NCBI RefSeq assembly: GCF_017751145.1
Contig: NZ_CP046640.1
Location: 1,840,137 to 1,904,136 of the forward strand
Direction of reading: 5' to 3'
Length of the DNA stretch: 64,000 nucleotides
Source: Iocasia fonsfrigidae
GTDB taxonomy: Bacteria > Bacillota > Halanaerobiia > Halanaerobiales > DTU029
In this document: one piece after another, positions 1-64,000 of the stretch
Numbering within the stretch: the stretch's first letter is position 1
How the letters are laid out: every line of letters starts with the position of its first letter
The notes under the pieces: generated by a model
Database searches by the model: none
What the model was told of the DNA's origin: nothing
The model's input: the letters and a program-made list of their open reading frames with translations, nothing else
Translations under genes and position numbers: made by a program

Positions 1-367
1 AAAATATAATAGAACTCTTCCAGTAAAAGAACTAATGAGGAAGTTAAACAGAAAACTAACAGGAACATACAACTATTATGCAGTATCAGATAACAGCAAA
101 AGTATTGATAGCCTGTATGATGAGGTTCAAAAGCTAGTTTATAAATGGTTAAACAGACGCAGTCAAAAGAAAAGCTTTGACTGGGAGAAGTTCGAAATAT
201 TCTTGGAGAAATATCCTATTGTCAAGCCAAGAATAAAAGTAAATTTATATAGATTAGGTGCTGGTGCTAGTTATGTTAGGTGAATAATCGAGTGAAGAGC
301 CGTATGCCTAAATAGGGCACGTACGGTTCTGTGAGGAGTTGGGGTTGTAAAGCCCCGCTTACTCGAC
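1..367 (+). mobile_element. Group II intron copy 1, 3' part (cut by window edge)
   Basis: This stretch matches 3013-3379 base for base as far as I can read, so it is the 3' end of a second copy of the complete intron at 1501-3379. It holds the end of the intron-encoded protein, the domain V hairpin (about 297-329, GAGCCGTATG pairing with CACGTACGGTTC) and a domain VI-like stem, and ends ...CGAC at 367, giving the expected terminal AY. The two copies stop matching exactly there. The 5' part lies outside the window, so it is unknown whether this copy is complete. Confidence 0.9.
2..283 (+). CDS. ltrA: Group II intron reverse transcriptase/maturase, C-terminal part (partial)
   Basis: This is the last 93 codons of an intron-encoded protein, identical to residues 339-431 of the full protein at 2000-3295. 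It covers the maturase/thumb region and the basic C-terminus (WLNRRSQKKSFDWEKF), with no HNH endonuclease domain following. The start is outside the window, so this is partial because of the window edge and not because of a visible mutation. The stop is at 281-283, just before intron domain V. Confidence 0.85.
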   Translation, partial: KYNRTLPVKELMRKLNRKLTGTYNYYAVSDNSKSIDSLYDEVQKLVYKWLNRRSQKKSFDWEKFEIFLEKYPIVKPRIKVNLYRLGAGASYVR

Positions 368-613
368 CACTAAGATTCATTAACTTCTTAAATCCCTGGT
401 ACGTTATCTGAAAGATGAGGCTAGTATGGTTAATTAAGAATGTAAATGATTTTTGAAAGAGGTGAATGATCATGATTAACAAACGAATTAACTACTCGGT
501 GCAGTTAATATAATCTGGTAGCAAATTGTACCGGTAGTTTTGAATTTGTTATCAGTTAACTGTACTGCTTTTCATATTAATATTTATCAAAAAAAAATGA
601 AAAGGGGTAAAGA
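368..613. other. 3' flank of intron copy 1, no gene seen
   Basis: There is no convincing gene. The first 39 bases resemble the 3' flank of the second intron (3380-3418) at about 32 of 39 positions, including a shared CCTGGTACGTTA. Further on, CAGTTAA (near 501) and TTAACTG (near 555) form spaced inverted arms enclosing CAAATT/AATTTG arms, a possible stem-loop. A ribosome binding site AAAAGGGG lies just before the methyltransferase start at 614. Confidence 0.5.
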
Positions 614-1372
614 ATGAATTTAGAAAAATTAAAAGAGAATTGGAAAAGAGAAGAACAGTATTCGTTTAAAGGTTGGGATTTTTTCCATATAGAAAAAAGA
701 TGGGAACATGAGCAAATTCCCTGGGATTATAAAGATATTCTCCTGAGATATATTAAGTCATCAGATAAATTATTAGATATGGGTACAGGTGGCGGGGAGT
801 TTTTATTGACTCTAAACCATCCATATAAATTTACAAGTGTGACAGAAGCTTATCCGCCTAATGTAGAGATGTGTAAAAACAAATTATCTCCGTTAGGAAT
901 TGAAGTAAGACAGGTTTTTGATGATAGTGATATTCCTTATGAAACTAATAGCTTTGATATTGTTATTAACAGACATGAGGCATTTAGTGTAGATGAGATA
1001 AGTCGTATATTGAAAAGCGGTGGATATTTTATTACACAACAAGTTGGTGGGAAGAATAATAATGACTTATCAGAAAAATTAATTGATGGATTTAAACCAC
1101 TTTTTCCAAAACATGATCTGAAAAATAATATTAAATTATTACTGAAAAATGGATTTAAAATAATACTATCAGACGAGACATTTCCTAAGATAAAATTTTA
1201 TGATATTGGGGCACTGGTATATTTTTCAAAAGTAATAAAATGGGAATTTCCTGATTTCTCTGTAGATTCTTGTTTTAAAAATTTATGTAAATTGAAAAAA
1301 GAATTAAAAGAAAAAGGATATATATCAGGGACAAGTCACCGTTTTATAATAGTTGCACGAAGTCAAAAATAA
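614..1372 (+). CDS. Class I SAM-dependent methyltransferase
   Basis: The 252-residue protein has the class I methyltransferase motif I, LLDMGTGGGEF, at about residues 54-64, and a motif IV-like FDIVINRHEAF around 115. This is the methyltransferase 11/25 type of Rossmann fold, which moves a methyl group from SAM to an acceptor that the sequence does not reveal. It is cytosolic, with no signal peptide or membrane helix. The ATG at 614 follows AAAAGGGGTAAAG at good spacing. The gene sits alone between two copies of one group II intron and is very AT-rich, which suggests horizontally acquired cargo. Similar stand-alone enzymes act on small molecules or antibiotics, but nothing here fixes the substrate. 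Confidence 0.75.
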   Translation: MNLEKLKENWKREEQYSFKGWDFFHIEKRWEHEQIPWDYKDILLRYIKSSDKLLDMGTGGGEFLLTLNHPYKFTSVTEAYPPNVEMCKNKLSPLGIEVRQVFDDSDIPYETNSFDIVINRHEAFSVDEISRILKSGGYFITQQVGGKNNNDLSEKLIDGFKPLFPKHDLKNNIKLLLKNGFKIILSDETFPKIKFYDIGALVYFSKVIKWEFPDFSVDSCFKNLCKLKKELKEKGYISGTSHRFIIVARSQK

Positions 1373-1500
1373 AATAAAAATATTGATCAGGGTGATGGTT
1401 GATGTGTCCTACGTGGGGGCCTCATCCATCAGATAACAGCAAGGTTTACGATTTCGCTCCTGTCGTCGCTTCATCCAAATTTATTCGCCAAGCGCAGTCG
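1373..1500. other. 5' flank (exon) of intron copy 2
   Basis: This noncoding stretch is more GC-rich than its surroundings. TGATGG (about 1393) and CCATCA (about 1426) can pair into a hairpin. The last bases, GCGCAGTCG, are the 5' exon, where the intron's EBS1 would pair. The hairpin has no T-run, so I do not call it a terminator. Confidence 0.45.
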
Positions 1501-1999
1501 GTGCGCCAAGAAAAGAGCATATCATATAGTAGGTGGGATTCCTACTGAGGAAGGTTTAGCAAACCACTCATAGCGAGTTTTGGACATTTAATGGGTAACC
1601 ATAGATGTTAAGCGTAAACAGTTAGGTAGTAGGCGGTAAGCATTTAGCTGAAGGGATTGAGCCTCGAAATCTTGGAGATTGGGAAAGGCCGATGCTGTCG
1701 ACTGAGCAGAAGGCAACATTATAGTATTCGATAAGCGAGAATACAATAACACCCCGGGGTCGGAGACCTCCGCATGCTATACATAGATATGATATTGTTA
1801 ACTTGGGAGGCCCTGTAATTTCTACGCAGAGAGATAGGATGTAACCAAGCGATAACAAAGTAAGGACATCTAATATTACAGGGAGTCGGATAATCGCATA
1901 GTACCGAGGAAGCAGAGTAATGCCTGTGGATGGGAAGGCGATTACACAAGATTAATCTTAAAAGGGAAACATATTCTATACACAGAGATAGGTGAAAAT

Positions 2000-3295
2000 G
2001 TGGAAACGAAACTTGCAAGAATAGCTGAAGTAGCTAGAAATAGACCTAATGAAAGATTTACATCACTAATACATCTAATTAATTATGAATTGATAGTCAA
2101 ATGTCATCATGAACTAGCTGGAAACAAAGCAGCTGGAGTAGATGAAGTAACAAAAGCGGAGTATGGAAAGAATCTTCCAGGGAATGTTAAGAGCTTAATA
2201 GCTAGAATGAAAAGATGGGCATATAGGCCATTACCTGCGAAAAGGGTATATATTCCAAAAGAAAATGGGAAGAAGAGACCGCTAGGGATTCCAGCATACG
2301 AAGACAAACTAGTTCAAAAGGCACTATCAAAGATTCTAAATGCGATATATGAAGAAGACTTTCTTGAATGTTCATTTGGTTTTCGTCCAGGAAGAAACTG
2401 TCATGATGCCTTGAGAATATTAGGAAGAATAGTTAACAGAGATGATATTAACTATGTAGTTGATACAGATATTAAAGAATTCTTTGATAATGTAGACCAC
2501 GGGTGGATGATGAAATTCATTGACCATCGAATTAAAGATCCTAATATACAACGACTCATATCGAGACTTCTTCGAGCTGGAGTCATGGAGGCAGGAATAA
2601 AATATGACACTCCACAAGGAACACCGCAAGGTGGAGTCTGTTCTCCAATTATGGCGAATTTATATCTACATCATGTTGTTGACCTATGGTTTAATAAAAC
2701 AATGCGTAAAGAGTTAAAGGGTAAAGCTTACATGGTGAGATACGCAGATGATATAATATTTTGCCTACAGTATAAAGAAGATGTAAAATACTTCTATAAA
2801 GCAATGAAAGAAAGAATATCCAAATTCGGTTTAGAGTTATCAGAAGAGAAAACTAAGATAGTAAATGTATCTGCTGATGATGACAATGACACATTTGATT
2901 TTCTTGGATTTACCCATTATATGGGTAAATGTAAGGATGGAATCAAACGACTAAAGAGAAAGACAAGTAATAAGCGACATCATCGTAGTATAATGAGATG
3001 TAAATCCTGGCTAAAATATAATAGAACTCTTCCAGTAAAAGAACTAATGAGGAAGTTAAACAGAAAACTAACAGGAACATACAACTATTATGCAGTATCA
3101 GATAACAGCAAAAGTATTGATAGCCTGTATGATGAGGTTCAAAAGCTAGTTTATAAATGGTTAAACAGACGCAGTCAAAAGAAAAGCTTTGACTGGGAGA
3201 AGTTCGAAATATTCTTGGAGAAATATCCTATTGTCAAGCCAAGAATAAAAGTAAATTTATATAGATTAGGTGCTGGTGCTAGTTATGTTAGGTGA
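2000..3295 (+). CDS. ltrA: Group II intron-encoded reverse transcriptase/maturase
   Basis: The 431-residue protein promotes splicing of its host intron and copies it into DNA after reverse splicing. Reverse transcriptase blocks are clear: KKRPLGIPAYEDKLVQ at 91-106, FGFRPGRNCHDAL at 126-138, DTDIKEFFDNVDH at 155-167, TPQGTPQGG at 204-212, and catalytic YADD at 248-251. The maturase (thumb) region and a basic tail ending RIKVNLYRLGAG follow. There is no HNH domain, which agrees with the length. The start is GTG at 2000 after AGATAGGTGAAAAT. The frame is intact. The intron class is not assigned here because telling the endonuclease-lacking classes apart needs a tree. Confidence 0.93.
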   Translation: METKLARIAEVARNRPNERFTSLIHLINYELIVKCHHELAGNKAAGVDEVTKAEYGKNLPGNVKSLIARMKRWAYRPLPAKRVYIPKENGKKRPLGIPAYEDKLVQKALSKILNAIYEEDFLECSFGFRPGRNCHDALRILGRIVNRDDINYVVDTDIKEFFDNVDHGWMMKFIDHRIKDPNIQRLISRLLRAGVMEAGIKYDTPQGTPQGGVCSPIMANLYLHHVVDLWFNKTMRKELKGKAYMVRYADDIIFCLQYKEDVKYFYKAMKERISKFGLELSEEKTKIVNVSADDDNDTFDFLGFTHYMGKCKDGIKRLKRKTSNKRHHRSIMRCKSWLKYNRTLPVKELMRKLNRKLTGTYNYYAVSDNSKSIDSLYDEVQKLVYKWLNRRSQKKSFDWEKFEIFLEKYPIVKPRIKVNLYRLGAGASYVR

Positions 3296-3308
3296 ATAAT
3301 CGAGTGAA

Positions 3309-3341
3309 GAGCCGTATGCCTAAATAGGGCACGTACGGTTC
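3309..3341 (+). ncRNA. Group II intron domain V hairpin
   Basis: The catalytic domain V begins GAGCCGTATG and ends CACGTACGGTTC, forming the typical 33-34 nt hairpin with bulge. The same hairpin is at 297-329 in copy 1. Domain VI follows at about 3342-3376 and would hold the branch adenosine. Confidence 0.85.
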
Positions 3342-3475
3342 TGTGAGGAGTTGGGGTTGTAAAGCCCCGCTTACTCGACACCTAAGATTGAGAAACTTCG
3401 TAAATGCCTGGTACGTTAAGCAACATATCTGCTATTCTGAAATATCTTAATCATATTATATAAGGAGATGATAGC

Positions 3476-4288
3476 ATGAAAAAATATGATGATATTTTTT
3501 TATCGTTAGTTGATGATTTTTCAAATCATAAGTTGGTAGAAGCTGTTCTTTTATCTGGTTCAAGAACTACTGATAATTTTGATAAGAATTCTGATTATGA
3601 TTTATATATATATTCTAATAAAGAAATTCCTTTTGATTTTAGAAAAGAAATGTCAAATAAGTATTTTAATTATGTTGAATTAAATAATACGACTTGGGAA
3701 AAAGAAGATCAAGGATTTTTTAAAAAGATTAATATTCCAATTGATATTGTTTATAGAAATTTAAAATGGATAGAGAATGTATTGGATGATATAGTAATTA
3801 AATGTCAGGCTTCAACAGGATATACTACTTGTTTTTGGGCAAATATTATTAAATCAGATATTTTATATGATAGAGATGGGAAATTAAAAAAATTACAAAA
3901 TAAGTTTGATATTGATTATCCAGAAAAATTAAGAAAAAATATAATTGAAAAAAATTTTCCGCTTCTAAATAAGATAATTCCAGCTTATACTAACCAAGTT
4001 GAAAAAGCTTTAAAAAGAGACGATTATATTAGTGTTAATCACAGAATTACTGGTTTTTTTGAAAGCTATTTTGATATAATTTTTGCAATAAATAAGACAC
4101 TTCATCCTGGGGAGAAAAAGCTTTTGAAAATAACAACAGAAGAGCTTGATTTTATTCCTGAAAATATGGAATCAGATATAAAAGAATTATTTAATAATTT
4201 ATATAAGCGAGATTTTAATATTTTAAATAAACTAAATGAGATTACTAATAAATTAAAAGATTTATTGGTAAAGTTAAACTTGATTTAG
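3476..4288 (+). CDS. Nucleotidyltransferase-fold protein (DUF4037-like)
   Basis: The 270-residue protein carries the polymerase-beta-type nucleotidyltransferase motif near the N-terminus: LLSGSRTTDNFDKNSDYDLY (about residues 22-41), giving the GS...DxD pattern that binds metal and NTP. The rest is alpha-helical. Family members transfer a nucleotide to small molecules, proteins or RNA, and some confer aminoglycoside resistance or act in toxin-antitoxin pairs; the substrate here is unknown. The ATG follows AAGGAGATGATAGC. Base composition is extremely AT-rich compared with the core genes further right, and the gene lies directly downstream of the intron, consistent with acquired DNA. Confidence 0.65.
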   Translation: MKKYDDIFLSLVDDFSNHKLVEAVLLSGSRTTDNFDKNSDYDLYIYSNKEIPFDFRKEMSNKYFNYVELNNTTWEKEDQGFFKKINIPIDIVYRNLKWIENVLDDIVIKCQASTGYTTCFWANIIKSDILYDRDGKLKKLQNKFDIDYPEKLRKNIIEKNFPLLNKIIPAYTNQVEKALKRDDYISVNHRITGFFESYFDIIFAINKTLHPGEKKLLKITTEELDFIPENMESDIKELFNNLYKRDFNILNKLNEITNKLKDLLVKLNLI

Positions 4289-4416
4289 TTGTATAAATGA
4301 AGTGATTATGTATTAAAATAAATTAAGAAAAATAAGTAAGGTTAAGGCTCAATGGGGTATTTATTAGCAGTTATTAGGGAATCTTATTCAAGAATTAAAG
4401 CTGTATATTATAGAGG

Positions 4417-4446
4417 AAAAGGGGGCAGTGAACTGCACCCCTTTAT
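4417..4446. terminator. Bidirectional hairpin terminator
   Basis: AAAGGGGGCAGT and ACTGCACCCCTTT form a strong hairpin between the convergent genes ending at 4288 (+) and 4460 (-). A/T-rich tracts flank both sides, so it may serve both strands. Confidence 0.65.
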
Positions 4447-4459
4447 TAATATAAATTTT

Positions 4460-4840
4460 TTATTGACCATAATTATTACCTGATGAATGTGAAGCTCCAT
4501 ATTTATTTACACCAGTTTTTTGTGCCATTGTAGGTTTATTCTCACTTAATCCAGAGATTGGATTGATTTTCTCTTGACTATTTACACCATGATTTGTATA
4601 GCTCCCAGCAGTATTTTGAAATTGATCTGGATTGTATTGACTTTGACCATATTGGGCAGTGCTATATTGAGAAGAAAAATTCTTTAGAGTATTAGATTGG
4701 TCTTGCTGTGATAGTTGACTGCCCAGACTTTGAATCATTTGTTCTGAGTTTGCTAACCTTTGATTAATATGGTTTAGTGTATTATTGAGTTCCTGTCTAA
4801 CCTGTCTTAAATTATTCTGTATTTGCATAAATTGATCCAT
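4460..4840 (-). CDS. Small Q/N-rich coiled-coil protein, unknown function
   Basis: I do not recognise a family for this 126-residue protein. Residues 1-50 (starting MDQFMQIQNNLRQVRQELNN) show heptad-like spacing consistent with a coiled coil. The rest is rich in Q, N, S, Y and G and is probably disordered (for example QYGQSQYNPDQFQ). It has no signal peptide or membrane helix. The start is well supported by AAGGGGGTGAAATA before the ATG at 4840. Such architecture occurs among clostridial spore-coat-like or stress proteins, but this is only a resemblance. Confidence 0.6.
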   Translation of the reverse strand: MDQFMQIQNNLRQVRQELNNTLNHINQRLANSEQMIQSLGSQLSQQDQSNTLKNFSSQYSTAQYGQSQYNPDQFQNTAGSYTNHGVNSQEKINPISGLSENKPTMAQKTGVNKYGASHSSGNNYGQ

Positions 4841-5092
4841 TATTTCACCCCCTTATGTTTGTATATTTTTATTATTTACTATAAATAAAAATAATATTAA
4901 AAATCGTATATTTTTAAAGAAGAATTAGGGTTGAAGTTTTATATGCCCTTGGAAAGAATGAGAAGGCTCAAGGGACTATCCTGATTCTTTTCAAGTTATT
5001 CATGATAGGCCGGGGAAATTATCAATTTGCTAATTAAATTTTACATGTTTTTTTAAAATGTATATTAACAAAAATAAAGTAGACAATATTAT

Positions 5093-5126
5093 ATCACAGA
5101 TAATATTTTTAGATATCATCTGTGAT
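5093..5126. repeat. Inverted repeat before lipoprotein gene
   Basis: ATCACAGAT and ATCTGTGAT are perfect 9-bp arms separated by 16 bases, lying about 50 bases before the lipoprotein start at 5174. It could be an operator or a leader hairpin. A second weaker pair, CCCTTG/CAAGGG, lies at about 4946-4974. I see no gene between 4841 and 5173. Confidence 0.45.
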
Positions 5127-5173
5127 TTCTAGTAATAGTATGATTTAGGATGCAAAAGGGGGAGTTTTCTTTC

Positions 5174-5842
5174 ATGTTAAATAAAAGAATTATCAAAATA
5201 ATTTTAATATTATTGGTTTTAGTTTCAGGGTGTGCTGCAAATGAGGAATTGGGTAATAATGCTGGTGAAGGTATTGACAATAATGAAAGTATTATTAAAA
5301 TCCAAGAAAAAGTTTATGCTTATTTTCCTATGTTAGAAGGAATGCATTATGAATATAGGGGGGAGGGGATAGAATATGCTGCTTTTATAAGAGATGTTAT
5401 GTATGTTGATCCCCCCTTTATACAGGTGCATAATAATAATGGAGGAACAACTATTGCGGCAATTTATAAAGTTGAAGAAAACCAGATTGCTCTAATCAGA
5501 CGTGAGGAAGAATTCTACAGTGATAAAAACCTGTTATCTAAACTGGATAAAGATGTTAAAGTAGAAGAAATTGTATTGAAAACACCTATAAAAAAGGGAA
5601 GCAGCTGGGAATCAAATAATAAAAAAATGGAAATAGTTGAAACTAATATGGAACTGAAAGTGTCAGTAGGTACATTTTATGATGTGATTAAAATAAAGAG
5701 TCACGCCCTGAATGGAAAAAGTGAAATGATTAATTATAGTTATTATGCCAAGAATATGGGACTAATAAAACGTGAAAGTGTAGGTGAAAATTTTAATGTT
5801 ATTTCAGAATTGAAAGCTTATGAAAACCTTAAATTCAAATAA
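5174..5842 (+). CDS. Putative lipoprotein, clostridial hypothetical family
   Basis: The 222-residue protein has a lipoprotein signal: basic MLNKRIIK, a hydrophobic stretch, then LVSGC with the lipidated cysteine at residue 20. The mature part is beta-rich (YFPMLEGMHYEYRGEG...), like hypothetical surface lipoproteins of clostridia that carry paired Y/W-containing beta strands; the function is not known. An ATG at 5150 is in frame, but it overlaps the ribosome binding site AAAAGGGGGAG (5154-5163), so I chose the ATG at 5174. It is followed by a terminator, so it appears to be a single-gene unit. Confidence 0.7.
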   Translation: MLNKRIIKIILILLVLVSGCAANEELGNNAGEGIDNNESIIKIQEKVYAYFPMLEGMHYEYRGEGIEYAAFIRDVMYVDPPFIQVHNNNGGTTIAAIYKVEENQIALIRREEEFYSDKNLLSKLDKDVKVEEIVLKTPIKKGSSWESNNKKMEIVETNMELKVSVGTFYDVIKIKSHALNGKSEMINYSYYAKNMGLIKRESVGENFNVISELKAYENLKFK

Positions 5843-5913
5843 TTAATTACTTTATGATATTGAAAGTTATGATAATTATTTTTATAAAGAAAATAGATTA
5901 ATCACTAAGTTTT

Positions 5914-5948
5914 AAGAAGACTACTTAAATATAAAAGTAGTCTTCTTT
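5914..5948 (+). terminator. Rho-independent terminator after lipoprotein gene
   Basis: AAGAAGACTACTT and AAGTAGTCTTCTTT form a long stem with an A/T-rich loop, ending in a T-rich tail. Confidence 0.75.
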
Positions 5949-5987
5949 CAGTAAATACAACTTACAGATATTAATTTTAAATCTATA

Positions 5988-6016
5988 TTGACAAAGTATA
6001 AAAAATAAATTATAAT
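5988..6016 (+). promoter_or_regulatory. Consensus sigma-A promoter of DUF6530 gene
   Basis: TTGACA (5988-5993), a 17-base spacer and TATAAT (6011-6016) are a perfect match to the vegetative consensus. The predicted start of transcription is near 6022-6024, at the edge of the palindrome 6021-6053. Confidence 0.85.
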
Positions 6017-6020
6017 TATA

Positions 6021-6053
6021 GTCAGTAATTTAGTAGTTTACTAAATTACTGAC
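6021..6053. promoter_or_regulatory. 33-bp perfect palindrome (15-bp arms) at transcription start
   Basis: GTCAGTAATTTAGTA and TACTAAATTACTGAC are perfect 15-bp arms around GTT. The element begins at about +1 of the consensus promoter and ends 7 bases before the Shine-Dalgarno sequence AAGGAGG. It may be a repressor operator or, in the RNA, a hairpin near the start codon that controls stability or translation. There is no T-run, so it is not a terminator. Confidence 0.75.
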
Positions 6054-6071
6054 TATATTAAGGAGGTAATC

Positions 6072-6551
6072 ATGCAAATACCAACTAGTTTGAAGCACAA
6101 ACCAGTTATTGTAACTGAAAACTATGAGAATGTTGACGGTAGAGCTGCTTATCATTCAGATGCAAAGGGGCTTTCATTAGGATTAGCTCAGTGGAATGAT
6201 AGAGGGAAAGTAGATATTTCAGCTAAAGTATGGAGGCATACAGGTAAAAAGTGGTCAAGACAGTCTGAAGAATTACCACTTCATAGAGTGTTGGATATGG
6301 CAATTTTAATCTGCAGGGCACAGCAGCATTTTAGAGAGGCCTACCGCTATGAGAAATTATATGATATTGAAAACCCTGTTATAGATAGAGTAGGTTTACA
6401 GGGTGATGCCATGACAGTCGCTGTTTGTAAAGATAATGAAAAGATTGATGAGGATATTCAATTATTTAATCAGGCTCTTAGTGATGATGATGAACTTATA
6501 GGTGAACGGTTACGTACTTTATCAAGGATATTAAAAGAAATGGGATATTAA
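6072..6551 (+). CDS. DUF6530 family protein
   Basis: The 159-residue soluble protein begins MQIPTSLKHKPVIVTENYE and contains LSLGLAQWNDRGKVDISAKV and ...WSRQSEELPLHRVLD, which I recognise as the conserved core of the uncharacterised family DUF6530. No catalytic motif is evident. The ATG at 6072 follows AAGGAGGTAATC. The gene is monocistronic: it has its own consensus promoter, a perfect palindrome in the leader and a terminator downstream. That arrangement suggests tight control, although the function is unknown. Confidence 0.8.
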   Translation: MQIPTSLKHKPVIVTENYENVDGRAAYHSDAKGLSLGLAQWNDRGKVDISAKVWRHTGKKWSRQSEELPLHRVLDMAILICRAQQHFREAYRYEKLYDIENPVIDRVGLQGDAMTVAVCKDNEKIDEDIQLFNQALSDDDELIGERLRTLSRILKEMGY

Positions 6552-6660
6552 ATTTAATAGTGAGAGGAGTTTTTCAGTCATCTAAACTGTGACAATATAT
6601 CATTGTTTATATTCTTGCTAATTTATAATTATGTACAAGTAAAGAAAACTAATAATATAA

Positions 6661-6692
6661 GCGGCAGCCCATAAGCTGTCGCTTTGTTTTTA
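6661..6692 (+). terminator. Terminator after DUF6530 gene
   Basis: GCGGCAGC, a short CCATAA loop and GCTGTCGC (one G-U pair) are followed by TTTGTTTTT. Confidence 0.75.
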
Positions 6693-6838
6693 AATGAACA
6701 ATTTTTATTAAATTCTTGCTCAGTTAATAGCTGTTAATTTTAAACTTAAGGAAAACTTACAGATAATCTATCTAAAAACTTCGGGAAATTTCAGGCAGTT
6801 CTAGGTATTGATCTTAAGGTTCCAGAAGGTGATTTACT

Positions 6839-7003
6839 TTATAATGATTTATTTAAATACATTTCCACTTTCTGTTGTATGACTTGAGCCGTTTCTTCGG
6901 CAGATTGTTTTTTGCTAAAGAATTGCTTAATTTCTTTATTAATAATCTGCTCAACCTGTATGTCATTAAGATTAGCTAAGAAGCTTTTTATTTGATAAAG
7001 GTT
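6839..7003 (-). pseudogene. C-terminal relic of an ABC sugar-binding protein
   Basis: Reading the minus strand from about 7003 to the stop at 6839 gives 54 residues including EIKQFFSKKQSAEETAQVIQ and KVEMYLN. This is the typical C-terminal end of extracellular family 1 (sugar ABC transporter) solute-binding proteins. No start or N-terminal lobe exists. The relic overlaps the end of the M56 peptidase gene in another frame, so it looks like a deletion scar that joined two unrelated genes. Confidence 0.55.
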
Positions 7004-7730
7004 TTATTCTGCTAATTATTCCAAACTCAGTATTTTGAGCAAATGCCTCAGCTTCATATGTAATCTTGATAACTTCCTTAGGTTGTTCTTTAGCATTAGT
7101 TAACAAAGAAATTGCTAAACCTGAAAACAAAACAATACCTATAAGTGACCAGATAAAATAATGTTTTTTAAAGTTCACAATATTTTGCACCCTTTCCATT
7201 ATATGTTTTTTATGATTGAGCAGGCCGGCAACACCATAAGGGCAGTTGTATCCAGCAAAGATGTCAAGCATCTTGAGCATGGTATTTCCATACTTTTTAT
7301 ACTCTTCTGGTTCAATACAGGATAATACACGGGTATCACAGGCTGTTTCAGCATCCTGACGTATTTTATTAAAGGTAAACCAGACTGACTTTGGAGAAGG
7401 ATTTATTACAATGTTTTCTTGCGGTCGAGTATTTATTTTGGTTTTAGTATTGTTGGAATAAATAGAGTTTGAACTCATGTACCGTATACGGGGAGATTGT
7501 ATTTCTTCTATCTTCTGCTGATTGTGGGTAAAAAAGTTAAAAATACTTAGGTTGCTTTCTGGGGCATAGGGTATGATTAATCTTATTAATAGAATCAACC
7601 AGATTAAATAATGCCAGAAGGCACTGATTTTTTGTTTAAATATTTTTTTTACAAAGAGAATTACTAGGGCAGTCATAGTCCCCAGAAAAGACATCGTCAG
7701 TATTACATGAAATACCTTAAAAAGAATCAT
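6972..7730 (-). CDS. M56 (BlaR1-like) membrane protein, metallopeptidase motif missing
   Basis: The N-terminus has BlaR1/MecR1-type membrane helices (about residues 5-28 and 36-54). Residues from 'SVWFTFNKIRQDAETACD' onward match the part of M56 peptidases just after the zinc site, including the conserved ACD, and a further helix lies near 190-210. The segment that should hold the third helix and the HExxH zinc-binding motif is absent; residues 70-115 are a poorly conserved linker. At 252 residues it is short for the family. The C-terminus also runs into a foreign relic (6839-7003). It overlaps blaI by 4 bases (ATGA), the standard blaI-blaR arrangement. The likely state is a decayed or protease-dead sensor. 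Confidence 0.7.
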   Translation of the reverse strand: MILFKVFHVILTMSFLGTMTALVILFVKKIFKQKISAFWHYLIWLILLIRLIIPYAPESNLSIFNFFTHNQQKIEEIQSPRIRYMSSNSIYSNNTKTKINTRPQENIVINPSPKSVWFTFNKIRQDAETACDTRVLSCIEPEEYKKYGNTMLKMLDIFAGYNCPYGVAGLLNHKKHIMERVQNIVNFKKHYFIWSLIGIVLFSGLAISLLTNAKEQPKEVIKITYEAEAFAQNTEFGIISRIKPLSNKKLLS

Positions 7731-8116
7731 TTTTCATCGTCTCCATTTTCACTTTCATTTAATATATTTTTTAGTTCTTCAATTTCCTGACTTGATAATC
7801 TTTCATTTCTTAAAAAATTAGCCATTAATAACTGGAGTGAACCATTATAAACCCGGTTCAAAAAGCTTTTCGTTTCTTCCTTCATACAGAGTTCTTCTTC
7901 ATATAAGGGATAATAAATATAGGGATTATTTTTTTCTACATGTACTACACCTTTTTTCACAAGTCTTCTAAGTAAAGTATGTACAGTTTTTCGACTCCAC
8001 TTTGTTTCCGGTATGATCTTATCAATTATTTTCGCAGCGGTAAGTGGTGAATTTTCCCATAAAACCTTCATAACCTGCCATTCAGCATCTGATATATTCG
8101 GTAATTTTTTATTCAT
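7727..8116 (-). CDS. blaI: BlaI/MecI-family transcriptional repressor
   Basis: The 129-residue protein has the BlaI/MecI/CopY winged helix: ISDAEWQVMKVLWENSPLTA (residues 8-27), then WSRKTVHTLLRRLVKKG and a dimerising C-terminal half. These repressors bind an operator as dimers and are normally inactivated by proteolysis driven by the partner M56 sensor. Here the partner gene follows with an ATGA overlap but seems to lack its protease motif, so induction may not work in the classic way. The ribosome binding site is GGAGAG before the ATG at 8116. No beta-lactamase gene is adjacent. Confidence 0.85.
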   Translation of the reverse strand: MNKKLPNISDAEWQVMKVLWENSPLTAAKIIDKIIPETKWSRKTVHTLLRRLVKKGVVHVEKNNPYIYYPLYEEELCMKEETKSFLNRVYNGSLQLLMANFLRNERLSSQEIEELKNILNESENGDDEK

Positions 8117-8143
8117 TACTTTCTCTCCTTTGAATATGTTATT

Positions 8144-8156
8144 AGATTTGTAATCT
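8144..8156. promoter_or_regulatory. Candidate BlaI operator
   Basis: AGATT-TGT-AATCT is a short perfect inverted repeat about 28 bases upstream of the blaI start. BlaI-type operators are short dyads overlapping their own promoter, so autoregulation is plausible. The 8157-8418 stretch is AT-rich and I see nothing else definite in it. Confidence 0.4.
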
Positions 8157-8418
8157 CAAAATGTCAAGCATTAAATTAAAATTTCAATTTAATTTCTACT
8201 ATTGATTGTAGCTTATATCTCTATTAACATTGGTAACTAATTATTTTCAAAAAAGGTAATTCCTATAAAAATACTTGTAATTCATATTAAATTATATTAT
8301 GATATTTTTAATAGTCTGCTGACTGGAAATAAGCCAAAGCAATTAGAAATGTCCTTGATAAAGTAATTTTGAATCTAAAATGACTAAACAGTATAAGTTT
8401 ATTTTGGAGGTAATAATC

Positions 8419-9618
8419 GTGGTAGAAATAATTAAAAAGCTAAAACATCAAGTGGTTCAGGAAGCAAGAGAATTATCTAAAAGTAAGAATAGGATTGCAG
8501 AAAACAAGATACAATTACGTGGCCTGGAACAAATAAAATGGGCTTGGGATGCTGGTTTGAAAATAAACAGTATTATCATAAGTGATAATGAGGATCCAGC
8601 AGATTATAGGGGGATTCCATGTCCAATCTACCAAACTTCTAAGGGAATTTTAAAAAAGATTACTGGAACTAATTACTTAATTGAGAGTGTGGGAATTGCT
8701 GAAGGCCCTCCAATTAAAGGTGAGCTAGATGAATTTGTATTATTGTTGGATAATGTAAAAGACCACGGGAATATAGGAACTATTATTAGGTCTGGCATGG
8801 CATATGGAATTAAGGATTATCTGACCACTAGTAATGACCTTGATCCCTATATGCCTAAAACAATTGATGCTTCTCGTGGGACTAATTTCAAAGTATTTTT
8901 TAGAAGACATTCTCATCCCCAGGAGGCAGTTTCTTATCTTAAAGAAAAGGGGTATCAGATAATAGCTACTAGTCCACATGGGAAGTCATTACAATCAACC
9001 ATTAAACTGGATAAAAAACCAGTTGCATTAGTAGTAGGGAATGAAACATCAGGGGTTTCTGATGAAGTCCTAAAAGCAGCTGATCATATTGTTCAAATAC
9101 CTATGTATACAGGAGTAGAATCACTTAATGTAGGAGTGGCTACAGGAATTAGTATTTATGAATTACGCCTTAAGGAGGTTTTAACCATGTTAGCAGATAA
9201 AATTATGGCAAGTCTGGGGAGAGAAATCAATGTAACATCACAACTTATTAGAAAAGCATTTAATATTAAATTAAAGGAAATAAGTGAATATACTGGGGAT
9301 CATGTTATATTTTTAATGGTACTTAAACGAGAATTTCAAATGAATGAGGAGCAAATTGAAAAACAATTTGGATACTTTAGGAATAGTTTAAAAATATTTC
9401 TTAAGCCCTTATTTGAAAATAATTTAATAAAAAAAGAAAGAGATGAAATTGAAATTACTAAAACTGGTGAAGAGTTATTAGCTAAGTTGTGGCCTATTCA
9501 TGAAAAAACAGAAAACATATTATTACAGGAGTTTACCGAAAAAGAAAAGAAAGAATTGAGAAGATATTTAGGGAAAATTCAACAAAACTGTATAAAAGTA
9601 ATGAGATATAAAGCATAA
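8419..9618 (+). CDS. SpoU/TrmH-type RNA methyltransferase fused to MarR-like domain
   Basis: I chose GTG 8419 because TTTGGAGGTAATAATC precedes it; an upstream in-frame ATG at 8380 lacks a binding site. That gives 399 residues. Residues 1-100 resemble the SpoU substrate-binding domain. Residues 109-252 are the SPOUT catalytic domain with its three motifs: LLDNVKDHGNIGTIIRSG (about 109-126), ALVVGNETSGVSDE (203-216) and IPMYTGVESLNVGVATG (227-243, knotted SAM site). Residues 258-399 have no place in TrmH proteins and look like a MarR-type winged helix, including a wing-like ERDEIEITKTGEELL. The first domain predicts 2'-O-ribose methylation of rRNA or tRNA; some relatives give ribosome-drug resistance. 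No stop or frameshift separates the halves, so the fusion looks real. Confidence 0.8.
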   Translation: MVEIIKKLKHQVVQEARELSKSKNRIAENKIQLRGLEQIKWAWDAGLKINSIIISDNEDPADYRGIPCPIYQTSKGILKKITGTNYLIESVGIAEGPPIKGELDEFVLLLDNVKDHGNIGTIIRSGMAYGIKDYLTTSNDLDPYMPKTIDASRGTNFKVFFRRHSHPQEAVSYLKEKGYQIIATSPHGKSLQSTIKLDKKPVALVVGNETSGVSDEVLKAADHIVQIPMYTGVESLNVGVATGISIYELRLKEVLTMLADKIMASLGREINVTSQLIRKAFNIKLKEISEYTGDHVIFLMVLKREFQMNEEQIEKQFGYFRNSLKIFLKPLFENNLIKKERDEIEITKTGEELLAKLWPIHEKTENILLQEFTEKEKKELRRYLGKIQQNCIKVMRYKA

Positions 9619-9691
9619 GTTACAAATGTTTCTCTTTTTCTTTGTTTAGTTTAAGGATTAGGGTTTGCAGGATTGTCGATAATTTTGAAGT

Positions 9692-9880
9692 CCAACAAAT
9701 ATATTTACTTCCCTTGTCGTACACTAAGGAGTCCTGCCTTCGTTTACTGTCGAGAAATTGTCTTTCGGCTCACTGACTCTTCTTTTTATTACGCATGGTC
9801 GAGTCAGTATTAGGCCATCGAGGCCAAGTTCCATGCCTCCAGATAATTTCTAGTGTCGTCCAGTAAATATATTTGTCTGG
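9692..9880 (+). repeat. Structured repeat family A, copy 1 (with inserted hairpins)
   Basis: Outer arms ACAAATATATTTACT and AGTAAATATATTTGT, and inner arms AGAAATTGTCT (9752-9762) and AGATAATTTCT (9841-9851; one G-U pair), enclose the family motifs CTTGTCGT, GTCCTGCCT, TTACTGTCG and GTCGTCC. Compared with the other copies, about 57 bases are inserted in the apical loop. The insert has its own arms, ACTGACTC and GAGTCAGT, plus a GGCC-ATCGA-GGCC hairpin. A trailing element, GTTGATTAAG...GCACTTTGTTCT, follows at 9941-9972. The copy fills the gap between two + strand genes; no gene is seen in 9619-10127. Confidence 0.85.
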
Positions 9881-10020
9881 TTTATGATATTCTAAATAAC
9901 TTTGAGTAATAAATATTTTAAAATAAAGAAATTATTTTTTGTTGATTAAGTGGATGGTGAAGCACTTTGTTCTCTGAAAGAATTCGAGCAAATAGTGGAG
10001 TGGAGGAAAGGGAGTAATAT

Positions 10021-10049
10021 TTGACTTTAGTAAAGCTTTATATTATAAT
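10021..10049 (+). promoter_or_regulatory. Promoter of tetR-ABC operon
   Basis: TTGACT (10021-10026), 17 bases, TATAAT (10044-10049). The predicted start is near 10056, just before the palindromic operator at 10065-10088. Confidence 0.8.
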
Positions 10050-10064
10050 ATGACTTAAGATTCA

Positions 10065-10088
10065 TATGAACATGACTTCATGTTCATA
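10065..10088. promoter_or_regulatory. Palindromic operator for TetR-family regulator
   Basis: TATGAACATGA and TCATGTTCATA are perfect 11-bp arms with a CT centre, placed at about +10 to +33 of the operon promoter. Size and place fit a TetR-family autoregulatory operator, so the first gene probably represses the whole operon. Confidence 0.75.
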
Positions 10089-10127
10089 AAATATATACTT
10101 ATAGATAGAATAAAAGGAGTGCGGTAT

Positions 10128-10754
10128 ATGCCTAAAGAGACGTTTTTTAATCTGGTTAATGAAAAAAAAGAAAGGGTAATAGAAGCAGCTATAGATGAAT
10201 TTGCTCTAAGGCCGTATCATCAAGCCAGGATTACAGCTATTGCAGATAATGCCAGTATAGCAAAAGGTAGTTTTTACCAATATTTTGAGGATAAAAAAGA
10301 CCTTTTCAAATATATAATTGAATTGTCAGTTAATAAAAAATTGAAGTATATTAATTTAGATATGATAAAAAATAAGGATAAATATAGTTTCTTTCAATTA
10401 TTAAGGGAGGTATATTTAAGCGGCTTTCGTTTTGCTAAAAGACACCCTAAGTTACTTGCAGTTGCCTCAAAGCTAGCTAATAATAAAGAATTATACCGTG
10501 AAATATTTGGTGAATATAAAGACAAGAGTTTAGAATTTTTTTTGGAATTACTTGAGCAGGGTATAGTTGAAGGTGCAATAGATTCAAAAATTGACCCTGT
10601 ATTTGTTGCCAAGATGTTGACTAATATTAGTTATACATTAAGTGATTTTATATATGAAGATGGTGAAATAGATTTGAATAATATAGATGAATCCATGGAA
10701 ATTATTGATAAAATGCTTTATTTTATTGAAAATGGTCTCAAGAAAAGAGATTAA
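10128..10754 (+). CDS. TetR/AcrR-family transcriptional regulator
   Basis: The 208-residue protein has an N-terminal TetR helix-turn-helix (VIEAAIDEFA at about 16-25, then ITAIADNASIAKGSFYQYFE, recognition helix and the usual YxYF ending), followed by an all-helical ligand-binding domain. An upstream in-frame ATG at 10080 lies inside the operator, and AAAAGGAGTGCGGTAT precedes the ATG at 10128, so I use the latter. It is first in an apparent operon with an ABC transporter starting 16 bases downstream, and it probably controls that operon through the palindrome at 10065-10088. The inducer is unknown. Confidence 0.88.
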   Translation: MPKETFFNLVNEKKERVIEAAIDEFALRPYHQARITAIADNASIAKGSFYQYFEDKKDLFKYIIELSVNKKLKYINLDMIKNKDKYSFFQLLREVYLSGFRFAKRHPKLLAVASKLANNKELYREIFGEYKDKSLEFFLELLEQGIVEGAIDSKIDPVFVAKMLTNISYTLSDFIYEDGEIDLNNIDESMEIIDKMLYFIENGLKKRD

Positions 10755-10770
10755 TAGGGGGTCTGTAAAA

Positions 10771-11475
10771 ATGGCTTTATTGGAATTAAAAGCAGTCAAA
10801 AAGATATATCAGCAGGGGAAAATTGAGGTGCCTGCTCTAAGGGGAATTGATCTGACGGTAAATAAGGGTGAATTTACTACTGTTTTTGGTCCTTCTGGTT
10901 CAGGAAAGACTACGATGTTAAATATGATTGGCTGTCTTGATAAACCCAGCAGTGGTGAAATAAACTTCAATGGTCAGAATCTTAAAAAACTGGATAAAAA
11001 AGGTCTGGCTATGCTCAGGAGATATAACATTGGGTTTATCTTTCAAAGCTATAACTTAATTCCTGTTCTGACAGCCTATGAGAACGTAGAATTTGCCATT
11101 AGATTAGTTGATAAACACAGTAAAAAAGAAATTAGAGAACGGGTAATGAAAATACTGGCAGATGTTGGCCTTGACGGCTTAGAAAACAGGAGACCTAATG
11201 AGTTATCAGGTGGTCAGAAACAGCGGGTAGCAATAGCCCGGGCCCTGGTAAAAGAACCAAAGCTAATTCTGGCTGATGAACCATCTGCCAATCTGGACTC
11301 CAAAACAAGTGAAGAGGTACTGGAGGTAATGGTTAAGATGAATGAGGAACTGGGGACTACCTTTATTTTCTCTACCCATGATCCCCAGGTGATGGATTAT
11401 GCCCATCGTATGCTGGAAATTCGAGATGGTTTAATATCCCAGGATAAAAGGGGGGAAAGTTATGTTTCTGACTAA
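10771..11475 (+). CDS. ABC transporter ATPase, LolD/MacB type
   Basis: This 234-residue protein is the energy-coupling subunit of a Type VII (MacB/LolCDE) ABC system. Walker A GPSGSGKTT (about 40-48), Q-loop FQSYNLIPVLTAYEN, signature LSGGQKQR, Walker B LILADEPSANLDS and the switch histidine in STHD are all intact. The ATG at 10771 follows AATAGGGGGTCTG; a longer frame starts earlier inside tetR but has no binding site. The end overlaps the first permease by 14 bases, implying translational coupling. It is cytosolic and acts with the two FtsX-type permeases downstream. Confidence 0.92.
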   Translation: MALLELKAVKKIYQQGKIEVPALRGIDLTVNKGEFTTVFGPSGSGKTTMLNMIGCLDKPSSGEINFNGQNLKKLDKKGLAMLRRYNIGFIFQSYNLIPVLTAYENVEFAIRLVDKHSKKEIRERVMKILADVGLDGLENRRPNELSGGQKQRVAIARALVKEPKLILADEPSANLDSKTSEEVLEVMVKMNEELGTTFIFSTHDPQVMDYAHRMLEIRDGLISQDKRGESYVSD

Positions 11476-12700
11476 ACTGGCTTTTAAGAATTTGGTACGC
11501 CACCGTAATCGAACCCTGATTACTGCCCTTATTATTGCTTTTGCGATATTTTTCTTTATTTTAATGGATTCTTTGATTGGTGGTATGACTGAAATGTCTT
11601 ATGAGAACATTATTGAATATGAGGCTAGTCATCTCCAGGTAGTAAGTCATGAGTACCGGGAAGAGGAAGATGAACTACCTTTGAAAAACCTGTTGACTGT
11701 TGATGAACAGCTAATAGGTGTAGTCAAGAGGGTTGCAGGGTACCAGGCTAGTTTAGCAGAGTTGAATTTTCAGGCCAGGTTAAATGATGGGATTAATGAA
11801 CTCCCTGTAATAGGCAAAGGGGTTAATCCTGATAAGTTATTAGATGTATTTGAACTGCAGGATAAGTTTGTGGAAGGTTCAATTTTTTCGTCAGGGGAGT
11901 ACAAGGCCGTTATGGGAAAGAGACTGGCTGATTTGCTTAAATTAAAACAGGGTGATTATATTACACTGCTGGTGAAAGATAAAAATGAAACCTTTAATAC
12001 AATTGATGTAGAGATATCAGGTCTGCTTCATACAGGTAATCCTAAGGTTAATAGTAGTATTGTTTATCTTCCCCTTAATATTGCTCAACAGGCCCTTAAT
12101 GTCGATAATCAGGTGAGTAAGCTAATAGTCAGATTAGAAAATAAAGATTTGGCCGAAATCTCCGGCCATCTGCTGGCAGAAAATTTAAAAACTTTAGATA
12201 ACAACCTTGAGGTGATCTTATGGGGAGACCTGGAAGCGGTATCAGTAGCCGGGGCTAAGCAGATGGGGAATCAAATGATTCTAGCTATTATATTATTGAT
12301 TGCAGCAATTGCTATTATTAATACAGTAATTCTGGCTGCCCTGGAAAGAATGAAAGAGATCGGTATGATGAAGGCTATGGGTTTACAAAGAAAAGAGATT
12401 ATTTATACCTTTGTTCTGGAATCAACTGGAATTGGTATGCTGGGAGGTTTAATTGGTTTATTATTAGGGGGTATTGGTGTCTGGATATTTTCAAAATATG
12501 GAATAGACTGGGGTGCTATGATAGGTATGGATATGTCTGCTTTTGGGATGCCAATTATCGGGAAAATGTATGGTGTCTGGAATCTAGGGACTTTTCTACT
12601 GGTCTTTGGCTTTGGGGTATTTGTATCGTTGTTGTCCAGTATTTTACCAGCTTATTGGGCAGCCAGTAAAGACCCGGTTGAGGCTATTTATCATCAATAA
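11462..12700 (+). CDS. ABC permease, FtsX/LolC-E type (first)
   Basis: This 412-residue MacB_PCD plus FtsX-domain permease has one N-terminal helix (about 17-40, after FLTKLAFKNLVRHRNRT), a large extracytoplasmic domain (about 45-265), and three C-terminal helices (about 270-295, 320-345, 375-400) with the coupling-helix motif ERMKEIGMMKAMGLQ. This topology belongs to transporters that extract or push lipids, lipoproteins or drugs rather than carry them through a channel. It overlaps the ATPase gene and is followed 12 bases later by a second, related permease, as in lolCDE, so a heterodimer is likely. Confidence 0.88.
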   Translation: MFLTKLAFKNLVRHRNRTLITALIIAFAIFFFILMDSLIGGMTEMSYENIIEYEASHLQVVSHEYREEEDELPLKNLLTVDEQLIGVVKRVAGYQASLAELNFQARLNDGINELPVIGKGVNPDKLLDVFELQDKFVEGSIFSSGEYKAVMGKRLADLLKLKQGDYITLLVKDKNETFNTIDVEISGLLHTGNPKVNSSIVYLPLNIAQQALNVDNQVSKLIVRLENKDLAEISGHLLAENLKTLDNNLEVILWGDLEAVSVAGAKQMGNQMILAIILLIAAIAIINTVILAALERMKEIGMMKAMGLQRKEIIYTFVLESTGIGMLGGLIGLLLGGIGVWIFSKYGIDWGAMIGMDMSAFGMPIIGKMYGVWNLGTFLLVFGFGVFVSLLSSILPAYWAASKDPVEAIYHQ

Positions 12701-12712
12701 GGGGGTAGAGAA

Positions 12713-13966
12713 ATGAGCTTTCTTGCTAAAATTGCCTTTAAAAACCTGTTTAGACATAAATTAAGGACGATTGTCTCCATTATGGCTATTGTTTTTGCGG
12801 TTATGATTGTTGTTTTTGCCAGAGGGTATATAGTTGGCTTGATAGATTCAACTTTTGCTGATCATATTCAATATAATTCTGGACACATCAAGATAGTTGC
12901 TCAGGAATACCAGCAGCAGGAGCGTATCCTGCCCCTCATTTATCCGGTGGATGGCTTTAATGGTCAGGAATTGAATGGGATGATTGAAAGTTTAAAGGAA
13001 ATTGATGAAGTCGAGAGGGTAGTCCCCAGGTTAAAGTATGGGGCTATGGTTAGTACAGAAGATGAATTAGTAACCATGATCGGCTGGGGTGTTGACCCAA
13101 CTCAAGAAATTGAGTTTACTGATATTGAGGATAAACTGCTTAAAGGCAGAATGGTACAAAAAGGTCAGCTGGAAGTCGTTATGGGAACAGCCCTGTTAAA
13201 AAAGTTAAATCGTCAGCTTGGTGATAAAGTAACTATTTTATCCAATACAGCCTTTAACTCTTTAAAGGGTGTTACCTTCAAAATAGTTGGCAGTATAGAA
13301 ACAGGGATTAAAATGCTTGATGAAATTGTCTTCTATCTACCTCTTGACCAGGCTCAAGACATATTATATATGGAAGATCAGGTGACCGAACTCTTGCTGG
13401 TAACAGAGAACAGGAACCTAGTTGAACAGGTATTACCTGATGTTAAAGATTTACTGACCAGGAACGGGGCTGCAGATAGGTATCTGGCCCTGGGTTACAA
13501 AGAGACCAGTGACCTCTTACCCTACATGGAAATGGCTAAGTTAATTTATAATCAGATCTATATCTTTCTGGTACTATTAGCCTGTATTGTAGTTGTTAAT
13601 ACTATGATCATGATTGTTAAAGAACGGACCAAGGAAATCGGGATGATGTCTGCCTTGGGACTGGAAAGTAAGGATATTTTATGGCTCTTTATTATCGAGG
13701 GTGGAATTATGGGGGTTATTGGTAGCTTTTTTGGGGCTTTATTTGGTTCACTGCTCAATGCCTATCTATCTGTAAGGGGTATTGATTTTAGTTCTGCATT
13801 GACTGGATTTAGTTCAGATATTATAATCAAATCAATTATTTATCCAGTTTCTTCAACCGGAAATACTATCTATGCCTTTGTGTTAGGTGTTATTATTGTT
13901 ACTATCGCCTGTATTATTCCAGCCCGTAGGGCGGCTAAACTAGAACCTACTGAGGCTATGCGATAA
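12713..13966 (+). CDS. ABC permease, FtsX/LolC-E type (second)
   Basis: This 417-residue paralogue of the preceding permease has the same plan: helix at about 17-40, a periplasmic domain to about 275, and three helices in the C-terminal FtsX domain with KERTKEIGMMSALGLE. The start ATG at 12713 follows AAGGGGGTAGAGAA. The two permeases differ enough in sequence to be distinct subunits. In diderm Proteobacteria this gene order (ATPase plus two FtsX permeases) delivers lipoproteins to LolA, and a LolA-like gene follows here. The cargo cannot be decided from sequence. Confidence 0.88.
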   Translation: MSFLAKIAFKNLFRHKLRTIVSIMAIVFAVMIVVFARGYIVGLIDSTFADHIQYNSGHIKIVAQEYQQQERILPLIYPVDGFNGQELNGMIESLKEIDEVERVVPRLKYGAMVSTEDELVTMIGWGVDPTQEIEFTDIEDKLLKGRMVQKGQLEVVMGTALLKKLNRQLGDKVTILSNTAFNSLKGVTFKIVGSIETGIKMLDEIVFYLPLDQAQDILYMEDQVTELLLVTENRNLVEQVLPDVKDLLTRNGAADRYLALGYKETSDLLPYMEMAKLIYNQIYIFLVLLACIVVVNTMIMIVKERTKEIGMMSALGLESKDILWLFIIEGGIMGVIGSFFGALFGSLLNAYLSVRGIDFSSALTGFSSDIIIKSIIYPVSSTGNTIYAFVLGVIIVTIACIIPARRAAKLEPTEAMR

Positions 13967-14014
13967 GATGTAGGAATTACTATTATTACTAAAAAGAAAA
14001 GGGGCTATTAAAAG

Positions 14015-14755
14015 GTGAAAAACATAATTTTACTATTTTTTTGTTTTTTTACGGTAGTTGTTATTATTACTCCTGTTAGTGCTATTACTGCTGAAGAGAT
14101 TATCAATCAAAGGGATAAAAACGAATATCTTGAAGCAGCTAGAGTAGAGTCAGAGATGCTTATTGTTAATGGTAATCGGAAAATGTCCAAGACAATGGAG
14201 TCTTTTATTGAGGGGAATAATGCTTTATCCCATTTTACTAATCCACGTGATAGGGGAACTAAGTTTTTAAAGAGGGGTGATGACCTCTGGATGTTCTTTC
14301 CTGATGCTGAAGATATAGTAAAGATCTCCGGTCATATGCTTAACCAGGGTATGATGGGTAGTGATTTTTCATATCAGGATATGATGGAATCTGATAAATT
14401 GACAGATTTATATAATTTTGAACTGATTGGTGAGGAAGAGTTGCATGGACGTCAGTGTTATGTTTTAGAGGGTATAGCTAAGGAAAATAAAGAGGTTTCT
14501 TATTATCGACGCAGGTCCTGGATCGATAAGGAGAGATTTATTGGTCTTAAGGAAGAACTATATGCCCAGAGCGGTCGTTTATTAAAAATAATGAATGTTA
14601 ATAGGGTTGAGCAGATAGATGACCGCTGGTATCCAATTGAATCAGTAATGGAAAATAAACTGAGGAAGAATACCAGTACTGATTTTATTATTAAATCAAT
14701 AGAATTCAACCCTGGAATACCTGCTGGAACCTTTAGTCTGGAAAATATGCAGTAA
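14015..14755 (+). CDS. LolA-like outer membrane lipoprotein-sorting protein
   Basis: The 246-residue exported protein has a signal peptide (MKNIILLFFC..., likely cleaved after VSA at about residue 23). The mature chain resembles the COG2834 / LolA-like fold: early 'MSKTMESFIEGN', a strand with 'FLKRGDDLWMFFPDAEDIVK' and 'YELxG'-type turns, then 'WYPIESVMENK'. Members are periplasmic carriers with a hydrophobic cavity for lipid or acyl groups. The start is GTG 14015, preceded by AAAAGGGG at about 13998. It comes 48 bases after the second permease, so it probably belongs to the same operon and receives the transporter's cargo. Confidence 0.8.
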   Translation: MKNIILLFFCFFTVVVIITPVSAITAEEIINQRDKNEYLEAARVESEMLIVNGNRKMSKTMESFIEGNNALSHFTNPRDRGTKFLKRGDDLWMFFPDAEDIVKISGHMLNQGMMGSDFSYQDMMESDKLTDLYNFELIGEEELHGRQCYVLEGIAKENKEVSYYRRRSWIDKERFIGLKEELYAQSGRLLKIMNVNRVEQIDDRWYPIESVMENKLRKNTSTDFIIKSIEFNPGIPAGTFSLENMQ

Positions 14756-14780
14756 TTAGCCCTGATAAACTACTAGAAAC

Positions 14781-14893
14781 TGTTCGAAAAGTATCAGTAT
14801 ATACCCGTCGGGGATTATATATCCCTTCACTCAACGGTAACACCTTAACTTCGCTTAGGGATATATAATCCCCTGTTTATACCTTTTCGAACA
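14781..14893. repeat. Palindromic repeat family B, full-length copy
   Basis: Nested arms: TGTTCGAAAAGTAT with ATACCTTTTCGAACA on the outside, and GGGGATTATATATCCCT (14811-14827) with AGGGATATATAATCCCC inside, around a loop of about 30 bases (CAACGGTAACACCTTAAC...). It sits between the LolA-like gene and the barrel gene. A shorter copy in opposite orientation is at 54807-54869. It might attenuate transcription within the operon or be a miniature mobile element. Confidence 0.8.
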
Positions 14894-14948
14894 CACACTA
14901 CTAATGAAATATCTATCATAAGAAAGATTAGATGAAGGGATGATATAA

Positions 14949-16082
14949 ATGCATGAAACTCCTATTTTAATAATAGTTCTCTCTCTAGTCTTTGTTTTTT
15001 CTACACAGTCGTGTGCAGTTGAGGTCGGGGGGGAACTTAAGGTTTTATTATCAGGTGTATTACAGGATGATGGAAGCCTTGATAGTGAGGTTATAGAGAG
15101 TTTAAATCTGGAGTTTTTTCTTCCGCGAATAGCTAATAATGAGATCCGTTATGAATTTAAAATAGATAAGCCCTTACAGGATTTACAGGAGGGGGAGGAA
15201 CTTAGTTATTTTGCCAAAAAACTCTATCTTAAACATCGTTTTGATGGCTTTCACTTGACATTAGGGCGGCAGCCTGTTTCCTGGTCTTTTGGTTCTCTGC
15301 TTAATCCCGTAGACTATACTTTGGGTTCAGTTGCTCTGGATGAAGAGAATAATAGCAAATATACAGATGCCCTGGAAATGTATATTCCACTTAACTGGAA
15401 TTCCAGCCTAGCTATTGTGAGTTCTTTTCCTGCTGGGTTTAGCAGTGATTTTGATAAGATGAAATGGGGAATCAGGACCAGGGTAGGGGTAAGTGGTTAT
15501 GATTTAACTATAAATTATGTACGGGAACCAGAGTTAATATTTGATGAAAATCCCTTTAATGACATTATAACAGGGGTATCCTCAGTTATTCCTAAAAAAA
15601 GGGCTGGTTTTACAATCAAGGGTGATTTGAAAGACTTAGGGGTCTATGGCTCTTATGGGCATTATTTTGATGAAGGAGTAGATGGGAGTAATAGTTATCT
15701 GCTGGGGGTAGATTATAGTTATAATCTCAACTATTATACAACAGTTAATATGCAGTTAGAATACCTGGCAATTGAGTTAAATAGTCTGGAAACAGTACAG
15801 GACTTATTATCAGGGGTGGATATTTTAAATGAGAGAATTAATTTATTAACTGGGAGTATGACCTATCCTATTGATGATTTTTCTTCAATATCATTGACAA
15901 CAATGCTAAATCTGGATGATAGTAGTTTTGTTTTAATACCTGGTTATCAAAGTACCTTGCCTGGTAATCTTGACCTTGATATTAGTTCTTCAATTTTCCT
16001 GGGTGAAGAGGATTCCCTTTTCAGAGCTAAAGGGTTAATGCCTAAAGCTGTTACAACAATAAGTTTGAGTTATCCATTTTAA
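14949..16082 (+). CDS. Putative outer-membrane beta-barrel protein
   Basis: The 377-residue protein has a signal peptide (hydrophobic residues 5-22, probable cleavage near SCA/VEVGGEL). The rest has alternating beta-strand character with many aromatic girdle residues (FHLTLGRQPVSWSFG, YGSYGHYFDEG, YSYNLNYYTTVNMQLEYLAI), and it ends ...ISLSYPF. A terminal phenylalanine is the usual outer-membrane barrel insertion signal. GRQPVSW resembles the pattern of DUF1302/porin-like proteins. The ATG follows GAAGGGATGATATAA. Lying behind the LolA-like gene, it may be the outer-membrane end of the same export route. It could instead be a stand-alone porin, since repeat B separates them. Confidence 0.7.
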   Translation: MHETPILIIVLSLVFVFSTQSCAVEVGGELKVLLSGVLQDDGSLDSEVIESLNLEFFLPRIANNEIRYEFKIDKPLQDLQEGEELSYFAKKLYLKHRFDGFHLTLGRQPVSWSFGSLLNPVDYTLGSVALDEENNSKYTDALEMYIPLNWNSSLAIVSSFPAGFSSDFDKMKWGIRTRVGVSGYDLTINYVREPELIFDENPFNDIITGVSSVIPKKRAGFTIKGDLKDLGVYGSYGHYFDEGVDGSNSYLLGVDYSYNLNYYTTVNMQLEYLAIELNSLETVQDLLSGVDILNERINLLTGSMTYPIDDFSSISLTTMLNLDDSSFVLIPGYQSTLPGNLDLDISSSIFLGEEDSLFRAKGLMPKAVTTISLSYPF

Positions 16083-16120
16083 CTGGCAATTAATAAATTA
16101 AACCAGGATTTCACAAATAC

Positions 16121-16149
16121 TTGACTTTAATACTTAAATCTATTATTAT
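16121..16149 (+). promoter_or_regulatory. Promoter of aminotransferase gene with overlapping dyad
   Basis: TTGACT (16121-16126), 17 bases, TATTAT (16144-16149). A perfect dyad, TATTATTA-TAG-TAATAATA (16141-16159), covers the -10 box and start region and could be an operator. Confidence 0.65.
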
Positions 16150-16236
16150 AGTAATAATATAATTTATTTTGTCAACAATTTAATTATGTAAAAGTGTTAT
16201 TATTAATTAGTAAAAAATAAAAAGGAGAGAAAAATA

Positions 16237-17418
16237 GTGAGCAATATATTCTCAGAACGCATAATAGATGTTCCTAAGTCATTTATCAGGGAAATATTAA
16301 AAGTAGCTGTAGAACCAGATATAATATCCTTTGCTGGGGGGCTGCCCAATAGAGATCTTTTTCCAGTATCAGCTCTTCAGGAAGCAAGTAATGATGTTTT
16401 TGATTCAGCAGGAAAAGAGGTATTACAATATAGTAATACAGAAGGATACCTCCCTTTAAGGGAATATATTGCCCAAAGATATGAAACAAAAAAAGGTATT
16501 AAGGTATCCCCTGAAAATATACTTATTACCAATGGTTCACAACAGGGATTAGATCTCCTTGCTAAGGTATTTTTAAATCAAGGGGATGAAATTATAATTG
16601 AGGAACCTGGGTATCTAGGAGCTATTCAGGCTTTTTCTATATATAGTCCATCATTTAGAACAGTTCAACTCTCTGATGAGGGTTTAAATATACAGGAACT
16701 GACAGGGGTACTTAATACGTATAATCCTAAATTAATGTACACAGTCCCTAATTTTCAAAATCCTTCAGGTATTTCTTATGCAAAGTCTAATAGGGAAGCT
16801 GTAGCCAGTCTTATCAAAGATAAAGATATTTATTTAATAGAAGACGATCCCTATGGTGAGCTGAGGTATATCGGGGAGGATATAATCTCATTTAAAAAAA
16901 TATTACCAGAACAAACTATACTGTTAGGGTCTTTTTCAAAAGTAGTGGCCCCTTCCTTTAGAATTGGTTGGGTTGTGGCCCCAGATTTTATTATGGAAAA
17001 ACTTATTATTGCCAAACAGGCCTCAGATCTACACACTAATTATATTAGTCAGAGGATTCTAGATCAGTATCTAAGTGACAATGATCTTAATGAACATATT
17101 TCCTTGATTAAAGATACTTATAACAGACAGAGGAAAGCAATGTTAAATAGTATTACAAAGTATTTCTCTGATGAAATTAAATGTACTAAACCTGAAGGGG
17201 GAATGTTTTTGTGGGTAACCTTACCAGATGACATACCAGCTATGGAATTTTTTGATCTGGCAATTCAAAATAAAGTTGCCTTTGTACCAGGTGACCCTTT
17301 CTATATAAACAAGAAAAATACTAGTACTTTAAGGTTAAATTATTCATGTGTAGATGAAAAGAACATTGAAATGGGAATAAAAAGATTAGCTGATACATTT
17401 GCCAGAGTAATAAAGTAA
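16237..17418 (+). CDS. PLP-dependent aminotransferase, class I/II (LysN/2-aminoadipate type)
   Basis: This 393-residue fold-type I aminotransferase contains ISFAGGLPNRDLFP (about 28-41), ITNGSQQGLDLLAK (95-108, phosphate/ring binding), YTVPNFQNPSGISY (170-183, the NP motif), IEDDPYGELRY (aspartate to the PLP nitrogen), and SFSKVVAPSFRIGW with the Schiff-base lysine (about 231-244). The closest named relatives are multi-substrate 2-aminoadipate / aromatic / branched-chain transaminases; the exact substrate is open. GTG 16237 follows AAGGAGAGAAAAATA. It is a stand-alone gene with its own promoter. Confidence 0.88.
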   Translation: MSNIFSERIIDVPKSFIREILKVAVEPDIISFAGGLPNRDLFPVSALQEASNDVFDSAGKEVLQYSNTEGYLPLREYIAQRYETKKGIKVSPENILITNGSQQGLDLLAKVFLNQGDEIIIEEPGYLGAIQAFSIYSPSFRTVQLSDEGLNIQELTGVLNTYNPKLMYTVPNFQNPSGISYAKSNREAVASLIKDKDIYLIEDDPYGELRYIGEDIISFKKILPEQTILLGSFSKVVAPSFRIGWVVAPDFIMEKLIIAKQASDLHTNYISQRILDQYLSDNDLNEHISLIKDTYNRQRKAMLNSITKYFSDEIKCTKPEGGMFLWVTLPDDIPAMEFFDLAIQNKVAFVPGDPFYINKKNTSTLRLNYSCVDEKNIEMGIKRLADTFARVIK

Positions 17419-17488
17419 AAGTTTACTATTGATGCCATCATAAGCATTGAGCTGTTAAACAATAAACATAAAGAAAGAGCTGAGACTA

Positions 17489-17875
17489 TTGAAAAAAATA
17501 TTAGTCTTTTTACATGTATTTGTTAGTCTAGGAGCTTTATATGGTGGTATGGTTGCCATTAGAAATCCATATAATCCTTTAGGGGCTTCTGTAGAACTTT
17601 TAGAAGTGTCTCCCTTTAGTAATTTCTTTATTCCTGGTGTTATTTTATTTGTAATAGTTGGTCTTGGTAATATATTTGCTGCACTCTGTTTAAAATATCA
17701 ATTTAAATTCAGCTTATTGATTAGTAATCTTTTAGGTTGGGCGCTAATCGTTTGGATTATAGTGCAGTGCATAATGATGAGAACAGTTAATTTTTTGCAT
17801 ATAATCTATTTTGTAATTGGATTAGTTGTGGTACTAATTTCAATAAAGTTAATCTTGGATTCGATAGACAACTGA
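17489..17875 (+). CDS. Small four-helix membrane protein, unknown function
   Basis: The 128-residue protein is almost entirely hydrophobic, with about four predicted helices (5-24, 46-66, 73-93, 100-123) and short loops; a conserved-looking NPYNPLG lies in the first loop. I know it only as an uncharacterised membrane protein type. The start is TTG 17489 after AAGAAAGAGCTGAG, a weak binding site; no ATG fits better. It follows the aminotransferase by 70 bases and may be co-transcribed. Confidence 0.6.
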   Translation: MKKILVFLHVFVSLGALYGGMVAIRNPYNPLGASVELLEVSPFSNFFIPGVILFVIVGLGNIFAALCLKYQFKFSLLISNLLGWALIVWIIVQCIMMRTVNFLHIIYFVIGLVVVLISIKLILDSIDN

Positions 17876-18145
17876 AATTCTTTATTAAGAGCATGTTGAA
17901 AAGGAGTTAGAAAAATTAAAATAATTTCTAAAAAAAAGAAGGAGATTTTCAAAAGATAACGAATATAATAATAAATGGAGGAAATATTCGGGAATATAAA
18001 TATCTATAATATAATACTTTAAGTGTATATGGCTATAATTATAACAATTAAATATTAAAAGCTTTTTAGTAAAATATAAGTTAATAAGGAATATTTAAAA
18101 CTATAAACTATATATATAAAATATAAAGTGATTAGTTAATTATTT

Positions 18146-18297
18146 TACTTAAAACTAAAACGGTTTAGTAAGTCGAATACTGTAAATGAAGTGGAAATAA
18201 TGTAGAAAAAAGGGACTGGCATATGTTCTTAATTTTACCAGCAATTAGGATATTATTCATTTATTTTATACCAATAATTCTGGAATTTTATAGTTAA
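18146..18297 (+). pseudogene. Decayed copy 1 of a small membrane protein gene with its leader
   Basis: The leader (18146-18222) contains the hairpin ACTAAA-ACGG-TTTAGT and ...GAATACTGTA...GTGGA. The frame from 18223 (MFLILPAIRILFIYFIPIIL) parallels the better copy at 18612 (MVLILLAVFAILFIHLIPMI) but stops at 18297. Similarity resumes past the stop, so the copy is mutated. Together with 18412-18500 and 18533-18758 it makes a three-unit decayed array. Confidence 0.55.
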
Positions 18298-18411
18298 GTT
18301 AAAAGATTTGAATATTTTTATATTATGGATTAGATGATTGCTCCCTTGGTTAGCTTGAGGAATTTGCTGAGGACGTTTCCTATATAACTACTATATATAA
18401 ATTATTAGTTG

Positions 18412-18500
18412 CTTACTCTTGCTCGAAACTAAAGCGATTTAGTAAATCAAATACTGTAAAAGAGGTGGAAGATATGCAGAAAAAAAGGACTGGCAGATAC
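18412..18500 (+). repeat. Repeat unit 2 of the small-gene array (leader only)
   Basis: This has the same leader as units 1 and 3, with hairpin ACTAAA-GCGA-TTTAGT (loop changed to a GNRA-type tetraloop, stem kept), then GAGGTGG and ATGCAGAAAAAAAGGACTGGC. It breaks off after 10 codons. No membrane-protein body follows. Confidence 0.6.
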
Positions 18501-18532
18501 TAAATATAAATTATAAGATGATAAGCAATTTT

Positions 18533-18758
18533 CTTACTTAAAACTAAAACGGTTTAGTAAATCGAATATTGTAGAAGAGGTGGAGATTGTGTAGAAAAAA
18601 AGTACTGGCATATGGTTTTAATTTTATTAGCAGTATTTGCGATACTATTTATTCATCTTATACCGATGATCTGGGGATTTACGTTTAATTTTAAGAATTT
18701 GAATATTTTATATATAGGGCTTGCTTTCGCAATGTTTGTTATAAAAGCAAAATTTTGA
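18533..18758 (+). pseudogene. Repeat unit 3: small hydrophobic protein gene, start disrupted
   Basis: The leader hairpin ACTAAA-ACGG-TTTAGT (18544-18559) and GAGGTGG are followed by a frame encoding VEKKYWHMVLILLAVFAILF... to the stop at 18756-18758, 48 residues from the internal ATG at 18612. Two helices flank 'WGFTFNFKNLNILY'. The expected start beside the ribosome binding site reads GTG-TAG, as if one base were lost; units 1 and 2 resemble it there. Similar tiny proteins accompany sodium/solute symporters (an association from memory of the family), but no symporter is adjacent. It could still be expressed from the internal ATG. Confidence 0.5.
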
Positions 18759-18839
18759 TTATTAATAAAGTTTGGAAACAAAGTTTTTCATTAGTTAAAA
18801 GAAATTATGTGTCTTTAAAATTATGGATAACTTTAAAGA

Positions 18840-18968
18840 CCGACAAATATATTTACTTTCCTTGTCGTGTGCTATGGTGTCCTACCTCCGCTTACTGTCG
18901 AGAAATTATCCTCCGGCGTCCTGCCTGCGGATAATTTCTAGAGTCGTCCAGTAAATATATTTGTCTGG
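18840..18968 (+). repeat. Structured repeat family A, copy 2 (type copy)
   Basis: Outer arms ACAAATATATTTACT (18843-18857) and AGTAAATATATTTGT (18950-18964) pair perfectly, as do inner arms AGAAATTATCC (18901-18911) and GGATAATTTCT (18929-18939). Loops carry CTTGTCGT, GTGTCCTACCTCCG, TTACTGTCG, CCGGCGTCCTGCCT and AGAGTCGTCC. A second hairpin, AAAGTGGTTT (18997-19006) with AAACCACTTT (19045-19054), follows and is conserved in copies 1 and 4. No gene is visible between 18969 and 19395 apart from this. Confidence 0.9.
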
Positions 18969-19395
18969 TTTATGATAATTAGTTAACTTTGTGCAAAAAG
19001 TGGTTTTAAGAATAAATATAATTGTTGATTAAGTTTGGATCGCCAAACCACTTTGTTCTACTATCCTTGATTTTACTTAAATAAAATTGCTTGTGAGAAT
19101 TGAGGGAGATATGGCCTTCTCCTGGTTTTTAAGTTTTATATTATAGGTCTATACTATGAGAAATTCAAAATATGTAATTATCTTTATCTTTATCATTTGC
19201 TAAAAATTAAAGGGGGGGAGTTCAAATTTAGTAATATAGCGGCAAATGTAAAGATATTATAGACTGCTTTTATCTATGGGCTTAAAGGTAATTTTAAGAT
19301 TAAGGAAATAAAGAGACTTATTCTTACTTATCTGTTAAGCAAAGATAAATCAGTCAATATATTAAAACTAGAAACAGAAAACGAGGAGGATCTAC

Positions 19396-21105
19396 ATGAA
19401 AAAATTTCTTATTGCTATGTTGCTTGTTTTAGCTTTAACTGCTTCTGCATTTGCTGCTTCTTTTGCAGATGTGCCTTCAAGTCACTGGGCATACCAGGCA
19501 GTTAATAAACTTATTGCTTCTGGTATTCTTTCCGGATATCCAGATGGGACTTTCAAAGGCCAGAATAATCTGAGCCGTTATGAAATCGCTGTTGTTGTGG
19601 CCCGTGTTCTTGAGGAAATTGAAGCAGAACAGGCAGCTTTAGCTGACAAAGTTGAAGATGCTGCTAACAATTTGAGTATTGGTGAAGCTCAACAGGTTAA
19701 TCAGATCGTTAAATCGCTTGTGGCTAAAAACACTGGTGAGGAATTAAGTAATCAACAGGCTGACGAAGTGCGCAGTATAGTCCAGGCTCTGACTTATGAA
19801 TTCAAGCCAGAACTTACTGACTTAGGTGTTGCTGTTGATGAGTTAGACAGCAGATTAACTGCTGTAGAAGCAGATGTTAAGGGTTTGAAAGCAGATAAAC
19901 CTAAAATTACTTTCGGTGCCTGGGGACGTGCTATTGTTGCTCCAGGGATGGAGCCTGATGATGGAGACACTCGTCCTCAACAGACTGTATCCTGGGGTTG
20001 GGATAACGCCCGTATCGGTTGGACTATGAAAGGTGAAAGTGCAGATGGAAACATAGGTATCCATATTGATAGCAATGCTGATGGCGGTGGATTTGGCCAC
20101 CAGGACCAACAGAAAGTATGGGCAAAACCTTCTGAAAATATTACTCTTGAAGTAGGACCATCAGTATTTTTTGATAAATTACGTGGTAATGCTGCCTATG
20201 GTGCCTGGAACTGGATGCGTTTTAACACACAGGACGATGAAGATGCTATCTTCGTTCGTGGTAAAGCAGGTAAGGGAGACGGAAAGACCCCTTATCGCAG
20301 CGCTGAAGCCCAGGATGGTATAAATGGTGGTGCCCTAGTTCATTATGATAAAGACAATTTAACTTTATATGCTTCCTTTGATCAGAGTGATGGTGGTACT
20401 GTTGTGGCGGAAGAAAAAGATTCTAGTGGTACGGTTATTCAGAAGGAAGTAAAAGAAAAAGAGTATACTACTGCTAAGATGTTTAAACGTGGTCAGTATG
20501 GTGTTGGCTATGCTACTGATTTTGGATTGGTCCGTGCTCAGTACATAGGAAAAGCAACATATGCAAAAGACCCAAGTGATGATGAGATGGAGGAATATGG
20601 TGTTTTTAATGCTGCAGTAAGATTTGACAAGCTGGCATCTGATTTCACCCTTGACGTTGGTTTGTTTGTTCCAACTGATGATCCTGAAGATTGTGGAGAA
20701 TATAAAGGGTTAAATGCTTATGCTAATTATACTGGTGTAGATAAGTGGACTTTGCATAGTACAGTTCAAACCAAGTTTGATAAAGCAGATGTAGATGGTG
20801 ATGAAGATTTAGCTTTTCAACTTGGTTTTGGGGGCGACTATGACTTAGCTGATGGTGCCTATACTATTAATACCGATTTACGTTATTTCAATGAAAACTG
20901 GATGTACGATGAAAAGAGATTTGAAGAATATGGGGGAGATGGCGATCAAATTGGTTTCTTAGTAGGTATTGCTAAAAACTTAGAAAATGGTAAAGTTGGT
21001 ATAGGTCTGGAATACACTACTCATTCATTCAATGGTCATGATAGTACATATGATGGAGACGAGGAGAACTGGGCATTTCCTATCGTTGTTGAGTACTCGT
21101 TCTAA
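19396..21105 (+). CDS. SLH-domain outer membrane porin (OmpM-like)
   Basis: The 569-residue protein has a signal peptide (residues 1-20, cleavage ASAFA/ASF). One SLH domain (about 22-72; FADVPSSHWAYQAVNKLIAS, then GYPDGTFKG and LSRYEIA) would bind pyruvylated or polyamine-modified cell-wall polymer. A coiled coil follows (about 75-165), then a beta-barrel (about 168-569) ending IVVEYSF with a terminal phenylalanine. This SLH/coil/barrel design is the outer-membrane tether and porin of diderm Firmicutes. The start follows ACGAGGAGGATCTAC. Codons are richer in G/C than the neighbours', as expected for an abundant protein, and the gene has a strong terminator. Confidence 0.9.
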   Translation: MKKFLIAMLLVLALTASAFAASFADVPSSHWAYQAVNKLIASGILSGYPDGTFKGQNNLSRYEIAVVVARVLEEIEAEQAALADKVEDAANNLSIGEAQQVNQIVKSLVAKNTGEELSNQQADEVRSIVQALTYEFKPELTDLGVAVDELDSRLTAVEADVKGLKADKPKITFGAWGRAIVAPGMEPDDGDTRPQQTVSWGWDNARIGWTMKGESADGNIGIHIDSNADGGGFGHQDQQKVWAKPSENITLEVGPSVFFDKLRGNAAYGAWNWMRFNTQDDEDAIFVRGKAGKGDGKTPYRSAEAQDGINGGALVHYDKDNLTLYASFDQSDGGTVVAEEKDSSGTVIQKEVKEKEYTTAKMFKRGQYGVGYATDFGLVRAQYIGKATYAKDPSDDEMEEYGVFNAAVRFDKLASDFTLDVGLFVPTDDPEDCGEYKGLNAYANYTGVDKWTLHSTVQTKFDKADVDGDEDLAFQLGFGGDYDLADGAYTINTDLRYFNENWMYDEKRFEEYGGDGDQIGFLVGIAKNLENGKVGIGLEYTTHSFNGHDSTYDGDEENWAFPIVVEYSF

Positions 21106-21130
21106 GCAGTACGTAGTGTAGTAATTAAGG

Positions 21131-21170
21131 TGTTATAGTCTGCGAGAGTAGACTATAACATCTTTTTTTT
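21131..21170 (+). terminator. Terminator after SLH porin gene
   Basis: TGTTATAGTCT and AGACTATAACA, an 11-bp perfect stem with a GCGAGAGT loop, are followed by TCTTTTTTTT. Confidence 0.9.
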
Positions 21171-21429
21171 ATAAATACACTGGTGTGTTTGTCTGATCTC
21201 TCAGATTCCTTAGCCAGTTCTAGTTCTTCCAGTAAGCAATTCCTTAAATTGCTTATTTTCAGTCCCTAAGTTGCTAACATATTTTTAGAAAAACGATATA
21301 ATCTGTTTTTTGAAATCATTTATTTTTGTGATATACTAAGATATGGGAATTTTATAAATTGATTATTATATTTCCTGCTTTGCTAAGGTTGAGCAAAATA
21401 CCATATATACAGGTAGGTGAAGATATGAT

Positions 21430-22227
21430 ATGTTATCTTATTATTCAGATAAAAACATTGATATTTTTGAAATAAAAAAATGTCTTAATGTTATGCAATC
21501 GGAAAAAGCGCATTTTCATCATGAATTATCTATTGCCTTGATTGATAGAGGAGGTACTTCAGTAAAATTTGAGAATAAGACTTATAATTTCACTGCAAAA
21601 GATTTAATAATCTTCCCCCCTGGATTGGTTCACTGTTGTAACCCTTATAGTTTAGAAAACTGGGGATTTACAATGGTTTATCTTGATTATGGCTGGTTTA
21701 AGGGTATTTTCAAACTGGAATTTAAGGAAAATGAGGTGTTTAGTTATAAGTTGAGTAGGGGTGAATATTTGAGACTGAAAAACAATCTCTTGTTTTTAGA
21801 AAAGAGGGTTGATTATATAAGTAAGAAAAAGTGTTTAATAAGAATATTGGAAAAATATCTAATTCAAAATATGAGAAAATTTAATGATATTAGAATTGAT
21901 TTATTAGAGAAAGAGAGGATTAAAAGGGTAAGGGAATATATTGAGGACAATATTAACCAGAAAGTAACCTTAAATGAATTATCGAATTTTTCCGGTATAA
22001 GTAAATATCATTTAATGAGAACATTTAAAAAAATGTATAAGGTATCACCACTTACTTATCAGAGGAATCTAAGGTTTAATCTTGCTAAAAAAGGGCTTAA
22101 GGAGGGTGGGGATATTTCAAAAATTGCGGTTAGTTTAGGGTATTATGACCAGAGTCATTTTACTAATGAGTTTAAAAAATTTTCAGGGACGACTCCAGAT
22201 GATTATAGAAAGAATTTGTGTATATAA
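21430..22227 (+). CDS. AraC-family transcriptional regulator with cupin sensor domain
   Basis: In this 265-residue protein, residues 1-140 form an AraC-binding (cupin) domain (FHHELSIALIDRGGTSVKFE, then IIFPPGLVHCCNP). Residues 165-262 form the double helix-turn-helix: LNELSNFSGISKYHLMRTFK and ISKIAVSLGYYDQSHFTNEF, then FKKFSGTTPDDYR. The effector is unknown; AraC proteins with this cupin often sense small molecules and control the next gene, here an EamA exporter in the same direction. The start ATG 21430 follows AGGTAGGTGAAG. Confidence 0.88.
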   Translation: MLSYYSDKNIDIFEIKKCLNVMQSEKAHFHHELSIALIDRGGTSVKFENKTYNFTAKDLIIFPPGLVHCCNPYSLENWGFTMVYLDYGWFKGIFKLEFKENEVFSYKLSRGEYLRLKNNLLFLEKRVDYISKKKCLIRILEKYLIQNMRKFNDIRIDLLEKERIKRVREYIEDNINQKVTLNELSNFSGISKYHLMRTFKKMYKVSPLTYQRNLRFNLAKKGLKEGGDISKIAVSLGYYDQSHFTNEFKKFSGTTPDDYRKNLCI

Positions 22228-22260
22228 GTAGCACTTAAATATAGCACTTTTCTGTTCCAG

Positions 22261-22383
22261 CCAATTATATTAATTCCGCTTGTCGTTCGTTACGGCGTCC
22301 TGCCTCCACTCACTGTCACATATTTTTCACTTCGGCATCCTGCCTACGTGAAAAATATAGAGTCGCTCCATTAATATAATTGG
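22261..22383 (+). repeat. Structured repeat family A, copy 3 (divergent arms, conserved loops)
   Basis: Outer arms CCAATTATATTAAT (22261-22274) and ATTAATATAATTGG (22370-22383), and inner arms ATATTTTTCAC (22320-22330) and GTGAAAAATAT (22348-22358), are perfect yet differ in sequence from copies 1, 2 and 4. The loops keep GCTTGTCGT, GGCGTCCTGCCTCC, CACTGTC, TTCGGCATCCTGCCT and AGAGTCGCTCC. Changing both arms while keeping the pairing is evidence for selected structure. This copy lacks the trailing AAAGTGG/CCACTTT hairpin. Confidence 0.88.
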
Positions 22384-22494
22384 CTTACACAAAGCATAGT
22401 GTGAATAAATTAAATGAAAATTTTTATAGCAAGTTTTTACAATACTATTTCTTTTCAAGGCCATATAATGAACAAAAAACAGGGAGTGAACGAG

Positions 22495-23403
22495 ATGGAA
22501 AGAGATAGTATAAACGGATATTTACTGGCTTTTTTTACAATTTTAATCTGGTCAACGACATATATTTTTACTAAAAATCTATTACAGGAGTTAACACCAT
22601 ATGAGATATTGTTTTATAGATTTGGTTTAGCCTATCTTATTTTATGGCTTATATCTCCTAAATTTGATTTAGATCTAAGTCTTAAAAAAGAAGTTTTCTT
22701 TTTCACCCTGGGGTTACTTGGTGTAACGGCTTATTATTTATTAGAAAATATAGCCTTGAAATATACCCAGGCCTCAAATGTAGGCTTAATCGTATCATCA
22801 ATTCCAATGTTTACAGCGGTAATTGCTCATTTCCTGCATGAGGATGAATTATTTCATAAAAATATAGTCTATGGGTTTATACTTTCCATGTTCGGCATTT
22901 TTTTGGTTATTTTTAATGGTAAATATATTTTAGATTTAAACCCAGTTGGAGATATTTTAGCCCTATTATGTGCAGTAATATTTGCAGTGTATTCTAATCT
23001 TTTAAAAAAATTAAATAGTGGTTTAAGGAGGATTCTGATAATACGAAAGATATTTTTTTATGGTTTAATAACAATGACTCCTGTTATAATTTATAATAAT
23101 ATTGAGATTCAGTTCAAAAAATTACTGGATATCAATATCCTGGGTGGTTTTTTGTTTTTAGCTTTACTGGCATCAATCTTAGCCTTTATTATGTGGTATA
23201 AAGCAATTGAGTTACTTGGTACCATAAAGACAAGTAGTTTTATATACCTGGTTCCCTTAATAACAATGGTATCATCATCTATATTTCTAAAGGAAGAGAT
23301 CAATATTATTATGATTACAGGGGGAGTTTTAATTTTGTTTGGGGTATATTTAAGTGAGCGGAAAACAAGTAGTAGAAAAGGGCAAAAAAATTGGTCTGTG
23401 TAA
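22495..23403 (+). CDS. EamA/DMT-superfamily transporter
   Basis: The 302-residue protein has ten predicted helices in two EamA repeats (first 'LLAFFTILIWSTTYIFTKNL', second from about residue 150). The family exports amino acids, nucleotide sugars or other metabolites across the cytoplasmic membrane. ATG 22495 is preceded by CAGGGAGTGAACGAG; an upstream in-frame ATG at 22414 has no binding site. The AraC regulator upstream is the likely controller, with repeat A copy 3 in between. The substrate is unknown. Confidence 0.85.
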   Translation: MERDSINGYLLAFFTILIWSTTYIFTKNLLQELTPYEILFYRFGLAYLILWLISPKFDLDLSLKKEVFFFTLGLLGVTAYYLLENIALKYTQASNVGLIVSSIPMFTAVIAHFLHEDELFHKNIVYGFILSMFGIFLVIFNGKYILDLNPVGDILALLCAVIFAVYSNLLKKLNSGLRRILIIRKIFFYGLITMTPVIIYNNIEIQFKKLLDINILGGFLFLALLASILAFIMWYKAIELLGTIKTSSFIYLVPLITMVSSSIFLKEEINIIMITGGVLILFGVYLSERKTSSRKGQKNWSV

Positions 23404-23442
23404 TGTTCAATACATTCTTAAGGTTAAGAGCTTTAAAAAAAT

Positions 23443-24414
23443 ATGAGATGGGAGAGGGAGAATATTATCTTAAGAAAAACAATTCTAATTTTAGTTTTAC
23501 TGTTGATTTCTATGATGATTTTATCTGGCTGTGTTAGTTATGATCATCTTAGCAAACACAGTATTACACAGGAAAATGATTTCACAAATTATTATGTGTT
23601 TAAAGAGGGTAATGATAATAAAGATAGTTTGATTATATTTATTGGAGGTAGTGGTTATAGCTCTGTTTTGGGCTTAAAGGAATATGGAATATGGAAAACA
23701 ATCACACTTGCTTATGACTTACAGAATAAGCTGCTTTCTGATTTTGATATTTTAGTTCCAGAAAAAAAGAATATTAAAATGGGGAAAAATCATGAAAATG
23801 AAAGAAGGGTTCTGGAAAACTATACCCTGGAACAGCGAGTCTCAACTGCCTCTCTGGTAATTGATAAGTATTTAGAAAATAAGCAATATAAGGAGATTAT
23901 TTTGCTGGGATTTTCTGAAGGGGGTTATATTTTACCTCGTATATATTTAAATTTAAAAAGTAAAGAGAGGATATCTGGTTTAGCAGTCTTGTCTGCTGGT
24001 GGTTTATCCCAGTATAATTCCTTGAAAACACTTAGTGAAAAGGATTATTCATACCCTGAAGGATACAAAAATGAACTTAAGCGTTTAGAAGAAGTGGTGG
24101 AAGATATAAAACAAAATCCAGATACTATTAATAAAAGGTATTTAGGTTTACCATATAAAAGATGGTCAAGTTTTATGTTTTATCGTCCTTTAGATGATCT
24201 GCTAAAAATAGATATACCGATTTTTATGGGACAGGGTGAGATGGATATGATGTCGCCTGTGGATAGTGCTAGAAAGGTAAAAGAGGAGTTTGAAAAAATG
24301 CATAAAGAAAATCTTACCTATATTGAGTATAAGGATAAAGGTCATGGCTTTAATGGGGAATTTGAAACTATTATTAAGGATATAGAGGATTGGTTTAGGA
24401 AAGAAATCAGGTAA
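23443..24414 (+). CDS. Alpha/beta-hydrolase lipoprotein
   Basis: The N-terminus has a lipobox: hydrophobic ILILVLLLISMMILSGC, lipidated cysteine at about residue 30. The mature domain is an alpha/beta hydrolase with an LIIFIGGSGYS oxyanion strand, nucleophile elbow LGFSEGGYI (GxSxG), acid region around GQGEMDMMSP and the final histidine in DKGHGFNG. It is likely a surface-anchored esterase or peptidase of unknown substrate. Start: ATG 23443 lacks a clear binding site, while GGGAGAGGGAG lies inside the first codons, so a downstream non-ATG start near 23464 (ATT/ATC) is possible. Confidence 0.75.
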   Translation: MRWERENIILRKTILILVLLLISMMILSGCVSYDHLSKHSITQENDFTNYYVFKEGNDNKDSLIIFIGGSGYSSVLGLKEYGIWKTITLAYDLQNKLLSDFDILVPEKKNIKMGKNHENERRVLENYTLEQRVSTASLVIDKYLENKQYKEIILLGFSEGGYILPRIYLNLKSKERISGLAVLSAGGLSQYNSLKTLSEKDYSYPEGYKNELKRLEEVVEDIKQNPDTINKRYLGLPYKRWSSFMFYRPLDDLLKIDIPIFMGQGEMDMMSPVDSARKVKEEFEKMHKENLTYIEYKDKGHGFNGEFETIIKDIEDWFRKEIR

Positions 24415-24450
24415 TCTGATATTTATAGTTAAAATAAAAGGAGAGATGTG

Positions 24451-24924
24451 ATGAAATATAAGTGTGCTTTGTTTGTAGTTGATAACATGGAAAAAGCCAA
24501 AAATTTTTATATTGAGATTCTGGGTCAAGAGATTAAATATGATTTTGGGGAAAGTGTAACCTTTGAAGGTGGTTTTGCAATACACGAAAAGGAGCACTTT
24601 AGTTATCTACTCGGAGGGTTAGCAATACATAAAAACCCCAATAATTCAGAACTTTATTTTGAGTATGATGACCTTGAACAACTCGAAAATAAATTAGAAA
24701 AAGAAAAAGTAGAATTTATTCATCAAGTAAAAGAACAACCCTGGAGACAGAAGGTGTTAAGGTTTTATGATCTCGATAAAAATATTATCGAGGTAGGTGA
24801 ATCCCTAGAACATCTAGTTTATCGATTATGGAATGAAGGAAAAAGTTATGAGGAAATAGCTGAAATAACAGATATGGATAATGAATTTGTAGAAAAATCA
24901 ATCAAAAAATTTTCCGGGAGATAA
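24451..24924 (+). CDS. VOC-superfamily (glyoxalase-like) protein with C-terminal tail
   Basis: The N-terminal part (CALFVVDNMEKAKNFYIEIL, then VTFEGGFAIHEKEHF and VLRFYDLDKNIIEVGE, about residues 4-118) is one vicinal-oxygen-chelate domain with a closing glutamate in IIEVGE. Such proteins bind a metal and act as lyases, dioxygenases or drug binders; the substrate cannot be read. Residues 120-157 (EHLVYRLWNEGKSYEEIAEI) form an extra helical tail that looks like a small helix-turn-helix. ATG 24451 follows AAAAGGAGAGATGTG. Confidence 0.75.
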   Translation: MKYKCALFVVDNMEKAKNFYIEILGQEIKYDFGESVTFEGGFAIHEKEHFSYLLGGLAIHKNPNNSELYFEYDDLEQLENKLEKEKVEFIHQVKEQPWRQKVLRFYDLDKNIIEVGESLEHLVYRLWNEGKSYEEIAEITDMDNEFVEKSIKKFSGR

Positions 24925-24988
24925 ATATCCTAAAATGCTGTAAGAATGGTATTATAAAGCAGGTTAATATGTGAAGGGGGGAGGGGAT

Positions 24989-25492
24989 ATGTCAATCAGC
25001 CTGGCAGTTCCAAATGATATTATAGAGATTATGGAGTTGGTAAAAAGCTGTATCATTGATCTGGAAGCACATAAGATTTATCAATGGAATAAAAATTACC
25101 CTACTGTAGATCATTTTGAAGGGGATATAGAAAATAAGTCATTATATATTTTTAAAGATGGAGGAGTAAATCAGGGAATTATAACAATTAATGAAACCCA
25201 GCCCCTTGAATATAAAAAACTAGACTGGTTAATTGATGATAGCAGAGTAATGGTTATCCATAGATTAGCTGTAAAACCTATTTTTCAAAGACAGGGAACT
25301 GGGCAAAGGCTTATGAATTTTGCAGAAAATTTTGCCTTTAACAATGATTATGATTCAATTAGATTAGATGCCTATAGTGGTAACCCGAGGGCGATCAAGT
25401 TTTATGAAAATAGAGGATATAAGAAAATTGGCCAGGTGTTTTTTCCAGGAAGGACTCTCCCGTTTTATTGTTATGAAAAAATAGTTCGCTAA
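24989..25492 (+). CDS. GNAT-family N-acetyltransferase
   Basis: The 167-residue protein has the GNAT core: RLAVKPIFQRQGTGQRLMNF (about 86-105) carries the acetyl-CoA pyrophosphate loop Q/RxxGxG, then SIRLDAYSGNPRAIKFYENR, the motif B region. The substrate is unknown. The ATG at 24989 follows GTGAAGGGGGGAGGGGAT. A GTG at 24971 is in frame but overlaps the binding site. Confidence 0.82.
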   Translation: MSISLAVPNDIIEIMELVKSCIIDLEAHKIYQWNKNYPTVDHFEGDIENKSLYIFKDGGVNQGIITINETQPLEYKKLDWLIDDSRVMVIHRLAVKPIFQRQGTGQRLMNFAENFAFNNDYDSIRLDAYSGNPRAIKFYENRGYKKIGQVFFPGRTLPFYCYEKIVR

Positions 25493-25644
25493 ATAGTAAG
25501 GTATTGTGTGTAAAAAATAACGGTAATTAAGTAGAGATGAGGAAATTATAGAGACCCTCTTGCTGGTTTTGAGCAACATTTTGCAATATATTCTCCTAAA
25601 TTAATGTTATTATCTAAGAAATAAATAATTTAGGGGGAAATGCA

Positions 25645-26052
25645 ATGAAATGTGTAATTCTTATTAATGAGGAACTTCCGTTAGGGCTAATTGCCAATAC
25701 TTCGGCAGTTTTAGCAATGTCTATAGGAAAAAAATATGATCATTTAATTGGTTGTGATGTTGAGGATCAGGACGGGGTTATTCATCCCGGTATTACCCAA
25801 ATACCTATTCCATTGTTAAAGGGAAATGATGAATTATTAAAAACCATAAGAACGAGAATTTTAAACAAAGAAGTGAATGATGTCTACATGATAGATTTTT
25901 GTAATATGGCCCAGAAATCAAAAAACTATGACCAATATATGATCAGGATGAAAGCAACCCCAACAGAAAAATTATCATACCTTGGAATTGGTCTATGTGG
26001 TCCTGAAAAAGCAGTGAATAAACTCACAGGTTCTCTTCCCTTATTGAGATAG
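25645..26052 (+). CDS. DUF2000 family protein
   Basis: The 135-residue protein (MKCVILINEELPLGLIANTS at the start, GHLIG-like 'YDHLIGCDVEDQDG', then GITQIPIPLLKG) matches DUF2000, which shares the peptidyl-tRNA hydrolase 2 fold but has no known activity. It is cytosolic. ATG 25645 follows TTTAGGGGGAAATGCA. It is an isolated gene in the accessory region. Confidence 0.8.
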   Translation: MKCVILINEELPLGLIANTSAVLAMSIGKKYDHLIGCDVEDQDGVIHPGITQIPIPLLKGNDELLKTIRTRILNKEVNDVYMIDFCNMAQKSKNYDQYMIRMKATPTEKLSYLGIGLCGPEKAVNKLTGSLPLLR

Positions 26053-26150
26053 GTATGCTTAAGATTTTATTAATGATTATATCAATACTTCTTTATTCCA
26101 ATTTGAACATAGAGGAATTTTATTTGTGATAGATTAAGGTAAAAGTAAGA

Positions 26151-26195
26151 TATAAAGTTATGGTTGTTGATGATGAAAGAGAAATCAGGAGTTAA
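26151..26195 (+). pseudogene. Response-regulator N-terminal scrap
   Basis: The frame YKVMVVDDEREIRS followed by a stop is the beginning of a receiver domain (beta-1 plus acidic pocket DDE) of a response regulator. Nothing further of the gene remains in any frame that I can recognise. The fragment is short, so chance is possible. It is the only feature I can name in the 26053-26353 gap. Confidence 0.35.
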
Positions 26196-26353
26196 TATCA
26201 CGTTATTTACAGAAGAACAGACTATTAGATAAATATTCCAGCACACAGATTCTATCTATAATTTATTTTCTAAAAATGATATAATATATAAAAAGTTTAT
26301 TAAAACTACTCTGGATTATAAATTTTTTTCCTGAATGGGAAAGGGGTAATAAG

Positions 26354-27655
26354 TTGAAGGTATTTCTCACTTTAAAACTAATGATCATTGTTGTCTGTCT
26401 AGTGTTGGTTAGTGGTATAGTTCTGGCGGAAGGTTCTTTAAGTGGTAAATGGGAAGGTGCGATTGTTGTTGATGGGCAGGAATTAGGTATTACTATTCAT
26501 TTCAAGGGAGATGTGGATGATTTGCGGGCAAGTATTGATATACCGTTACAGGGGGTTAAAAACTATTCTCTACAAAATATTAAAATAGAAGGCAAAAAAA
26601 TATATATGGAGCTCCCTTCCCAGGTAACAGGGAAATTCTCCGGTAAATTGCAAGGGGAACAGATTAGCGGGGAGTATAATCAGGGTATGGCCAGTGGTGA
26701 TTTTTACCTACAAAAAAAAGTTAACCAGGGAGTTGAAAAAGAAGAACAGAGTGAGAAAGAATTAACAGTAGAGGAAGTTAGTCTGGAAGTTGATGATGGT
26801 GTTCTCTACGGTACTCTACAGCTTCCCGGTGGTGAATATCTATTAGAAAGCAAAAAGCACCCTGTGGTATTAATTATAGCAGGTTCTGGTCCTACAGATC
26901 GTAATGGAAATTCAATAGTTAGTGGAGAAAATAATTCCTTGAAAATGTTAGCAGAAGGACTGGCTGAAGGGGGAATTGCTTCTTTACGTTATGATAAAAG
27001 GATGATTGCAGAAAGCTCAGGGATTAATACTTCAGAGGCTAAATTGAGATTTAATGACTTTATAAATGATGCAGTGGGATGGATTAATAAATTGCAACAG
27101 GACAGGCGTTTTTCTGATGTGTATGTACTAGGTCATAGTCAGGGTTCATTGATTGGGATGGTTGCTGTACGTCAAAGCAATGCAGACGGATTTATATCTA
27201 TCGCCGGTCCTGGCAGGAATATTGCTCAGATATTAGAGAGACAGTTATCATCTTCTTTGCCCGGGGAACTAAAACAGGAATCTTTTAGGATACTTAATTC
27301 CTTAAAATCAGGAGAGACAGTAGCAGATGTTGATCCTAAATTAAATAGTTTATTTCGACCTGCAATTCAACCTTTTTTAATCTCATATATGAAATATGAC
27401 CCGTTAATAGAAATAGGGAAATTATCTGTTCCTGTATTAATTGTTCAGGGTACTAGAGATTTGCAGGTAAGTATTGAAGATGCCCAAAGATTGAAGGAAG
27501 CTAATAGTACAGCAGAGTTAGTAATTATTGAGAATATGAATCATGTATTAAAAGAAGTATCAGCTGATCCAGCTGAAAACATTGCTGCCTATAGTAAATC
27601 AGATTTACCTTTAGCTGATGATTTAGTAAAAGTAATTAATGAATTTATTAAGTGA
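26354..27655 (+). CDS. Secreted alpha/beta-hydrolase with N-terminal lipocalin-like domain
   Basis: The 433-residue protein has a signal peptide (residues 1-25, cleavage near VLAEG). Residues 27-125 are a beta-rich domain (LSGKWEGAIVVDGQELGITI...) seen in front of some serine hydrolases. The hydrolase domain holds IAGSGPTDRNGNS (oxyanion), SLRYDKR, the nucleophile elbow LGHSQGSLI, PVLIVQGTRDLQVS with the acid, and ENMNHVLK with the histidine. It is likely an exported esterase or acyl-peptidase of the COG1073 type. The start is TTG 26354 after GGGAAAGGGGTAATAAG. Confidence 0.82.
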   Translation: MKVFLTLKLMIIVVCLVLVSGIVLAEGSLSGKWEGAIVVDGQELGITIHFKGDVDDLRASIDIPLQGVKNYSLQNIKIEGKKIYMELPSQVTGKFSGKLQGEQISGEYNQGMASGDFYLQKKVNQGVEKEEQSEKELTVEEVSLEVDDGVLYGTLQLPGGEYLLESKKHPVVLIIAGSGPTDRNGNSIVSGENNSLKMLAEGLAEGGIASLRYDKRMIAESSGINTSEAKLRFNDFINDAVGWINKLQQDRRFSDVYVLGHSQGSLIGMVAVRQSNADGFISIAGPGRNIAQILERQLSSSLPGELKQESFRILNSLKSGETVADVDPKLNSLFRPAIQPFLISYMKYDPLIEIGKLSVPVLIVQGTRDLQVSIEDAQRLKEANSTAELVIIENMNHVLKEVSADPAENIAAYSKSDLPLADDLVKVINEFIK

Positions 27656-27715
27656 TGAGAATTATATTAGGACTGGGTTTACTAGAATAGGGTTATTATA
27701 GAAGGGGGAAGGAAT

Positions 27716-28228
27716 ATGGGTAAGTTAATTGATACTAAGTTGAGTGATTTTAAATTAAGATTTGCTGAGATAGGTGATGTCTCCCTAATATTGAGATTTA
27801 TCAAGGAATTAGCCGAATATGAAAAAATGTTAGATGAGGTAGTAGCAACAGAGGAGGTTTTAAAAGAATCTCTGTTTGAAAAAAGGATAGCTGAGGTTAT
27901 TATCGGTGAATTTCAGGATAAACCGGTATCATTTGCTTTGTTTTTTCATAATTTCTCTACTTTTCTGGGGAGACCTGGTATTTATCTGGAAGATTTATTC
28001 GTAAAACCTGAGATGAGAGGAAAAGGCTTTGGTAAAATAATGCTTTCTTTTCTAGCTAAGCTAGCAGTAGAAAGAAAATGTGGTAGAATGGAATGGTGGT
28101 GTTTAGATTGGAATAAACCGTCAATTGATTTTTACAAACATTTAGGTGCAATTCCTATGGATGATTGGACAGTATATAGAATATGTGATGAACAATTAAA
28201 TACCTTAGCAAATCATTTTGATGAGTAG
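27716..28228 (+). CDS. GNAT acetyltransferase, diamine/thialysine acetyltransferase type
   Basis: The 170-residue protein contains FALFFHNFSTFLGRPGIYLE (about 78-97), LFVKPEMRGKGFGKIML (98-114, acetyl-CoA loop) and MEWWCLDWNKPSIDFYKHLG (123-142). This WCLDWN...FY pattern is typical of the spermidine/thialysine N-acetyltransferase (SSAT-like) branch of GNAT. It would acetylate polyamines or lysine analogues in the cytosol. ATG 27716 follows GAAGGGGGAAGGAAT. It stands alone. Confidence 0.85.
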   Translation: MGKLIDTKLSDFKLRFAEIGDVSLILRFIKELAEYEKMLDEVVATEEVLKESLFEKRIAEVIIGEFQDKPVSFALFFHNFSTFLGRPGIYLEDLFVKPEMRGKGFGKIMLSFLAKLAVERKCGRMEWWCLDWNKPSIDFYKHLGAIPMDDWTVYRICDEQLNTLANHFDE

Positions 28229-28301
28229 AGTAGTATTTTAGGTATTTACAAGTCTGAGTTTAAAGATGCAAAATACTTATATAAAGGGGAGAAATTGAAG
28301 T

Positions 28302-28643
28302 ATGAAAGAAATATTTCCTGATCCAATTCAGAAATTACCTGAAGCAGATATACCTTTAGATGGAATTAAAGCATATTTGTCTCAGGGGAAAGATCATCAA
28401 ATTCTTTTTATGAAATTTGAAAAAGATGTAGAATTACCTGAACACTCCCATCAAAGCCAATGGGGGATTGTCCTTGAAGGAAAAATAGAATTAGTTATTG
28501 ATGGTGAAAGAAATATTTTTGAAAAAGGAGATAGATATTTTATTCCGGCTGGGGTTAAACATCATGGGAAAATATTTGCTGGTTATACTGATATAACTTA
28601 CTTTCACCAAAAGGATAGATATAAAGTTAAAAGTAGGTGTTAA
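28302..28643 (+). CDS. Cupin-domain protein
   Basis: The 113-residue single cupin has motif 1 with metal ligands in LPEHSHQSQWGIVLEGKIEL and motif 2 in FEKGDRYFIPAGVKHHGKI. Typical roles are sensing or isomerising small ligands; nothing more specific can be read. ATG 28302 follows AAAGGGGAGAAATTGAAGT. It is followed 39 bases later by a DsrE-family gene and may share its transcript. Confidence 0.8.
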   Translation: MKEIFPDPIQKLPEADIPLDGIKAYLSQGKDHQILFMKFEKDVELPEHSHQSQWGIVLEGKIELVIDGERNIFEKGDRYFIPAGVKHHGKIFAGYTDITYFHQKDRYKVKSRC

Positions 28644-28682
28644 TAAGTCTACAATTACTATTATAATAAGGAGAACAAAAAA

Positions 28683-29027
28683 ATGAATAATACAAAAAAA
28701 TTATATATTCTATGGACAAATGCAGACCCGATTACTTCTGAAAAAATGGTTATGATGTATGCTATTAATAGCAAATTAAATAACTGGTGGCAAGAGGTAT
28801 CTATCATAGTTTGGGGAGCAACAGCCAATCTTATTGTAGAAAGTGATTTAATACAAGAAAAAATAAAACAGGCCATTCATGTAGGTGTTAATATTTCTGC
28901 CTGTAAGGCCTGTGCCGATCAATTAGGGGTGTCAGATACTTTAGTCGAACTGGGGATTGAACTTAAGTATTGGGGAGAAGATCTAACAGAGATATTAAAG
29001 GCAAATGAAAAACTATTAAATATTTAA
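28683..29027 (+). CDS. DsrE/DsrF-like family protein
   Basis: The 114-residue protein has the DsrE fold signature: N-terminal KLYILWTNADPITSEKMVMM, VSIIVWGATANLI, then ISACKACADQLGVSDTLVEL with two cysteines (CKAC) in the position of the catalytic or relay cysteine. Members bind or relay sulfur or act in redox reactions. ATG 28683 follows AAGGAGAACAAAAA. A Nudix gene starts 28 bases later. Confidence 0.78.
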   Translation: MNNTKKLYILWTNADPITSEKMVMMYAINSKLNNWWQEVSIIVWGATANLIVESDLIQEKIKQAIHVGVNISACKACADQLGVSDTLVELGIELKYWGEDLTEILKANEKLLNI

Positions 29028-29055
29028 GAGTTAAGAAGAAAGGGGTATTTTAAAT

Positions 29056-29496
29056 ATGCAGTATCCTGAACCTACTGTCGGGGCGGTAATTTTTAATCCA
29101 GATAACAAAATTCTTCTCTGCAAATCAAATAAATGGAACAATAAATATGTAATTCCTGGTGGTCATATTGAATTAGGTGAAAAAATGGAAGAAGCCTTAA
29201 AGCGTGAAATGTTAGAGGAGACTGGTCTTGAAATATATGATATAAAATTAATAAGTTTAAAAGAAAGTGTTTATAGTAAAACCTTTCATGAGGAGAAACA
29301 CTTTATCTTTATTGACTATATATGCAGAACAGATTCATATCAAGTCGAGTTGAATGAAGAGGCCCAGGCCTATGTATGGGTTTCCTGGAATGAAATTGAT
29401 GAATATGAGTTGGGGGGATTTACTGAATCCTTATTAAAAGAATTAAGGAATAAGGAAGAATCTATACATAGAGTAGACATATTATATGATTATTAA
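29056..29496 (+). CDS. Nudix hydrolase
   Basis: The 146-residue protein has a complete Nudix box: GGHIELGEKMEEALKREMLE then ETGLE (about 35-59), matching GX5EX7REUXEEXGU. It would hydrolyse a nucleoside diphosphate linked to another group; the substrate is unknown. ATG 29056 follows AAGAAAGGGGTATTTTAA. It is likely the end of a cupin-DsrE-Nudix transcript. Confidence 0.85.
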   Translation: MQYPEPTVGAVIFNPDNKILLCKSNKWNNKYVIPGGHIELGEKMEEALKREMLEETGLEIYDIKLISLKESVYSKTFHEEKHFIFIDYICRTDSYQVELNEEAQAYVWVSWNEIDEYELGGFTESLLKELRNKEESIHRVDILYDY

Positions 29497-29501
29497 GGTG
29501 A

Positions 29502-29600
29502 TCTTTTAAAGAGTATATCTATGAAGAATTTGGTTTTGAAGCAGTAAATGAAACCAGGGATTTACCGGGGAAATGGATTATTACGAAAGCTGATATATAA
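29502..29600 (+). pseudogene. C-terminal fragment, probably of a GNAT acetyltransferase
   Basis: The open frame FKEYIYEEFGFEAVNETRDL followed by PGKWIITKADI and a stop looks like the last strands of a GNAT or similar enzyme, but a stop lies just upstream and there is no start. It directly follows the Nudix gene. The length is marginal, so confidence is limited. Confidence 0.4.
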
Positions 29601-29667
29601 AAGGACATTTGTCACACTGCAATTATTAAATGAATAATATATATAAAACTAACAGGGGGTGAGTCGT

Positions 29668-29766
29668 GTGGCAGAAGATGTTAAGGGTAGAAGGCACAGA
29701 GGATTTCGTGGTGATAGTTTTATAATTGTTATAGTAGTAATTTTGCTATTAATAGGTGTTTTTTAA
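29668..29766 (+). CDS. Short single-helix membrane peptide (YjcZ-like)
   Basis: The 32-codon frame starts at GTG 29668, seven bases after the strong site AACAGGGGGTGAGTC, and reads as basic RRHRGFRGDS followed by one hydrophobic helix FIIVIVVILLLIGVF. Gly/Arg then a C-terminal helix recalls the YjcZ/sporulation small membrane proteins. A terminator follows at 29853. It has not been shown to be expressed, but the binding site, composition and terminator support it. Confidence 0.6.
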   Translation: MAEDVKGRRHRGFRGDSFIIVIVVILLLIGVF

Positions 29767-29852
29767 TTTGGTATTAACTTGTAATAAAAATATACTATGA
29801 ATAATATATAATATTTTATACTAAGTAAATGTGTCACAGGACTTAATATAAT

Positions 29853-29893
29853 ATATCAAGGGCTAACCTGTAGGGTAGTCCTTGATATTTTTA
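29853..29893 (+). terminator. Terminator after the small peptide gene
   Basis: ATATCAAGGGCTAACC and GGGTAGTCCTTGATAT pair (a few mismatches) around TGTA and are followed by TTTTTAAAT. Confidence 0.7.
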
Positions 29894-29973
29894 AATAGAA
29901 AAGTGAATTTATGTAAACTATTTATTAATAAATGAACTGTTTGTTATTTTACTATTTAACAGAGGTGATACAG

Positions 29974-31275
29974 ATGAATAAAAGCGAGGTAGTAATAGAG
30001 GAGCTATTAGATTTCATTTACCATAGTCCAACATCTTTCCATACTGTAAAAAATTCTGCTGATATACTTAAACATAATGGTTTTTCAGAACTTAAAGCTA
30101 ATGAAAATTGGTACTTAGAAAGGAATAAAAGGTATTATTTAAATATTAATGATTCTGCACAAATTGCTTTTGTAACAGGTAGTGCAAGTTTAGATAGGTA
30201 TGGTTTTCGAATAATTGCCTCACATACTGATTCACCAGGCTTTCGTATTAAACCAGAACCGGAAATGCTTAATTTGAAAAAGTATCTAAAATTAAATACA
30301 GAGGTTTATGGTAGTCCAATATTAAATACATGGTTAGATAGGCCTTTGGCACTAGCTGGTAGGCTTAGTATTGCTACAGACAATCCCTTTTTTCCTGATA
30401 CAAAGTTAATTAATGTTAAAAGACCAATTTTAACTATACCCAATCTTGCTATCCATTTAAATAGGGATGTCAATAAAGGTGTGGAGATAAACAAACAAAA
30501 AGGGCTTATGCCTTTGTTGGCTATGGTTACTAATAAATTTGAAGAAAAGGACTTCCTGTTTAGATTTCTCGCCAAAGAGAAGGATATCAGGATAGAACAG
30601 ATAGTTGATTATGATTTATTCCTTTATGAATATGAACGGGGAAGAGTAATGGGAATGAACAATGAGTTTATATCTTCAAGTAGGCTTGATGACCTTGCTC
30701 TGGTTTATGCAAGCATTAAGGCTTTAATTGATGTAGAAAGAAATAAGGCCAGTAGAGTTATGATATTGTTTGATAATGAAGAGATTGGTAGTATGACAAA
30801 ACAGGGGGCAGATTCACCCTTCTTTACTAATGTTTTAGAACGGGTAGCCATTAATCTGGGATATAATAGGGAAGAATTCTTTTGTGCATTGTCTAATTCA
30901 TTTATGATTTCAGCAGATATGGCCCATGCAGTTCATCCTAATTATAATGAGAAACATGACCCTACAAATAAAAATTATTTGAATAGTGGTCCTGTTATAA
31001 AGATTAGTGCTAATCAAAGATATACCTCTGATAGTGATAGCATTGTAGTGTGTAAAGAATTGTGTAGGAGAGCACAAATACCCTATCAGATCTTTGTTAA
31101 CCGTTCTGACCAGAGAGGGGGCTCTACCATAGGCCCGGTATCTGCAACTCAATTACCTATCAGGTCTGTCGATATTGGAAATCCTTTACTGGCCATGCAT
31201 TCCATTAGAGAACTGGCTGGTGTAGACGATTTTTTAAATATTGTTAAATTGTTTAATTTCTTTTACGGAATATAA
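29974..31275 (+). CDS. M18-family aminopeptidase
   Basis: The 433-residue protein matches the M18 (aspartyl aminopeptidase/ApeA) family of cytosolic dizinc exopeptidases. It contains IIASHTDSPGFRIKP (zinc-binding His and Asp), LDRPLALAGRL, MILFDNEEIGSMTKQGADS (catalytic and zinc glutamates), SADMAHAVHPNYNEKHDPTN and a C-terminal RGGSTIGPV. All expected ligands are present. ATG 29974 follows ACAGAGGTGATACAG; the upstream in-frame ATG at 29932 has no site. It releases N-terminal residues from peptides. Confidence 0.9.
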   Translation: MNKSEVVIEELLDFIYHSPTSFHTVKNSADILKHNGFSELKANENWYLERNKRYYLNINDSAQIAFVTGSASLDRYGFRIIASHTDSPGFRIKPEPEMLNLKKYLKLNTEVYGSPILNTWLDRPLALAGRLSIATDNPFFPDTKLINVKRPILTIPNLAIHLNRDVNKGVEINKQKGLMPLLAMVTNKFEEKDFLFRFLAKEKDIRIEQIVDYDLFLYEYERGRVMGMNNEFISSSRLDDLALVYASIKALIDVERNKASRVMILFDNEEIGSMTKQGADSPFFTNVLERVAINLGYNREEFFCALSNSFMISADMAHAVHPNYNEKHDPTNKNYLNSGPVIKISANQRYTSDSDSIVVCKELCRRAQIPYQIFVNRSDQRGGSTIGPVSATQLPIRSVDIGNPLLAMHSIRELAGVDDFLNIVKLFNFFYGI

Positions 31276-31430
31276 GATAGGGTTATGTTCTGAAGAAGTA
31301 AAATTACATAGTAATAAATTAACAAAGATTCCTAAAAAATATAGGTATAATTTTACTGTCTGTTATAAAGATTAAGTATATAAATACAAAAAAATTATAA
31401 GAGATTAAGTAAAGGAGATTGTAGTAAATA

Positions 31431-31880
31431 GTGAAGCATATTAATAAAACAAAGGATGAATATCAAAAAGTTGTAACAGGAAATCAGGCCCCTACAGCAA
31501 AGTTTGCGAATTTTATTAAAGCCTATATTGTAGGGGGATTTTTTTGTGTTATTGGACAGGGGTTATGGCATATCTATATGTTTGCTAATCTTTCTCAAGA
31601 AGATGCAGGGGTTTTAAGTACAATTACAATGATTTTTATTGGGGGGTTATTGACTGGAATAGGGGTTTATGATGAGATAGGACAGTTTGCAGGTGCAGGT
31701 TCAATAGTCCCTGTAAGCGGTTTTGCCAATGCAATGGTGTCACCGGCAATGGAGTTCAAACAGGACGGGTTGATTCTGGGATTAGGTGCCAAGATGTTTG
31801 ATGTTGCAGGTCCGGTGCTGGTTTATGGAATGGTGTCTGCCTTTGTAATAGGCTTATTAAAAACAGTATTAGGGGGATAA
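31431..31880 (+). CDS. spoVAC: Stage V sporulation protein AC
   Basis: The 149-residue membrane protein has about four helices and motifs typical of SpoVAC: FIKAYIVGGFFCVIGQ and FAGAGSIVPVSGFANAMVSP. SpoVAC forms a channel in the inner forespore membrane that takes part in dipicolinic acid uptake and in its release at germination. The start is GTG 31431; AAAGGAG lies 14 bases upstream, a long spacing, but no better start exists. It is first of a three-gene operon spoVAC-AD-AE. A forespore (sigma-G type) promoter would be expected in 31276-31430, though I cannot point to one securely. Confidence 0.95.
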   Translation: MKHINKTKDEYQKVVTGNQAPTAKFANFIKAYIVGGFFCVIGQGLWHIYMFANLSQEDAGVLSTITMIFIGGLLTGIGVYDEIGQFAGAGSIVPVSGFANAMVSPAMEFKQDGLILGLGAKMFDVAGPVLVYGMVSAFVIGLLKTVLGG

Positions 31881-31885
31881 ATAAT

Positions 31886-32902
31886 ATGGCTGAAAAATTA
31901 CAGGGCCAAACAATAAGTTATAAAAACCCACCACATATTATAGCCCATGGTTCTATAGTTGGTCCAGAAGAGGGGAAAGGTCCACTGGGAGATAGTTTTG
32001 ATCTGGTTTGTGAAGATGTAAAATGTGAGGAAAAAACCTGGGAAAAGGGAGAGAAGAAAATGGTTGCTGATCTTATTGAACTTACTCTCGGTAAAGCCTC
32101 AATCTCAGCCTCAGATGTAGATTTTCTAATAGCAGGTGATCTGTTGGATCAGATAATTACTGCTAATTTTGTTTCCCGAGATTATGATATCCCTTTTCTT
32201 GGTATTTACGGGGCTTGTTCAACAGCGGTTGAGGCCTTAGCATTGGGGAGTATGAAGATGGATGGTGGGTATGCAGACTGTATATTATGTTTTGCCTCAA
32301 GTAATTATCAGACAGCAGAAAGACAATTCAGGACACCATTGGAATATGGGGTCCAGTATACAGGTAATAATCAGTGGACAGTTACAGGGGCAGGTGCATA
32401 TCTTTTGGGGTGGATAGGTGGAAAGGTCTGGATTACCCATAGTACTATTGGTAAGGTGATAGACCTGGGTATTAAAGATGCTAATGATATGGGAGCTGCT
32501 ATGGCCCCGGCAGCAGCAGATACTATTTTACAGCACTTTACTGATTTAAATAGAGGACCGCAGGATTATGATATGATTATAACCGGTGATCTAGCAGGAA
32601 TAGGGAAGAAAATTTTGACCAGTCTATTAGAAGAAAAGAATATTAAAACCGGGAATAAACTTCAGGACTGTGGAGCGATGATTTTTGGTGGTAAGAAAAA
32701 ATATGGGGCTGGTGGTAGTGGATGTGCAGCATCTGCTGTTATAATAGGTAGTGTAATTATACCACAAATTATAAGTGGGAAATTAAATAGGGTGCTGGTT
32801 ATTGGAACGGGTGCATTACTGAGCCCCTTAAGTGTTCTGCAGAATGAATCGGTTCCAGGGATAGCCCATGCAGTAGTAATAGAAAAGATACCAGAGGAGT
32901 GA
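31886..32902 (+). CDS. spoVAD: Stage V sporulation protein AD
   Basis: The 338-residue thiolase-like protein binds dipicolinic acid during sporulation. The family pattern is clear: IAHGSIVGPEEGKGPLGDSF at about 14-33, FLGIYGACSTAVEALALGS with the thiolase-position cysteine, and CGAMIFGGKKKYGAGGSGCA near residue 265. ATG 31886 lies 5 bases after spoVAC; the 3' end overlaps the next frame by 4 bases. It is cytosolic and membrane-associated in the forespore. Confidence 0.95.
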   Translation: MAEKLQGQTISYKNPPHIIAHGSIVGPEEGKGPLGDSFDLVCEDVKCEEKTWEKGEKKMVADLIELTLGKASISASDVDFLIAGDLLDQIITANFVSRDYDIPFLGIYGACSTAVEALALGSMKMDGGYADCILCFASSNYQTAERQFRTPLEYGVQYTGNNQWTVTGAGAYLLGWIGGKVWITHSTIGKVIDLGIKDANDMGAAMAPAAADTILQHFTDLNRGPQDYDMIITGDLAGIGKKILTSLLEEKNIKTGNKLQDCGAMIFGGKKKYGAGGSGCAASAVIIGSVIIPQIISGKLNRVLVIGTGALLSPLSVLQNESVPGIAHAVVIEKIPEE

Positions 32903-33261
32903 TAGGATTGGGTAATTATTTTACAGCCTTCTTAATTGGTGGATTAATCTGTGGATTGGGTCAGGTTTTTCTGGATAATACAAAATATAAACCTGCCCAC
33001 TTATTGGTTGCTTTAGTAGTCCTAGGCGCGGTTTTTACTGGTTTAGGGTGGTATGAACCACTAATAAAGTTTGCTGGGGCAGGTGTAACTATTCCTGTTT
33101 CAAATTTTGGTAATATCCTGACTAAAGGTGTTTTAATGGAAGCTGGCAGAGATGGTTTGTTGGGATTGTTTAAAGGCTTACTTGAAGTTGGTAGTGCTGG
33201 AATAAGTGCTTCGGTTATTATTTCTTTTTTTATGGCTGTTATATTTAATCCTAAGGCTTGA
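32899..33261 (+). CDS. spoVAE: Stage V sporulation protein AE (SpoVAEB type)
   Basis: The 120-residue membrane protein with four helices (FLIGGLICGLGQVFLD, then FAGAGVTIPVSNFGNILTKG) is a paralogue of SpoVAC and completes the minimal clostridial spoVAC-AD-AE channel set. GTG 32899 overlaps the spoVAD stop (GTGA). TTG 32908 is an alternative start, well spaced from AGAGGAG. The bacillar genes spoVAA, AB, AEA and AF are not adjacent, as is usual in clostridia. Confidence 0.93.
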   Translation: MIGLGNYFTAFLIGGLICGLGQVFLDNTKYKPAHLLVALVVLGAVFTGLGWYEPLIKFAGAGVTIPVSNFGNILTKGVLMEAGRDGLLGLFKGLLEVGSAGISASVIISFFMAVIFNPKA

Positions 33262-33477
33262 GTAGTAATATATTTTAACTGTAAGATTAAGATATTTATT
33301 TTTAGATATTAATAGGGTATAATAGGGTTATATAAGTTATTAAACAATTTATATAAGCAGCATTATGAAATTGGAAAGGGAAGGGAGAACTAATATTATT
33401 GGTTTCTTAAAGTACAAACATAAGGATTTTGTAAATAAAACTTCTATCAAGATTAAGTCTGGGATAGGGGTTTTTTC

Positions 33478-33506
33478 TTGACATTGGTAGATAAAAATGT
33501 TATAGA
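33478..33506 (+). promoter_or_regulatory. Candidate promoter for MFS-methyltransferase unit
   Basis: TTGACA (33478-33483), 17 bases, TATAGA (33501-33506). It lies about 130 bases upstream of the MFS start. Nothing else definite is seen in 33262-33637. Confidence 0.6.
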
Positions 33507-33637
33507 TAGATGGACAGAAAAAATATTAAGGGGGTAAATTATATTATGATCTCTTAGTGATAATTTTAAGTAAAATTGGCAGCAAAAGTTAAATATATAA
33601 AAAATATATATCAGGAAAGGATAATGATAGTTTTATT

Positions 33638-34924
33638 ATGGAAGATAACATTGTATTAGAAGAAAAACCAATTAAAACATCTTTTTATTATGGTTGGATT
33701 GTATTAATAATTGCAGCTTTATCTTACTTTTTTTCTGGCCCAGGTCAGACATATTCTATTTCAATTTTTATTGATCATTATATTGATAAATTTAACTGGA
33801 GCCGGTCTTTGATCTCCAGTCTTTATTCAATGGCTACCCTGGGTTCAGGTTTAATTATGACGGGGGTTGGTAGGTACATAGATAAACTCGGCCAGCGTAA
33901 AATGTTAACGATTGTTCCTTTTGTTTTTGGTCTGGCCTGTTTCTGGATGAGTAGTGTTTTCAACCCAATTATGATCTTTATAGGTTTTTTATTTTTGCGT
34001 TTATTAGGTCAGGGTTCAATGACTTTAATTCCACAGACACTAATACCACACTGGTTTAAAAACAAAAGGGGATTTGCCTTAAGTATAATGGGGCTTGGAG
34101 GTGTCATTGCTTCCAGTTTGTTGCCTCCTTTAAACAACTGGATGATAGGGAGTCAGGGATTGAAATTAACCTGGTGGTTCTGGGGTATTCTACTTATTTT
34201 CTTAATGACTCCACTGGGATGGTTTTTTATTCGCAACAAACCAGAGAATATAGGTTTAACACCTGATGGTGTTGAAAAAGGTGATTTTAGAGCAAAGATA
34301 ACTCCCCGGGTTTATATGAGTAATGACCCATGGACCTTAAAACAGGCAATGACTACCCGGGCATTCTGGTTTATGATTTATTGTATTGTAGTACCTTCAC
34401 TGGTTAACACAGGCTTAACTTTTCATATGGTATCTATAGTTACTGAAAAAGGTTTTTCATCAGGTTTTGCTGCTTATATTTTAAGTATTTCTGCAATAAT
34501 ACGTTTCCCAATTACTTTTTTAGCAGGATATTTGTTAGATAGGATAAGGGTTCATATCCTTAAAGCTGTTAATTTTTTTCTTCTGGCAGGGGCATTATTT
34601 TTAATCTTACAGGCTGATAGTAAAATTACCTTAATAATATATGCCCTGGTTCATGGTGTATTTATGGTTTTTGATAATGTAAGTACTGGGGTGCTCTGGC
34701 CGAATTATTTTGGCAATAAGTATTTGGGAAGTATACGTGGATTTACGATGACAGCGATAGTAATAGGTTCATCATTAGGTCCTCTGCCTTTTGGTATAGC
34801 CTATGATTATTTTGGCGGCTATAAGGAGGTAATGATTATTACGATGATTTTACCAATACTTGCTATCATAGCAGCATTTGTTTCTCCACCACCAGAGTAT
34901 ACGGCAGAAAAGGGTGAAAAATAA
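33638..34924 (+). CDS. MFS transporter, OFA (oxalate/formate antiporter-like) family
   Basis: The 428-residue protein has twelve predicted helices. N-terminal YGWIVLIIAALSYFFSGPGQ matches the OFA start pattern, the loop 2-3 motif reads GRYIDKLGQRKML, and helix 5 holds GLGGVIASSLLPP. It would exchange or take up small organic acids, but the substrate is undetermined. The ATG at 33638 has AGGAAAGG at long spacing. It is followed 3 bases later by a methyltransferase gene, so the two are almost certainly co-transcribed. Confidence 0.85.
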   Translation: MEDNIVLEEKPIKTSFYYGWIVLIIAALSYFFSGPGQTYSISIFIDHYIDKFNWSRSLISSLYSMATLGSGLIMTGVGRYIDKLGQRKMLTIVPFVFGLACFWMSSVFNPIMIFIGFLFLRLLGQGSMTLIPQTLIPHWFKNKRGFALSIMGLGGVIASSLLPPLNNWMIGSQGLKLTWWFWGILLIFLMTPLGWFFIRNKPENIGLTPDGVEKGDFRAKITPRVYMSNDPWTLKQAMTTRAFWFMIYCIVVPSLVNTGLTFHMVSIVTEKGFSSGFAAYILSISAIIRFPITFLAGYLLDRIRVHILKAVNFFLLAGALFLILQADSKITLIIYALVHGVFMVFDNVSTGVLWPNYFGNKYLGSIRGFTMTAIVIGSSLGPLPFGIAYDYFGGYKEVMIITMILPILAIIAAFVSPPPEYTAEKGEK

Positions 34925-34927
34925 AAA

Positions 34928-35560
34928 ATGGATTGTAAAATATGTAATAATAAAACGCTGGATATACTGGAATTAGAGTCAATATATTATTATTGTCCCA
35001 AATGTAATCTAATCTTCATAGATGAAATCTCAATCCTTGATAGTATTGAAGAAAAAAGTAGATATGAAGAACATGAAAACGGCCATGAAAACCAGGGCTA
35101 TGTAAGAATGTTTGAGATTTTTATTAAGCAGGTAATTGAACCATATATAAGCAAGACCGGATTAGTACTGGATTTTGGCTGTGGTCCAGGACCTGTTCTG
35201 GGAGCTCTTTTAAAAGAGAGGGATTTTACTGTTGACCAATATGATCCATATTTTTTTCCAGAACGGGTTTTTGAGGGTAAAAAATATGATTTAATTACAT
35301 CTACAGAGGTATTTGAACATTTAAAAGAACCTCTTCAGGAAATGAATAAGTTATATGAACACCTTAAAAAAGATGCTTATCTGGCTATCATGACCTCTTT
35401 TCATCCAGGGATTGATGATTTTGCAGACTGGTGGTATAAAAGAGATCCTACCCATATTACCTTTTATAATAGTAATACATTTAAGGAGATTGCCCGGAAA
35501 TATTCTTTGGAGATAGTGTTTGAGGATGGGGATAAATATTGTTTGTTTAAAAAAAGATAG
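34928..35560 (+). CDS. SAM-dependent methyltransferase with N-terminal zinc ribbon
   Basis: In this 210-residue protein, residues 3-30 carry CKIC...CPKC, a four-cysteine zinc ribbon. The catalytic part has LVLDFGCGPGPVLGALL (motif I), DQYDPYFF and ITSTEVFEHLKEP (motif IV), typical of methyltransferase 23. Its substrate is unknown. Tight linkage to the MFS transporter suggests it modifies the transported compound or a related metabolite (inference). A terminator follows immediately. Confidence 0.82.
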   Translation: MDCKICNNKTLDILELESIYYYCPKCNLIFIDEISILDSIEEKSRYEEHENGHENQGYVRMFEIFIKQVIEPYISKTGLVLDFGCGPGPVLGALLKERDFTVDQYDPYFFPERVFEGKKYDLITSTEVFEHLKEPLQEMNKLYEHLKKDAYLAIMTSFHPGIDDFADWWYKRDPTHITFYNSNTFKEIARKYSLEIVFEDGDKYCLFKKR

Positions 35561-35569
35561 AGATATTAA

Positions 35570-35602
35570 AAAACCTCCAGAAAATAGTCTGGAGGTTTTT
35601 AA
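35570..35602 (+). terminator. Terminator after MFS-methyltransferase operon
   Basis: AACCTCCAGA and TCTGGAGGTT pair around AAATAG with A- and T-tracts on both sides. Confidence 0.88.
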
Positions 35603-35689
35603 TTAGAGATATACTAATTTCTGTATTAAAGTATATGATAATGTATAGGCTATACAATGACAGTAAAATCATTGTAGGGGGTTTCAGTA

Positions 35690-36415
35690 ATGAAGATAAT
35701 AATCGAAGTAATTTTACAGACCATTCTAGCTTTTTTTGCTATACTTTTTTTTACTAGACTAATAGGGAAGAAACAGATAGCAGAGTTATCTTTTTCTGAT
35801 TATATTAATGGTATTACCTTTGGTTCAATTGCTGCTACTTTAGCAACTGATACTGCTCAAAGGACCTGGCAGCATTTTATCGGTTTGTTTCTTTTTGCAT
35901 TCTTGACATTTTTGATGCAGTATATAACCCTAAAAAACAGAACAGCCCTAAAGGTTATTGAGGGTGAGCCTACAGTTCTGATACATAAAGGAAAGATTTT
36001 AGAAAAGAATATGAAGGAAACAAGAATAAATATAGGGGATTTATTATCTGAGTTAAGGCAGAATAACATTTTTGATATTAGAGATGTGCATTATGCTATT
36101 CTGGAGACAGATGGGAAGTTAAGTGTTCTGCCTAATGCTGATAAGAAACCACTTACTCCCAGTGATATAAAACAGACCGGTCAGGAAGAGGCAGTCAATT
36201 CGGAACTTATAGTAGATGGAAAGATAATTAAACAAAATATAAAGCAGCATGGACTAAATAGTAAGTGGTTAAGGGAACAATTAAAAAATAATAATATTGA
36301 AAAGGTTGCGGATGTTGTTTATGCTGCCTATAATCCCGTAGATGGTAGTCTATATTTTGACCTTAAAAAAGATAAACTGGGCAAGGATAAATTAGATATA
36401 AGTGATATAGAATAA
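35690..36415 (+). CDS. DUF421 (YetF-like) membrane protein
   Basis: The 241-residue protein has two to three N-terminal helices (about 5-24, 38-52, 62-80), then the DUF421 cytosolic domain with EGEPTVLIHKGKILEKNMKE and DIRDVHYAILETDGKLSVLP. A YetF-type second part follows (LIVDGKIIKQN...). The family is widespread in spore formers and lacks a settled biochemical function. The ATG follows TAGGGGGTTTCAGTA. Confidence 0.85.
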   Translation: MKIIIEVILQTILAFFAILFFTRLIGKKQIAELSFSDYINGITFGSIAATLATDTAQRTWQHFIGLFLFAFLTFLMQYITLKNRTALKVIEGEPTVLIHKGKILEKNMKETRINIGDLLSELRQNNIFDIRDVHYAILETDGKLSVLPNADKKPLTPSDIKQTGQEEAVNSELIVDGKIIKQNIKQHGLNSKWLREQLKNNNIEKVADVVYAAYNPVDGSLYFDLKKDKLGKDKLDISDIE

Positions 36416-36416
36416 C

Positions 36417-36509
36417 TTATAATTTTTCTTTTTTGTATAAGTAGTAAAGTATAGCAAAGGAAAAAATGACAAAAATTATAGTAGACAATAATTTTAAAAG
36501 AATATTCAT
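36417..36509 (-). CDS. Possible 30-residue membrane peptide
   Basis: On the minus strand, AAAGGAGG is followed after 2 bases by ATG and a frame of 30 codons: MNILLKLLSTIIFVIFSFAI then LYYLYKKEKL, one hydrophobic helix with a basic tail. TATAAT lies about 35 bases upstream. The binding-site spacing is too short for comfort, so this is tentative. It converges with the DUF421 gene, stopping two bases from its end. Confidence 0.35.
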   Translation of the reverse strand: MNILLKLLSTIIFVIFSFAILYYLYKKEKL

Positions 36510-36698
36510 AGCCTCCTTTATGATGATTTTTTCTTTATTATACCTAGTTTTTTATATTTGATACTTGTAAAAATAAAATTAACTATTTACTATAAATCAT
36601 AATCTTTTGGATTACGATTTTTTTAAAATCTGGCTAGCAGAGACATTTTGTTCAGGAAATTATGCAATTTTGAAATTGTTGATAACTTTAAAGACCGC

Positions 36699-36819
36699 CC
36701 AATATATTTACTTACCTTGTCGTGCACTATGGCGTCCTGCCTTCGTTTACTGTCGAGAAATTGTCTTCCGGCGTCCATGCCTCCAGCCAATTTCTAGAGT
36801 CGTCCAGTAAATATATTGG
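36699..36819 (+). repeat. Structured repeat family A, copy 4
   Basis: Outer arms CCAATATATTTACT (36699-36712) and AGTAAATATATTGG (36806-36819), and inner arms AGAAATTG (36756-36763) and CAATTTCT (36788-36795), are perfect. Loops carry CCTTGTCGTGCACTATGGC, GTCCTGCCTTCG, TTACTGTCG, CCGGCGTCC and AGAGTCGTCC. Upstream GATAACTTTAAAGACCG matches copy 2. Downstream AAAAGTGGTTC and GAAGCCATTTTGTT (36853-36914) are the counterpart of the trailing hairpin. An open frame at 36607-36810 is an artefact of the repeat. Otherwise the 36510-37016 gap looks empty. Confidence 0.9.
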
Positions 36820-37016
36820 TCTGGTTTATAATAAGTAGTTATTTTTGAGTGAAAAGTGGTTCTAAGAAAAAATTAATAATTAGTAACTAAATCTGGCTGG
36901 CGAAGCCATTTTGTTTTTATACAATAGACGTTATTACAATTTTTTTAATTTGTTTTTAATCTAACCTTGTTATAATCTCTATAAAGTTATTTATGTATAT
37001 TCAAGGGGGGATGGTC

Positions 37017-37463
37017 TTGTATATAAAGGATTTTATGATAAGGAATATGACCTCTGTTTCTGATTGTGACACATTAGAATATGCTATTGAGTTAATGCAA
37101 AAAGCACAGATGAATGTATTACCGGTGGTAGATAATGAAAATATTTATTTGGGTAGTATTTATAGTAGGAACCTACTTAAAAATATTTTGCCAGAGGAAT
37201 ATGGGTATCTGGAAAGTGTTCGATTATTACATAATGTAAATCAAGCTGCCAATAATTTGCATGAAATACGTAGGAAATTAGTTAAAGATTATATGTCTAA
37301 AAAAGTGATTGCCCTTAAGGATTCAGATGAGATGAAACATGTAGCCGAGATAATGTTAAAAAATAAGGAGTCTGTTTTATTTATCACCAATAAAATTGGT
37401 AGACTGAGGGGTTACATTAATAGAGGGGATTTGCTTTATTATTTGTTGAAAGCAGGTGAATAG
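37017..37463 (+). CDS. CBS-domain pair protein
   Basis: The 148-residue protein has two CBS domains: MIRNMTSVSDCDTLEYAIEL...MNVLPVVDNE (about 6-60) and VKDYMSKKVIALKDSDEMKH...VLFITN (about 90-140). CBS pairs bind adenine nucleotides and regulate partner proteins. The start is taken as TTG 37017, six bases after AAGGGGGG; ATG 36993 and 37011 overlap the binding site. It ends 6 bases before the antiporter gene, so it is probably the antiporter's regulatory subunit. Confidence 0.8.
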   Translation: MYIKDFMIRNMTSVSDCDTLEYAIELMQKAQMNVLPVVDNENIYLGSIYSRNLLKNILPEEYGYLESVRLLHNVNQAANNLHEIRRKLVKDYMSKKVIALKDSDEMKHVAEIMLKNKESVLFITNKIGRLRGYINRGDLLYYLLKAGE

Positions 37464-37469
37464 ATTAAG

Positions 37470-38753
37470 ATGGGTAGTTTAAAATCAGTAGAAGACCTAC
37501 AAGGATTACAAGACTGGTTTGTATTAAATGGGGTCAGTGATATTGACCTATATATAATTGCTCTATTAATATTTCTGGCTATGTTGATAGTTCTATTAGT
37601 AAAAAAAATGCACATTCCCATTGTAGTTGGTTATGTTTTTCTGGGCATGTTGTTAAGTGTAAGTGTTGTCAACTGCTTGCCTTTTTTATCGGCTGAGGTT
37701 AAAAGATGGTATGCCTTTTCGGTTGAGACATTTGATTATATACCAGACCTTGCCCTAGCTTTTATAGCTTTTACAATAGGAAGTGAATTATCGATTAAAA
37801 TCCTTAAAAACTTAGGGAAAAAGATTATTCTAATAGTTTTTTTTGAGTCAATAGGTGCTTTTCTGTTAGTTTTTCTAGCTTTGTTGGCCATAGGCCAACC
37901 GTTTTATCTGGCAATAATTCTTGGTGCTATTGCATCAGCTACGGCTCCGGCGGCAACGGTTATGGTTTTAAAGGAATATAATGCCCAGGGTTCATTGACT
38001 TCAACTTTGTTAGCTGTAGTAGGGATTGATGATGCCTTGGCTCTTACTTTATTTAGTTTTGCTGAACCTATTTCATTAATTAAGATTTCTGGTACAGGTA
38101 GTTTATCACTGAGCAATGCTTTTTTTATACCCTTATGTGAAGTATTAGTCTCTGTTCTTTTAGGGGGAATTATTGGATTTATTTCTATTAAATTAATAGT
38201 TAAGTATGAAGATAAAACTAAAAAAATATTAATTCTGGCAGCAACGGTAATTGGAACTTCTGCTATTTCAGTAATATGGGGGATATCTCCTTTAATTAGT
38301 AATATGGCAGTTGGTTTTTCTTATAGAAATTTTGTTGACAAAAACCCTGGTATCGCAGAATACTTAGAGGTTTTTACAATCCCACTCTATGCCATGTTCT
38401 TTATCTTAGCAGGTACTAAAATCAGGATCATGGCTGTCAGCTCAATAGGGTTTTTAATAATGGCGTTAGTTTATACCCTGGCCCGCATGATTGGCAAAGT
38501 AGGTGGGGCTTCTTTAGGGGCTTATCTGGCAGATGCTGAACCAAAGATAAAGAAATATATTGGGATGGGATTATTATCTCAGGTTGGTGTAGCGGTAGCC
38601 CTAGCATATACTGTTCAAAAAGACTATGCTGCTTTTCCGAAGATAGGATTGATGGTTTTTAATATACTTTTATTTACGACTGCTTTAACTGAGGTTATTG
38701 GCCCATTGATGACCAAATATGCTGTGATTCATAGTGGTGAAGCCAGCAATTAA
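37470..38753 (+). CDS. Cation/proton antiporter (CPA family)
   Basis: The 427-residue protein has about 12-13 helices. KKMHIPIVVGYVFLGMLL, then FIAFTIGSELS, GAIASATAPAATVMVLKEY and LLAVVGIDDALALTLFSF match the CPA2/KefB-NhaA-like Na+(K+)/H+ exchanger domain; the paired aspartates in GIDDA are the ion-binding site. It exchanges monovalent cation against protons across the cytoplasmic membrane, a function in demand for a salt-adapted cell. It is co-transcribed with the CBS-pair gene. There is no TrkA-C domain, so control may rest on the CBS protein. Confidence 0.87.
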   Translation: MGSLKSVEDLQGLQDWFVLNGVSDIDLYIIALLIFLAMLIVLLVKKMHIPIVVGYVFLGMLLSVSVVNCLPFLSAEVKRWYAFSVETFDYIPDLALAFIAFTIGSELSIKILKNLGKKIILIVFFESIGAFLLVFLALLAIGQPFYLAIILGAIASATAPAATVMVLKEYNAQGSLTSTLLAVVGIDDALALTLFSFAEPISLIKISGTGSLSLSNAFFIPLCEVLVSVLLGGIIGFISIKLIVKYEDKTKKILILAATVIGTSAISVIWGISPLISNMAVGFSYRNFVDKNPGIAEYLEVFTIPLYAMFFILAGTKIRIMAVSSIGFLIMALVYTLARMIGKVGGASLGAYLADAEPKIKKYIGMGLLSQVGVAVALAYTVQKDYAAFPKIGLMVFNILLFTTALTEVIGPLMTKYAVIHSGEASN

Positions 38754-38836
38754 TTTATAGTTTTACTTATGTAAGGATTAAAAATTCTAAATTTAACACT
38801 ATACCATTTTGAAATTTTAAAGGAGTATGAATTTTA

Positions 38837-39070
38837 ATGAATGATAAAAAAACAGAACAATTACAGATTAATTTACCAGTGGAAATAAAGGAATGTCTGT
38901 TAAAAGAAGCAGCAAGTAGAGGAATGTCTGATGATGAATTAATTAATAAGATATTAGCTGATTATGCAGAAAAACACAAGGACGAGAACGTTGATAATCT
39001 TCTTAACAATGAGAAAAGTGAATATAAAGAAATTATTGATGAACTACTTGAAATACTGCGTAAATTTTAG
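38837..39070 (+). CDS. Small ribbon-helix-helix-like protein
   Basis: Residues 7-50 of this 77-residue protein (LQINLPVEIKECLLKEAASR then GMSDDELINKILADY) have the strand-helix-helix pattern of Arc/CopG DNA-binding proteins, followed by an acidic helix. It could be a small repressor or antitoxin without a visible toxin. ATG 38837 lies 11 bases after AAAGGAG. It precedes the two-component system by 47 bases. Confidence 0.6.
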   Translation: MNDKKTEQLQINLPVEIKECLLKEAASRGMSDDELINKILADYAEKHKDENVDNLLNNEKSEYKEIIDELLEILRKF

Positions 39071-39117
39071 TTTAATTATAAATAAAATACCAGTATTATT
39101 TAAGGGTGTGTTAAAAA

Positions 39118-39801
39118 ATGCGTATTTTACTTGTTGAAGATGAAGAGGATTTAGCTGTTACTATTCAAAAAAGATTAGTGAGTGAACATTTTATAGTTGA
39201 TATTACTTATAATGGGGAAGATGCTATTGATCAAACTATAGCAAATGATTATGATTTGATAATATTGGATATTATGTTACCAGAAAAGAGTGGTTTAGAG
39301 GTTCTTGAAGAATTAAGGGAATGGGAAGATAATACCCCTGTTTTAGTTTTAACAGCCCGGGATAGTTTGGAGGACAAGGTTAAAGGTTTAAACATGGGGG
39401 CTGATGATTATCTAACAAAACCATTTGCTTTTGAAGAACTACTGGCTAGAATTAAGACCTTATTGCGGAGGGGGGTGCGAGAAAATAGTAATGTAATAAA
39501 AAATGGTAACCTGGTAGTAAATACGGTTGAATACCAGGTCTACAGAGGAGATAAAAGGATTGATTTAACCTCTAAAGAATATTCTCTCCTGGAGTATTTA
39601 TTGCGTAATAGGGGATATCCTTTGACAAGAGGGCAGATAGAAGAACATGTCTGGGGTTACATGAGTGGCAATAATTCAAATGTTGTTGATGTTTATATAC
39701 GTTTTCTTAGGAAAAAAATAGATGATGGGTTTTCTGAGAAGTTGATAGAAACAATACGGGGCAAGGGCTATAGAATGAGGGTAATCAAAGATGAAAAATA
39801 G
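39118..39801 (+). CDS. OmpR-family response regulator
   Basis: The 227-residue protein has a receiver domain with acidic pocket E8/D9, phosphoacceptor D51 in LIILDIMLPEKSG, T79 and K101 in DYLTKPF. Then comes an OmpR winged helix (about 128-225, LTSKEYSLLEYLLRNRGYPL and VDVYIRFLRKKID). It is phosphorylated by the kinase encoded by the next gene, with which it overlaps by 11 bases. The regulon is unknown. Confidence 0.93.
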   Translation: MRILLVEDEEDLAVTIQKRLVSEHFIVDITYNGEDAIDQTIANDYDLIILDIMLPEKSGLEVLEELREWEDNTPVLVLTARDSLEDKVKGLNMGADDYLTKPFAFEELLARIKTLLRRGVRENSNVIKNGNLVVNTVEYQVYRGDKRIDLTSKEYSLLEYLLRNRGYPLTRGQIEEHVWGYMSGNNSNVVDVYIRFLRKKIDDGFSEKLIETIRGKGYRMRVIKDEK

Positions 39802-41179
39802 GGATGTCTATAAACGTATTTCTTTAAAATCTATCCTGACCATCTGGTATATGTTGATACTTTTGCTTGTCTTAACTATTTTTAGTCTATTTTTATATTT
39901 TCATATGAAAAGCGAATTATATCAGGAAGTAGCCAGTTTTTTGCAAATTGAGGTAGCTAGTATTAATAATGAGTTAAAGGAAGAGAATATAGAGGAACAA
40001 CAATTTGTTGATCTATTTAAAAATTTTAATAACAAATATAGTACCCTGGCATTTTATAGTGAATCAGGCCGCTTACTTTTAGGTGATTTGGAAAATAATA
40101 TTATAAAGAGAAAGATTACAGGTTCTTCCTTTTATAAAATTGTAATGGGTTCAGAGTATAAGTGGGCTATTATCTGTAAACCAAGGATTGTTAAAGGAGA
40201 GATAGCTGGTTATACAGTATTGGCCAGGGCATTAATGCATGAGGAAAAAACCCTGAAAAAATTACTTGCAATTATATTTTTTGGCTTGCCATTAACACTA
40301 TTAATTGCCAGTGGTGGAGGGTATTTCTTGGCCAGGCAGGCACTCTTACCGATAGATAAAATATCTCATACTGCAAGAAAGATTAGTCACAGTAATCTTT
40401 CACGTAGAATTGAAATGGGTACAGCAAATAATGATGAAATTGGCCGGCTATCAAATACACTTAATGAATTATTAGCAAGATTAGACAAGGCTTTTTACCG
40501 GCAAAAACAATTTACAGCAGATGCCTCACATGAACTACGAACACCTATTGCTGTTATTCGTGCTCAGGTCGAGGAGGTATTAGATAAGAGAAAAGTTACT
40601 AATGAGGAGTATCACGAAGTATTAATTGCCATCAAGAAACAGGTTGAGCATATGGGTAATTTGGTTAGTCAAATGTTAATGTTGTCCAGGGCCGATGATA
40701 ATCAGACTAATATAGAAAAAGAATCTTTTGATTTAGACTTCTTAATCAGTGTCCTTATCGAAGAAATGCATAGTATTGCTCAGTCGAAAAATATTGTCTT
40801 AAAAAAGGAGTTAGCAAATGCAAATGAGCCACTCATAATTGAGGCTGATATGAGTTTAATTACACAATTATTACTAAATTTGATAGATAACGCTATAAAA
40901 TATAGTTATTCTGACGGAATAGTTATTATTAAGGCTAATATGATGTCTAAATATGTCAAGATTGATGTGATTGATCAGGGACCTGGCATCTCAGCAGAGC
41001 ACCTTCAGAATATATTTGAACGTTTTTACCGGGTAGATAAATCCAGGTCAAGGAAAGAGGGAGGAAGTGGTTTGGGTTTATCTATTTGCCGCTGGATTGT
41101 AGAAGCCCATAATGGAAAAATAACAGTGGATAGTCAAGTAGGTAAAGGGACTAGCTTTTCGGTTTATTTACCAAAATAA
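39791..41179 (+). CDS. Sensor histidine kinase
   Basis: In this 462-residue protein, transmembrane helices at about 13-37 and 157-180 enclose an extracytoplasmic sensor of about 120 residues. HAMP spans about 180-232, the phosphoacceptor is H247 in SHELRTPIAVIRAQ, N-box NLIDNAIKYS, G1 DQGPGIS, F FERFYRV and G2 GGSGLGLSICRWI. All kinase motifs are intact. It pairs with the overlapping OmpR-type regulator; the CusS/CopS-like layout hints at an envelope or metal signal, but that is a guess. Confidence 0.92.
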   Translation: MKNRDVYKRISLKSILTIWYMLILLLVLTIFSLFLYFHMKSELYQEVASFLQIEVASINNELKEENIEEQQFVDLFKNFNNKYSTLAFYSESGRLLLGDLENNIIKRKITGSSFYKIVMGSEYKWAIICKPRIVKGEIAGYTVLARALMHEEKTLKKLLAIIFFGLPLTLLIASGGGYFLARQALLPIDKISHTARKISHSNLSRRIEMGTANNDEIGRLSNTLNELLARLDKAFYRQKQFTADASHELRTPIAVIRAQVEEVLDKRKVTNEEYHEVLIAIKKQVEHMGNLVSQMLMLSRADDNQTNIEKESFDLDFLISVLIEEMHSIAQSKNIVLKKELANANEPLIIEADMSLITQLLLNLIDNAIKYSYSDGIVIIKANMMSKYVKIDVIDQGPGISAEHLQNIFERFYRVDKSRSRKEGGSGLGLSICRWIVEAHNGKITVDSQVGKGTSFSVYLPK

Positions 41180-41235
41180 TAAATTGTTGAGTATTTGTTA
41201 TATTATATTTAGGGATTTCCTTTTTTAACAGCCAC

Positions 41236-41256
41236 ATTGAAAAATATTTTTTCAAT
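41236..41256. repeat. Short hairpin between kinase gene and ATPase operon
   Basis: ATTGAAAAA and TTTTTCAAT pair perfectly. The T-rich right arm could give weak termination of the two-component transcript; no clean T-tail follows. Confidence 0.4.
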
Positions 41257-41314
41257 CATATAAATTAAAAGTTGCCGAACGTAGTGAGGTTAATTCAAAG
41301 GGGTGTGATTACTT

Positions 41315-41638
41315 TTGCAGGAAGAGTTAATTGAGAAACTTATCAATATTGAAGAAGATGCCCGAAAATTGAAAGCAGAGGCAGAGGATGAAATTGATAA
41401 ACTTGAGCAAAAATATCAAGAGCGCATGTCGCGTGAAGAAAGGGTAAGGATTAGAGAAGCCCAAAATAAGGGGGAAAAATTACTTGGAGATACGGTTGAA
41501 GAAGCTGTTAAATATGCAAACAGGGTAAAAAAAGAGTCAGAGAGAGAAATAGGTGAGAATGAAGAGAGATATTCAAAGATAAAGGATTCATTACTTAATA
41601 AATATTTTAAAATAATAACTGGGAATAAGGGTGTATAA
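41315..41638 (+). CDS. ntpF: V/A-type ATPase peripheral stalk subunit (G/H type)
   Basis: The 107-residue protein is almost wholly coiled coil (LINIEEDARKLKAEAEDEID, then KYQERMSREERVRIREAQ), as in the small peripheral-stalk subunit that pairs with subunit E. It is first in the nine-gene ATPase operon, where the gene for this subunit is often found. The start is TTG 41315 after AAAGGGGTGTGATTACTT. It stabilises the stator linking subunit I to the catalytic head. Confidence 0.8.
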   Translation: MQEELIEKLINIEEDARKLKAEAEDEIDKLEQKYQERMSREERVRIREAQNKGEKLLGDTVEEAVKYANRVKKESEREIGENEERYSKIKDSLLNKYFKIITGNKGV

Positions 41639-41639
41639 A

Positions 41640-42695
41640 ATGGGATTAGCTGTGCAATATCCGGTAATAAATGCTAAAATCAGAGCCTTAATAAGTAAAA
41701 TGCTAGATAATGAAGATTACCGTAATATTATCAAGCTATCTTCTGTTCAGGATATCTTTAATTATTTATATAATAATACCTATTATCATGATAAACTTGC
41801 AGAGTTATTTGGGGTTGAAATCCACAGGAGGAGATTTGAATCTACTTTAAAGAAAACCTTTATAGATGATTACCATGTAATAATGAGGTTTTTGAAATCA
41901 GGTAGTAGGGATTTCTTTAAGCAATTTTTTGCTAAGTTTGAAATTGAAGATATTAAAATGTTATTAAGGACAATTTTAATTGAACATGATGAGGAATACT
42001 TAAAAGAAGGTTTAATTTATCTAGGAAATATTGGGGAAATAGACATTAAAAGTCTTACGGCTATTAGATCCTACCAGGACCTGTTGACAGTTTTTGAGGA
42101 TACAATCTACTATAATGTTCTTAACAGATTTGCTGATAGGTATGAGAGAGACCGCAATCTATTTCCTGTAGAGATGTCCCTTGACTTTCAGTATTTTTCC
42201 AGACTTGAAGAGTTGGGGAAAAAATTAGGGGGTAGTGATTATAGGTATATCGAGGATTTGATGGGGACAGAAGCTGATTTATTAAATATACAGTGGATCT
42301 ATCGAATTAAGAAATACTATAATCTATCTTCCGGTGAAATATTGAACTATCTTATTCCATTTCATTATAAAATTAACAGGGATAATTTTAAAAAGATGAG
42401 CCAGGTAGTTAAAGCTACTGATATGGAAAAATATATTAGATATAATAAATATCAAGAGGTCTTCAGAAAAGCCATAACAGGTAATAGTGATATATTTGGA
42501 AAATACTATTTAGCTTTCTTATTAAAAAAGTCAATTAAAGTAAAATCTACTAGTTTTTTTAATATAGGTAATATTATCGCCTATTTAATTATTAAGGAAT
42601 GTGAGATAAGGGATATTATTACTATAGTTGAAGGGGTTCGCTATTCCCTGTCAACAGATAAGATAAAAGAATATTTGATTAGGGATGGTGTTTAA
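41640..42695 (+). CDS. ntpC: V/A-type ATPase subunit C
   Basis: The 351-residue all-helical subunit connects the central shaft to the membrane ring. MGLAVQYPVINAKIRALISK opens the family pattern; later stretches such as FEIEDIKMLLRTIL and 'LLNIQWIYRIKKYYNLS' match the three-fold repeated helical domain. ATG 41640 is chosen because AAGGGTG precedes it; GTG 41631 lies in that site. The gene starts one base after the previous stop, so translation is coupled. Confidence 0.9.
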   Translation: MGLAVQYPVINAKIRALISKMLDNEDYRNIIKLSSVQDIFNYLYNNTYYHDKLAELFGVEIHRRRFESTLKKTFIDDYHVIMRFLKSGSRDFFKQFFAKFEIEDIKMLLRTILIEHDEEYLKEGLIYLGNIGEIDIKSLTAIRSYQDLLTVFEDTIYYNVLNRFADRYERDRNLFPVEMSLDFQYFSRLEELGKKLGGSDYRYIEDLMGTEADLLNIQWIYRIKKYYNLSSGEILNYLIPFHYKINRDNFKKMSQVVKATDMEKYIRYNKYQEVFRKAITGNSDIFGKYYLAFLLKKSIKVKSTSFFNIGNIIAYLIIKECEIRDIITIVEGVRYSLSTDKIKEYLIRDGV

Positions 42696-42698
42696 TGA

Positions 42699-44618
42699 AT
42701 GGCTATTGCTGCAGTAAAAAAATTTCAGATAGCTGGTTTGAAAAAAGAGATCGACTTGATCTCCAGGGAAATAATTAAAAATGATAATATTGAACTTATT
42801 GAGAGAGAGAGTTCAATCAAAAATTTCAAGTCTTATCTTAGGGATAATCCTTATAGCGATTTGTTAAATGAAATAAAGGAGATACTGGATATATTAAAGA
42901 TTAATAGTAGTAATTCAGGGGTAGGGTTTGCTGACTTTAAGAATTTAAATCTGGAAAATATAAAAAAATATATAAACCCTCTGAGGAAAAGAATTAATAG
43001 ATTAGAGCGTCTGGAGAAAAAATTCGATCAGGAAGAAGACAGATTGAAGAATCTTAAGCATCATGTCTATCTGATGAGAAATATGGATATTGACCTGGGT
43101 GAATTAAAGGAATTATCATATATTTCATTGATATTTGGAAGTATCAATAAAGAGGGTTATCATCGTCTTATTGAAAATATAAATGACCTGCCTATTCTTG
43201 TTTTAGAGGTAAACCGGGATGATGAAAAGGTTTGGTTTTTTACCTTTACTAAAAAAGAGCATCATGAAAAGGCCTTAAATATCCTTAAATCCGCTTATTT
43301 TGAACAGATTAAATTGCCCCCCAGGGTTAAAGGGCAGCCTAGATATATTTTAAAGAGAATAGAGCATCGATTAGGTAGAATAACTATTTTGCGTGAACAG
43401 ATAGCCTTAGAATATAAGAAAATGAACCACCGCAGTTCAGAACAATTAATTACTTATCTAGCACGTTTAAAATTTTATAACAAAATTAAAGACATAGCTA
43501 ATCAATATTATAGTGAATCAGAACATATATTTATTCTGACTGGTTGGATTAGTGCCTATCGTGAGAATGATTTTGCAGAAGAAATAAAAAGTAAATATAA
43601 AGATGTGCTTTATTTTAGTAAGGATATTTCTCCAAAGAGCGAGGAAAAGCCGCCAACAATTATGAAAAATCCCGCCTGGGTTAAACCCTTTGAATCTCTG
43701 GTAAAACTCTATGGTGTTCCTGCTTATAATGAAAAGGACCCTTCATTATTCCTGGCAATCACGTATATTCTTATGTTTGGTATGATGTTTGGGGACCTGG
43801 GACAGGGTTTTGTTTTTACATTCCTAGGGTGGTTAATATATAGTGGTAGATTATCTATAAGCAGTAGAGATAATTCTTATTTGTTCATAAGTCTTGGGAT
43901 TTCCTCAATGTTCTTCGGCTTATTATATGGTAGTATTTTTGGTATGGAAGATATTATACCAGCATTATTGATCAGGCCGATGGATAATATTATGACCTGG
44001 TTAGGTATAACAGTAATTTTAGGTATAATATTGTTGATTATAAGTATGTTGTTTAATCTTAGTAATTCATATCAAAGAAAAGACCTGGCAGAGGGTGTTT
44101 TTTCACGCAATGGTTTTAGTGGTTTGTTTTTCTATCTCTTTGCCTTAGCATCACTGGCATCTTTATTGATGAGGGGAAAGTTGATCTTTTCACCGTTGTT
44201 CACCCTCGTTTTGTTGATAGTTCCTCTGTTAATGATATTTTTTAAAGCCCCCCTGGCAAGTATGGTTAAAGGAGAGGGTTGGGTTATTCCTGGCAAAACA
44301 TTAGAGTATTTTCTAGAGTCTTCTTTTGAATTATTTGATACACTATTAGCCTATATGAGTAACACCATTTCATTTGTCAGGATAGGTGCTTTTACCTTAA
44401 ATCATGTTGGTTTATCAATGGCAGTTATAATTTTATCAGAAATGATGAGTAAAAATATAAGTAGTCTATTGATTTTAATAGTAGGTAATCTTGTAATAAT
44501 GGGATTGGAGGGTTTAGTTGTAGGGATTCAGATTCTTAGGCTTGAATTCTTTGAACTGTTTGGTAAGTTTTATCGTGGGGATGGAAAAGAATTTGCCCCA
44601 GTTAGAATTAATGATTGA
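42699..44618 (+). CDS. ntpI: V/A-type ATPase subunit I (a-subunit)
   Basis: The 639-residue protein has a long N-terminal cytosolic arm (about 1-320, coiled coil at 85-115), then seven to eight helices from residue 335 (YILMFGMMFGDLGQGF is the characteristic first membrane motif). FELFDTLLAYMSNTISFVRI near 545-564 contains the conserved arginine that meets the ring carboxylate. It forms the ion half-channels. It starts 3 bases after subunit C. Confidence 0.93.
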   Translation: MAIAAVKKFQIAGLKKEIDLISREIIKNDNIELIERESSIKNFKSYLRDNPYSDLLNEIKEILDILKINSSNSGVGFADFKNLNLENIKKYINPLRKRINRLERLEKKFDQEEDRLKNLKHHVYLMRNMDIDLGELKELSYISLIFGSINKEGYHRLIENINDLPILVLEVNRDDEKVWFFTFTKKEHHEKALNILKSAYFEQIKLPPRVKGQPRYILKRIEHRLGRITILREQIALEYKKMNHRSSEQLITYLARLKFYNKIKDIANQYYSESEHIFILTGWISAYRENDFAEEIKSKYKDVLYFSKDISPKSEEKPPTIMKNPAWVKPFESLVKLYGVPAYNEKDPSLFLAITYILMFGMMFGDLGQGFVFTFLGWLIYSGRLSISSRDNSYLFISLGISSMFFGLLYGSIFGMEDIIPALLIRPMDNIMTWLGITVILGIILLIISMLFNLSNSYQRKDLAEGVFSRNGFSGLFFYLFALASLASLLMRGKLIFSPLFTLVLLIVPLLMIFFKAPLASMVKGEGWVIPGKTLEYFLESSFELFDTLLAYMSNTISFVRIGAFTLNHVGLSMAVIILSEMMSKNISSLLILIVGNLVIMGLEGLVVGIQILRLEFFELFGKFYRGDGKEFAPVRIND

Positions 44619-44668
44619 TGATTTGCATTTATTTATATTAAAAAACTATAAGAAAAGGGGAGTTTAAA

Positions 44669-45088
44669 ATGACAACAGGATTAATTATTGGTTCTTTAAT
44701 TGTATTGGCAGTCTTAGGTGGGGGTTTTTCTGTTTATAAGTTTAAAGTAAGATGGCTTAAATATGCTTATTTTGCTTTTAATATCACCTTATTAGTCTTC
44801 TTATTTTTCTGGGGAGTTAGTTTGGCATTTCCACATCTGGTTTATGCAGCTGAGGCTAATGAAACAGTTAGTTCTGGTAATAGTTTGGGTTATCTTGCTG
44901 CTGGTCTATCTGTGGGTATTGCTTCAATTGGCGCTGGGATTGCAGTTGGTATTGCTGGTTCTGCAGCAATTGGTGCTATTAGTGAAAAACCAGAGATATT
45001 GGGTAGGGCACTTATTATTATAGGACTGGCTGAAGGTATTGCTATTTATGGTTTGATTATATCTATTATGATCCTAGGTAGGTTATAG
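44669..45088 (+). CDS. ntpK: V/A-type ATPase subunit K (rotor ring)
   Basis: The 139-residue proteolipid is the rotor ring subunit. Residues 73-98 and 110-135 form the ring hairpin with ISEKPE in the loop and the ion-binding E122 in GLAEGIAIYG. Residues 5-22 and 33-55 are an extra helix pair without a carboxylate, followed by a signal-like LVYAAEA before residue 64. Hence one ion site per four helices as encoded. The glutamine pattern of the Enterococcus Na+ ring is not obvious, so the coupling ion (H+ or Na+) is open. ATG 44669 follows AAGAAAAGGGGAG. Confidence 0.9.
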   Translation: MTTGLIIGSLIVLAVLGGGFSVYKFKVRWLKYAYFAFNITLLVFLFFWGVSLAFPHLVYAAEANETVSSGNSLGYLAAGLSVGIASIGAGIAVGIAGSAAIGAISEKPEILGRALIIIGLAEGIAIYGLIISIMILGRL

Positions 45089-45096
45089 GAGTAAAA

Positions 45097-45408
45097 ATGA
45101 AGATATTTTGTATTAGTGATAATATAGACACCAATATTGGTCTGCGCTTAGTAGGAGTGGATGGATTAGTTGTTCATGGGAAAGAAGAGGTAATAGAGGT
45201 AATTAACACTGTGAGAAACAATAGAGATATCGGTATATTACTTATAACCAGAAAACTTGCTAAATTAGTTCCCGATATCATAGATGATTTAAAATTATCA
45301 GCTAATTTACCTCTTATTATTGAAATACCTGATCGGCATGTAAAAAAAGATGAAGATAATGAATATATTACTAAATATGTCAGGGAATCAATTGGTATTA
45401 AAGTATAG
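45097..45408 (+). CDS. ntpG: V/A-type ATPase subunit F
   Basis: The 103-residue protein has the F-subunit Rossmann-like fold: FCISDNIDTNIGLRLVGVDG, then NNRDIGILLITRKLAKLVPD and LPLIIEIPD. It is part of the central shaft with subunit D. It starts 8 bases after subunit K. Confidence 0.88.
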   Translation: MKIFCISDNIDTNIGLRLVGVDGLVVHGKEEVIEVINTVRNNRDIGILLITRKLAKLVPDIIDDLKLSANLPLIIEIPDRHVKKDEDNEYITKYVRESIGIKV

Positions 45409-45429
45409 AATATATTGGGGTGTATGCCT

Positions 45430-46059
45430 ATGGATATTGAAAAAAAAGTGATGGCAATAAGAGGGGAGATTATAGATGAAGTAGAAGAAAAAAAAGAAAG
45501 ACTTCTTCTTCAAGAAAAGGAAAAATGGGATCAAGAATACAAGGACTTTCAGGATAGACTTAAGTTAAAGGAAGAAGAAATAGAACTCTATTATAAACAA
45601 GAAGCCCAGAAAAAGCGGGAACAGATAATTTCAAGGGCCATTTTAGATAGGAAAAAGGTCTATAGAAATAATATAGATCAATGTATTGCTAGGTTTGAGA
45701 AAGAACTGGGGAAACAACTCCAATCATTTCGTTCAAAAAAGGAATACATAGAATTTTTGATTAATTCTATTAAAGAAAGTATCAAATTATTAGAGGGTAG
45801 TAGTTTTATTATAAATATAAGCAAAGAGGATATTAATCTAAGTGAAAACTTAATCAAGAGATTGGCAGTGGAATTACCTGATTATCATTTTACAATCAAA
45901 GAGAATCAAACTGCGATGTCAGGTGGTGTTATTGTTAAGACCAGTAATGGTAATGAAATAGTGGAATATACCTTTAATAGTTTAATTAAAAATTATCAGG
46001 AGAAGATAGCGTTGGAGATACAGGAGAATGTTTTTTTGCAGTCTAAGGCTAGGAGTTGA
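45430..46059 (+). CDS. ntpE: V/A-type ATPase subunit E
   Basis: The 209-residue peripheral-stalk subunit has an N-terminal coiled coil (EVEEKKERLLLQEKEKWDQE...) and a globular C-terminal part with MSGGVIVKTSNGNEIVEYTF, the family's end motif. A frame opens at TTG 45415, but GGGGTG at 45417-45422 is the binding site and ATG 45430 fits it best. It pairs with the coiled-coil subunit encoded first in the operon. Confidence 0.88.
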   Translation: MDIEKKVMAIRGEIIDEVEEKKERLLLQEKEKWDQEYKDFQDRLKLKEEEIELYYKQEAQKKREQIISRAILDRKKVYRNNIDQCIARFEKELGKQLQSFRSKKEYIEFLINSIKESIKLLEGSSFIINISKEDINLSENLIKRLAVELPDYHFTIKENQTAMSGGVIVKTSNGNEIVEYTFNSLIKNYQEKIALEIQENVFLQSKARS

Positions 46060-46067
46060 TGTTAGAA

Positions 46068-47840
46068 ATGAAAAAACAGGGAGAGATCTCTTATGTAAAT
46101 GGGCCTGTTATTAAGGCTAGTAATATGACAGGTTATTTGATGAGGGAATTAGTATATGTTGGTGAATCACAACTAATAGGTGAGATAATTGAGTTGGAAG
46201 GTGAAAATGCTACCATTCAGGTTTATGAGGAAACAACTGGCATGAAACCAGGGGAGCCTATTTATTCTACAGGGAGACCCCTATCAGTACAACTAGGACC
46301 AGGGATTATTGGTAATATTTTTGATGGAATACAGCGGCCTTTACCAGATATAGCTAAAAAAACAGGACCCTTTATAGCCAGGGGTACAAATGTTAATTCC
46401 CTTGATTTGGAGAAAGAATGGGATATTAGTTTACTGGTAAAACCTGAAGACAGTCTGAGACCTGGTCAGGTAGTTGCTGAATTAAAGGAAACCAGTGTTA
46501 TTGTACATAAAATAATGGTTCCTCCAGGTCTTAAGGGTGTAGTGAAAGAGGTTGTGCCAGACGGTAGATATACTGTAGAACAGGAAATTATTAAGCTGGA
46601 AGGAGAAAATAATGAAAGACATTCAATAAAATTATATCAGGAATGGCCTATTCGCCAACCCCGTCCATATTATGAAAGGATATCAATAGGACAACCGCTA
46701 CTTACCGGGCAGCGGGTATTTGATACCTTTTTCCCTTTAGCTAAGGGTGGTACGGCAGCAATACCAGGCGGTTTTGGCGCTGGAAAAACAATGACTCAAC
46801 ACCAATTAGCTAAATGGTCTGATGCAGATTTGATTATCTATGTTGGTTGTGGGGAAAGGGGGAATGAAATGACAGATGTTTTAGAAGAATTCCCTGAATT
46901 GGAAGACCCTGCTACCGGTAAATCTATGATGGAACGAACTGTTCTGATAGCCAACACATCGAATATGCCTGTTGCTGCCCGTGAGGCTAGTATATATACT
47001 GGGATTACCCTGGCAGAGTATTACCGCGATATGGGGTTTAATGTGGCCTTAATGGCTGATTCTACTTCGCGCTGGGCAGAGGCTTTACGGGAGATATCAG
47101 GAAGATTAGAGGAAATGCCGGCTGAGGAGGGTTTTCCTGCTTATTTACCAACTAGATTGGCTGAATTTTATGAAAGGGCAGGTTATGTTAAAACCCTTGA
47201 CCAGCAGCGGGAGGGTTCTATATCATTGATCGGGGCTGTTTCACCACCAGGTGCTGATTTTTCTGAACCTGTTACTCAGAATACTAAAAGATTTGTTAGG
47301 TGTTTCTGGGCCCTTGATAAATCACTAGCCAGCTCCCGCCATTTTCCGGCTGTTAGCTGGTTGGAGAGTTATAGTGAATACTTGGATGATTTAAAACCCT
47401 GGCTGCAGAAAAATGTAAGTGAAGATTGGCTAGAATTACGGAATAGGGCAATGACTTTACTTAAAGAGGAAGCCAGGCTACAGGAGATAGTAAAATTAGT
47501 AGGTGAAGATGTCCTGCCAGATAATCAACGATTAATACTGGAGATTGCCAGGTTAATTAAGGTAGGTTTTTTACAACAAAATGCCTTTAGTAAAATAGAT
47601 CGTTACTCTACCCAGGAGAAACAATACTGGATGTTAAAGATTATTTTATATCTCTATGACCAGGCCTTACCATTAATAAAAAAGAACATTCCAGTGAGTA
47701 AATTAAAAGACGAAGGATTATTTAGCAAAATAATGAAGATGAAAGATAGTATTCCCAATGACAAAATAGAGGAATTTAAAAAGTTAAAAGATGAGATAGA
47801 AGGCTTTTATCAAGAAATATGGAATAACTACCAGAGTTAG
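46068..47840 (+). CDS. ntpA: V/A-type ATPase catalytic subunit A
   Basis: This 590-residue protein is the catalytic subunit. It contains [19 protein letters not shown] (P-loop), [20 protein letters not shown], the inserted non-homologous region typical of A subunits (about 100-190), [20 protein letters not shown] (Walker B) and [15 protein letters not shown]. The product starts [14 protein letters not shown], which fits family N-termini; ATG 46059 is an alternative. The frame overlaps the end of subunit E. Confidence 0.95.
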
Positions 47841-47852
47841 TGGGGGATTACA

Positions 47853-49247
47853 ATGTTAATAAAAGAATATAGTGGTTTAACACAAATTAATGGCCCTCTT
47901 GTAATTGTTGAAGGTATAGGAGATGTGGGATATGATGAAATGGTTGAAATAACCCCTCCAACAGGAGAAACTAGAAAAGGCCGGGTTTTACAGGTAAGCA
48001 ATCATAGGGCTGTGATTCAGGTTTTCGAAGGGACAAATGGCTTAAATATTAATGAGACAAGGGTAAAGTTTTTACAGCATCCCATGGAAATACCTTTGTC
48101 AAAGGAGATATTAGGTAGGGTGTTTAATGGTGTAGCAGAACCACTTGATCAGGGTGGACCTGTTTTTGCTAAGGAAAAATATAATGTAAATGGAGAACCA
48201 ATTAATCCCTTTGCCAGAAAATATCCGCGGAATTATATCCAAACCGGTATTTCAGCTATAGATGGCTTAATGACTTTAATTCGCGGTCAAAAATTGCCTA
48301 TCTTTTCTGGAAATGGTCTGCCACATAATCAACTAGCTGCCCAGATTACCAGACAGGCCAGACTGGGTGATCAGTTGGAAGATTTTGCTGTAGTATTTGT
48401 TGCTATGGGGATTAAACATGATGAGGCAGATTATTTTGTTAAGAGTTTTGAAGATAGTGGTGTTTTACAGAATGTAGTAATGTATATTAATTTAGCTGAT
48501 GATCCCTCTGTAGAACGTATTATTGCCCCGCGGGTTGGTTTGACAGCTGCTGAATATCTTGCTTTTGAAGAAGATATGCATATACTTGTTATTATGACAG
48601 ATATGACAAGTTATTCTGAAGCCCTACGTGAACTTTCTTCAAGGAGGGGCGAGGTTCCAAGCAGAAAGGGATATCCTGGTTACCTATATAGTGATCTGGC
48701 TGGTTTATATGAACGTGCTGGTATGATCAAGGGCAAGAAAGGTTCTATTACCCAGATTCCAATACTTACTATGCCTAATGATGATATAACCCACCCTGTT
48801 CCTGATTTGACAGGCTATATAACCGAAGGTCAGATAGTATTACAGCGTGATTTATATCAAAAGGGGGTCTACCCACCTGTTAATATTTTACCATCATTAT
48901 CAAGGTTGATGAAAGATGGTATTGGTGAGGGTTATACTAGAGAGGACCACCCTGGGATTTCCAGTCAATTATATGCAGCCTATGCCCATGTCCAGGAAGT
49001 AAAAGCCCTGGCTTCAGTAATTGGTGAAGATGAGCTGTCAAAAAGGGATCAGATGTATCTGGAATTGGGTAGGACTTTTGAGGATGTTTTTTTAAATCAG
49101 GATCGTAATGAAGATCGTAGTATTGAGCAAACCTTAAATCTTGCCTGGGAGATTGTAGCCAATTTACCTAAAACAGAATTAGATAGGGTCTCGGCTGATA
49201 TGATAGCTAAATATTATAGGGGGAAAGAAAACAATGGAGAAACTTAA
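47853..49247 (+). CDS. ntpB: V/A-type ATPase subunit B
   Basis: This 464-residue non-catalytic nucleotide-binding subunit lacks a canonical P-loop (GLPIFS-like [20 protein letters not shown] instead, as in the family). It contains [40 protein letters not shown] and [14 protein letters not shown]-like [20 protein letters not shown]. It alternates with A in the hexameric head. Its end overlaps subunit D by 14 bases. Confidence 0.95.
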
Positions 49248-49848
49248 TTTATCTCCAACAAAGAGTAATTTAACAAGTATCAAAGGGTCTTTAGAATTTG
49301 CTCAAGAGGGTTATGAATTATTAGATAAAAAAAGAAATGTACTTATTCAGGAGATGATGAAAAGGATAGATGAAGCACGGGAGATACAATCAGAGATAAA
49401 TGAATATTTTTTTGAAGCCTACCAGGCACTGCAATCTGTTGATATTACCCAGGGAATTAAGACCGTAGAAGAGATTGCTACTGGTATAGATTTTATTGAT
49501 AATATAAAAATAAGGAGTTATAGTGTAATGGGGGTTGAAATACCAGAAGTTGAGGCCTTATCAGAAGAAATAAGCCCACATTATAGTTTTTATAGAACAA
49601 ATATGGCTTTAGATAGGGCTTATAAGAACTTTCAAAGGGTAGTTTCCCTGATAACACGTTTAGCAGAGATTGAGACATCTGTCTATCGCTTAGCTACTTC
49701 AATAAAAAAGACGCAAAAACGGGCAAATGCCCTTGACAATATTTTGATTCCTCGTTATAAAAATACTGTAAAGTTTATACAGGATACTTTAGAAGAAAAA
49801 GAAAGAGAAGACTTTTATAGGGTTAAGATGTTAAAAGGTAATTTATAA
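49234..49848 (+). CDS. ntpD: V/A-type ATPase subunit D
   Basis: This 204-residue central shaft subunit has two long antiparallel helices ([20 protein letters not shown] at the start, [20 protein letters not shown] near 165-184) characteristic of subunit D. It overlaps subunit B by 14 bases and ends the operon; a strong terminator follows. Confidence 0.93.
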
Positions 49849-49872
49849 TCTGGTTTTTAGAATTTCAAATAT

Positions 49873-49914
49873 AAAACCCTGAAGATACTATAATATAGTA
49901 TCTTCAGGGTTTTA
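49873..49914. terminator. Bidirectional terminator between ATPase operon and stress gene
   Basis: AAAACCCTGAAGATACTA and TAGTATCTTCAGGGTTTT are perfect 18-bp arms around TAATA. A- and T-tracts on both sides let it act for the + strand operon and the - strand gene ending at 49921. Confidence 0.92.
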
Positions 49915-49920
49915 TATTTT

Positions 49921-50385
49921 TTAATGTGTTTCTACATCACTGGCACCATTGTTTCTGAAATGTGAGGCTATATCATTAACTTTATCTTCTTCTGTTTCAA
50001 CAGCAGCAAGGATCTTACCGCTTTTTACTTCGTTTTCATAATAGTTTCCTCGTTCTTCTGGAATACCCATATCAACAAGTCCACCTGCAATACCTCCGGC
50101 AGCTGCGCCAGATAGCCCTGCTGCAATTGGGCCTACTGCTAGAATTGGTCCTATACCAGGTATGGCCAGTGCTCCTACACTGGCTGCTAGGCCTGCCAGG
50201 CCACCCAGGGCACCACCAGTTGCGGTTCCATTAGTAAGGTTTTGGTTCATATAACCAGTATCATTATTTTCTTCATCCCGGGCTACCATTGAAATCTTAT
50301 CCTCACTTATCCCGGCTTTTTTGATTTGTTTTAAGGCCTGTTCTGCATTTCCTTGCTTATCAAACACACCAATAACTGTCGACAT
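49921..50385 (-). CDS. General stress protein 17M-like domain protein
   Basis: The 154-residue protein begins STVIGVFDKQGNAEQALKQI and ends ILAAVETEEDKVNDIASHFR, two alpha/beta halves of the 17M-like fold. They are split by a glycine/alanine-rich hydrophobic segment (about 57-105, GGALGGLAGLAASVGALAIP) that could span or touch the membrane. Such proteins are stress-linked, with unknown activity. The ribosome binding site AAAGGAGG before the ATG at 50385 is near perfect. Confidence 0.8.
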   Translation of the reverse strand: MSTVIGVFDKQGNAEQALKQIKKAGISEDKISMVARDEENNDTGYMNQNLTNGTATGGALGGLAGLAASVGALAIPGIGPILAVGPIAAGLSGAAAGGIAGGLVDMGIPEERGNYYENEVKSGKILAAVETEEDKVNDIASHFRNNGASDVETH

Positions 50386-50521
50386 ATAAAAACCTCCTTT
50401 AAATTTGTTTATTAATATAATAGCCTTTATTATATTTTTTTATTCTGTTTTAAAAAATAACTGTCAATATGCTTACGAAAATAATAATTAGTTATAAAGC
50501 TTTTTTATTGGAGGCTTTTTT

Positions 50522-50529
50522 GATATAAT
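50522..50529 (+). promoter_or_regulatory. Extended -10 promoter of QueG-like gene
   Basis: TGATATAAT (TGn plus TATAAT at 50524-50529) is an extended -10 element. The -35 region is only T-rich. It lies about 115 bases before the start at 50645. Confidence 0.45.
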
Positions 50530-50644
50530 ACCTATAAATAAAGAAATAATGAAAAAGAAGTTGAATTATAGAGCTAATAAGAAAAAACAGGTAATAATAC
50601 TGGAATTAAACTATTAATACAATTAAATGGTTTGGGTGGTATAT

Positions 50645-51409
50645 ATGTGTAACAATGTATTGGATATATTGATAAAAGAATTTGTTAAAAAATACCCTTT
50701 ACGAAACAGAACAAAAATAAAGTGGAAGGAACCTTTAATAGCCTATGCCAAAGCAGATGATAAGATGTTTTTACAGCTTAAAGAGGTGGTTAGTGCTTCA
50801 CATGCACTACCTAAGGATTTAATGGATGATGCTGCTACTGTGATTGTATATTTTATACCATTTAGGAAAGAACTGGTCAGGACTAATGCTGTAGAACAGT
50901 CAGCTTCAAAGGAATGGGCAGAGGCCTATATCGATACAAATCAATTAATTAGTGACCTCAATAATTATATAAATAAAATCATAGTAAAAAGTGGCTATAA
51001 AACCAGTAGTATACCAGCAACCCATAACTTTGATCAGGAAAGTTTATTAAGTGATTGGTCACACCGACATATTGGTTTTATTGCTGGATTAGGTAAGTTT
51101 GGGCTTAATAATATGTTGATCACAGAAAAAGGGTGTTGTGGTAGAATTGGGAGTATAATTACAAATTTACATATCACACCTACTGAGCGAAAAGAAGGGG
51201 AATATTGTTTATATAAAGCTAAAGGTGTTTGTAAAATTTGTATTTCAAAGTGTGTTAATCAGGCTTTACAGTTAGATAGTTATGATAGACATCTCTGTTA
51301 TGAAATGAGTCTCAGTAATGATAGAAAATATAATGGGTTGGGAAAGACAGATGTATGTGGTAAATGTCTTATTGAGTTACCTTGCTCTTTTACTAAACCG
51401 CTTAAGTAG
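50645..51409 (+). CDS. QueG-like iron-sulfur protein (epoxyqueuosine reductase relative)
   Basis: The 254-residue protein resembles the N-terminal and ferredoxin parts of epoxyqueuosine reductases. It contains HRHIGFIAGLGKFGLNNMLI, then CCGRIGSIITNLHI and cysteine clusters CKICISKC and CGKCLIELPC that could hold one or two [4Fe-4S] clusters. It is shorter than QueG (no C-terminal HEAT repeats), so it is more likely a relative with another substrate than the queuosine enzyme itself. ATG 50645 lies 5 bases after GGGTGG; ATG 50627 is in frame upstream. Confidence 0.75.
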   Translation: MCNNVLDILIKEFVKKYPLRNRTKIKWKEPLIAYAKADDKMFLQLKEVVSASHALPKDLMDDAATVIVYFIPFRKELVRTNAVEQSASKEWAEAYIDTNQLISDLNNYINKIIVKSGYKTSSIPATHNFDQESLLSDWSHRHIGFIAGLGKFGLNNMLITEKGCCGRIGSIITNLHITPTERKEGEYCLYKAKGVCKICISKCVNQALQLDSYDRHLCYEMSLSNDRKYNGLGKTDVCGKCLIELPCSFTKPLK

Positions 51410-51415
51410 TGATAA

Positions 51416-52765
51416 TTAGAACATGGTTATTCTTGCCCATTCCATGTCTATAAACCGTTTATACATAAAATAGGAAAAAACAAGGAATGAGCTTATCTCC
51501 GCATACCACACACTTGTAACACCATAATTGAAGTATTTTACTAAAATATAACAGAGAGGCACAAATATTGTCCAGAGTCTTAATGAAGTAATCAACATAA
51601 CCCCTTTTGTATCCCCTGTTCCGCGGAGAGCGCCACTAATTATTATCATAAAGGCAAGTAATGGTTGATTAAAACCTGCAATTTTCATAGTAAAGGTTGC
51701 TGCGTTTATTAGCTTGGTATCACTGGTAAAGAGAGTTAGAATGGGAACAGGAAAAACAAAAAAAATAATCCCCATAAGAATACCCCAGATTATTCCCATA
51801 AATCCAGCTGCTTTACCAGTTTGCAATGATTTTTTAGGATTTTGTTCACCCAACCGTTTACCGACAAGGGTTGCTGTAGCTATTGATATACCTATAGCAG
51901 GCATAAATGAAGCTGATTCTATGTTTATTAATATTCTGTATGCTGCTTCAGATGTTGTATCAAGTAGGGAGATTATGATACTATTTACAAAAAAGGCAGC
52001 TTGCATAAAAAATTGTTCCAGGGCTGCAGCATAACTGAGATTCCATAGGGGTTTTAGTATATAAGCTGATAGCTTTAAATTACTCAATTTGATTTTAATC
52101 TTGTTTTTCCCTTTTATTAATATTATAAGATACAAAATTGCTGCTATTCCGCGCGCAATAGAAGTAGAAAGGGCTGCCCCTTTGATACCTAATTCCGGGA
52201 AAAAGGAGTAACCTGTCATTAATATATAATTCCCTATAATATTTAATATATTGGCGATTCCTGTGATAAACATGGGTGTTTTAGTATCACCGGCTCCACG
52301 CAGACTGGCTGCAGCAGCAAAAGAAATAAACATAAAGAACTGGCTAATGGCTACATTATTAAAATAGTCAACACTCATTTGATATACTAGCTCTGAGACT
52401 GAGAAGATATTAAGTATGCTTTCGGAAAAAATAAGGGCTGTTAGAAAAATTAATATCCCCAGGAAAAAATTAAGGCTCAGGTTTTCCCCGACTATTTTAT
52501 TTAGTCTTTGATAATTTTTTTCTCCATAGCTTCGGGCAACCATAGCGGTGGCACCGGCATTAAATGATGTAAAAACATAGATTAATGTAAAAATAATTTG
52601 ATTGGCAAAACCAACTGCTGATAAACCTTCTTTACCTATTATATGGCTAATCATTAGTGTATCTGCCATTCCCACTAATGTATTTAAAGCCATTTCCAGT
52701 ATAGCAGGGAAAGCCAGTATGCTAATATTTTTGATTATGTTTTTATGCCTAATAATTGTTTTCAT
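51416..52765 (-). CDS. MATE-family multidrug/Na+ exporter
   Basis: The 449-residue protein has twelve helices in two homologous bundles. It contains ILEMALNTLVGMADTLMISH at the start, SLRGAGDTKTPMFITGIANI in the first half and ALRGTGDTKGVMLITSLRLW in the second, the paired GxGDTK signature of MATE proteins. It would expel organic cations using a Na+ or H+ gradient. The ATG at 52765 follows GAAGAGGTAATCTT. It converges with the QueG-like gene with 6 bases between stops and no visible terminator. Confidence 0.92.
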   Translation of the reverse strand: MKTIIRHKNIIKNISILAFPAILEMALNTLVGMADTLMISHIIGKEGLSAVGFANQIIFTLIYVFTSFNAGATAMVARSYGEKNYQRLNKIVGENLSLNFFLGILIFLTALIFSESILNIFSVSELVYQMSVDYFNNVAISQFFMFISFAAAASLRGAGDTKTPMFITGIANILNIIGNYILMTGYSFFPELGIKGAALSTSIARGIAAILYLIILIKGKNKIKIKLSNLKLSAYILKPLWNLSYAAALEQFFMQAAFFVNSIIISLLDTTSEAAYRILINIESASFMPAIGISIATATLVGKRLGEQNPKKSLQTGKAAGFMGIIWGILMGIIFFVFPVPILTLFTSDTKLINAATFTMKIAGFNQPLLAFMIIISGALRGTGDTKGVMLITSLRLWTIFVPLCYILVKYFNYGVTSVWYAEISSFLVFSYFMYKRFIDMEWARITMF

Positions 52766-52913
52766 AAGATTACCTCTTCAGATGTAATATATTACTATTT
52801 TTATAAATTTGTTTTATCATAACACAAAAAACTAAAGAGGGGAAGGGTTTTTTACTAGCTTGTATAAAATATGGGTTAAAAGAAATAATAACAAAGTCAG
52901 GTAGGTGTAGTAA

Positions 52914-53195
52914 ATGGAAGAAAATGATAGAGATATTATAAACAAAATCGATAAATTAGCTGAGAGAATGGAAAATATTAAGATTGCAGAATATATTGAA
53001 CTGGTACGTTCCCCTAGAAGGATGCTTTTTATTAATTTTATTGCAGGTTTAGCCAGGGGTCTGGGGATTGCTATTGGTGCTACTGTTCTCGGAGCCCTTT
53101 TTCTGATATTTCTCTTTGATTTAGCACAATCAAATATCCCTATAATTGCAGAGTTTGTTGCAAAAATAATTAAAATTGTTGAAACCTATCTTTAG
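52914..53195 (+). CDS. DUF5665 small membrane protein
   Basis: The 93-residue protein has an N-terminal amphipathic helix (ENDRDIINKIDKLAERMENI), then IAEYIELVRSPRRMLFINFI and GLARGLGIAIGATVLGALFL, ending with helix FVAKIIKIVETYL. This is the DUF5665 pattern of clostridia and bacilli; function is unknown. The ATG at 52914 is preceded by GTCAGGTAGGTGTAGTAA. Confidence 0.8.
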   Translation: MEENDRDIINKIDKLAERMENIKIAEYIELVRSPRRMLFINFIAGLARGLGIAIGATVLGALFLIFLFDLAQSNIPIIAEFVAKIIKIVETYL

Positions 53196-53288
53196 AACCT
53201 TATATACTTATATATTAAGAGTAGTTTTTAAATCTTGTTTTAATTAGCAATCTATAATAAAATAAACAGAGACAGGGGTAGTTATATT

Positions 53289-53726
53289 ATGCTGTATTTT
53301 TCAATCTTATTTATATCAATTTGTGATCAATTAATTAAAGTAATAATAAGTAAAAATCTGTATATCACTCAATCTATACCAGTAATCAATAATTTTTTTC
53401 ACCTTACTTATATTCATAACAGGGGGGCTGGTTTTGGAATACTAGCTGGTTATAAAAATCTATTTATTTTTTTATCTATTATTATAATTGTTTTATTATT
53501 AATATATAGAAATAATTGCATAAAAAACAATTTCTTTGACCTGGCCATAGGTATTATCATAGGAGGGGCTTTAGGAAATTTAGTAGATCGTATCCGCTTG
53601 GGATATGTAATAGATTATCTTGATTTCAGGATTTGGCCTGTTTTTAATCTTGCTGATACAGCAATTGTGACTGGTACCTTTTTATTTATTATATATTACT
53701 GGGGAGTAGAAAAGAACAATGAATAA
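53289..53726 (+). CDS. lspA: Lipoprotein signal peptidase (signal peptidase II)
   Basis: The 145-residue protein has four helices. It contains HNRGAGFGILAG, GNLVDRIRLGYVIDYLDF and PVFNLADTAIVTG; the aspartates of DRIRLGYVIDY and NLADT are the catalytic pair. It removes signal peptides of prolipoproteins such as those encoded at 5174 and 23443. It overlaps rluD by 8 bases, the usual lspA-rluD pairing. Confidence 0.95.
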   Translation: MLYFSILFISICDQLIKVIISKNLYITQSIPVINNFFHLTYIHNRGAGFGILAGYKNLFIFLSIIIIVLLLIYRNNCIKNNFFDLAIGIIIGGALGNLVDRIRLGYVIDYLDFRIWPVFNLADTAIVTGTFLFIIYYWGVEKNNE

Positions 53727-54648
53727 TAAAATTTATAGGGTAGAAAAAAGTGATTTCTTTAATATGCGTCTCGATAAGTATTTAGCTTTAAAGAATAAAG
53801 ACCTTTCCCGTTCATATATTAAGAGATTAATTGATGAGGAAAGGGTTACTGTTAATAAAGGGCTTACTAAGGGAAGTTATAAGATAAGAAAAGGTGATCT
53901 TATTGAGTTGAAATTTCCTGAGCCAGTTGAAATGAAAATTAAGGCAGTTGACATGAATTTAGATATAATCTATGAGGATAGTGATATTTTGGTAGTTAAT
54001 AAACCACCGGGTTTAGTTGTTCATCCAGTACCTGGCAATTATAATAACACTTTGGTTAATGGTCTGCTTTCATACACAGATGACCTATCAGGTATTAATG
54101 GTATCAAGAGACCTGGTATTGTTCATAGACTAGATAAAGATACTTCAGGGGTGCTTATTGTAGCTAAAAATGACCAAAGTCACCGTAATCTTGTTCAACA
54201 GTTTAAGAATAGAACAAACAAAAAAATATATCATGCCCTTTTAAAGGGTTATCTTCCACATGATCAAGGTATAATCAAGGCCCCCATAGGAAGGGATAAG
54301 TTTGATAGAAAAAAGATGGCTGTTGTCAAAGAAAACAGTAAAGAGGCAGTCAGCAGATTTTCGGTAATTGAGAGATTTGATAACTATACATATGTAGAGG
54401 TAAAAATAGAGACTGGTAGGACACATCAAATCCGGGTTCATTTTGCTTATTTGGGCTATCCCATTGTTGGTGACCTTAAATATGGTAAAAAAATAAGGGA
54501 TAAGAAGTTACTGTTTGTTACTAGGCAGATGCTGCATGCCTATCAATTAGGTGTTAAACACCCTATTGATGGTAAATGGATGGAATTTAAGGCTGTATTA
54601 CCAGATGATTTTAATAATATACTTACTGTTTTAAGGGAAAAGTCTTGA
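53719..54648 (+). CDS. rluD: RluA-family 23S rRNA pseudouridine synthase
   Basis: The 309-residue protein has an N-terminal S4 domain (about 13-80, MRLDKYLALKNKDLSRSYIK) and a catalytic domain with IVHRLDKDTSGVLIVAKN holding the catalytic aspartate, then IETGRTHQIRVHFAYLGYPI. RluD-type enzymes modify helix 69 of 23S rRNA; assignment to that exact site is by family. It is translationally coupled to lspA and ended by a long terminator. Confidence 0.92.
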   Translation: MNNKIYRVEKSDFFNMRLDKYLALKNKDLSRSYIKRLIDEERVTVNKGLTKGSYKIRKGDLIELKFPEPVEMKIKAVDMNLDIIYEDSDILVVNKPPGLVVHPVPGNYNNTLVNGLLSYTDDLSGINGIKRPGIVHRLDKDTSGVLIVAKNDQSHRNLVQQFKNRTNKKIYHALLKGYLPHDQGIIKAPIGRDKFDRKKMAVVKENSKEAVSRFSVIERFDNYTYVEVKIETGRTHQIRVHFAYLGYPIVGDLKYGKKIRDKKLLFVTRQMLHAYQLGVKHPIDGKWMEFKAVLPDDFNNILTVLREKS

Positions 54649-54703
54649 TCGAGTTTGAAGAATTAAATTTTTTCATTTTTTTGTTTTTGTGATAGAATTA
54701 TTT

Positions 54704-54776
54704 TGGGATCTTCTTTTTCTAAAATGTTTTTTATTCAAAAACATTTTATTAGAGAATAAAGGAGATCCCATTTTTT
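54704..54776 (+). terminator. Long two-part hairpin terminator after rluD
   Basis: Base arms TGGGATCT and AGATCCCA and inner arms AAAATGTTTTT and AAAAACATTTT form a long stem of about 67 bases, followed by TTTTTT. Confidence 0.8.
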
Positions 54777-54806
54777 ATGTAAAAAATTTATATTAATTTT
54801 AAATTA

Positions 54807-54869
54807 TGTCAAAAGGTATAAATAGGGGATGTATAATCCCCGGCGGTATATACTTATACTTTTTGAACA
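54807..54869. repeat. Palindromic repeat family B, internally deleted copy (inverted)
   Basis: AAAAGGTATAAATAGGGGAT joined to TATAATCCCCGG...TATACTTATACTTTTTGAACA corresponds to the reverse complement of 14781-14893 with the central part of about 46 bases missing. The inner arms now close as a small hairpin GGGGAT-GTATA-ATCCCC. No gene is seen in 54777-54986. Confidence 0.75.
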
Positions 54870-54986
54870 GACTCTTTAAGGTTTGAAAGTTATTAATTCG
54901 GACTATATTTTTTAGTTGCTGAATTCAAGTTAGATATTTTTTGGGCAAAAAACTAAATGTTAATTAATTTTAACTATTTGTTAAAT

Positions 54987-56189
54987 TTAAGATAAGTTTA
55001 TTGTTTCTCTAACCTCGTTAATCTCCTTTTTACGATTTCTAAAAATTCCTGTTAACATCAATGCTATAGCTCCATCACCTGTTACATTACATGCGGTCCC
55101 AAAACTATCTTGAATTGCAAAGATTGTAAGAACAAGTCCTACTCCAGATTGGTCAAAACCAAGTATACTTGTTATTAATCCTAAAGAGGCCATAACTGTT
55201 CCACCAGGTACTCCAGGTGCTCCAATTGCAAATATACCAAGTAATACTATAAAAGTTATCATTATAGAGACTGGAGGAATATAACCATATAAAAGCTGAG
55301 ATACTGTCATTACAAAGAACGTTTCTGTAAGTACTGAACCACATAAATGAATTGTAGCTCCTAAAGGTATGACAAAGTCAACTATTTTTTTATTTAATAT
55401 TTTTGATTTACTAGCACATTTTAGTGCAACAGGAAGAGTTGCTGCACTTGACATAGTTCCAACAGCAGTTAGATAGGCAGGCAAATAATGTCTAATGACT
55501 TCTAAAGGGTTCTGTTTTGAAATAAATCCACCAAGTAAATATAATAAAGTAAGCCAAATAAAATGTCCGACAAGAATAATAAAGATAACTTTGACAAAGA
55601 CTGGTAAATGTTCAGTTATAGTTCCTTCATAAGCAAGACTAGAAAATGTTCCTGCAATAAAGAAGGGAAGTATAGGTATTATAATTTTATTAACTATACC
55701 CAATATCATATTTTGAAATTCATTTAGTATTTTTTCAAAAGTAGACGATTTAGTCCAAGCAACAGATAATCCTAAAAACAATGCTAATACTAAAGCGGTC
55801 ATTACTGGCATAACAGCTGGGATTTCAAGATTAAATATTATTTTAGGTAATTCTTTTAAATTTGAAGCCTGACTATTAATATTTAAATGTGGAATAATAG
55901 AATACCCGGCAATACATGAAAAAGAAGCAGCTCCAACTGAAGATACATAAGCTATTAATACTGCTGTTCCTAACATTTTACTAGCATTAGATTTAAGATT
56001 TGCAATAGAAGGAGCGATAAATCCAATTATCACCAATGGAACAGAATAAAATATTATTTGACCTAAAATATTTTTAATAGTTAAAATAATCTGCATAACT
56101 TCTTTAGATGCAAACAATCCCAGAATAATTCCCAAGATTACCCCTAAGATTAATTTCATAACTAAATTGGATTTAATTTTTTTTAACAT
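54987..56189 (-). CDS. Dicarboxylate/amino acid:cation symporter (DAACS family)
   Basis: The 400-residue protein has about eight helices and two hairpins. It contains TAVGTMSSAATLPVALKCAS (hairpin 1 serine-rich motif), GAPGVPGGTVMASLGLITSI (hairpin 2) and FGTACNVTGDGAIALML in helix 8, the substrate-binding motif of Glt/SstT-like carriers. Uptake of serine, cysteine or an acidic amino acid with Na+ is likely. ATG 56189 follows GAGGTGGTTAAT; the longer frame to 56237 has no site. It is last in the operon ridA-cyuA-transporter. Confidence 0.9.
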   Translation of the reverse strand: MLKKIKSNLVMKLILGVILGIILGLFASKEVMQIILTIKNILGQIIFYSVPLVIIGFIAPSIANLKSNASKMLGTAVLIAYVSSVGAASFSCIAGYSIIPHLNINSQASNLKELPKIIFNLEIPAVMPVMTALVLALFLGLSVAWTKSSTFEKILNEFQNMILGIVNKIIIPILPFFIAGTFSSLAYEGTITEHLPVFVKVIFIILVGHFIWLTLLYLLGGFISKQNPLEVIRHYLPAYLTAVGTMSSAATLPVALKCASKSKILNKKIVDFVIPLGATIHLCGSVLTETFFVMTVSQLLYGYIPPVSIMITFIVLLGIFAIGAPGVPGGTVMASLGLITSILGFDQSGVGLVLTIFAIQDSFGTACNVTGDGAIALMLTGIFRNRKKEINEVRETINLS

Positions 56190-56280
56190 ATTAACCACCT
56201 CATTATTTTTAATTATCATTTTGTCAAAAATTATCAAAAAATTTCAAATGTTACAAAAAACATAATTCAAACTTATTTAC

Positions 56281-57597
56281 TTAAGCCTTCATTATTTCAA
56301 CTATAGTTTCATCAGTTTTTGATAATCCTTTTTTACAGAGTATTGCTATATTCTTAATAGTTTCTTCTATACTGTTTCCAATAATACCTACTTTTAAAGG
56401 AATGATAACATTATTATAAGCCATATAAGAAGCAATAACAGCTTCTCCAGCTGATGTAGAAAGTTTAAGTGAACAACTTTCCTTAGCACCATCACAAAGC
56501 ATACCAGTTATATTGGCAAGCATGTTTTGGGCTGCACCTTCAATTTCTTTTTCTTTACCACCTAAAAGCCAGGTTATACCAGCACTAGCTCCTATCCCTG
56601 CACCAATAGCGCATCCACAAATAGCAGATAGTTTACCAGTATATGCTTTTATAAAATTATTTATTGCATGTCCAAAAAATGTTGCTCTAATAAGTTTTTC
56701 TTGAGAAGCATTTACTTCTTCGGCTACAACAAAAATAGGAAGTATTACTCCTAAACCTTGATTTCCACTACCTCCACTAGTCATAATAGGGCAATTTCCT
56801 CCACCCATTCTTATATCTGCCCCTGCTGCTGTTAAAATTCTTGCTTTAATAGAAGCATCATTTGCTATTTTACCTTCCTTCTGCAGTTTCAAAAGCGAAG
56901 CTCCCCACCGTAAGCTGTTTTTTTTCTTTAGCCCCTCTTGAGCTGCTTTTTTATTGATATCAATACCTTCAAGTATAAAATCAAGTTCTTTTATGTCAAT
57001 TTCTTCAGATATTTTTTTGATTTCATTAAAGGTCATCTTTTTTAAAAATTCACTAGAAATGGTTTTGTCACCTACAGATTTATCTTCAAATACCTTTTCC
57101 CCATCTATTTCAATAAACTTTATATCAGTATGCCCTCCTTCTAAAACTACTTTAACATTATTTTTTTCACCTTTAAGCTCGACCTGAACAAATACATCAT
57201 TTACATCTAATACAGGAATTATTTTGATTAACTTTCTTTTTAAAATGTTATTAGCCTTTTTAATATAAGTTTTATTAACATCAGCAAAAATACATAAGCT
57301 ATTAGCAGAATTGCCACAAACAAGGCTTAAAGCTGCTGCTAAATCCAATCCGGTTTTATTAGTATTAGGAATAATAACAGATTTTCCGTTTTTAAATATA
57401 TTAATACTTACTTGAATATTAATTGTCGTTATATCTTTTTCAAGATTAATATTTCCAATTTTCTTTTCTAGATGTTCTTTAGCAATTGCCGTAGCAAATG
57501 CAATTGCTACTGGTTCAGTACAGCCTATTGCAGGAATTGTTCTTTGTTTAATGAGGGTTAATAGTTTTTTCTGATTTTTATGATTATGATTAATCAT
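56281..57597 (-). CDS. cyuA: L-cysteine desulfidase / L-serine dehydratase-like (UPF0597)
   Basis: The 438-residue protein matches the UPF0597/CyuA (YhaM) family of iron-sulfur enzymes. It contains IPAIGCTEPVAIAFATAIAK with a cluster cysteine, VVLEGGHTDI, MGGGNCPIMTSGGSGNQGLG, AICGCAIGAGIGASAGITWL and MLCDGAKESCSLKLSTSAGE with further cysteines. CyuA splits L-cysteine into sulfide, ammonia and pyruvate; related enzymes deaminate serine. The ridA partner fits, since both reactions release 2-aminoacrylate. The ATG at 57597 follows AAAAAGGAGGATC. Confidence 0.82.
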   Translation of the reverse strand: MINHNHKNQKKLLTLIKQRTIPAIGCTEPVAIAFATAIAKEHLEKKIGNINLEKDITTINIQVSINIFKNGKSVIIPNTNKTGLDLAAALSLVCGNSANSLCIFADVNKTYIKKANNILKRKLIKIIPVLDVNDVFVQVELKGEKNNVKVVLEGGHTDIKFIEIDGEKVFEDKSVGDKTISSEFLKKMTFNEIKKISEEIDIKELDFILEGIDINKKAAQEGLKKKNSLRWGASLLKLQKEGKIANDASIKARILTAAGADIRMGGGNCPIMTSGGSGNQGLGVILPIFVVAEEVNASQEKLIRATFFGHAINNFIKAYTGKLSAICGCAIGAGIGASAGITWLLGGKEKEIEGAAQNMLANITGMLCDGAKESCSLKLSTSAGEAVIASYMAYNNVIIPLKVGIIGNSIEETIKNIAILCKKGLSKTDETIVEIMKA

Positions 57598-57643
57598 ATT
57601 TTTGATCCTCCTTTTTCTTTATTACATTAATATTTATTATAAA

Positions 57644-58018
57644 TTACTTAGCTATAAGCTCTATTTCCAATAATGAATCTTTTGGTAATTTGGAAACTTC
57701 AATACATGATCGAGCTGGTGGATTGGAAAGAAAATATTTTTTATAAATTTGATTTACTTTTTCAAAATACTTCATATCAGACAGAAAAATTGTTGTTTTA
57801 ATTACATTATCAAATTTATAACCTGCATAAGCTAAAATTTCTTTTAAATTTTTCATTACTTGAATAGTCTGTTTTTCAATATCTTTTTCAACCATGGAAC
57901 CAGTTTTGGGGTTAATTGGAATCTGGCCTGAAGTAAATACAAAACCATCCACCATAATTGCTTGAGAATATGGTCCAATTGATTTTGGAGCCTTGTCAGA
58001 TTTTATTTGTTTTTTCAT
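57644..58018 (-). CDS. ridA: RidA family enamine/imine deaminase
   Basis: The 124-residue protein begins IKSDKAPKSIGPYSQAIMVD and contains FTSGQIPINPKTG; the conserved arginine is in NPPARSCIEVSKLPKD near residue 105. RidA hydrolyses the reactive 2-aminoacrylate made by PLP or Fe-S dehydratases to pyruvate and ammonia. The site CAGGAGGTAAAATCTA precedes the ATG at 58018. It is first in the operon and directly before the enzyme that would produce its substrate. Confidence 0.93.
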   Translation of the reverse strand: MKKQIKSDKAPKSIGPYSQAIMVDGFVFTSGQIPINPKTGSMVEKDIEKQTIQVMKNLKEILAYAGYKFDNVIKTTIFLSDMKYFEKVNQIYKKYFLSNPPARSCIEVSKLPKDSLLEIELIAK

Positions 58019-58188
58019 TAGATTTTACCTCCTGTATAATATAATTAAGTTTATTTACCAACTGTAACACTTGTAGTCTAGATTATTTTTATTCTAGATT
58101 ATATATAGGTTGAAAATTAAACTTTTTTGTTGCACAGAAATATTCTTAGAAATATTCTTTGTGCTTCATTAAATCAACCCCTTTCTAG

Positions 58189-58243
58189 TATTATCATGAT
58201 AAAAAATAAAATTTAACGATGATTATTTTTTATCATGATAATA
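58189..58243. promoter_or_regulatory. Long inverted repeat (21-bp perfect arms) in ridA leader
   Basis: Arms at 58189-58209 and 58223-58243 are exact reverse complements, each holding TTATCATGATAA (itself palindromic), separated by 13 bases. It starts about 4 bases after the predicted transcription start of the minus-strand operon. Likely the operator of the divergent YheO-like regulator, or a leader hairpin. It gives two equal half-sites as well as the whole dyad. Confidence 0.7.
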
Positions 58244-58253
58244 ACTTATCTTT

Positions 58254-58282
58254 ATAATAACAATTTATTATAAAGATGTCAA
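58254..58282 (-). promoter_or_regulatory. Promoter of ridA-cyuA-transporter operon
   Basis: On the minus strand TTGACA (58282-58277), 17 bases, TATTAT (58259-58254). Predicted start near 58247. Confidence 0.75.
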
Positions 58283-58378
58283 TACATTTTTTGATAAATT
58301 TTAGAAATTTATTTTAATTTATATGGTATTTCAAAGAGTCTGGTTATTATGTAATAAACTCTATTTGATAATAATATA

Positions 58379-58407
58379 TTGACAAACAAATAATTTATTG
58401 TTATTAT
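58379..58407 (+). promoter_or_regulatory. Promoter of YheO-like regulator
   Basis: TTGACA (58379-58384), 17 bases, TATTAT (58402-58407). The spacer end and -10 (ATTGTTATTATAAA) are nearly the same as in the divergent promoter at 58254-58282. Confidence 0.75.
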
Positions 58408-58485
58408 AAATTAAAGTTTCAATAATAAATTTTTATTAGATGAGGTTTCAAAATGTTGAGTTTGTTAGAGTTAGAGGAGGAAAAA

Positions 58486-59124
58486 ATGGATAATATTTTG
58501 GATAAGTATAAAACTTTGGTTGGATTTTTGGCAGAAGTATTAGGTGAAAGTTATGAGATTGTGTTACATGATTTGAGTAATTTTGAGAATTCAATAATTG
58601 CCATTGAAAATGGTCATATTAGTGGAAGAAAGAAAGGAGATGCATTGACTGATTTAGCATTAAAGATTGTAAATGATGAGAATAATCTTAAAGAAGAATA
58701 CTTAACTAATTATACTGGAAAAACTAAAAAAAATAAGAATTTAAGGTCTTCAACTTTTTTTATACGGAATGATAAAAATAAAGTAATTGGCATGCTTTGT
58801 ATAAATTTTGATGTAACAAAACTTATTTATGCAAGGGATATGCTTGATAAATTAATTAATGGTGATAAAAAAATAAATAAAATCACTGAAGAAAAATTTC
58901 CAGAGAAGTTTACAAATTCTATTGAAGAATTAATGCACTTAATTATAGAAAATAGCATTAAAGAAATGTCAATTCCCCCCAAAAGAATGACAGCAGATGA
59001 AAAGAAAGAGATAGTCAAAAAACTTGATAATCAAGGAGTTTTTTTGCTTAAAAATTCAGTTACAGAAGTTGCTAAAGAGTTAGAAACTTCTGAAGCTACT
59101 ATTTATCGTTATTTAAATAACTAA
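58486..59124 (+). CDS. YheO-like PAS plus helix-turn-helix transcriptional regulator
   Basis: In this 212-residue protein, residues 1-115 form a YheO-type PAS domain (FLAEVLGESYEIVLHDLSNF, then FFIRNDKNKVIGMLCINFDV). Residues 160-210 are the HTH domain of this family (EKKEIVKKLDNQGVFLLKNS then VAKELETSEATIYRYL). DauR-type members control amino-acid catabolic genes next door, which matches the divergent cyuA operon. ATG 58486 follows TTAGAGGAGGAAAAA; ATG 58453 in frame upstream has no site. Confidence 0.87.
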   Translation: MDNILDKYKTLVGFLAEVLGESYEIVLHDLSNFENSIIAIENGHISGRKKGDALTDLALKIVNDENNLKEEYLTNYTGKTKKNKNLRSSTFFIRNDKNKVIGMLCINFDVTKLIYARDMLDKLINGDKKINKITEEKFPEKFTNSIEELMHLIIENSIKEMSIPPKRMTADEKKEIVKKLDNQGVFLLKNSVTEVAKELETSEATIYRYLNN

Positions 59125-59214
59125 GACAAATTATTTAATTCTGATAAATATTTTAGAATTTTTTGTAAAGAGGAAAACAGAGCAAGATAATCACAAGCAA
59201 AATAAATAGAAGCC

Positions 59215-59244
59215 TTGACAGGATATACAATAATCTGATATATT
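59215..59244 (+). promoter_or_regulatory. Promoter of pyrR
   Basis: TTGACA (59215-59220), 18 bases, TATATT (59239-59244), directly upstream of the PyrR-binding leader. Confidence 0.65.
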
Positions 59245-59271
59245 TGTATAAAATAAAGGGTTTCTTTAAAT

Positions 59272-59350
59272 TAGTCCTGTGAGGCTAGTAAGAAAGACGG
59301 TTTGTATAGATACTTTCTTGCCTACGGGTCAAGAATTTTTTTGTTTTCAG
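59272..59350 (+). promoter_or_regulatory. PyrR attenuator in pyrR leader
   Basis: AGTCCTGTGAGGCT (59273-59286) matches the PyrR anti-antiterminator binding consensus ARUCCNGNGAGRYU. Downstream, AAGAAAG/CTTTCTT and CTTGCC...GGGTCAAG followed by AATTTTTTTG can form alternative structures ending in a terminator. With UMP bound, PyrR would favour termination. Confidence 0.8.
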
Positions 59351-59362
59351 GGACCTATTTAA

Positions 59363-59926
<564 letters not shown>

Positions 59927-59936
59927 TTATACCCTT

Positions 59937-60010
59937 GAAATTGGTCCAGTGAGACTAATAAGGGGAGAATTAAACCTTCTGCCTTAATTAGTCGGGCTGA
60001 AGGTTTTTTT
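59937..60010 (+). promoter_or_regulatory. PyrR attenuator before uraA
   Basis: GGTCCAGTGAGACT (59943-59956) is a PyrR site. CTAATAAGG can pair with CCTTAATTAG as antiterminator, overlapping the terminator ACCTTCTGCC...GGCTGAAGGT followed by TTTTTTT. The three mutually exclusive structures are clear in sequence. Confidence 0.9.
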
Positions 60011-60055
60011 AGGTAATTAAAATCAAAAATTTTAAAAATGAGAGGGGATTTTATA

Positions 60056-61270
60056 ATGAATGTTAAACGAATATTTCTAGGACTTGAACTTTTTGCTATC
60101 TGTTTTGGGGCTACGGTCTTAGTTCCACTTTTGACAGGTATCCCTACATCGATTGTTCTATTTACTGCCGGTATAACTACCCTAATTATGCATTATTTTG
60201 GGAAGGGTAAGTATGGTGCCCCAATAATATTTCTCGGTTCCAGTTTTGCCTATATAGTACCAATTAATCATGTTCGTGATGAGTGGGGGTTTGCGGCTGT
60301 TTTTTTTGCTTTAGGTATTGCAGGGATAATGAAGGTGTTATTTTCTAGAATCGTAAAATACTTTGGTAGTGAATTAATTTCTAAAAAATTATTTCCCCCT
60401 GTTGTCTTTGGCTCAATGATTGCTTTAATAGGTCTTACTCTAATAGAGGATGGTCTGGGGATGGCAAGTGAAAACTGGCTGCTGGCTTTAATCACTTTGA
60501 TTACAGCTGCGGTACTAATGGTTTTTGCTAAAGGGATACCCAATTTATTTTCAGTTTTGATTGCTGTGCTTGTTGGATATATTGCTTCATTATTTAGCGG
60601 TTCTGTAACAGTGGAAATAAACTACCTGATAGGTTTACCTGCCTTTACTAAACCTGAAGTGAACTGGCAGGCTGTTTTTTATATGCTCCCTTTTGCCCTG
60701 GCACCAACGATTGAGCACTTTGGAGATATATTTGCTATTACTGAGGCTACTGGCAAAAAGTATTATGAATCACCAGGTATTCACAGGACAATGCTGATAG
60801 ATGGAATTGGTACAATGATGTCATTTTTGGGGTCTGTTCCGAACACAACCTATTCAGAGGGTGTTTCTGCTGTAAATCTTCTTAAGATTAAAGATGATAA
60901 AGTAGCCAGAAATGCTGGTATATGGGCACTGCTCTTTAGTTTTGTTGGACTACTTAGTGCTTTTTTACAGTCAATACCAACGGCAGTTATCGGTGGGGTT
61001 ATGGTTATACTCTTTGGTAGTATCATTACAATTGGTTTAAAAAGTTTTGTAAAGGGAAAGGTTGATTTTGGAAACCCTAGAAATATCTTAATAGCCTCTG
61101 TTATGTTTGTGTTTGGTTTAGGTGGGGTAAAAATATGGGTCTTTGAAGAAGTTGGACTGGCTGCCTTGTTAGGTTTAACTCTACAGATGCTTTTCTTGAT
61201 TTATGATAAGATTACTGGAAACGGTGAAGATGATGAGGGAGATTTAGACCCTCTGACAGTAGATGTATAA
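60056..61270 (+). CDS. uraA: Uracil permease (NCS2 family)
   Basis: The 404-residue protein has about 12-14 helices. FALAPTIEHFGDIFAITEAT and MLIDGIGTMMSFLGSVPNTT-like TYSEGVSAVNLLKI are NCS2 signatures; the glutamate of 'TIEHFGD' and that of 'TYSEG' bind the nucleobase and proton. It takes up uracil. ATG 60056 follows AGAGGGGATTTTATA. It is transcribed with or after pyrR through its own attenuator, consistent with pyrimidine salvage. Confidence 0.93.
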   Translation: MNVKRIFLGLELFAICFGATVLVPLLTGIPTSIVLFTAGITTLIMHYFGKGKYGAPIIFLGSSFAYIVPINHVRDEWGFAAVFFALGIAGIMKVLFSRIVKYFGSELISKKLFPPVVFGSMIALIGLTLIEDGLGMASENWLLALITLITAAVLMVFAKGIPNLFSVLIAVLVGYIASLFSGSVTVEINYLIGLPAFTKPEVNWQAVFYMLPFALAPTIEHFGDIFAITEATGKKYYESPGIHRTMLIDGIGTMMSFLGSVPNTTYSEGVSAVNLLKIKDDKVARNAGIWALLFSFVGLLSAFLQSIPTAVIGGVMVILFGSIITIGLKSFVKGKVDFGNPRNILIASVMFVFGLGGVKIWVFEEVGLAALLGLTLQMLFLIYDKITGNGEDDEGDLDPLTVDV

Positions 61271-61316
61271 AGGATGTATAAATGATGTAAGATAAAAACT
61301 ATAATTAATAACCTGA

Positions 61317-61365
61317 TTAATCCCTGGAGTCATGTAAAACTAAAACTTCAGGGATTAGTCTTTTT
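61317..61365. terminator. Terminator between uraA and uvsE (convergent)
   Basis: TTAATCCCTGGAG and CTTCAGGGATTAG pair (one mismatch), followed by TCTTTTTG on the + strand. The last codons of the minus-strand gene lie within it. Confidence 0.7.
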
Positions 61366-62298
61366 GGGATTGTAATTAAGGTCATCCCAGAGCTTAAGGA
61401 CTGCTGCATCCTGTTTTTTAGCTTCGATCATAATATCAAATTGGTAATTACTTGCCAGTTTAATAAATTCAATAAAATCATCTGCCTTAATATAATCAGC
61501 ATGGCTTAATGGTTTCTCTTTACTCCTGGGGCTGGAGAAGTGAACTTTTGGAGGCCTATTTAGTATATTCCAGGTGTCAAAAATTTCTGCTAAGTAATCT
61601 TCTAGATTTTCCCCCTGATTATAGCAATTATGGTGATGGACATCGAGTACCATTGGGCGATTTATGGTTTTACAAATAGTCAAAACATCACTAATAGAAT
61701 ATGAGGTATCATCATTTTCCACTACCAGTCTATTTCGCACATTTTGGGGTAATTTATTAAAGTTTTTAATAAATCTTTCCATAGATTTTTTTTTATCCCC
61801 ATAAACCCCACCGACATGTGTGACCATTACAGCATTTCCATCCAGATTCATGGCAGTAAGGACTTTATTGTGATATATTAGGTCACGTACTGAATTAATG
61901 AATTTCTTTTCACTCTTTGTATTAATCACAGTGTATTGACCAGGATGGCTGCTGACCTTAAGGTTATGTTTTTTAATGATATTTCCTATTTTTTCAAATT
62001 CCCCAGCAAGCTCTTTTTCATAATTCCAGATTTGTCCTGCCGGGTGATTGGCCAGTGGTATTAATTGAGATGAAAAACGGTAGAGTTTAAACCCTTCTGC
62101 TATATTATGCCAGAGTAGTCTTGTTGTATTTTTCAGGTTTGAACGAGCTATTTTTTCAATTCGATAGATTTTACTATCTTTATCCTCCAGCTTCTGAAAC
62201 TTACCAAGAGGGACTGTCCTGGCTGTTGAACAATTCTTTATTATAGAACTAATACAGGCATAGCCAAAATCTATTTTATGATAAATGTTTTTATTCAT
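61348..62298 (-). CDS. uvsE: UV damage endonuclease UvsE
   Basis: The 316-residue TIM-barrel protein has the UVDE pattern: DFGYACISSIIKNCSTARTV, YRFSSQLIPLANHP, LKVSSHPGQYTVINTKS, MVTHVGGVYGDKKKSMERF, LVVENDDTSYSISDVL, MVLDVHHHNC and 'VHFSSPRS'. The histidines, aspartates and glutamates of these motifs are the metal ligands. It nicks DNA 5' of UV photoproducts and abasic sites. It is a single gene, convergent with uraA. Confidence 0.93.
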   Translation of the reverse strand: MNKNIYHKIDFGYACISSIIKNCSTARTVPLGKFQKLEDKDSKIYRIEKIARSNLKNTTRLLWHNIAEGFKLYRFSSQLIPLANHPAGQIWNYEKELAGEFEKIGNIIKKHNLKVSSHPGQYTVINTKSEKKFINSVRDLIYHNKVLTAMNLDGNAVMVTHVGGVYGDKKKSMERFIKNFNKLPQNVRNRLVVENDDTSYSISDVLTICKTINRPMVLDVHHHNCYNQGENLEDYLAEIFDTWNILNRPPKVHFSSPRSKEKPLSHADYIKADDFIEFIKLASNYQFDIMIEAKKQDAAVLKLWDDLNYNPKKTNP

Positions 62299-62405
62299 TT
62301 ATTGGACCACCTTATTGATAAATGATATATTATTATGTGCCTGGAAAAGAGATATAATACTTTAAAAAAATTTTAAACTATCAACAATAATATTTAAATA
62401 GAATG

Positions 62406-62436
62406 AAATAATTATTATTAATGATAATTATTTAAA
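62406..62436. promoter_or_regulatory. Tandem Fur/PerR-like boxes before fprA
   Basis: AAATAATTATTATTA (62406-62420) fits the 7-1-7 PerR/Fur pattern at 11 of 14 positions. TGATAATTATTTAAA (62422-62436) has one perfect Fur half-site (TGATAAT). They sit just upstream of the -35 box of the fprA promoter. Such AT-rich patterns occur by chance in this genome, so confidence is moderate. Confidence 0.45.
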
Positions 62437-62438
62437 GC

Positions 62439-62468
62439 TTGTATTTTAAATGGAATAGATGATATACT
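62439..62468 (+). promoter_or_regulatory. Promoter of fprA
   Basis: TTGTAT (62439-62444), 18 bases, TATACT (62463-62468), ending 34 bases before the start codon. Confidence 0.5.
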
Positions 62469-62502
62469 TTAAAGTGATATACTTAATAAAGGAGTGAGCG
62501 AT

Positions 62503-63693
62503 ATGAATAGAGAAATAAATATAAGAGAGGATGTTTACTGGGTAGGGGTTAATGATCAGGAGACCAGTATTTTTGAGTCCTTATGGCCATTACCCAATGG
62601 GGTTTCTTATAACTCATATTTAATTGTAGATGAAAAGGTTGCTTTGATAGATACCGTAAAAATTACATACCATGATTCTTTTATTGATAAAATTAAAAAA
62701 ATACTGGGTAATAAAAAAGTAGATTATCTAATAGTTAATCATATGGAACCAGATCATTCTGGGTCAATCAAGGCTTTAAAAAAGGAATATCCAGAAATAC
62801 AAATTATAGGAAATAATAAAACTGCTGCTTTTCTGGAAGGGTTTTATGGATTAACTGATGACATAAAAATCATCAAAGATGCTGAAGTATTAAAACTAGG
62901 TAAACATGAACTAAAGTTTCATCTAACTCCTATGGTACATTGGCCTGAGACGATGATGACCTTTGAAAAATCTGAAGGAATTCTTTTTGCTGGGGATGCC
63001 TTTGGTGGTTTTGGAGCCTTACAGGGTGGGATATTTGATGATGAATTAGATATTAAGTATTATGAAGATGAAATCAGGCGTTATTATACTAATATAGTTG
63101 CCAAATATAGTCCAATGGTTCAAAAGGCTTTTGAAAAACTGGCTGATACGGATATCAAGGTAATAGCTTCTACACATGGTCCTGTCTGGAGGAGTAATCC
63201 TGACTATATTATTGATGCATATGATAGACTTAGTAGTTATCAGGTAGAAGAAGGTGTAGTAGTTGTTTATGGCTCAATGTATGGCAATACTAAAAAAATT
63301 GCAGAAAATATTGCCAGATGTCTTGCTGAAAATGGTATCAGACAGATCAGGCTATATGATGCTGCTAGAACCCATCTTTCATACTTGTTGAGTGATATAT
63401 GGAGGTTTGAGGGGTTGATTATAGGTTCCTGTACTTATAATACGGAACTATTTCCCCCGGTGGCAGGATTGACCTCTGCCTTATTAAATCGTAGAGTAAA
63501 GAACCATAAATTAGGTATTTTTGGAACATATAGTTGGAGTAGTGCAGCCAAAGATAGTCTCCTGGAATTTGCTGAAAAAGCTAAACTGGATTTAATAGAA
63601 CCAGTCTTTGAAGCAAAATATGCCCCTGCTCAAGATGATTTGAAACAAGCCAGTCAATTAGCCCAAAATATGGCACAGGCATTAAAGGGCTAG
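62503..63693 (+). CDS. fprA: FprA-type flavodiiron protein (O2/NO reductase)
   Basis: In this 396-residue protein, residues 30-240 form a metallo-beta-lactamase-type diiron domain with H80-x-E82-x-D84-H85 (NHMEPDHSG), MVHWPETM and FAGDAFGGFG. Residues 252-390 form a flavodoxin domain with VVVYGSMYGNTKKIAENIA binding FMN. It reduces O2 (or NO) to water in anaerobes, receiving electrons from rubredoxin or similar. ATG 62503 follows AAAGGAGTGAGCGAT; GTG 62494 overlaps the site. Upstream Fur/PerR-like boxes fit oxidative-stress control. It lacks a fused rubredoxin domain. Confidence 0.93.
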   Translation: MNREINIREDVYWVGVNDQETSIFESLWPLPNGVSYNSYLIVDEKVALIDTVKITYHDSFIDKIKKILGNKKVDYLIVNHMEPDHSGSIKALKKEYPEIQIIGNNKTAAFLEGFYGLTDDIKIIKDAEVLKLGKHELKFHLTPMVHWPETMMTFEKSEGILFAGDAFGGFGALQGGIFDDELDIKYYEDEIRRYYTNIVAKYSPMVQKAFEKLADTDIKVIASTHGPVWRSNPDYIIDAYDRLSSYQVEEGVVVVYGSMYGNTKKIAENIARCLAENGIRQIRLYDAARTHLSYLLSDIWRFEGLIIGSCTYNTELFPPVAGLTSALLNRRVKNHKLGIFGTYSWSSAAKDSLLEFAEKAKLDLIEPVFEAKYAPAQDDLKQASQLAQNMAQALKG

Positions 63694-63704
63694 GGTGGTG
63701 TTTT

Positions 63705-64000
63705 ATGAAGGTTTATGCTATTGGTGATCTGCATTTATCCTTTGCTGAAAAGGCAGAAATAGGCAATTTAGAAAGTGCTGTTGTATATAAACCTATGGAT
63801 ATATTTGGCGAAAAATGGAATGCACATTATCAAAAGATTTATGATAACTGGTCCAAAAAGGTGGTAGATGATGATTTAGTATTAATACCAGGTGATATTT
63901 CATGGGCAAGTGATCTTTCAGAACTGGAGTATGATCTAGATTTCTTAGAATTACTACCAGGTAGAAAGGTATTAGTTCGTGGTAATCATGATTATTGGTG
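63705..64000 (+). CDS. Metallophosphoesterase (partial, runs off window)
   Basis: The first 98 codons read KVYAIGDLHLSF (GDxH), LVLIPGDISWASDLSELEYD (GDxxW) and VLVRGNHDYWW (GNHD), the calcineurin-like phosphoesterase motifs. GDISWA and NHDYWW resemble the clostridial/bacillar family of stand-alone metallophosphoesterases (YkuE-like). ATG 63705 follows AGGGTGGTGTTTT, 11 bases after fprA, so it is probably co-transcribed. The 3' end is outside the window. Confidence 0.85.
   Translation, partial: MKVYAIGDLHLSFAEKAEIGNLESAVVYKPMDIFGEKWNAHYQKIYDNWSKKVVDDDLVLIPGDISWASDLSELEYDLDFLELLPGRKVLVRGNHDYW

Follow-up and report, generated by a model that had tools for sequence, protein, structure and literature searches.

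A TetR-controlled ABC cassette with a LolA-like carrier and an outer-membrane barrel in Iocasia fonsfrigidae, a candidate trans-envelope exporter

There is no settled account of how lipids and lipoproteins reach the outer membrane in diderm Firmicutes; for their Lol system, a LolA-LolCDE cluster like the one described here is the candidate in print. The Lol pathway (LolCDE or LolF, with LolA and LolB) resembles this cassette in its ATPase, FtsX-fold permeases and LolA-fold carrier, and differs from it in several respects: the cassette carrier belongs to PF17131 rather than PF03548, the cassette proteins score below the lolCE and LolD cut-offs, and the cassette has a dedicated 18-strand barrel, is under TetR control and is not universal. 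Other parallels come from more distant bacteria. AmeABCD of Castellaniella comprises a DUF1302 protein, a LolA-superfamily DUF1329 protein, AmeC and an HAE3 RND transporter, and its deletion lowers monoterpene tolerance (PMC6394551). It likewise assigns a carrier and a dedicated outer-membrane protein to one inner-membrane engine, and the families are remotely linked, but its engine is RND rather than ABC, AmeC is present, and AmeA and AmeB are longer. Borrelia BBJ23-29, proposed to export a non-polar ligand (PMC13078400), combines a MacB/LolE-like ABC transporter, a LolA-like protein and an outer-membrane barrel, but with a homodimeric permease, TPR chaperones and a barrel of Omp85 type. Finally, Porphyromonas gingivalis has a TetR-MMPL-LolA_like-hypothetical cluster that is strongly upregulated when hemin or iron is scarce (PMC10470040, PMC10434189); this cluster (PG1178-1181) is inducible, as our cassette presumably is, and differs in its MMPL engine.

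We analysed a 64,000-nucleotide stretch of the I. fonsfrigidae chromosome (the window), in which a promoter is followed, on the forward strand, by genes for a TetR regulator, an ATPase, two permeases, a carrier and a barrel. The cassette spans 10021-16082, from the start of the -35 hexamer to the last base of the barrel stop codon, with successive intergenic spacings of 16 nt, a 14-nt overlap, 12, 48 and 193 nt; all elements and coordinates named in an earlier note on this DNA are present as it gave them. Our results suggest, with a probability of roughly 0.55, that the cassette uses ATP to export a lipid or another hydrophobic small molecule across the envelope under repression by TetR, a reading in which we infer both cargo and direction. 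It resembles a lipoprotein delivery machine, yet is probably a separate exporter. On this reading it is the ABC-powered sister of MMPL/RND-LolA_like-barrel cassettes occurring in the same genomes.

The engine is Lol-like. The LolD/MacB-type ATPase (10771-11475, + strand, its start revised to about 10771; PF00005, E = 1e-35) matches LolD TIGR02211 best of all NCBIfam models, yet with 232.3 bits stays below the cut-off of 307.75, and LolD is, with MJ0796, among its closest PDB relatives. Both LolC/E-like permeases (11462-12700 and 12713-13966, + strand) carry MacB_PCD and FtsX domains (Pfam) and score 106 and 138 bits, respectively, against the LolC/E equivalog TIGR02212, whose cut-off is 362. 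With a profile of permease 2, ranked by sequence score rather than by a tree, the nearest solved permeases are LolF (E = 6e-37), LolE (3e-31) and MacB (1e-16), bearing out the Lol-like ABC engine anticipated earlier. LolF and LolE, the two nearest, are genuine lipoprotein transporters, which counts against an exporter. More LolE-like permeases occur in relatives (for example G031:C88, with 223 bits, G008:C106 and G019:C36) and are candidates for a true Lol system.

The carrier gene (14015-14755, + strand, start revised to GTG 14015) encodes a LolA_like protein of PF17131 (197.1 bits against a curated Pfam cut-off of 30; E = 2.8e-58). Since the protein has an N-terminal signal peptide, judged by eye, and no lipobox cysteine, it is presumably periplasmic. 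Its AlphaFold2 model (AF2; pLDDT 90.1) consists of a single LolA-type domain, in agreement with the LolA fold expected at the outset, and fold comparison places it much nearer to DUF1329/LolA3 proteins (Z 25-27) than to LolA (Z 12). The nearest fold is 4z48, titled DUF1329 (Z 27.0, rmsd 2.5 over 224), and Porphyromonas LolA3 (9tp6; PGN0947) is among the nearest solved structures. By sequence, DUF1329 is matched by 52 of 56 carrier rows when E values up to 1 are admitted, the best being 8.4e-7. The window carrier itself matches weakly (E = 0.012), which counts against the exporter, as does the lack of a DUF1302 match in the window barrel.

The barrel gene (14949-16082, + strand) encodes a protein with a signal peptide, again recognized by eye, and an aromatic C-terminal residue (...SLSYPF), modelled by AF2 with 18 strands (pLDDT 87.9), so that the outer-membrane partner of the original proposal stands. 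No Pfam family reached its cut-off with this protein (Porin_4, E = 0.042), a PDB search with its sequence gave no match, and DUF1302 (PF06980) was matched by one of 56 relatives (E = 0.0023). OprD/OccK/AlgE-type barrels match the model at Z of about 23. Most known substrates of OprD-type channels are polar, a point against an exporter of hydrophobic molecules. The 193-nt gap before the barrel gene contains a palindromic hairpin repeat (14780-14900; -42.6 kcal/mol, z -7.65), compared with a median carrier-barrel gap of 46.5 nt among 36 pairs in relatives. Because the repeat is dispersed through the genome (55 matches), we rejected it as a regulator and do not count it as part of the system. Rfam gave no match in 9500-19500.

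Upstream lies a sigma-70-type promoter assigned by consensus match (TTGACT-17 nt-TATAAT, 10021-10049, + strand), one of the two top-scoring promoter-like matches in 9500-17000. Two operator-like palindromes follow, namely TATGACTTAAGATTCATA at 10049-10066 and, just 3' of the -10 element, one with perfect 10-nt arms and a 2-nt spacer at 10066-10087. The presumed repressor (10128-10754, + strand; PF00440, E = 3e-11) belongs to a TetR subfamily beginning MPKETFFNL; its start is probably ATG 10128, which is preceded by the ribosome-binding site aaaggag and agrees with orthologues starting MPKxTFFNL. The palindromic motif occurs upstream of 23 of 33 PKxTFFN TetR genes of this subfamily (52 upstream regions minus identical ones; mean of shuffles 0.87), a count not independent of the motif's definition from palindromes in these same loci, and upstream of 3 of 55 other TetR genes. 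This conserved operator supports the TetR control put forward earlier. The DNA-binding part of the regulator resembles 3vok, the heme regulator HrtR, whose operator is an ATGAC...GTCAT palindrome similar to that of the cassette. HrtR-like heme sensing was rejected and kept as a lead only, the match being limited to residues 1-98 and the TetR alignment having no conserved histidine in the helix that holds the HrtR heme histidine. A fatty-acid-responsive FadR identity was also rejected, the FadR model scoring 57 bits where 200 are required.

The earlier note had proposed a survey of synteny in relatives. This survey, which covered 135 stretches from among the matches listed (matches inside frames of 739-825 aa were read once only), yielded one conserved gene order. 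All six genes stand in order at 24 of 45 close ABC-type loci, and intact ATPase-permease-permease-carrier sets continue into a barrel in 33 of 40 cases; such recurrence across many genomes is far from what chance would give. Relatives' genes were taken as longest open reading frames and labelled by profiles built here, so that errors in their starts and in a few labels are possible, and the two genome sets behind the counts overlap, so that the counts are not independent. The same note had held that ABC genes lacking the carrier and barrel in relatives would speak against it, and this is partly the case: solo TetR-ATPase-permease-permease cassettes exist, and about ten permease pairs stand alone against 44 with a carrier. 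The figure of ten results from 12 pairs called by script after removal of L127, which is the leading copy in a tandem duplication, and of L144, whose matched carrier was missed in ORF calling; three further pairs are cut by contig ends, and L276 lies close to one. These solo pairs and the 7 of 40 sets without an adjacent barrel count against the exporter. The permease is present in 38 of 49 good genomes and missing from 11, and two genomes (G021 and G027) retain an ABC-type carrier with no permease detected, possibly owing to assembly gaps.

Homologous carrier-barrel pairs also adjoin MMPL/RND transporters (70 of 137 carrier genes, among the matches listed), and six MMPL-carrier-barrel cassettes occur in this same genome. 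These cassettes of Halanaerobiia share a homologous carrier and barrel, mostly in that order, and differ in their MMPL engine and their MarR or TetR regulators. Carrier and barrel distances correlate across 113 pairs (r = 0.85; permutation maximum 0.06), and both trees split by engine type. A close ABC carrier clade is supported at 98/100 in a tree of 48 of 134 rows that leaves six ABC outliers apart, support is low (0.594) for a single split that holds all 51 carriers of ABC type, and the MMPL carriers form a single group in just 42% of bootstrap trees, a lack of firm clade status that counts against the exporter reading. ABC-type and MMPL-type barrels are homologous (99.9%, E = 1.7e-32; control 2.5%), and the latter reach DUF1302 with E to 1e-12, exceeding the cut-off in 21 of 61 genomes. 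Tentatively, carrier and barrel may be a cognate pair of shuttle and exit, a delivery module that does not depend on the type of engine and that evolution has joined to proton-driven MMPL/RND pumps in some cases and to ATP-driven LolCDE-type transporters in others.

Could the cassette instead be the Lol route of Halanaerobiales, with LolCDE-like extraction, a LolA_like chaperone that perhaps also inserts lipoproteins, and the barrel as the outer-membrane docking or exit site? Such a route has been suggested in print, in a study that reports no LolB in Halanaerobiales and no LolA in Negativicutes (PMC5007114). The kinship of the engine to LolF, LolE and LolD would fit, the genome has no PF03548 match and hence no better LolA is known there, and Lnt is matched in 55 of 61 genomes. 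We nevertheless consider this reading unlikely: no permease exceeds the lolCE cut-off in any of the 61 genomes, and five good genomes that may place lipoproteins in their outer membrane (G009, G014, G020, G021 and G027) have an Lnt match and no lolCE match at 1e-10, including G014, a complete single contig whose Lnt match is below the curated cut-off. Moreover, a housekeeping route would not usually be controlled by TetR and an operator, and the carrier, of a family common to MMPL pumps, is DUF1329/LolA3-like. In P. gingivalis, the arginine of LolA is missing from LolA3, which binds LolB only weakly (PMC13103446), and deletion of lolA3 in Flavobacterium johnsoniae gave no phenotype in the study concerned (PMC11885536). 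Thus, whereas engine, carrier fold, barrel partner, gene order and TetR control withstood scrutiny, lipoprotein transport as the main reading did not, given the carrier type, the homologous pairs served by MMPL engines and the 11 genomes without the permease.

Even less probable is a MacB/HrtB-like efflux or envelope-stress ABC transporter in which the LolA_like protein would act like RseB, as a sensor or an adaptor, and the barrel would be a passenger, a general porin. The MacB_PCD domains, the RseB/MucB similarity of 53 of 56 carrier rows (E up to 1), the solo TetR-ATPase-permease-permease cassettes and the 3vok-like DNA-binding part would be in keeping with it. By contrast, carrier and barrel co-evolve and stay adjacent, a domain search of the cassette proteins revealed neither a membrane-fusion protein nor TolC, and no sigma or anti-sigma factor, and the carrier model has one LolA-type domain where RseB has two. 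Import or retrograde lipid return by the same parts, in an Mla-like direction, seems very improbable; the sequence is neutral as to direction and the barrel fold is common to uptake porins, but type VII ABC transporters with LolC/E-type permeases, to which this engine is related by homology, are exporters or extractors.

Under the exporter model, TetR would sit on the tandem palindromes overlapping the promoter, as operator conservation suggests, and would leave the DNA upon binding an inducer. The pump would then lift a hydrophobic molecule out of the inner membrane, and the LolA_like half-barrel, a fold predicted with confidence, would bind and ferry it across the periplasm. The carrier may dock on the co-evolving 18-strand barrel, from which the cargo would exit to or through the outer membrane.

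The common carrier family links LolCDE-type and MMPL-type transport. If the delivery-module reading is true, these cassettes would represent a shuttle-type class of trans-envelope exporter that works without LolB or an adaptor duct, Lol being a specialised relative of this class, and the proposed Lol system of Halanaerobiales would be an inducible exporter of lipids or other hydrophobic molecules. Should the cassette be one of two engine versions of the carrier-barrel module, these lineages would still be without a known lipoprotein route, and the conserved, operator-controlled operon in culturable Halanaerobium would offer a direct way to the cargo.

The cassette (10021-16082) comprises six plus-strand genes 3' of one strong promoter match, encoding a TetR regulator (start probably at 10128 rather than 10080), an ABC ATPase, two FtsX/MacB_PCD permeases, a LolA_like carrier (PF17131) and an outer-membrane beta-barrel (14949..16082), with intervals, in that order, of 16 nt, an overlap of 14, 12, 48 and 193 nt. 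The carrier-barrel gap is wide because a palindromic hairpin repeat of ~120 nt (14780-14900; -42.6 kcal/mol, z -7.65) sits inside it. This repeat has 55 full-length and partial matches genome-wide and is therefore most likely an insertion, possibly a MITE-like element; an Rfam search of the region holding it gave no family match. Once the repeat is subtracted, ~73 nt of gap remain, a length within that seen in relatives (36 pairs; median 46.5 nt, upper quartile 72.75). Members of another dispersed repeat family, with 82 genomic matches, lie on either side of the region at 9672-9889 and 18820-18977, and one 412-aa frame at 8380-9618 encodes an SpoU-type RNA methylase whose C-terminal part is weakly winged-helix/MarR-like.

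Of the 61 genomes searched (from the own genome out through its family, order, class and phylum), 59 carry PF17131, among them all 49 good ones; the own genome has eight copies. We examined the neighbourhoods of 137 PF17131 genes, taken from among the matches listed: ABC permeases lie upstream of 51, family c0 (MMPL, by a Pfam check of two members) upstream of 57 and downstream of 13, the remaining 16 being of other kinds or cut. In 37/51 ABC-type, 53/57 c0-upstream and 11/13 c0-downstream MMPL-type loci, the barrel directly follows the carrier. The ATPase-permease-permease-carrier order is intact in 40 of 45 close ABC-type loci, the barrel coming next in 33 of the 40 and TetR being present also in 24. 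A named-genome scan found 309 relatives, the best 80 of which include Halanaerobiia, digester Bacillota MAGs, Atribacterota, Aerophobetes, Elusimicrobia, WOR-3 and a Spirochaetaceae MAG (bins may be wrong). Among these best 80 of 309, 75 have a called carrier, with ATPase-permease-permease-carrier in 57, the barrel added in 45 and all six genes in 30, many contigs being short. In four loci (L113, L116, L118 and L120), the ABC cassette lies near rplI-like and dnaB-like genes (by N-terminal sequence and cluster only), which is not so for the window's cassette.

Homologous carrier-barrel pairs accompany two inner-membrane engines, ABC and MMPL, and no paper among those listed in our literature searches describes a pair shared between the two. 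The ABC-type and MMPL-type barrels are homologues (99.9% at E 1.7e-32, against 2.5% for a control barrel taken from the window), carrier and barrel distances correlate (0.85 over 113 pairs; 0.87 for 38 ABC-type and 0.89 for 67 MMPL-type pairs), and the carrier and barrel trees each split the two types by one change, versus at least 31 and at least 24 in shuffles. In a careful tree of 48 carriers, the close ABC clade is supported at 98/100; only 42% of bootstrap trees unite the MMPL carriers, and six ABC outliers lie outside the main ABC clade, so that carriers may have switched engine on more than one occasion. The ABC engine can also stand alone, since about ten permease pairs, such as L269 with the same kind of TetR, have neither carrier nor barrel. 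Loci L269, L261, L262 and L266 are such carrier- and barrel-free sets (TetR-ATPase-permease-permease, ATPase-permease-permease or permease-permease), one of them followed by what we take to be an FxsA-like gene.

In 26 of 39 determinable loci, TetR is the gene directly upstream; a MalT-like LuxR regulator occupies this place in L139 and, by cluster, in L143. Palindromes of the ATGA[AC]..[GT]TCAT type occur upstream of PKxTFFN-start TetR genes in 23 of 33 deduplicated promoters (shuffle mean 0.87, maximum 5), a count that depends on a motif chosen after inspection of the upstream regions, and at 3 of 55 other TetR genes of the same loci. In the window, two stand in tandem over the promoter (10049-10087).

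The fold predicted for the carrier (pLDDT 90.1) aligns well with 4z48, titled DUF1329 (Z 27.0, 224 aligned, rmsd 2.5), 3buu (Z 26.1), 3bk5 (Z 25.7) and Porphyromonas gingivalis LolA3 (9tp6; Z 25.5), with Escherichia coli LolA (1ua8) far below (Z 11.9, rmsd 3.3, 160 aligned). For the 18-stranded barrel model (pLDDT 87.9), OccK2 (Z 23.2, rmsd 2.8 over 289 aligned positions) and AlgE (Z 23.0, rmsd 3.4 over 305) are equally good matches, a predicted likeness in fold that is no guide to function.

Lipoprotein transport by a Lol route appears unlikely, even though LolF and LolE are the closest solved relatives of the permease profile and PMC5007114, whose main text does not contain the words TetR, MMPL or DUF1302, proposes that a Halanaerobiales LolA-LolCDE cluster is probably a Lol system lacking LolB. 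No component reaches the Lol equivalog cut-offs, and the permease is absent from 11 of the 49 good genomes, five of which have an Lnt match yet no lolCE match at 1e-10 (one is a one-contig genome with Lnt below its curated cut-off). Moreover, LolB binding by P. gingivalis LolA3, among the nearest solved folds to the carrier, is reported to be weak (PMC13103446), and a Flavobacterium johnsoniae lolA3 deletion is reported to have no phenotype (PMC11885536). A permease elsewhere (G031:C88:3103-4281) is clearly more LolC/E-like than the window's, at 223 bits.

The best functional analogy is AmeABCD, described in PMC6394551 as a DUF1302 outer-membrane protein, a LolA-superfamily DUF1329 protein, AmeC and an HAE3 RND pump, deletion of which lowers monoterpene tolerance. 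A P. gingivalis TetR-MMPL-LolA_like-hypothetical cluster is reported among the genes most strongly induced by low hemin or iron (PMC10470040, PMC10434189), and Borrelia BBJ23-29 has been proposed as an ABC-LolA-like-barrel system that exports a non-polar ligand (PMC13078400). Reminiscent of the latter is an own-genome cluster (L052; G000:C1, about 3395700-3400300) encoding a TPR protein, ATPase, single permease, LolA_like and a 344-aa protein, with similar sets in G012, G054 and G057. An outlier carrier-barrel-ABC cluster in G042 (L162) has three TPR-family members and adjoining genes whose N-termini we take, by their motifs, to be ketosynthase-like and thioesterase-like; these neighbours are a possible hint of lipid-like cargo. 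By analogy with AmeABCD, the P. gingivalis cluster and Borrelia BBJ23-29, we therefore favour, at a probability of roughly 0.55, a cassette that would export a lipid or hydrophobic molecule over one that transports lipoproteins.

Follow-up and report, generated by a model that had tools for sequence, protein, structure and literature searches.

The structured repeats of this region, which carry no gene, are probably small non-autonomous mobile DNA elements built around a conserved folded core, and their largest group, subfamily A, would have spread in trans through an IS91-type Y2 transposase. Four copies lie in the window (the whole 64,000-nucleotide stretch analysed, positions 1,840,137–1,904,136 of the 3,926,493-bp chromosome of Iocasia fonsfrigidae). 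A covariance-model search, suggested in the earlier note, gave 94 matches in the genome, which comprise subfamilies A (73 copies), B (13) and C (8). BLAST with copy 2 finds 42 places in the genome, a few of them partial, and a pattern scan returns 37 matches against 1 for the reversed control pattern; together, these three counts exclude a chance origin of the repeats.

A three-way junction kept by paired changes

All four copies were recovered at the positions and on the strand first described, and they align end to end. Copies 1, 2 and 4 belong to subfamily A and copy 3 to subfamily B, in which stems and flanks differ from those of A. The cores, and the units that carry them, are listed below in window coordinates.

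9645..9972, + strand: copy 1, whole subfamily A unit, from a decayed left end to the right end ...CACTTTGTTC (sequence, flank alignment)
9692..9880, + strand: copy 1 core (P1-P2-P3-P1'), with insert D in the P3 loop (genome 1849827-1850017, covariance model)
9769..9832, + strand: insert D of copy 1, ~60 nt, in the GGC/GTCC loop of P3 (genome 1849906-1849968)
18800..19058, + strand: copy 2, whole subfamily A unit, left end AGAAATTATG...TATGGATAACTTT, right end ...CACTTTGTTC (sequence, flank alignment)
18840..18968, + strand: copy 2 core, three-way junction (genome 1858975-1859105)
22221..22428, + strand: copy 3, subfamily B unit, bounds TATATAAGT...TTTTTATA (consensus right end ACTTATATA)
22261..22383, + strand: copy 3 core, subfamily B, three-way junction (genome 1862393-1862524)
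36627..36653, + strand: remnant of another IS91-type right end (AAATCTGGCTAGCAGAGACATTTTGTTC) directly 5' of copy 4, a tandem remnant (read from the sequence)
36654..36916, + strand: copy 4, whole subfamily A unit, left end AGGAAATTATGC..., right end ...GGCGAAGCCATTTTGTTT (sequence, flank alignment)
36699..36819, + strand: copy 4 core, three-way junction (genome 1876830-1876961)

The core of about 125 nt was originally described as two nested stems, but it forms a three-way junction: between the outer AT-rich stem P1 (14–21 bp) and the longer inner hairpin P3 there is a second, small hairpin, P2 (GGYGTCCTRCC), and the junction carries the motifs CTTGTCG, CTGTCG and AGAGTCG. All four copies are more stably folded than dinucleotide shuffles of the same sequence (z = -7.4, -7.9, -3.2 and -5.0). 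The loop motifs reported as constant are so in part. CTTGTCGT and ACTGTC are present in all four copies, whereas GTCCTGCCT occupies the first hairpin of copies 1, 3 and 4 only; copy 2 has GTCCTACCT at this place and carries GTCCTGCCT in its second hairpin. AGAGTCG does occur in three copies (2, 3 and 4), and copy 1 reads AGTGTCG.

Across 44 diverse sequences, 94% of cells pair and both sides change in 36 of the 37 pairs. The covariation score for these sequences, 0.812 against 0.223 for shuffled and at most 0.149 for slid partners, comes from an alignment that was fitted to the covariance model and is hence tilted towards structure, but its margin over the controls is large. The proposal of a selected structure, with arms that vary yet stay complementary, is thereby strongly supported. 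Junction and loop letters are conserved while the stems vary.

Copy 1 is longer than the others because of the ~60-nt insert D in its P3 loop. The same insert occurs in P3 or P2 loops of ~17 cores genome-wide, and another, insert E (~50 nt), adjoins P2 in many cores and has copies in other places as well. Insert E is a hairpin repeat of ~50 bp that starts and ends with GGTTGCACC. Outside cores it is found at loci L168, L363, L364 and L366-L371, in tandem at 344,143 and 3,429,542 (at the latter as three copies adjoining tRNA genes), and within another palindromic repeat, the start of which reads CTGTTCGAAAAG. At one locus the nesting reaches three levels, with E inside D inside an A core (L164:1061-1173, genome 906,160-906,272). 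Hairpin elements thus serve as sites for other, small hairpin elements.

The same covariance model has matches in 13 of the 60 relatives sampled, with 48 in G048 alone, and in four genomes farther off in the phylum (G097, G138, G273 and G324), so that the distribution across the phylum is patchy. A degenerate-pattern scan of genome contigs gave mostly chance matches, among which only a Fuchsiella record (L302) is plausible. In Rfam, the window matches only group II introns, and a permissive search with copy 2 returned chance-level matches. As far as the searches reached, the statement that no named family fits holds for the core, but not for the carrier of subfamily A, which belongs to the IS91 family. 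The intron matches fall within window positions 295-3379: two Intron_gpII matches of identical score (295-367 and 3307-3379) enclose a 431-aa open reading frame at 2000-3295, and a domain D1-D4 match lies at 1536-1769, which points to an intron and one further intron end.

An IS91-type carrier for subfamily A

Alignment of the flanks places the majority of A cores in a unit of ~270 bp. The left end of this unit, GGAAAYTATG...TTGTGGATAACTT, and its right end, GGGTGGCGNAGCCATTTTGTTC, are found again at the borders of a 1.6-kb element that codes for a 441-aa transposase with Y2_Tnp and Zn_Tnp_IS91 domains (PF04986, 1.6e-35; PF14319, 2.6e-23). Subfamily C, which has an inverted core inside the same kind of element, either alongside A or alone, has its ends in common with this autonomous element as well (left end of A and C, GGAAAYTATG...TGTGGATAACTT; right end, GGGTGGCGNAGCCATTTTGTTC). 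Eight close copies of the intact transposase element, with the right end ...CATTTTGTTC, are present in the genome. Because these ends are common to them and to an intact IS91-family element, the subfamily A units, including copies 1, 2 and 4, are by sequence non-autonomous IS91-family elements.

A units and transposase elements stand head to tail in tandem arrays; four near-identical A units have ~389 bp in common and differ in the sequence outside; and locus L004 is a deletion derivative that consists of a left end, core A, a 3' fragment of the transposase gene and a right end. The tetranucleotide GTTC follows or ends the right end in 22 of ~33 recognisable ends and precedes the left end mainly in tandem arrays; GTTC/GAAC is the target of IS91 (PMC7758954). 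Some A copies are without a recognisable left or right end. One of the two readings offered in the earlier note was a palindromic mobile element whose moving partner lies outside the window. This reading is supported by the A ends, which are those of an IS91-family element elsewhere in the chromosome, and also by core-bearing mobile units in other genomes, which show target duplications in G324 and flanking direct repeats in G039.

The A unit has TAACTTTG on both sides, inside the IS91 ends. Such repeats are compatible with a past insertion of the unit into an IS91 element, but they record one event at most and are no proof of it. We propose that an IS91-family element acquired the core close to its left end, and the direct repeats make it probable that the core arrived as an inserting unit. 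The product without transposase would have consisted of a left end, core A and/or inverted core C, and the right end ...CATTTTGTTC. An IS91-type Y2 transposase, acting in trans, would then have copied this element to dozens of intergenic sites, presumably by rolling-circle transposition as modelled for IS91 (PMC4778049); we infer transposition of the A units, including the action in trans, from the ends and the enzyme. The fold, and not the sequence of its arms, would matter for this spread, since copies that multiply keep the fold through paired changes.

Three further observations concern the carrier. The IS91-type left end (for example L166:2172, 2441) includes TGTGGATAA, which matches the DnaA box TTATCCACA at every position and accounts for dozens of extra DnaA-box-like sites in the genome; as a general neighbour of the core, however, such a sequence was rejected (4/65 in relatives versus ~2% of background windows). 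Two more Y2_Tnp (IS91-type) genes, of another lineage, lie on the lagging strand (L235; genome 1,594,913 and 1,607,085) and have no link to cores as far as seen. A search among viruses for relatives of the IS91 transposase found none.

Orientation, and what it says of the alternatives

With the direction of replication set by dnaA at base 397 and by the flip in GC skew at 2.075-2.10 Mb, 92 of the 94 elements in the source genome are co-oriented with replication; copies in tandem arrays are not independent of one another, but the excess is far larger than such an effect. The two exceptions are an element in the terminus zone (2,097,110) and a C element (778,615), and subfamily B is equally co-oriented (13/13). 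At the two sites where both neighbouring genes are on the lagging strand, the element follows replication and not the genes. Measured against local GC skew, orientation is uniform in the source genome (21/21 of the copies tested) and fully reversed in G039 (0/9), and it is random in G048 (13/29), G046 (4/7) and G324 (5/11). Orientation that varies in this way follows genome and carrier and not the fold; it points to an effect of how the elements insert and speaks against an RNA that acts in cis. The other reading in the earlier note, a noncoding RNA family, consequently finds no support in its cis-acting form, for which Rfam likewise holds no match.

Enzymes of IS200/IS605 and REP elements act on hairpins of the lagging-strand template, and IS200/IS605 elements insert there (PMC6006769). 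By analogy, insertion into the single-stranded template at the fork may have caused the bias seen here. That the bias instead reflects selection on reading direction, for example through conflicts between transcription and replication, we consider unlikely. Most sites lie between co-directional leading-strand genes, where the directions of replication and transcription are hard to separate, and subfamily B shows the same bias with another carrier, both as such selection would have it. Yet the two sites with all-lagging-strand neighbours go with replication, and neither the random orientation of the core in G048, G324 and G046 nor its full reversal in G039 agrees with a preferred reading direction.

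A trans-acting structured RNA gene on the complementary strand, merely multiplied by mobility, would be compatible with conserved junction and loop letters between variable stems. It is also favoured by the kinds of mismatch: on the strand as given, A.C exceeds G.T among non-Watson–Crick cells (53 versus 15 here, 41 versus 12 in relatives), and these A.C mismatches are G.T/G.U wobbles on the complementary strand. The excess hints at RNA from that strand but is suggestive only, because distinct column types within genomes give just 35 versus 18 (p = 0.03); total wobble, moreover, is only ~2%, which is low for RNA. Both hairpins, when taken from the complementary strand, follow the plan stem-GNA-NNN-A(N)GGAN-NNN-GNA-stem, which resembles tandem sheared G.A internal loops with CsrA-type ANGGA loops, and on this likeness rests a version in which the core is a decoy for CsrA. 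CsrA is above the cut-off in 14 of 16 core-bearing genomes, but it was not found in G138 and falls below the cut-off in G097, which has 8 core copies; CsrA is not universal among the bearers of the core, which weighs against the decoy version. Against any trans-acting RNA stand the random orientation to the surrounding strand in three genomes and a promoter search that yielded none that was clear, and we regard such a gene as improbable. A promoter or terminator function of the core was rejected too: sigma-70-like sites are barely above shuffles, and what looked like terminators proved to be the hairpin at the carrier's right end and not the core.

Mobilisation of the core by a Y1 transposase (RAYT/IS200-type), as a REP-like hairpin unit of single-stranded DNA with GTCG as guide tetranucleotide, is highly improbable. 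The core is intergenic, hairpin-rich and present in many copies, GTCG adjoins both P2 and P3, and IS200/IS605 and REP enzymes do use lagging-strand template hairpins. However, with ~125 nt and three helices the core differs from a single hairpin of 20-40 nt. The sole full Y1_Tnp gene of the genome, which is RAYT-like (L064:6603-7361, - strand), has no core beside it but a different flanking palindrome, GGGGGACGGTTC, unrelated to the cores, and was rejected as a partner. The units in G324, in addition, make target duplications, which Y1 enzymes are not known to do. An integron attC site was dismissed by eye on the alignments, which have no conserved RYYYAAC ... GTTRRRY boxes at the outer stem, the letters of which vary freely.

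Other carriers and the significance of the core

Mobile DNA elements around a conserved core remain the preferred reading, but IS91 transposition is not the whole explanation. Subfamily B is bounded by TATATAAGT...ACTTATATA, which are not IS91-type ends, and neither in B nor in G048 or G046 did target duplications rise above the shuffled control, yet B is co-oriented as A is. Y2_Tnp is absent from 7 of the 9 other core-bearing genomes tested. In G324, the core sits inside a unit of ~190 bp, ATGRCTATCCCC...TATAGYC, with direct target duplications of 8-10 bp at 7/7 distinct sites (six exact, one with a single mismatch). One of these insertions lies inside an insertion sequence, which we take from its protein to be ISAs1-like and which then multiplied. 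In G039, direct repeats flank the units that have the bounds CAGGTTGTTGA...TCAACAAGCTC; in several copies these repeats are 20-25 bp long and terminator-like, and 4 of 10 copies have one offset in common (shuffled control, 1-2). At the G039 loci L118, L212, L213 and L216, the flanking repeats resemble rho-independent terminator hairpins, as if insertion had duplicated a terminator.

The same core in other genera and on other carriers makes it a module common to unrelated mobile elements. More tentatively, the core could be a folded module that depends on no particular carrier and works either as single-stranded DNA or as RNA from the complementary strand; mobile elements of at least three unrelated kinds would have taken it up across the phylum: rolling-circle IS91-type elements, a unit with target duplications of ~9 bp, and a unit bounded by duplicated terminator-like hairpins.

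The A and C units are like the IS91 family (Y2 HUH rolling-circle elements) in their ends, right-end hairpin and capture of foreign sequence between the ends, and probably in their terminal GTTC; no target duplication was seen at them, which would also be as in IS91. They differ in having a folded core and no transposase, whereas the transposase element of this genome has no core, and the core itself is also found on carriers that lack IS91 ends and in genomes from which Y2_Tnp is absent. Non-autonomous Helitrons are the eukaryotic parallel. The repeats bcr1-bcr18 of the Bacillus cereus group are likewise intergenic, 100-400 bp long, of high copy number and MITE-like with features of mobility, some with conserved secondary structure and part of them transcribed; they are described as limited to that group, with a TTTAT repeat at the site (PMC6542083, PMC3446304). 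These descriptions set them apart from the core, which is found in many families of the phylum and on several carriers. REP/BIME sequences with RAYT enzymes are also intergenic palindromes of high copy number, sometimes in inverted pairs (A and C, too, face each other), but the core is larger, has three helices and no linked RAYT, and shows target duplications in G324. In mitochondria, double-hairpin elements and GC clusters are small hairpin elements that lie inside one another, a nesting like that of inserts D, E, F and G; here, in contrast, the setting is a bacterial chromosome, the core is larger and multi-branched, and the carriers have transposases.

Miniature transposons are usually viewed as stripped-down copies of a single parent. 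Here, one strongly conserved fold lies in units with different ends, target duplications and strand preferences and is hence conserved independently of any one transposase, which makes the purpose of such folds directly testable. The co-orientation of 92 of 94 elements is also an unusually clean record of strand-specific insertion tied to an IS91-type element, and it bears on how rolling-circle transposons meet the replication fork. The core may serve a protein or a step in the life of its carriers; if it is independent of them, it would be a transposon parasite or a device common to transposons, for example one that recruits a host factor.
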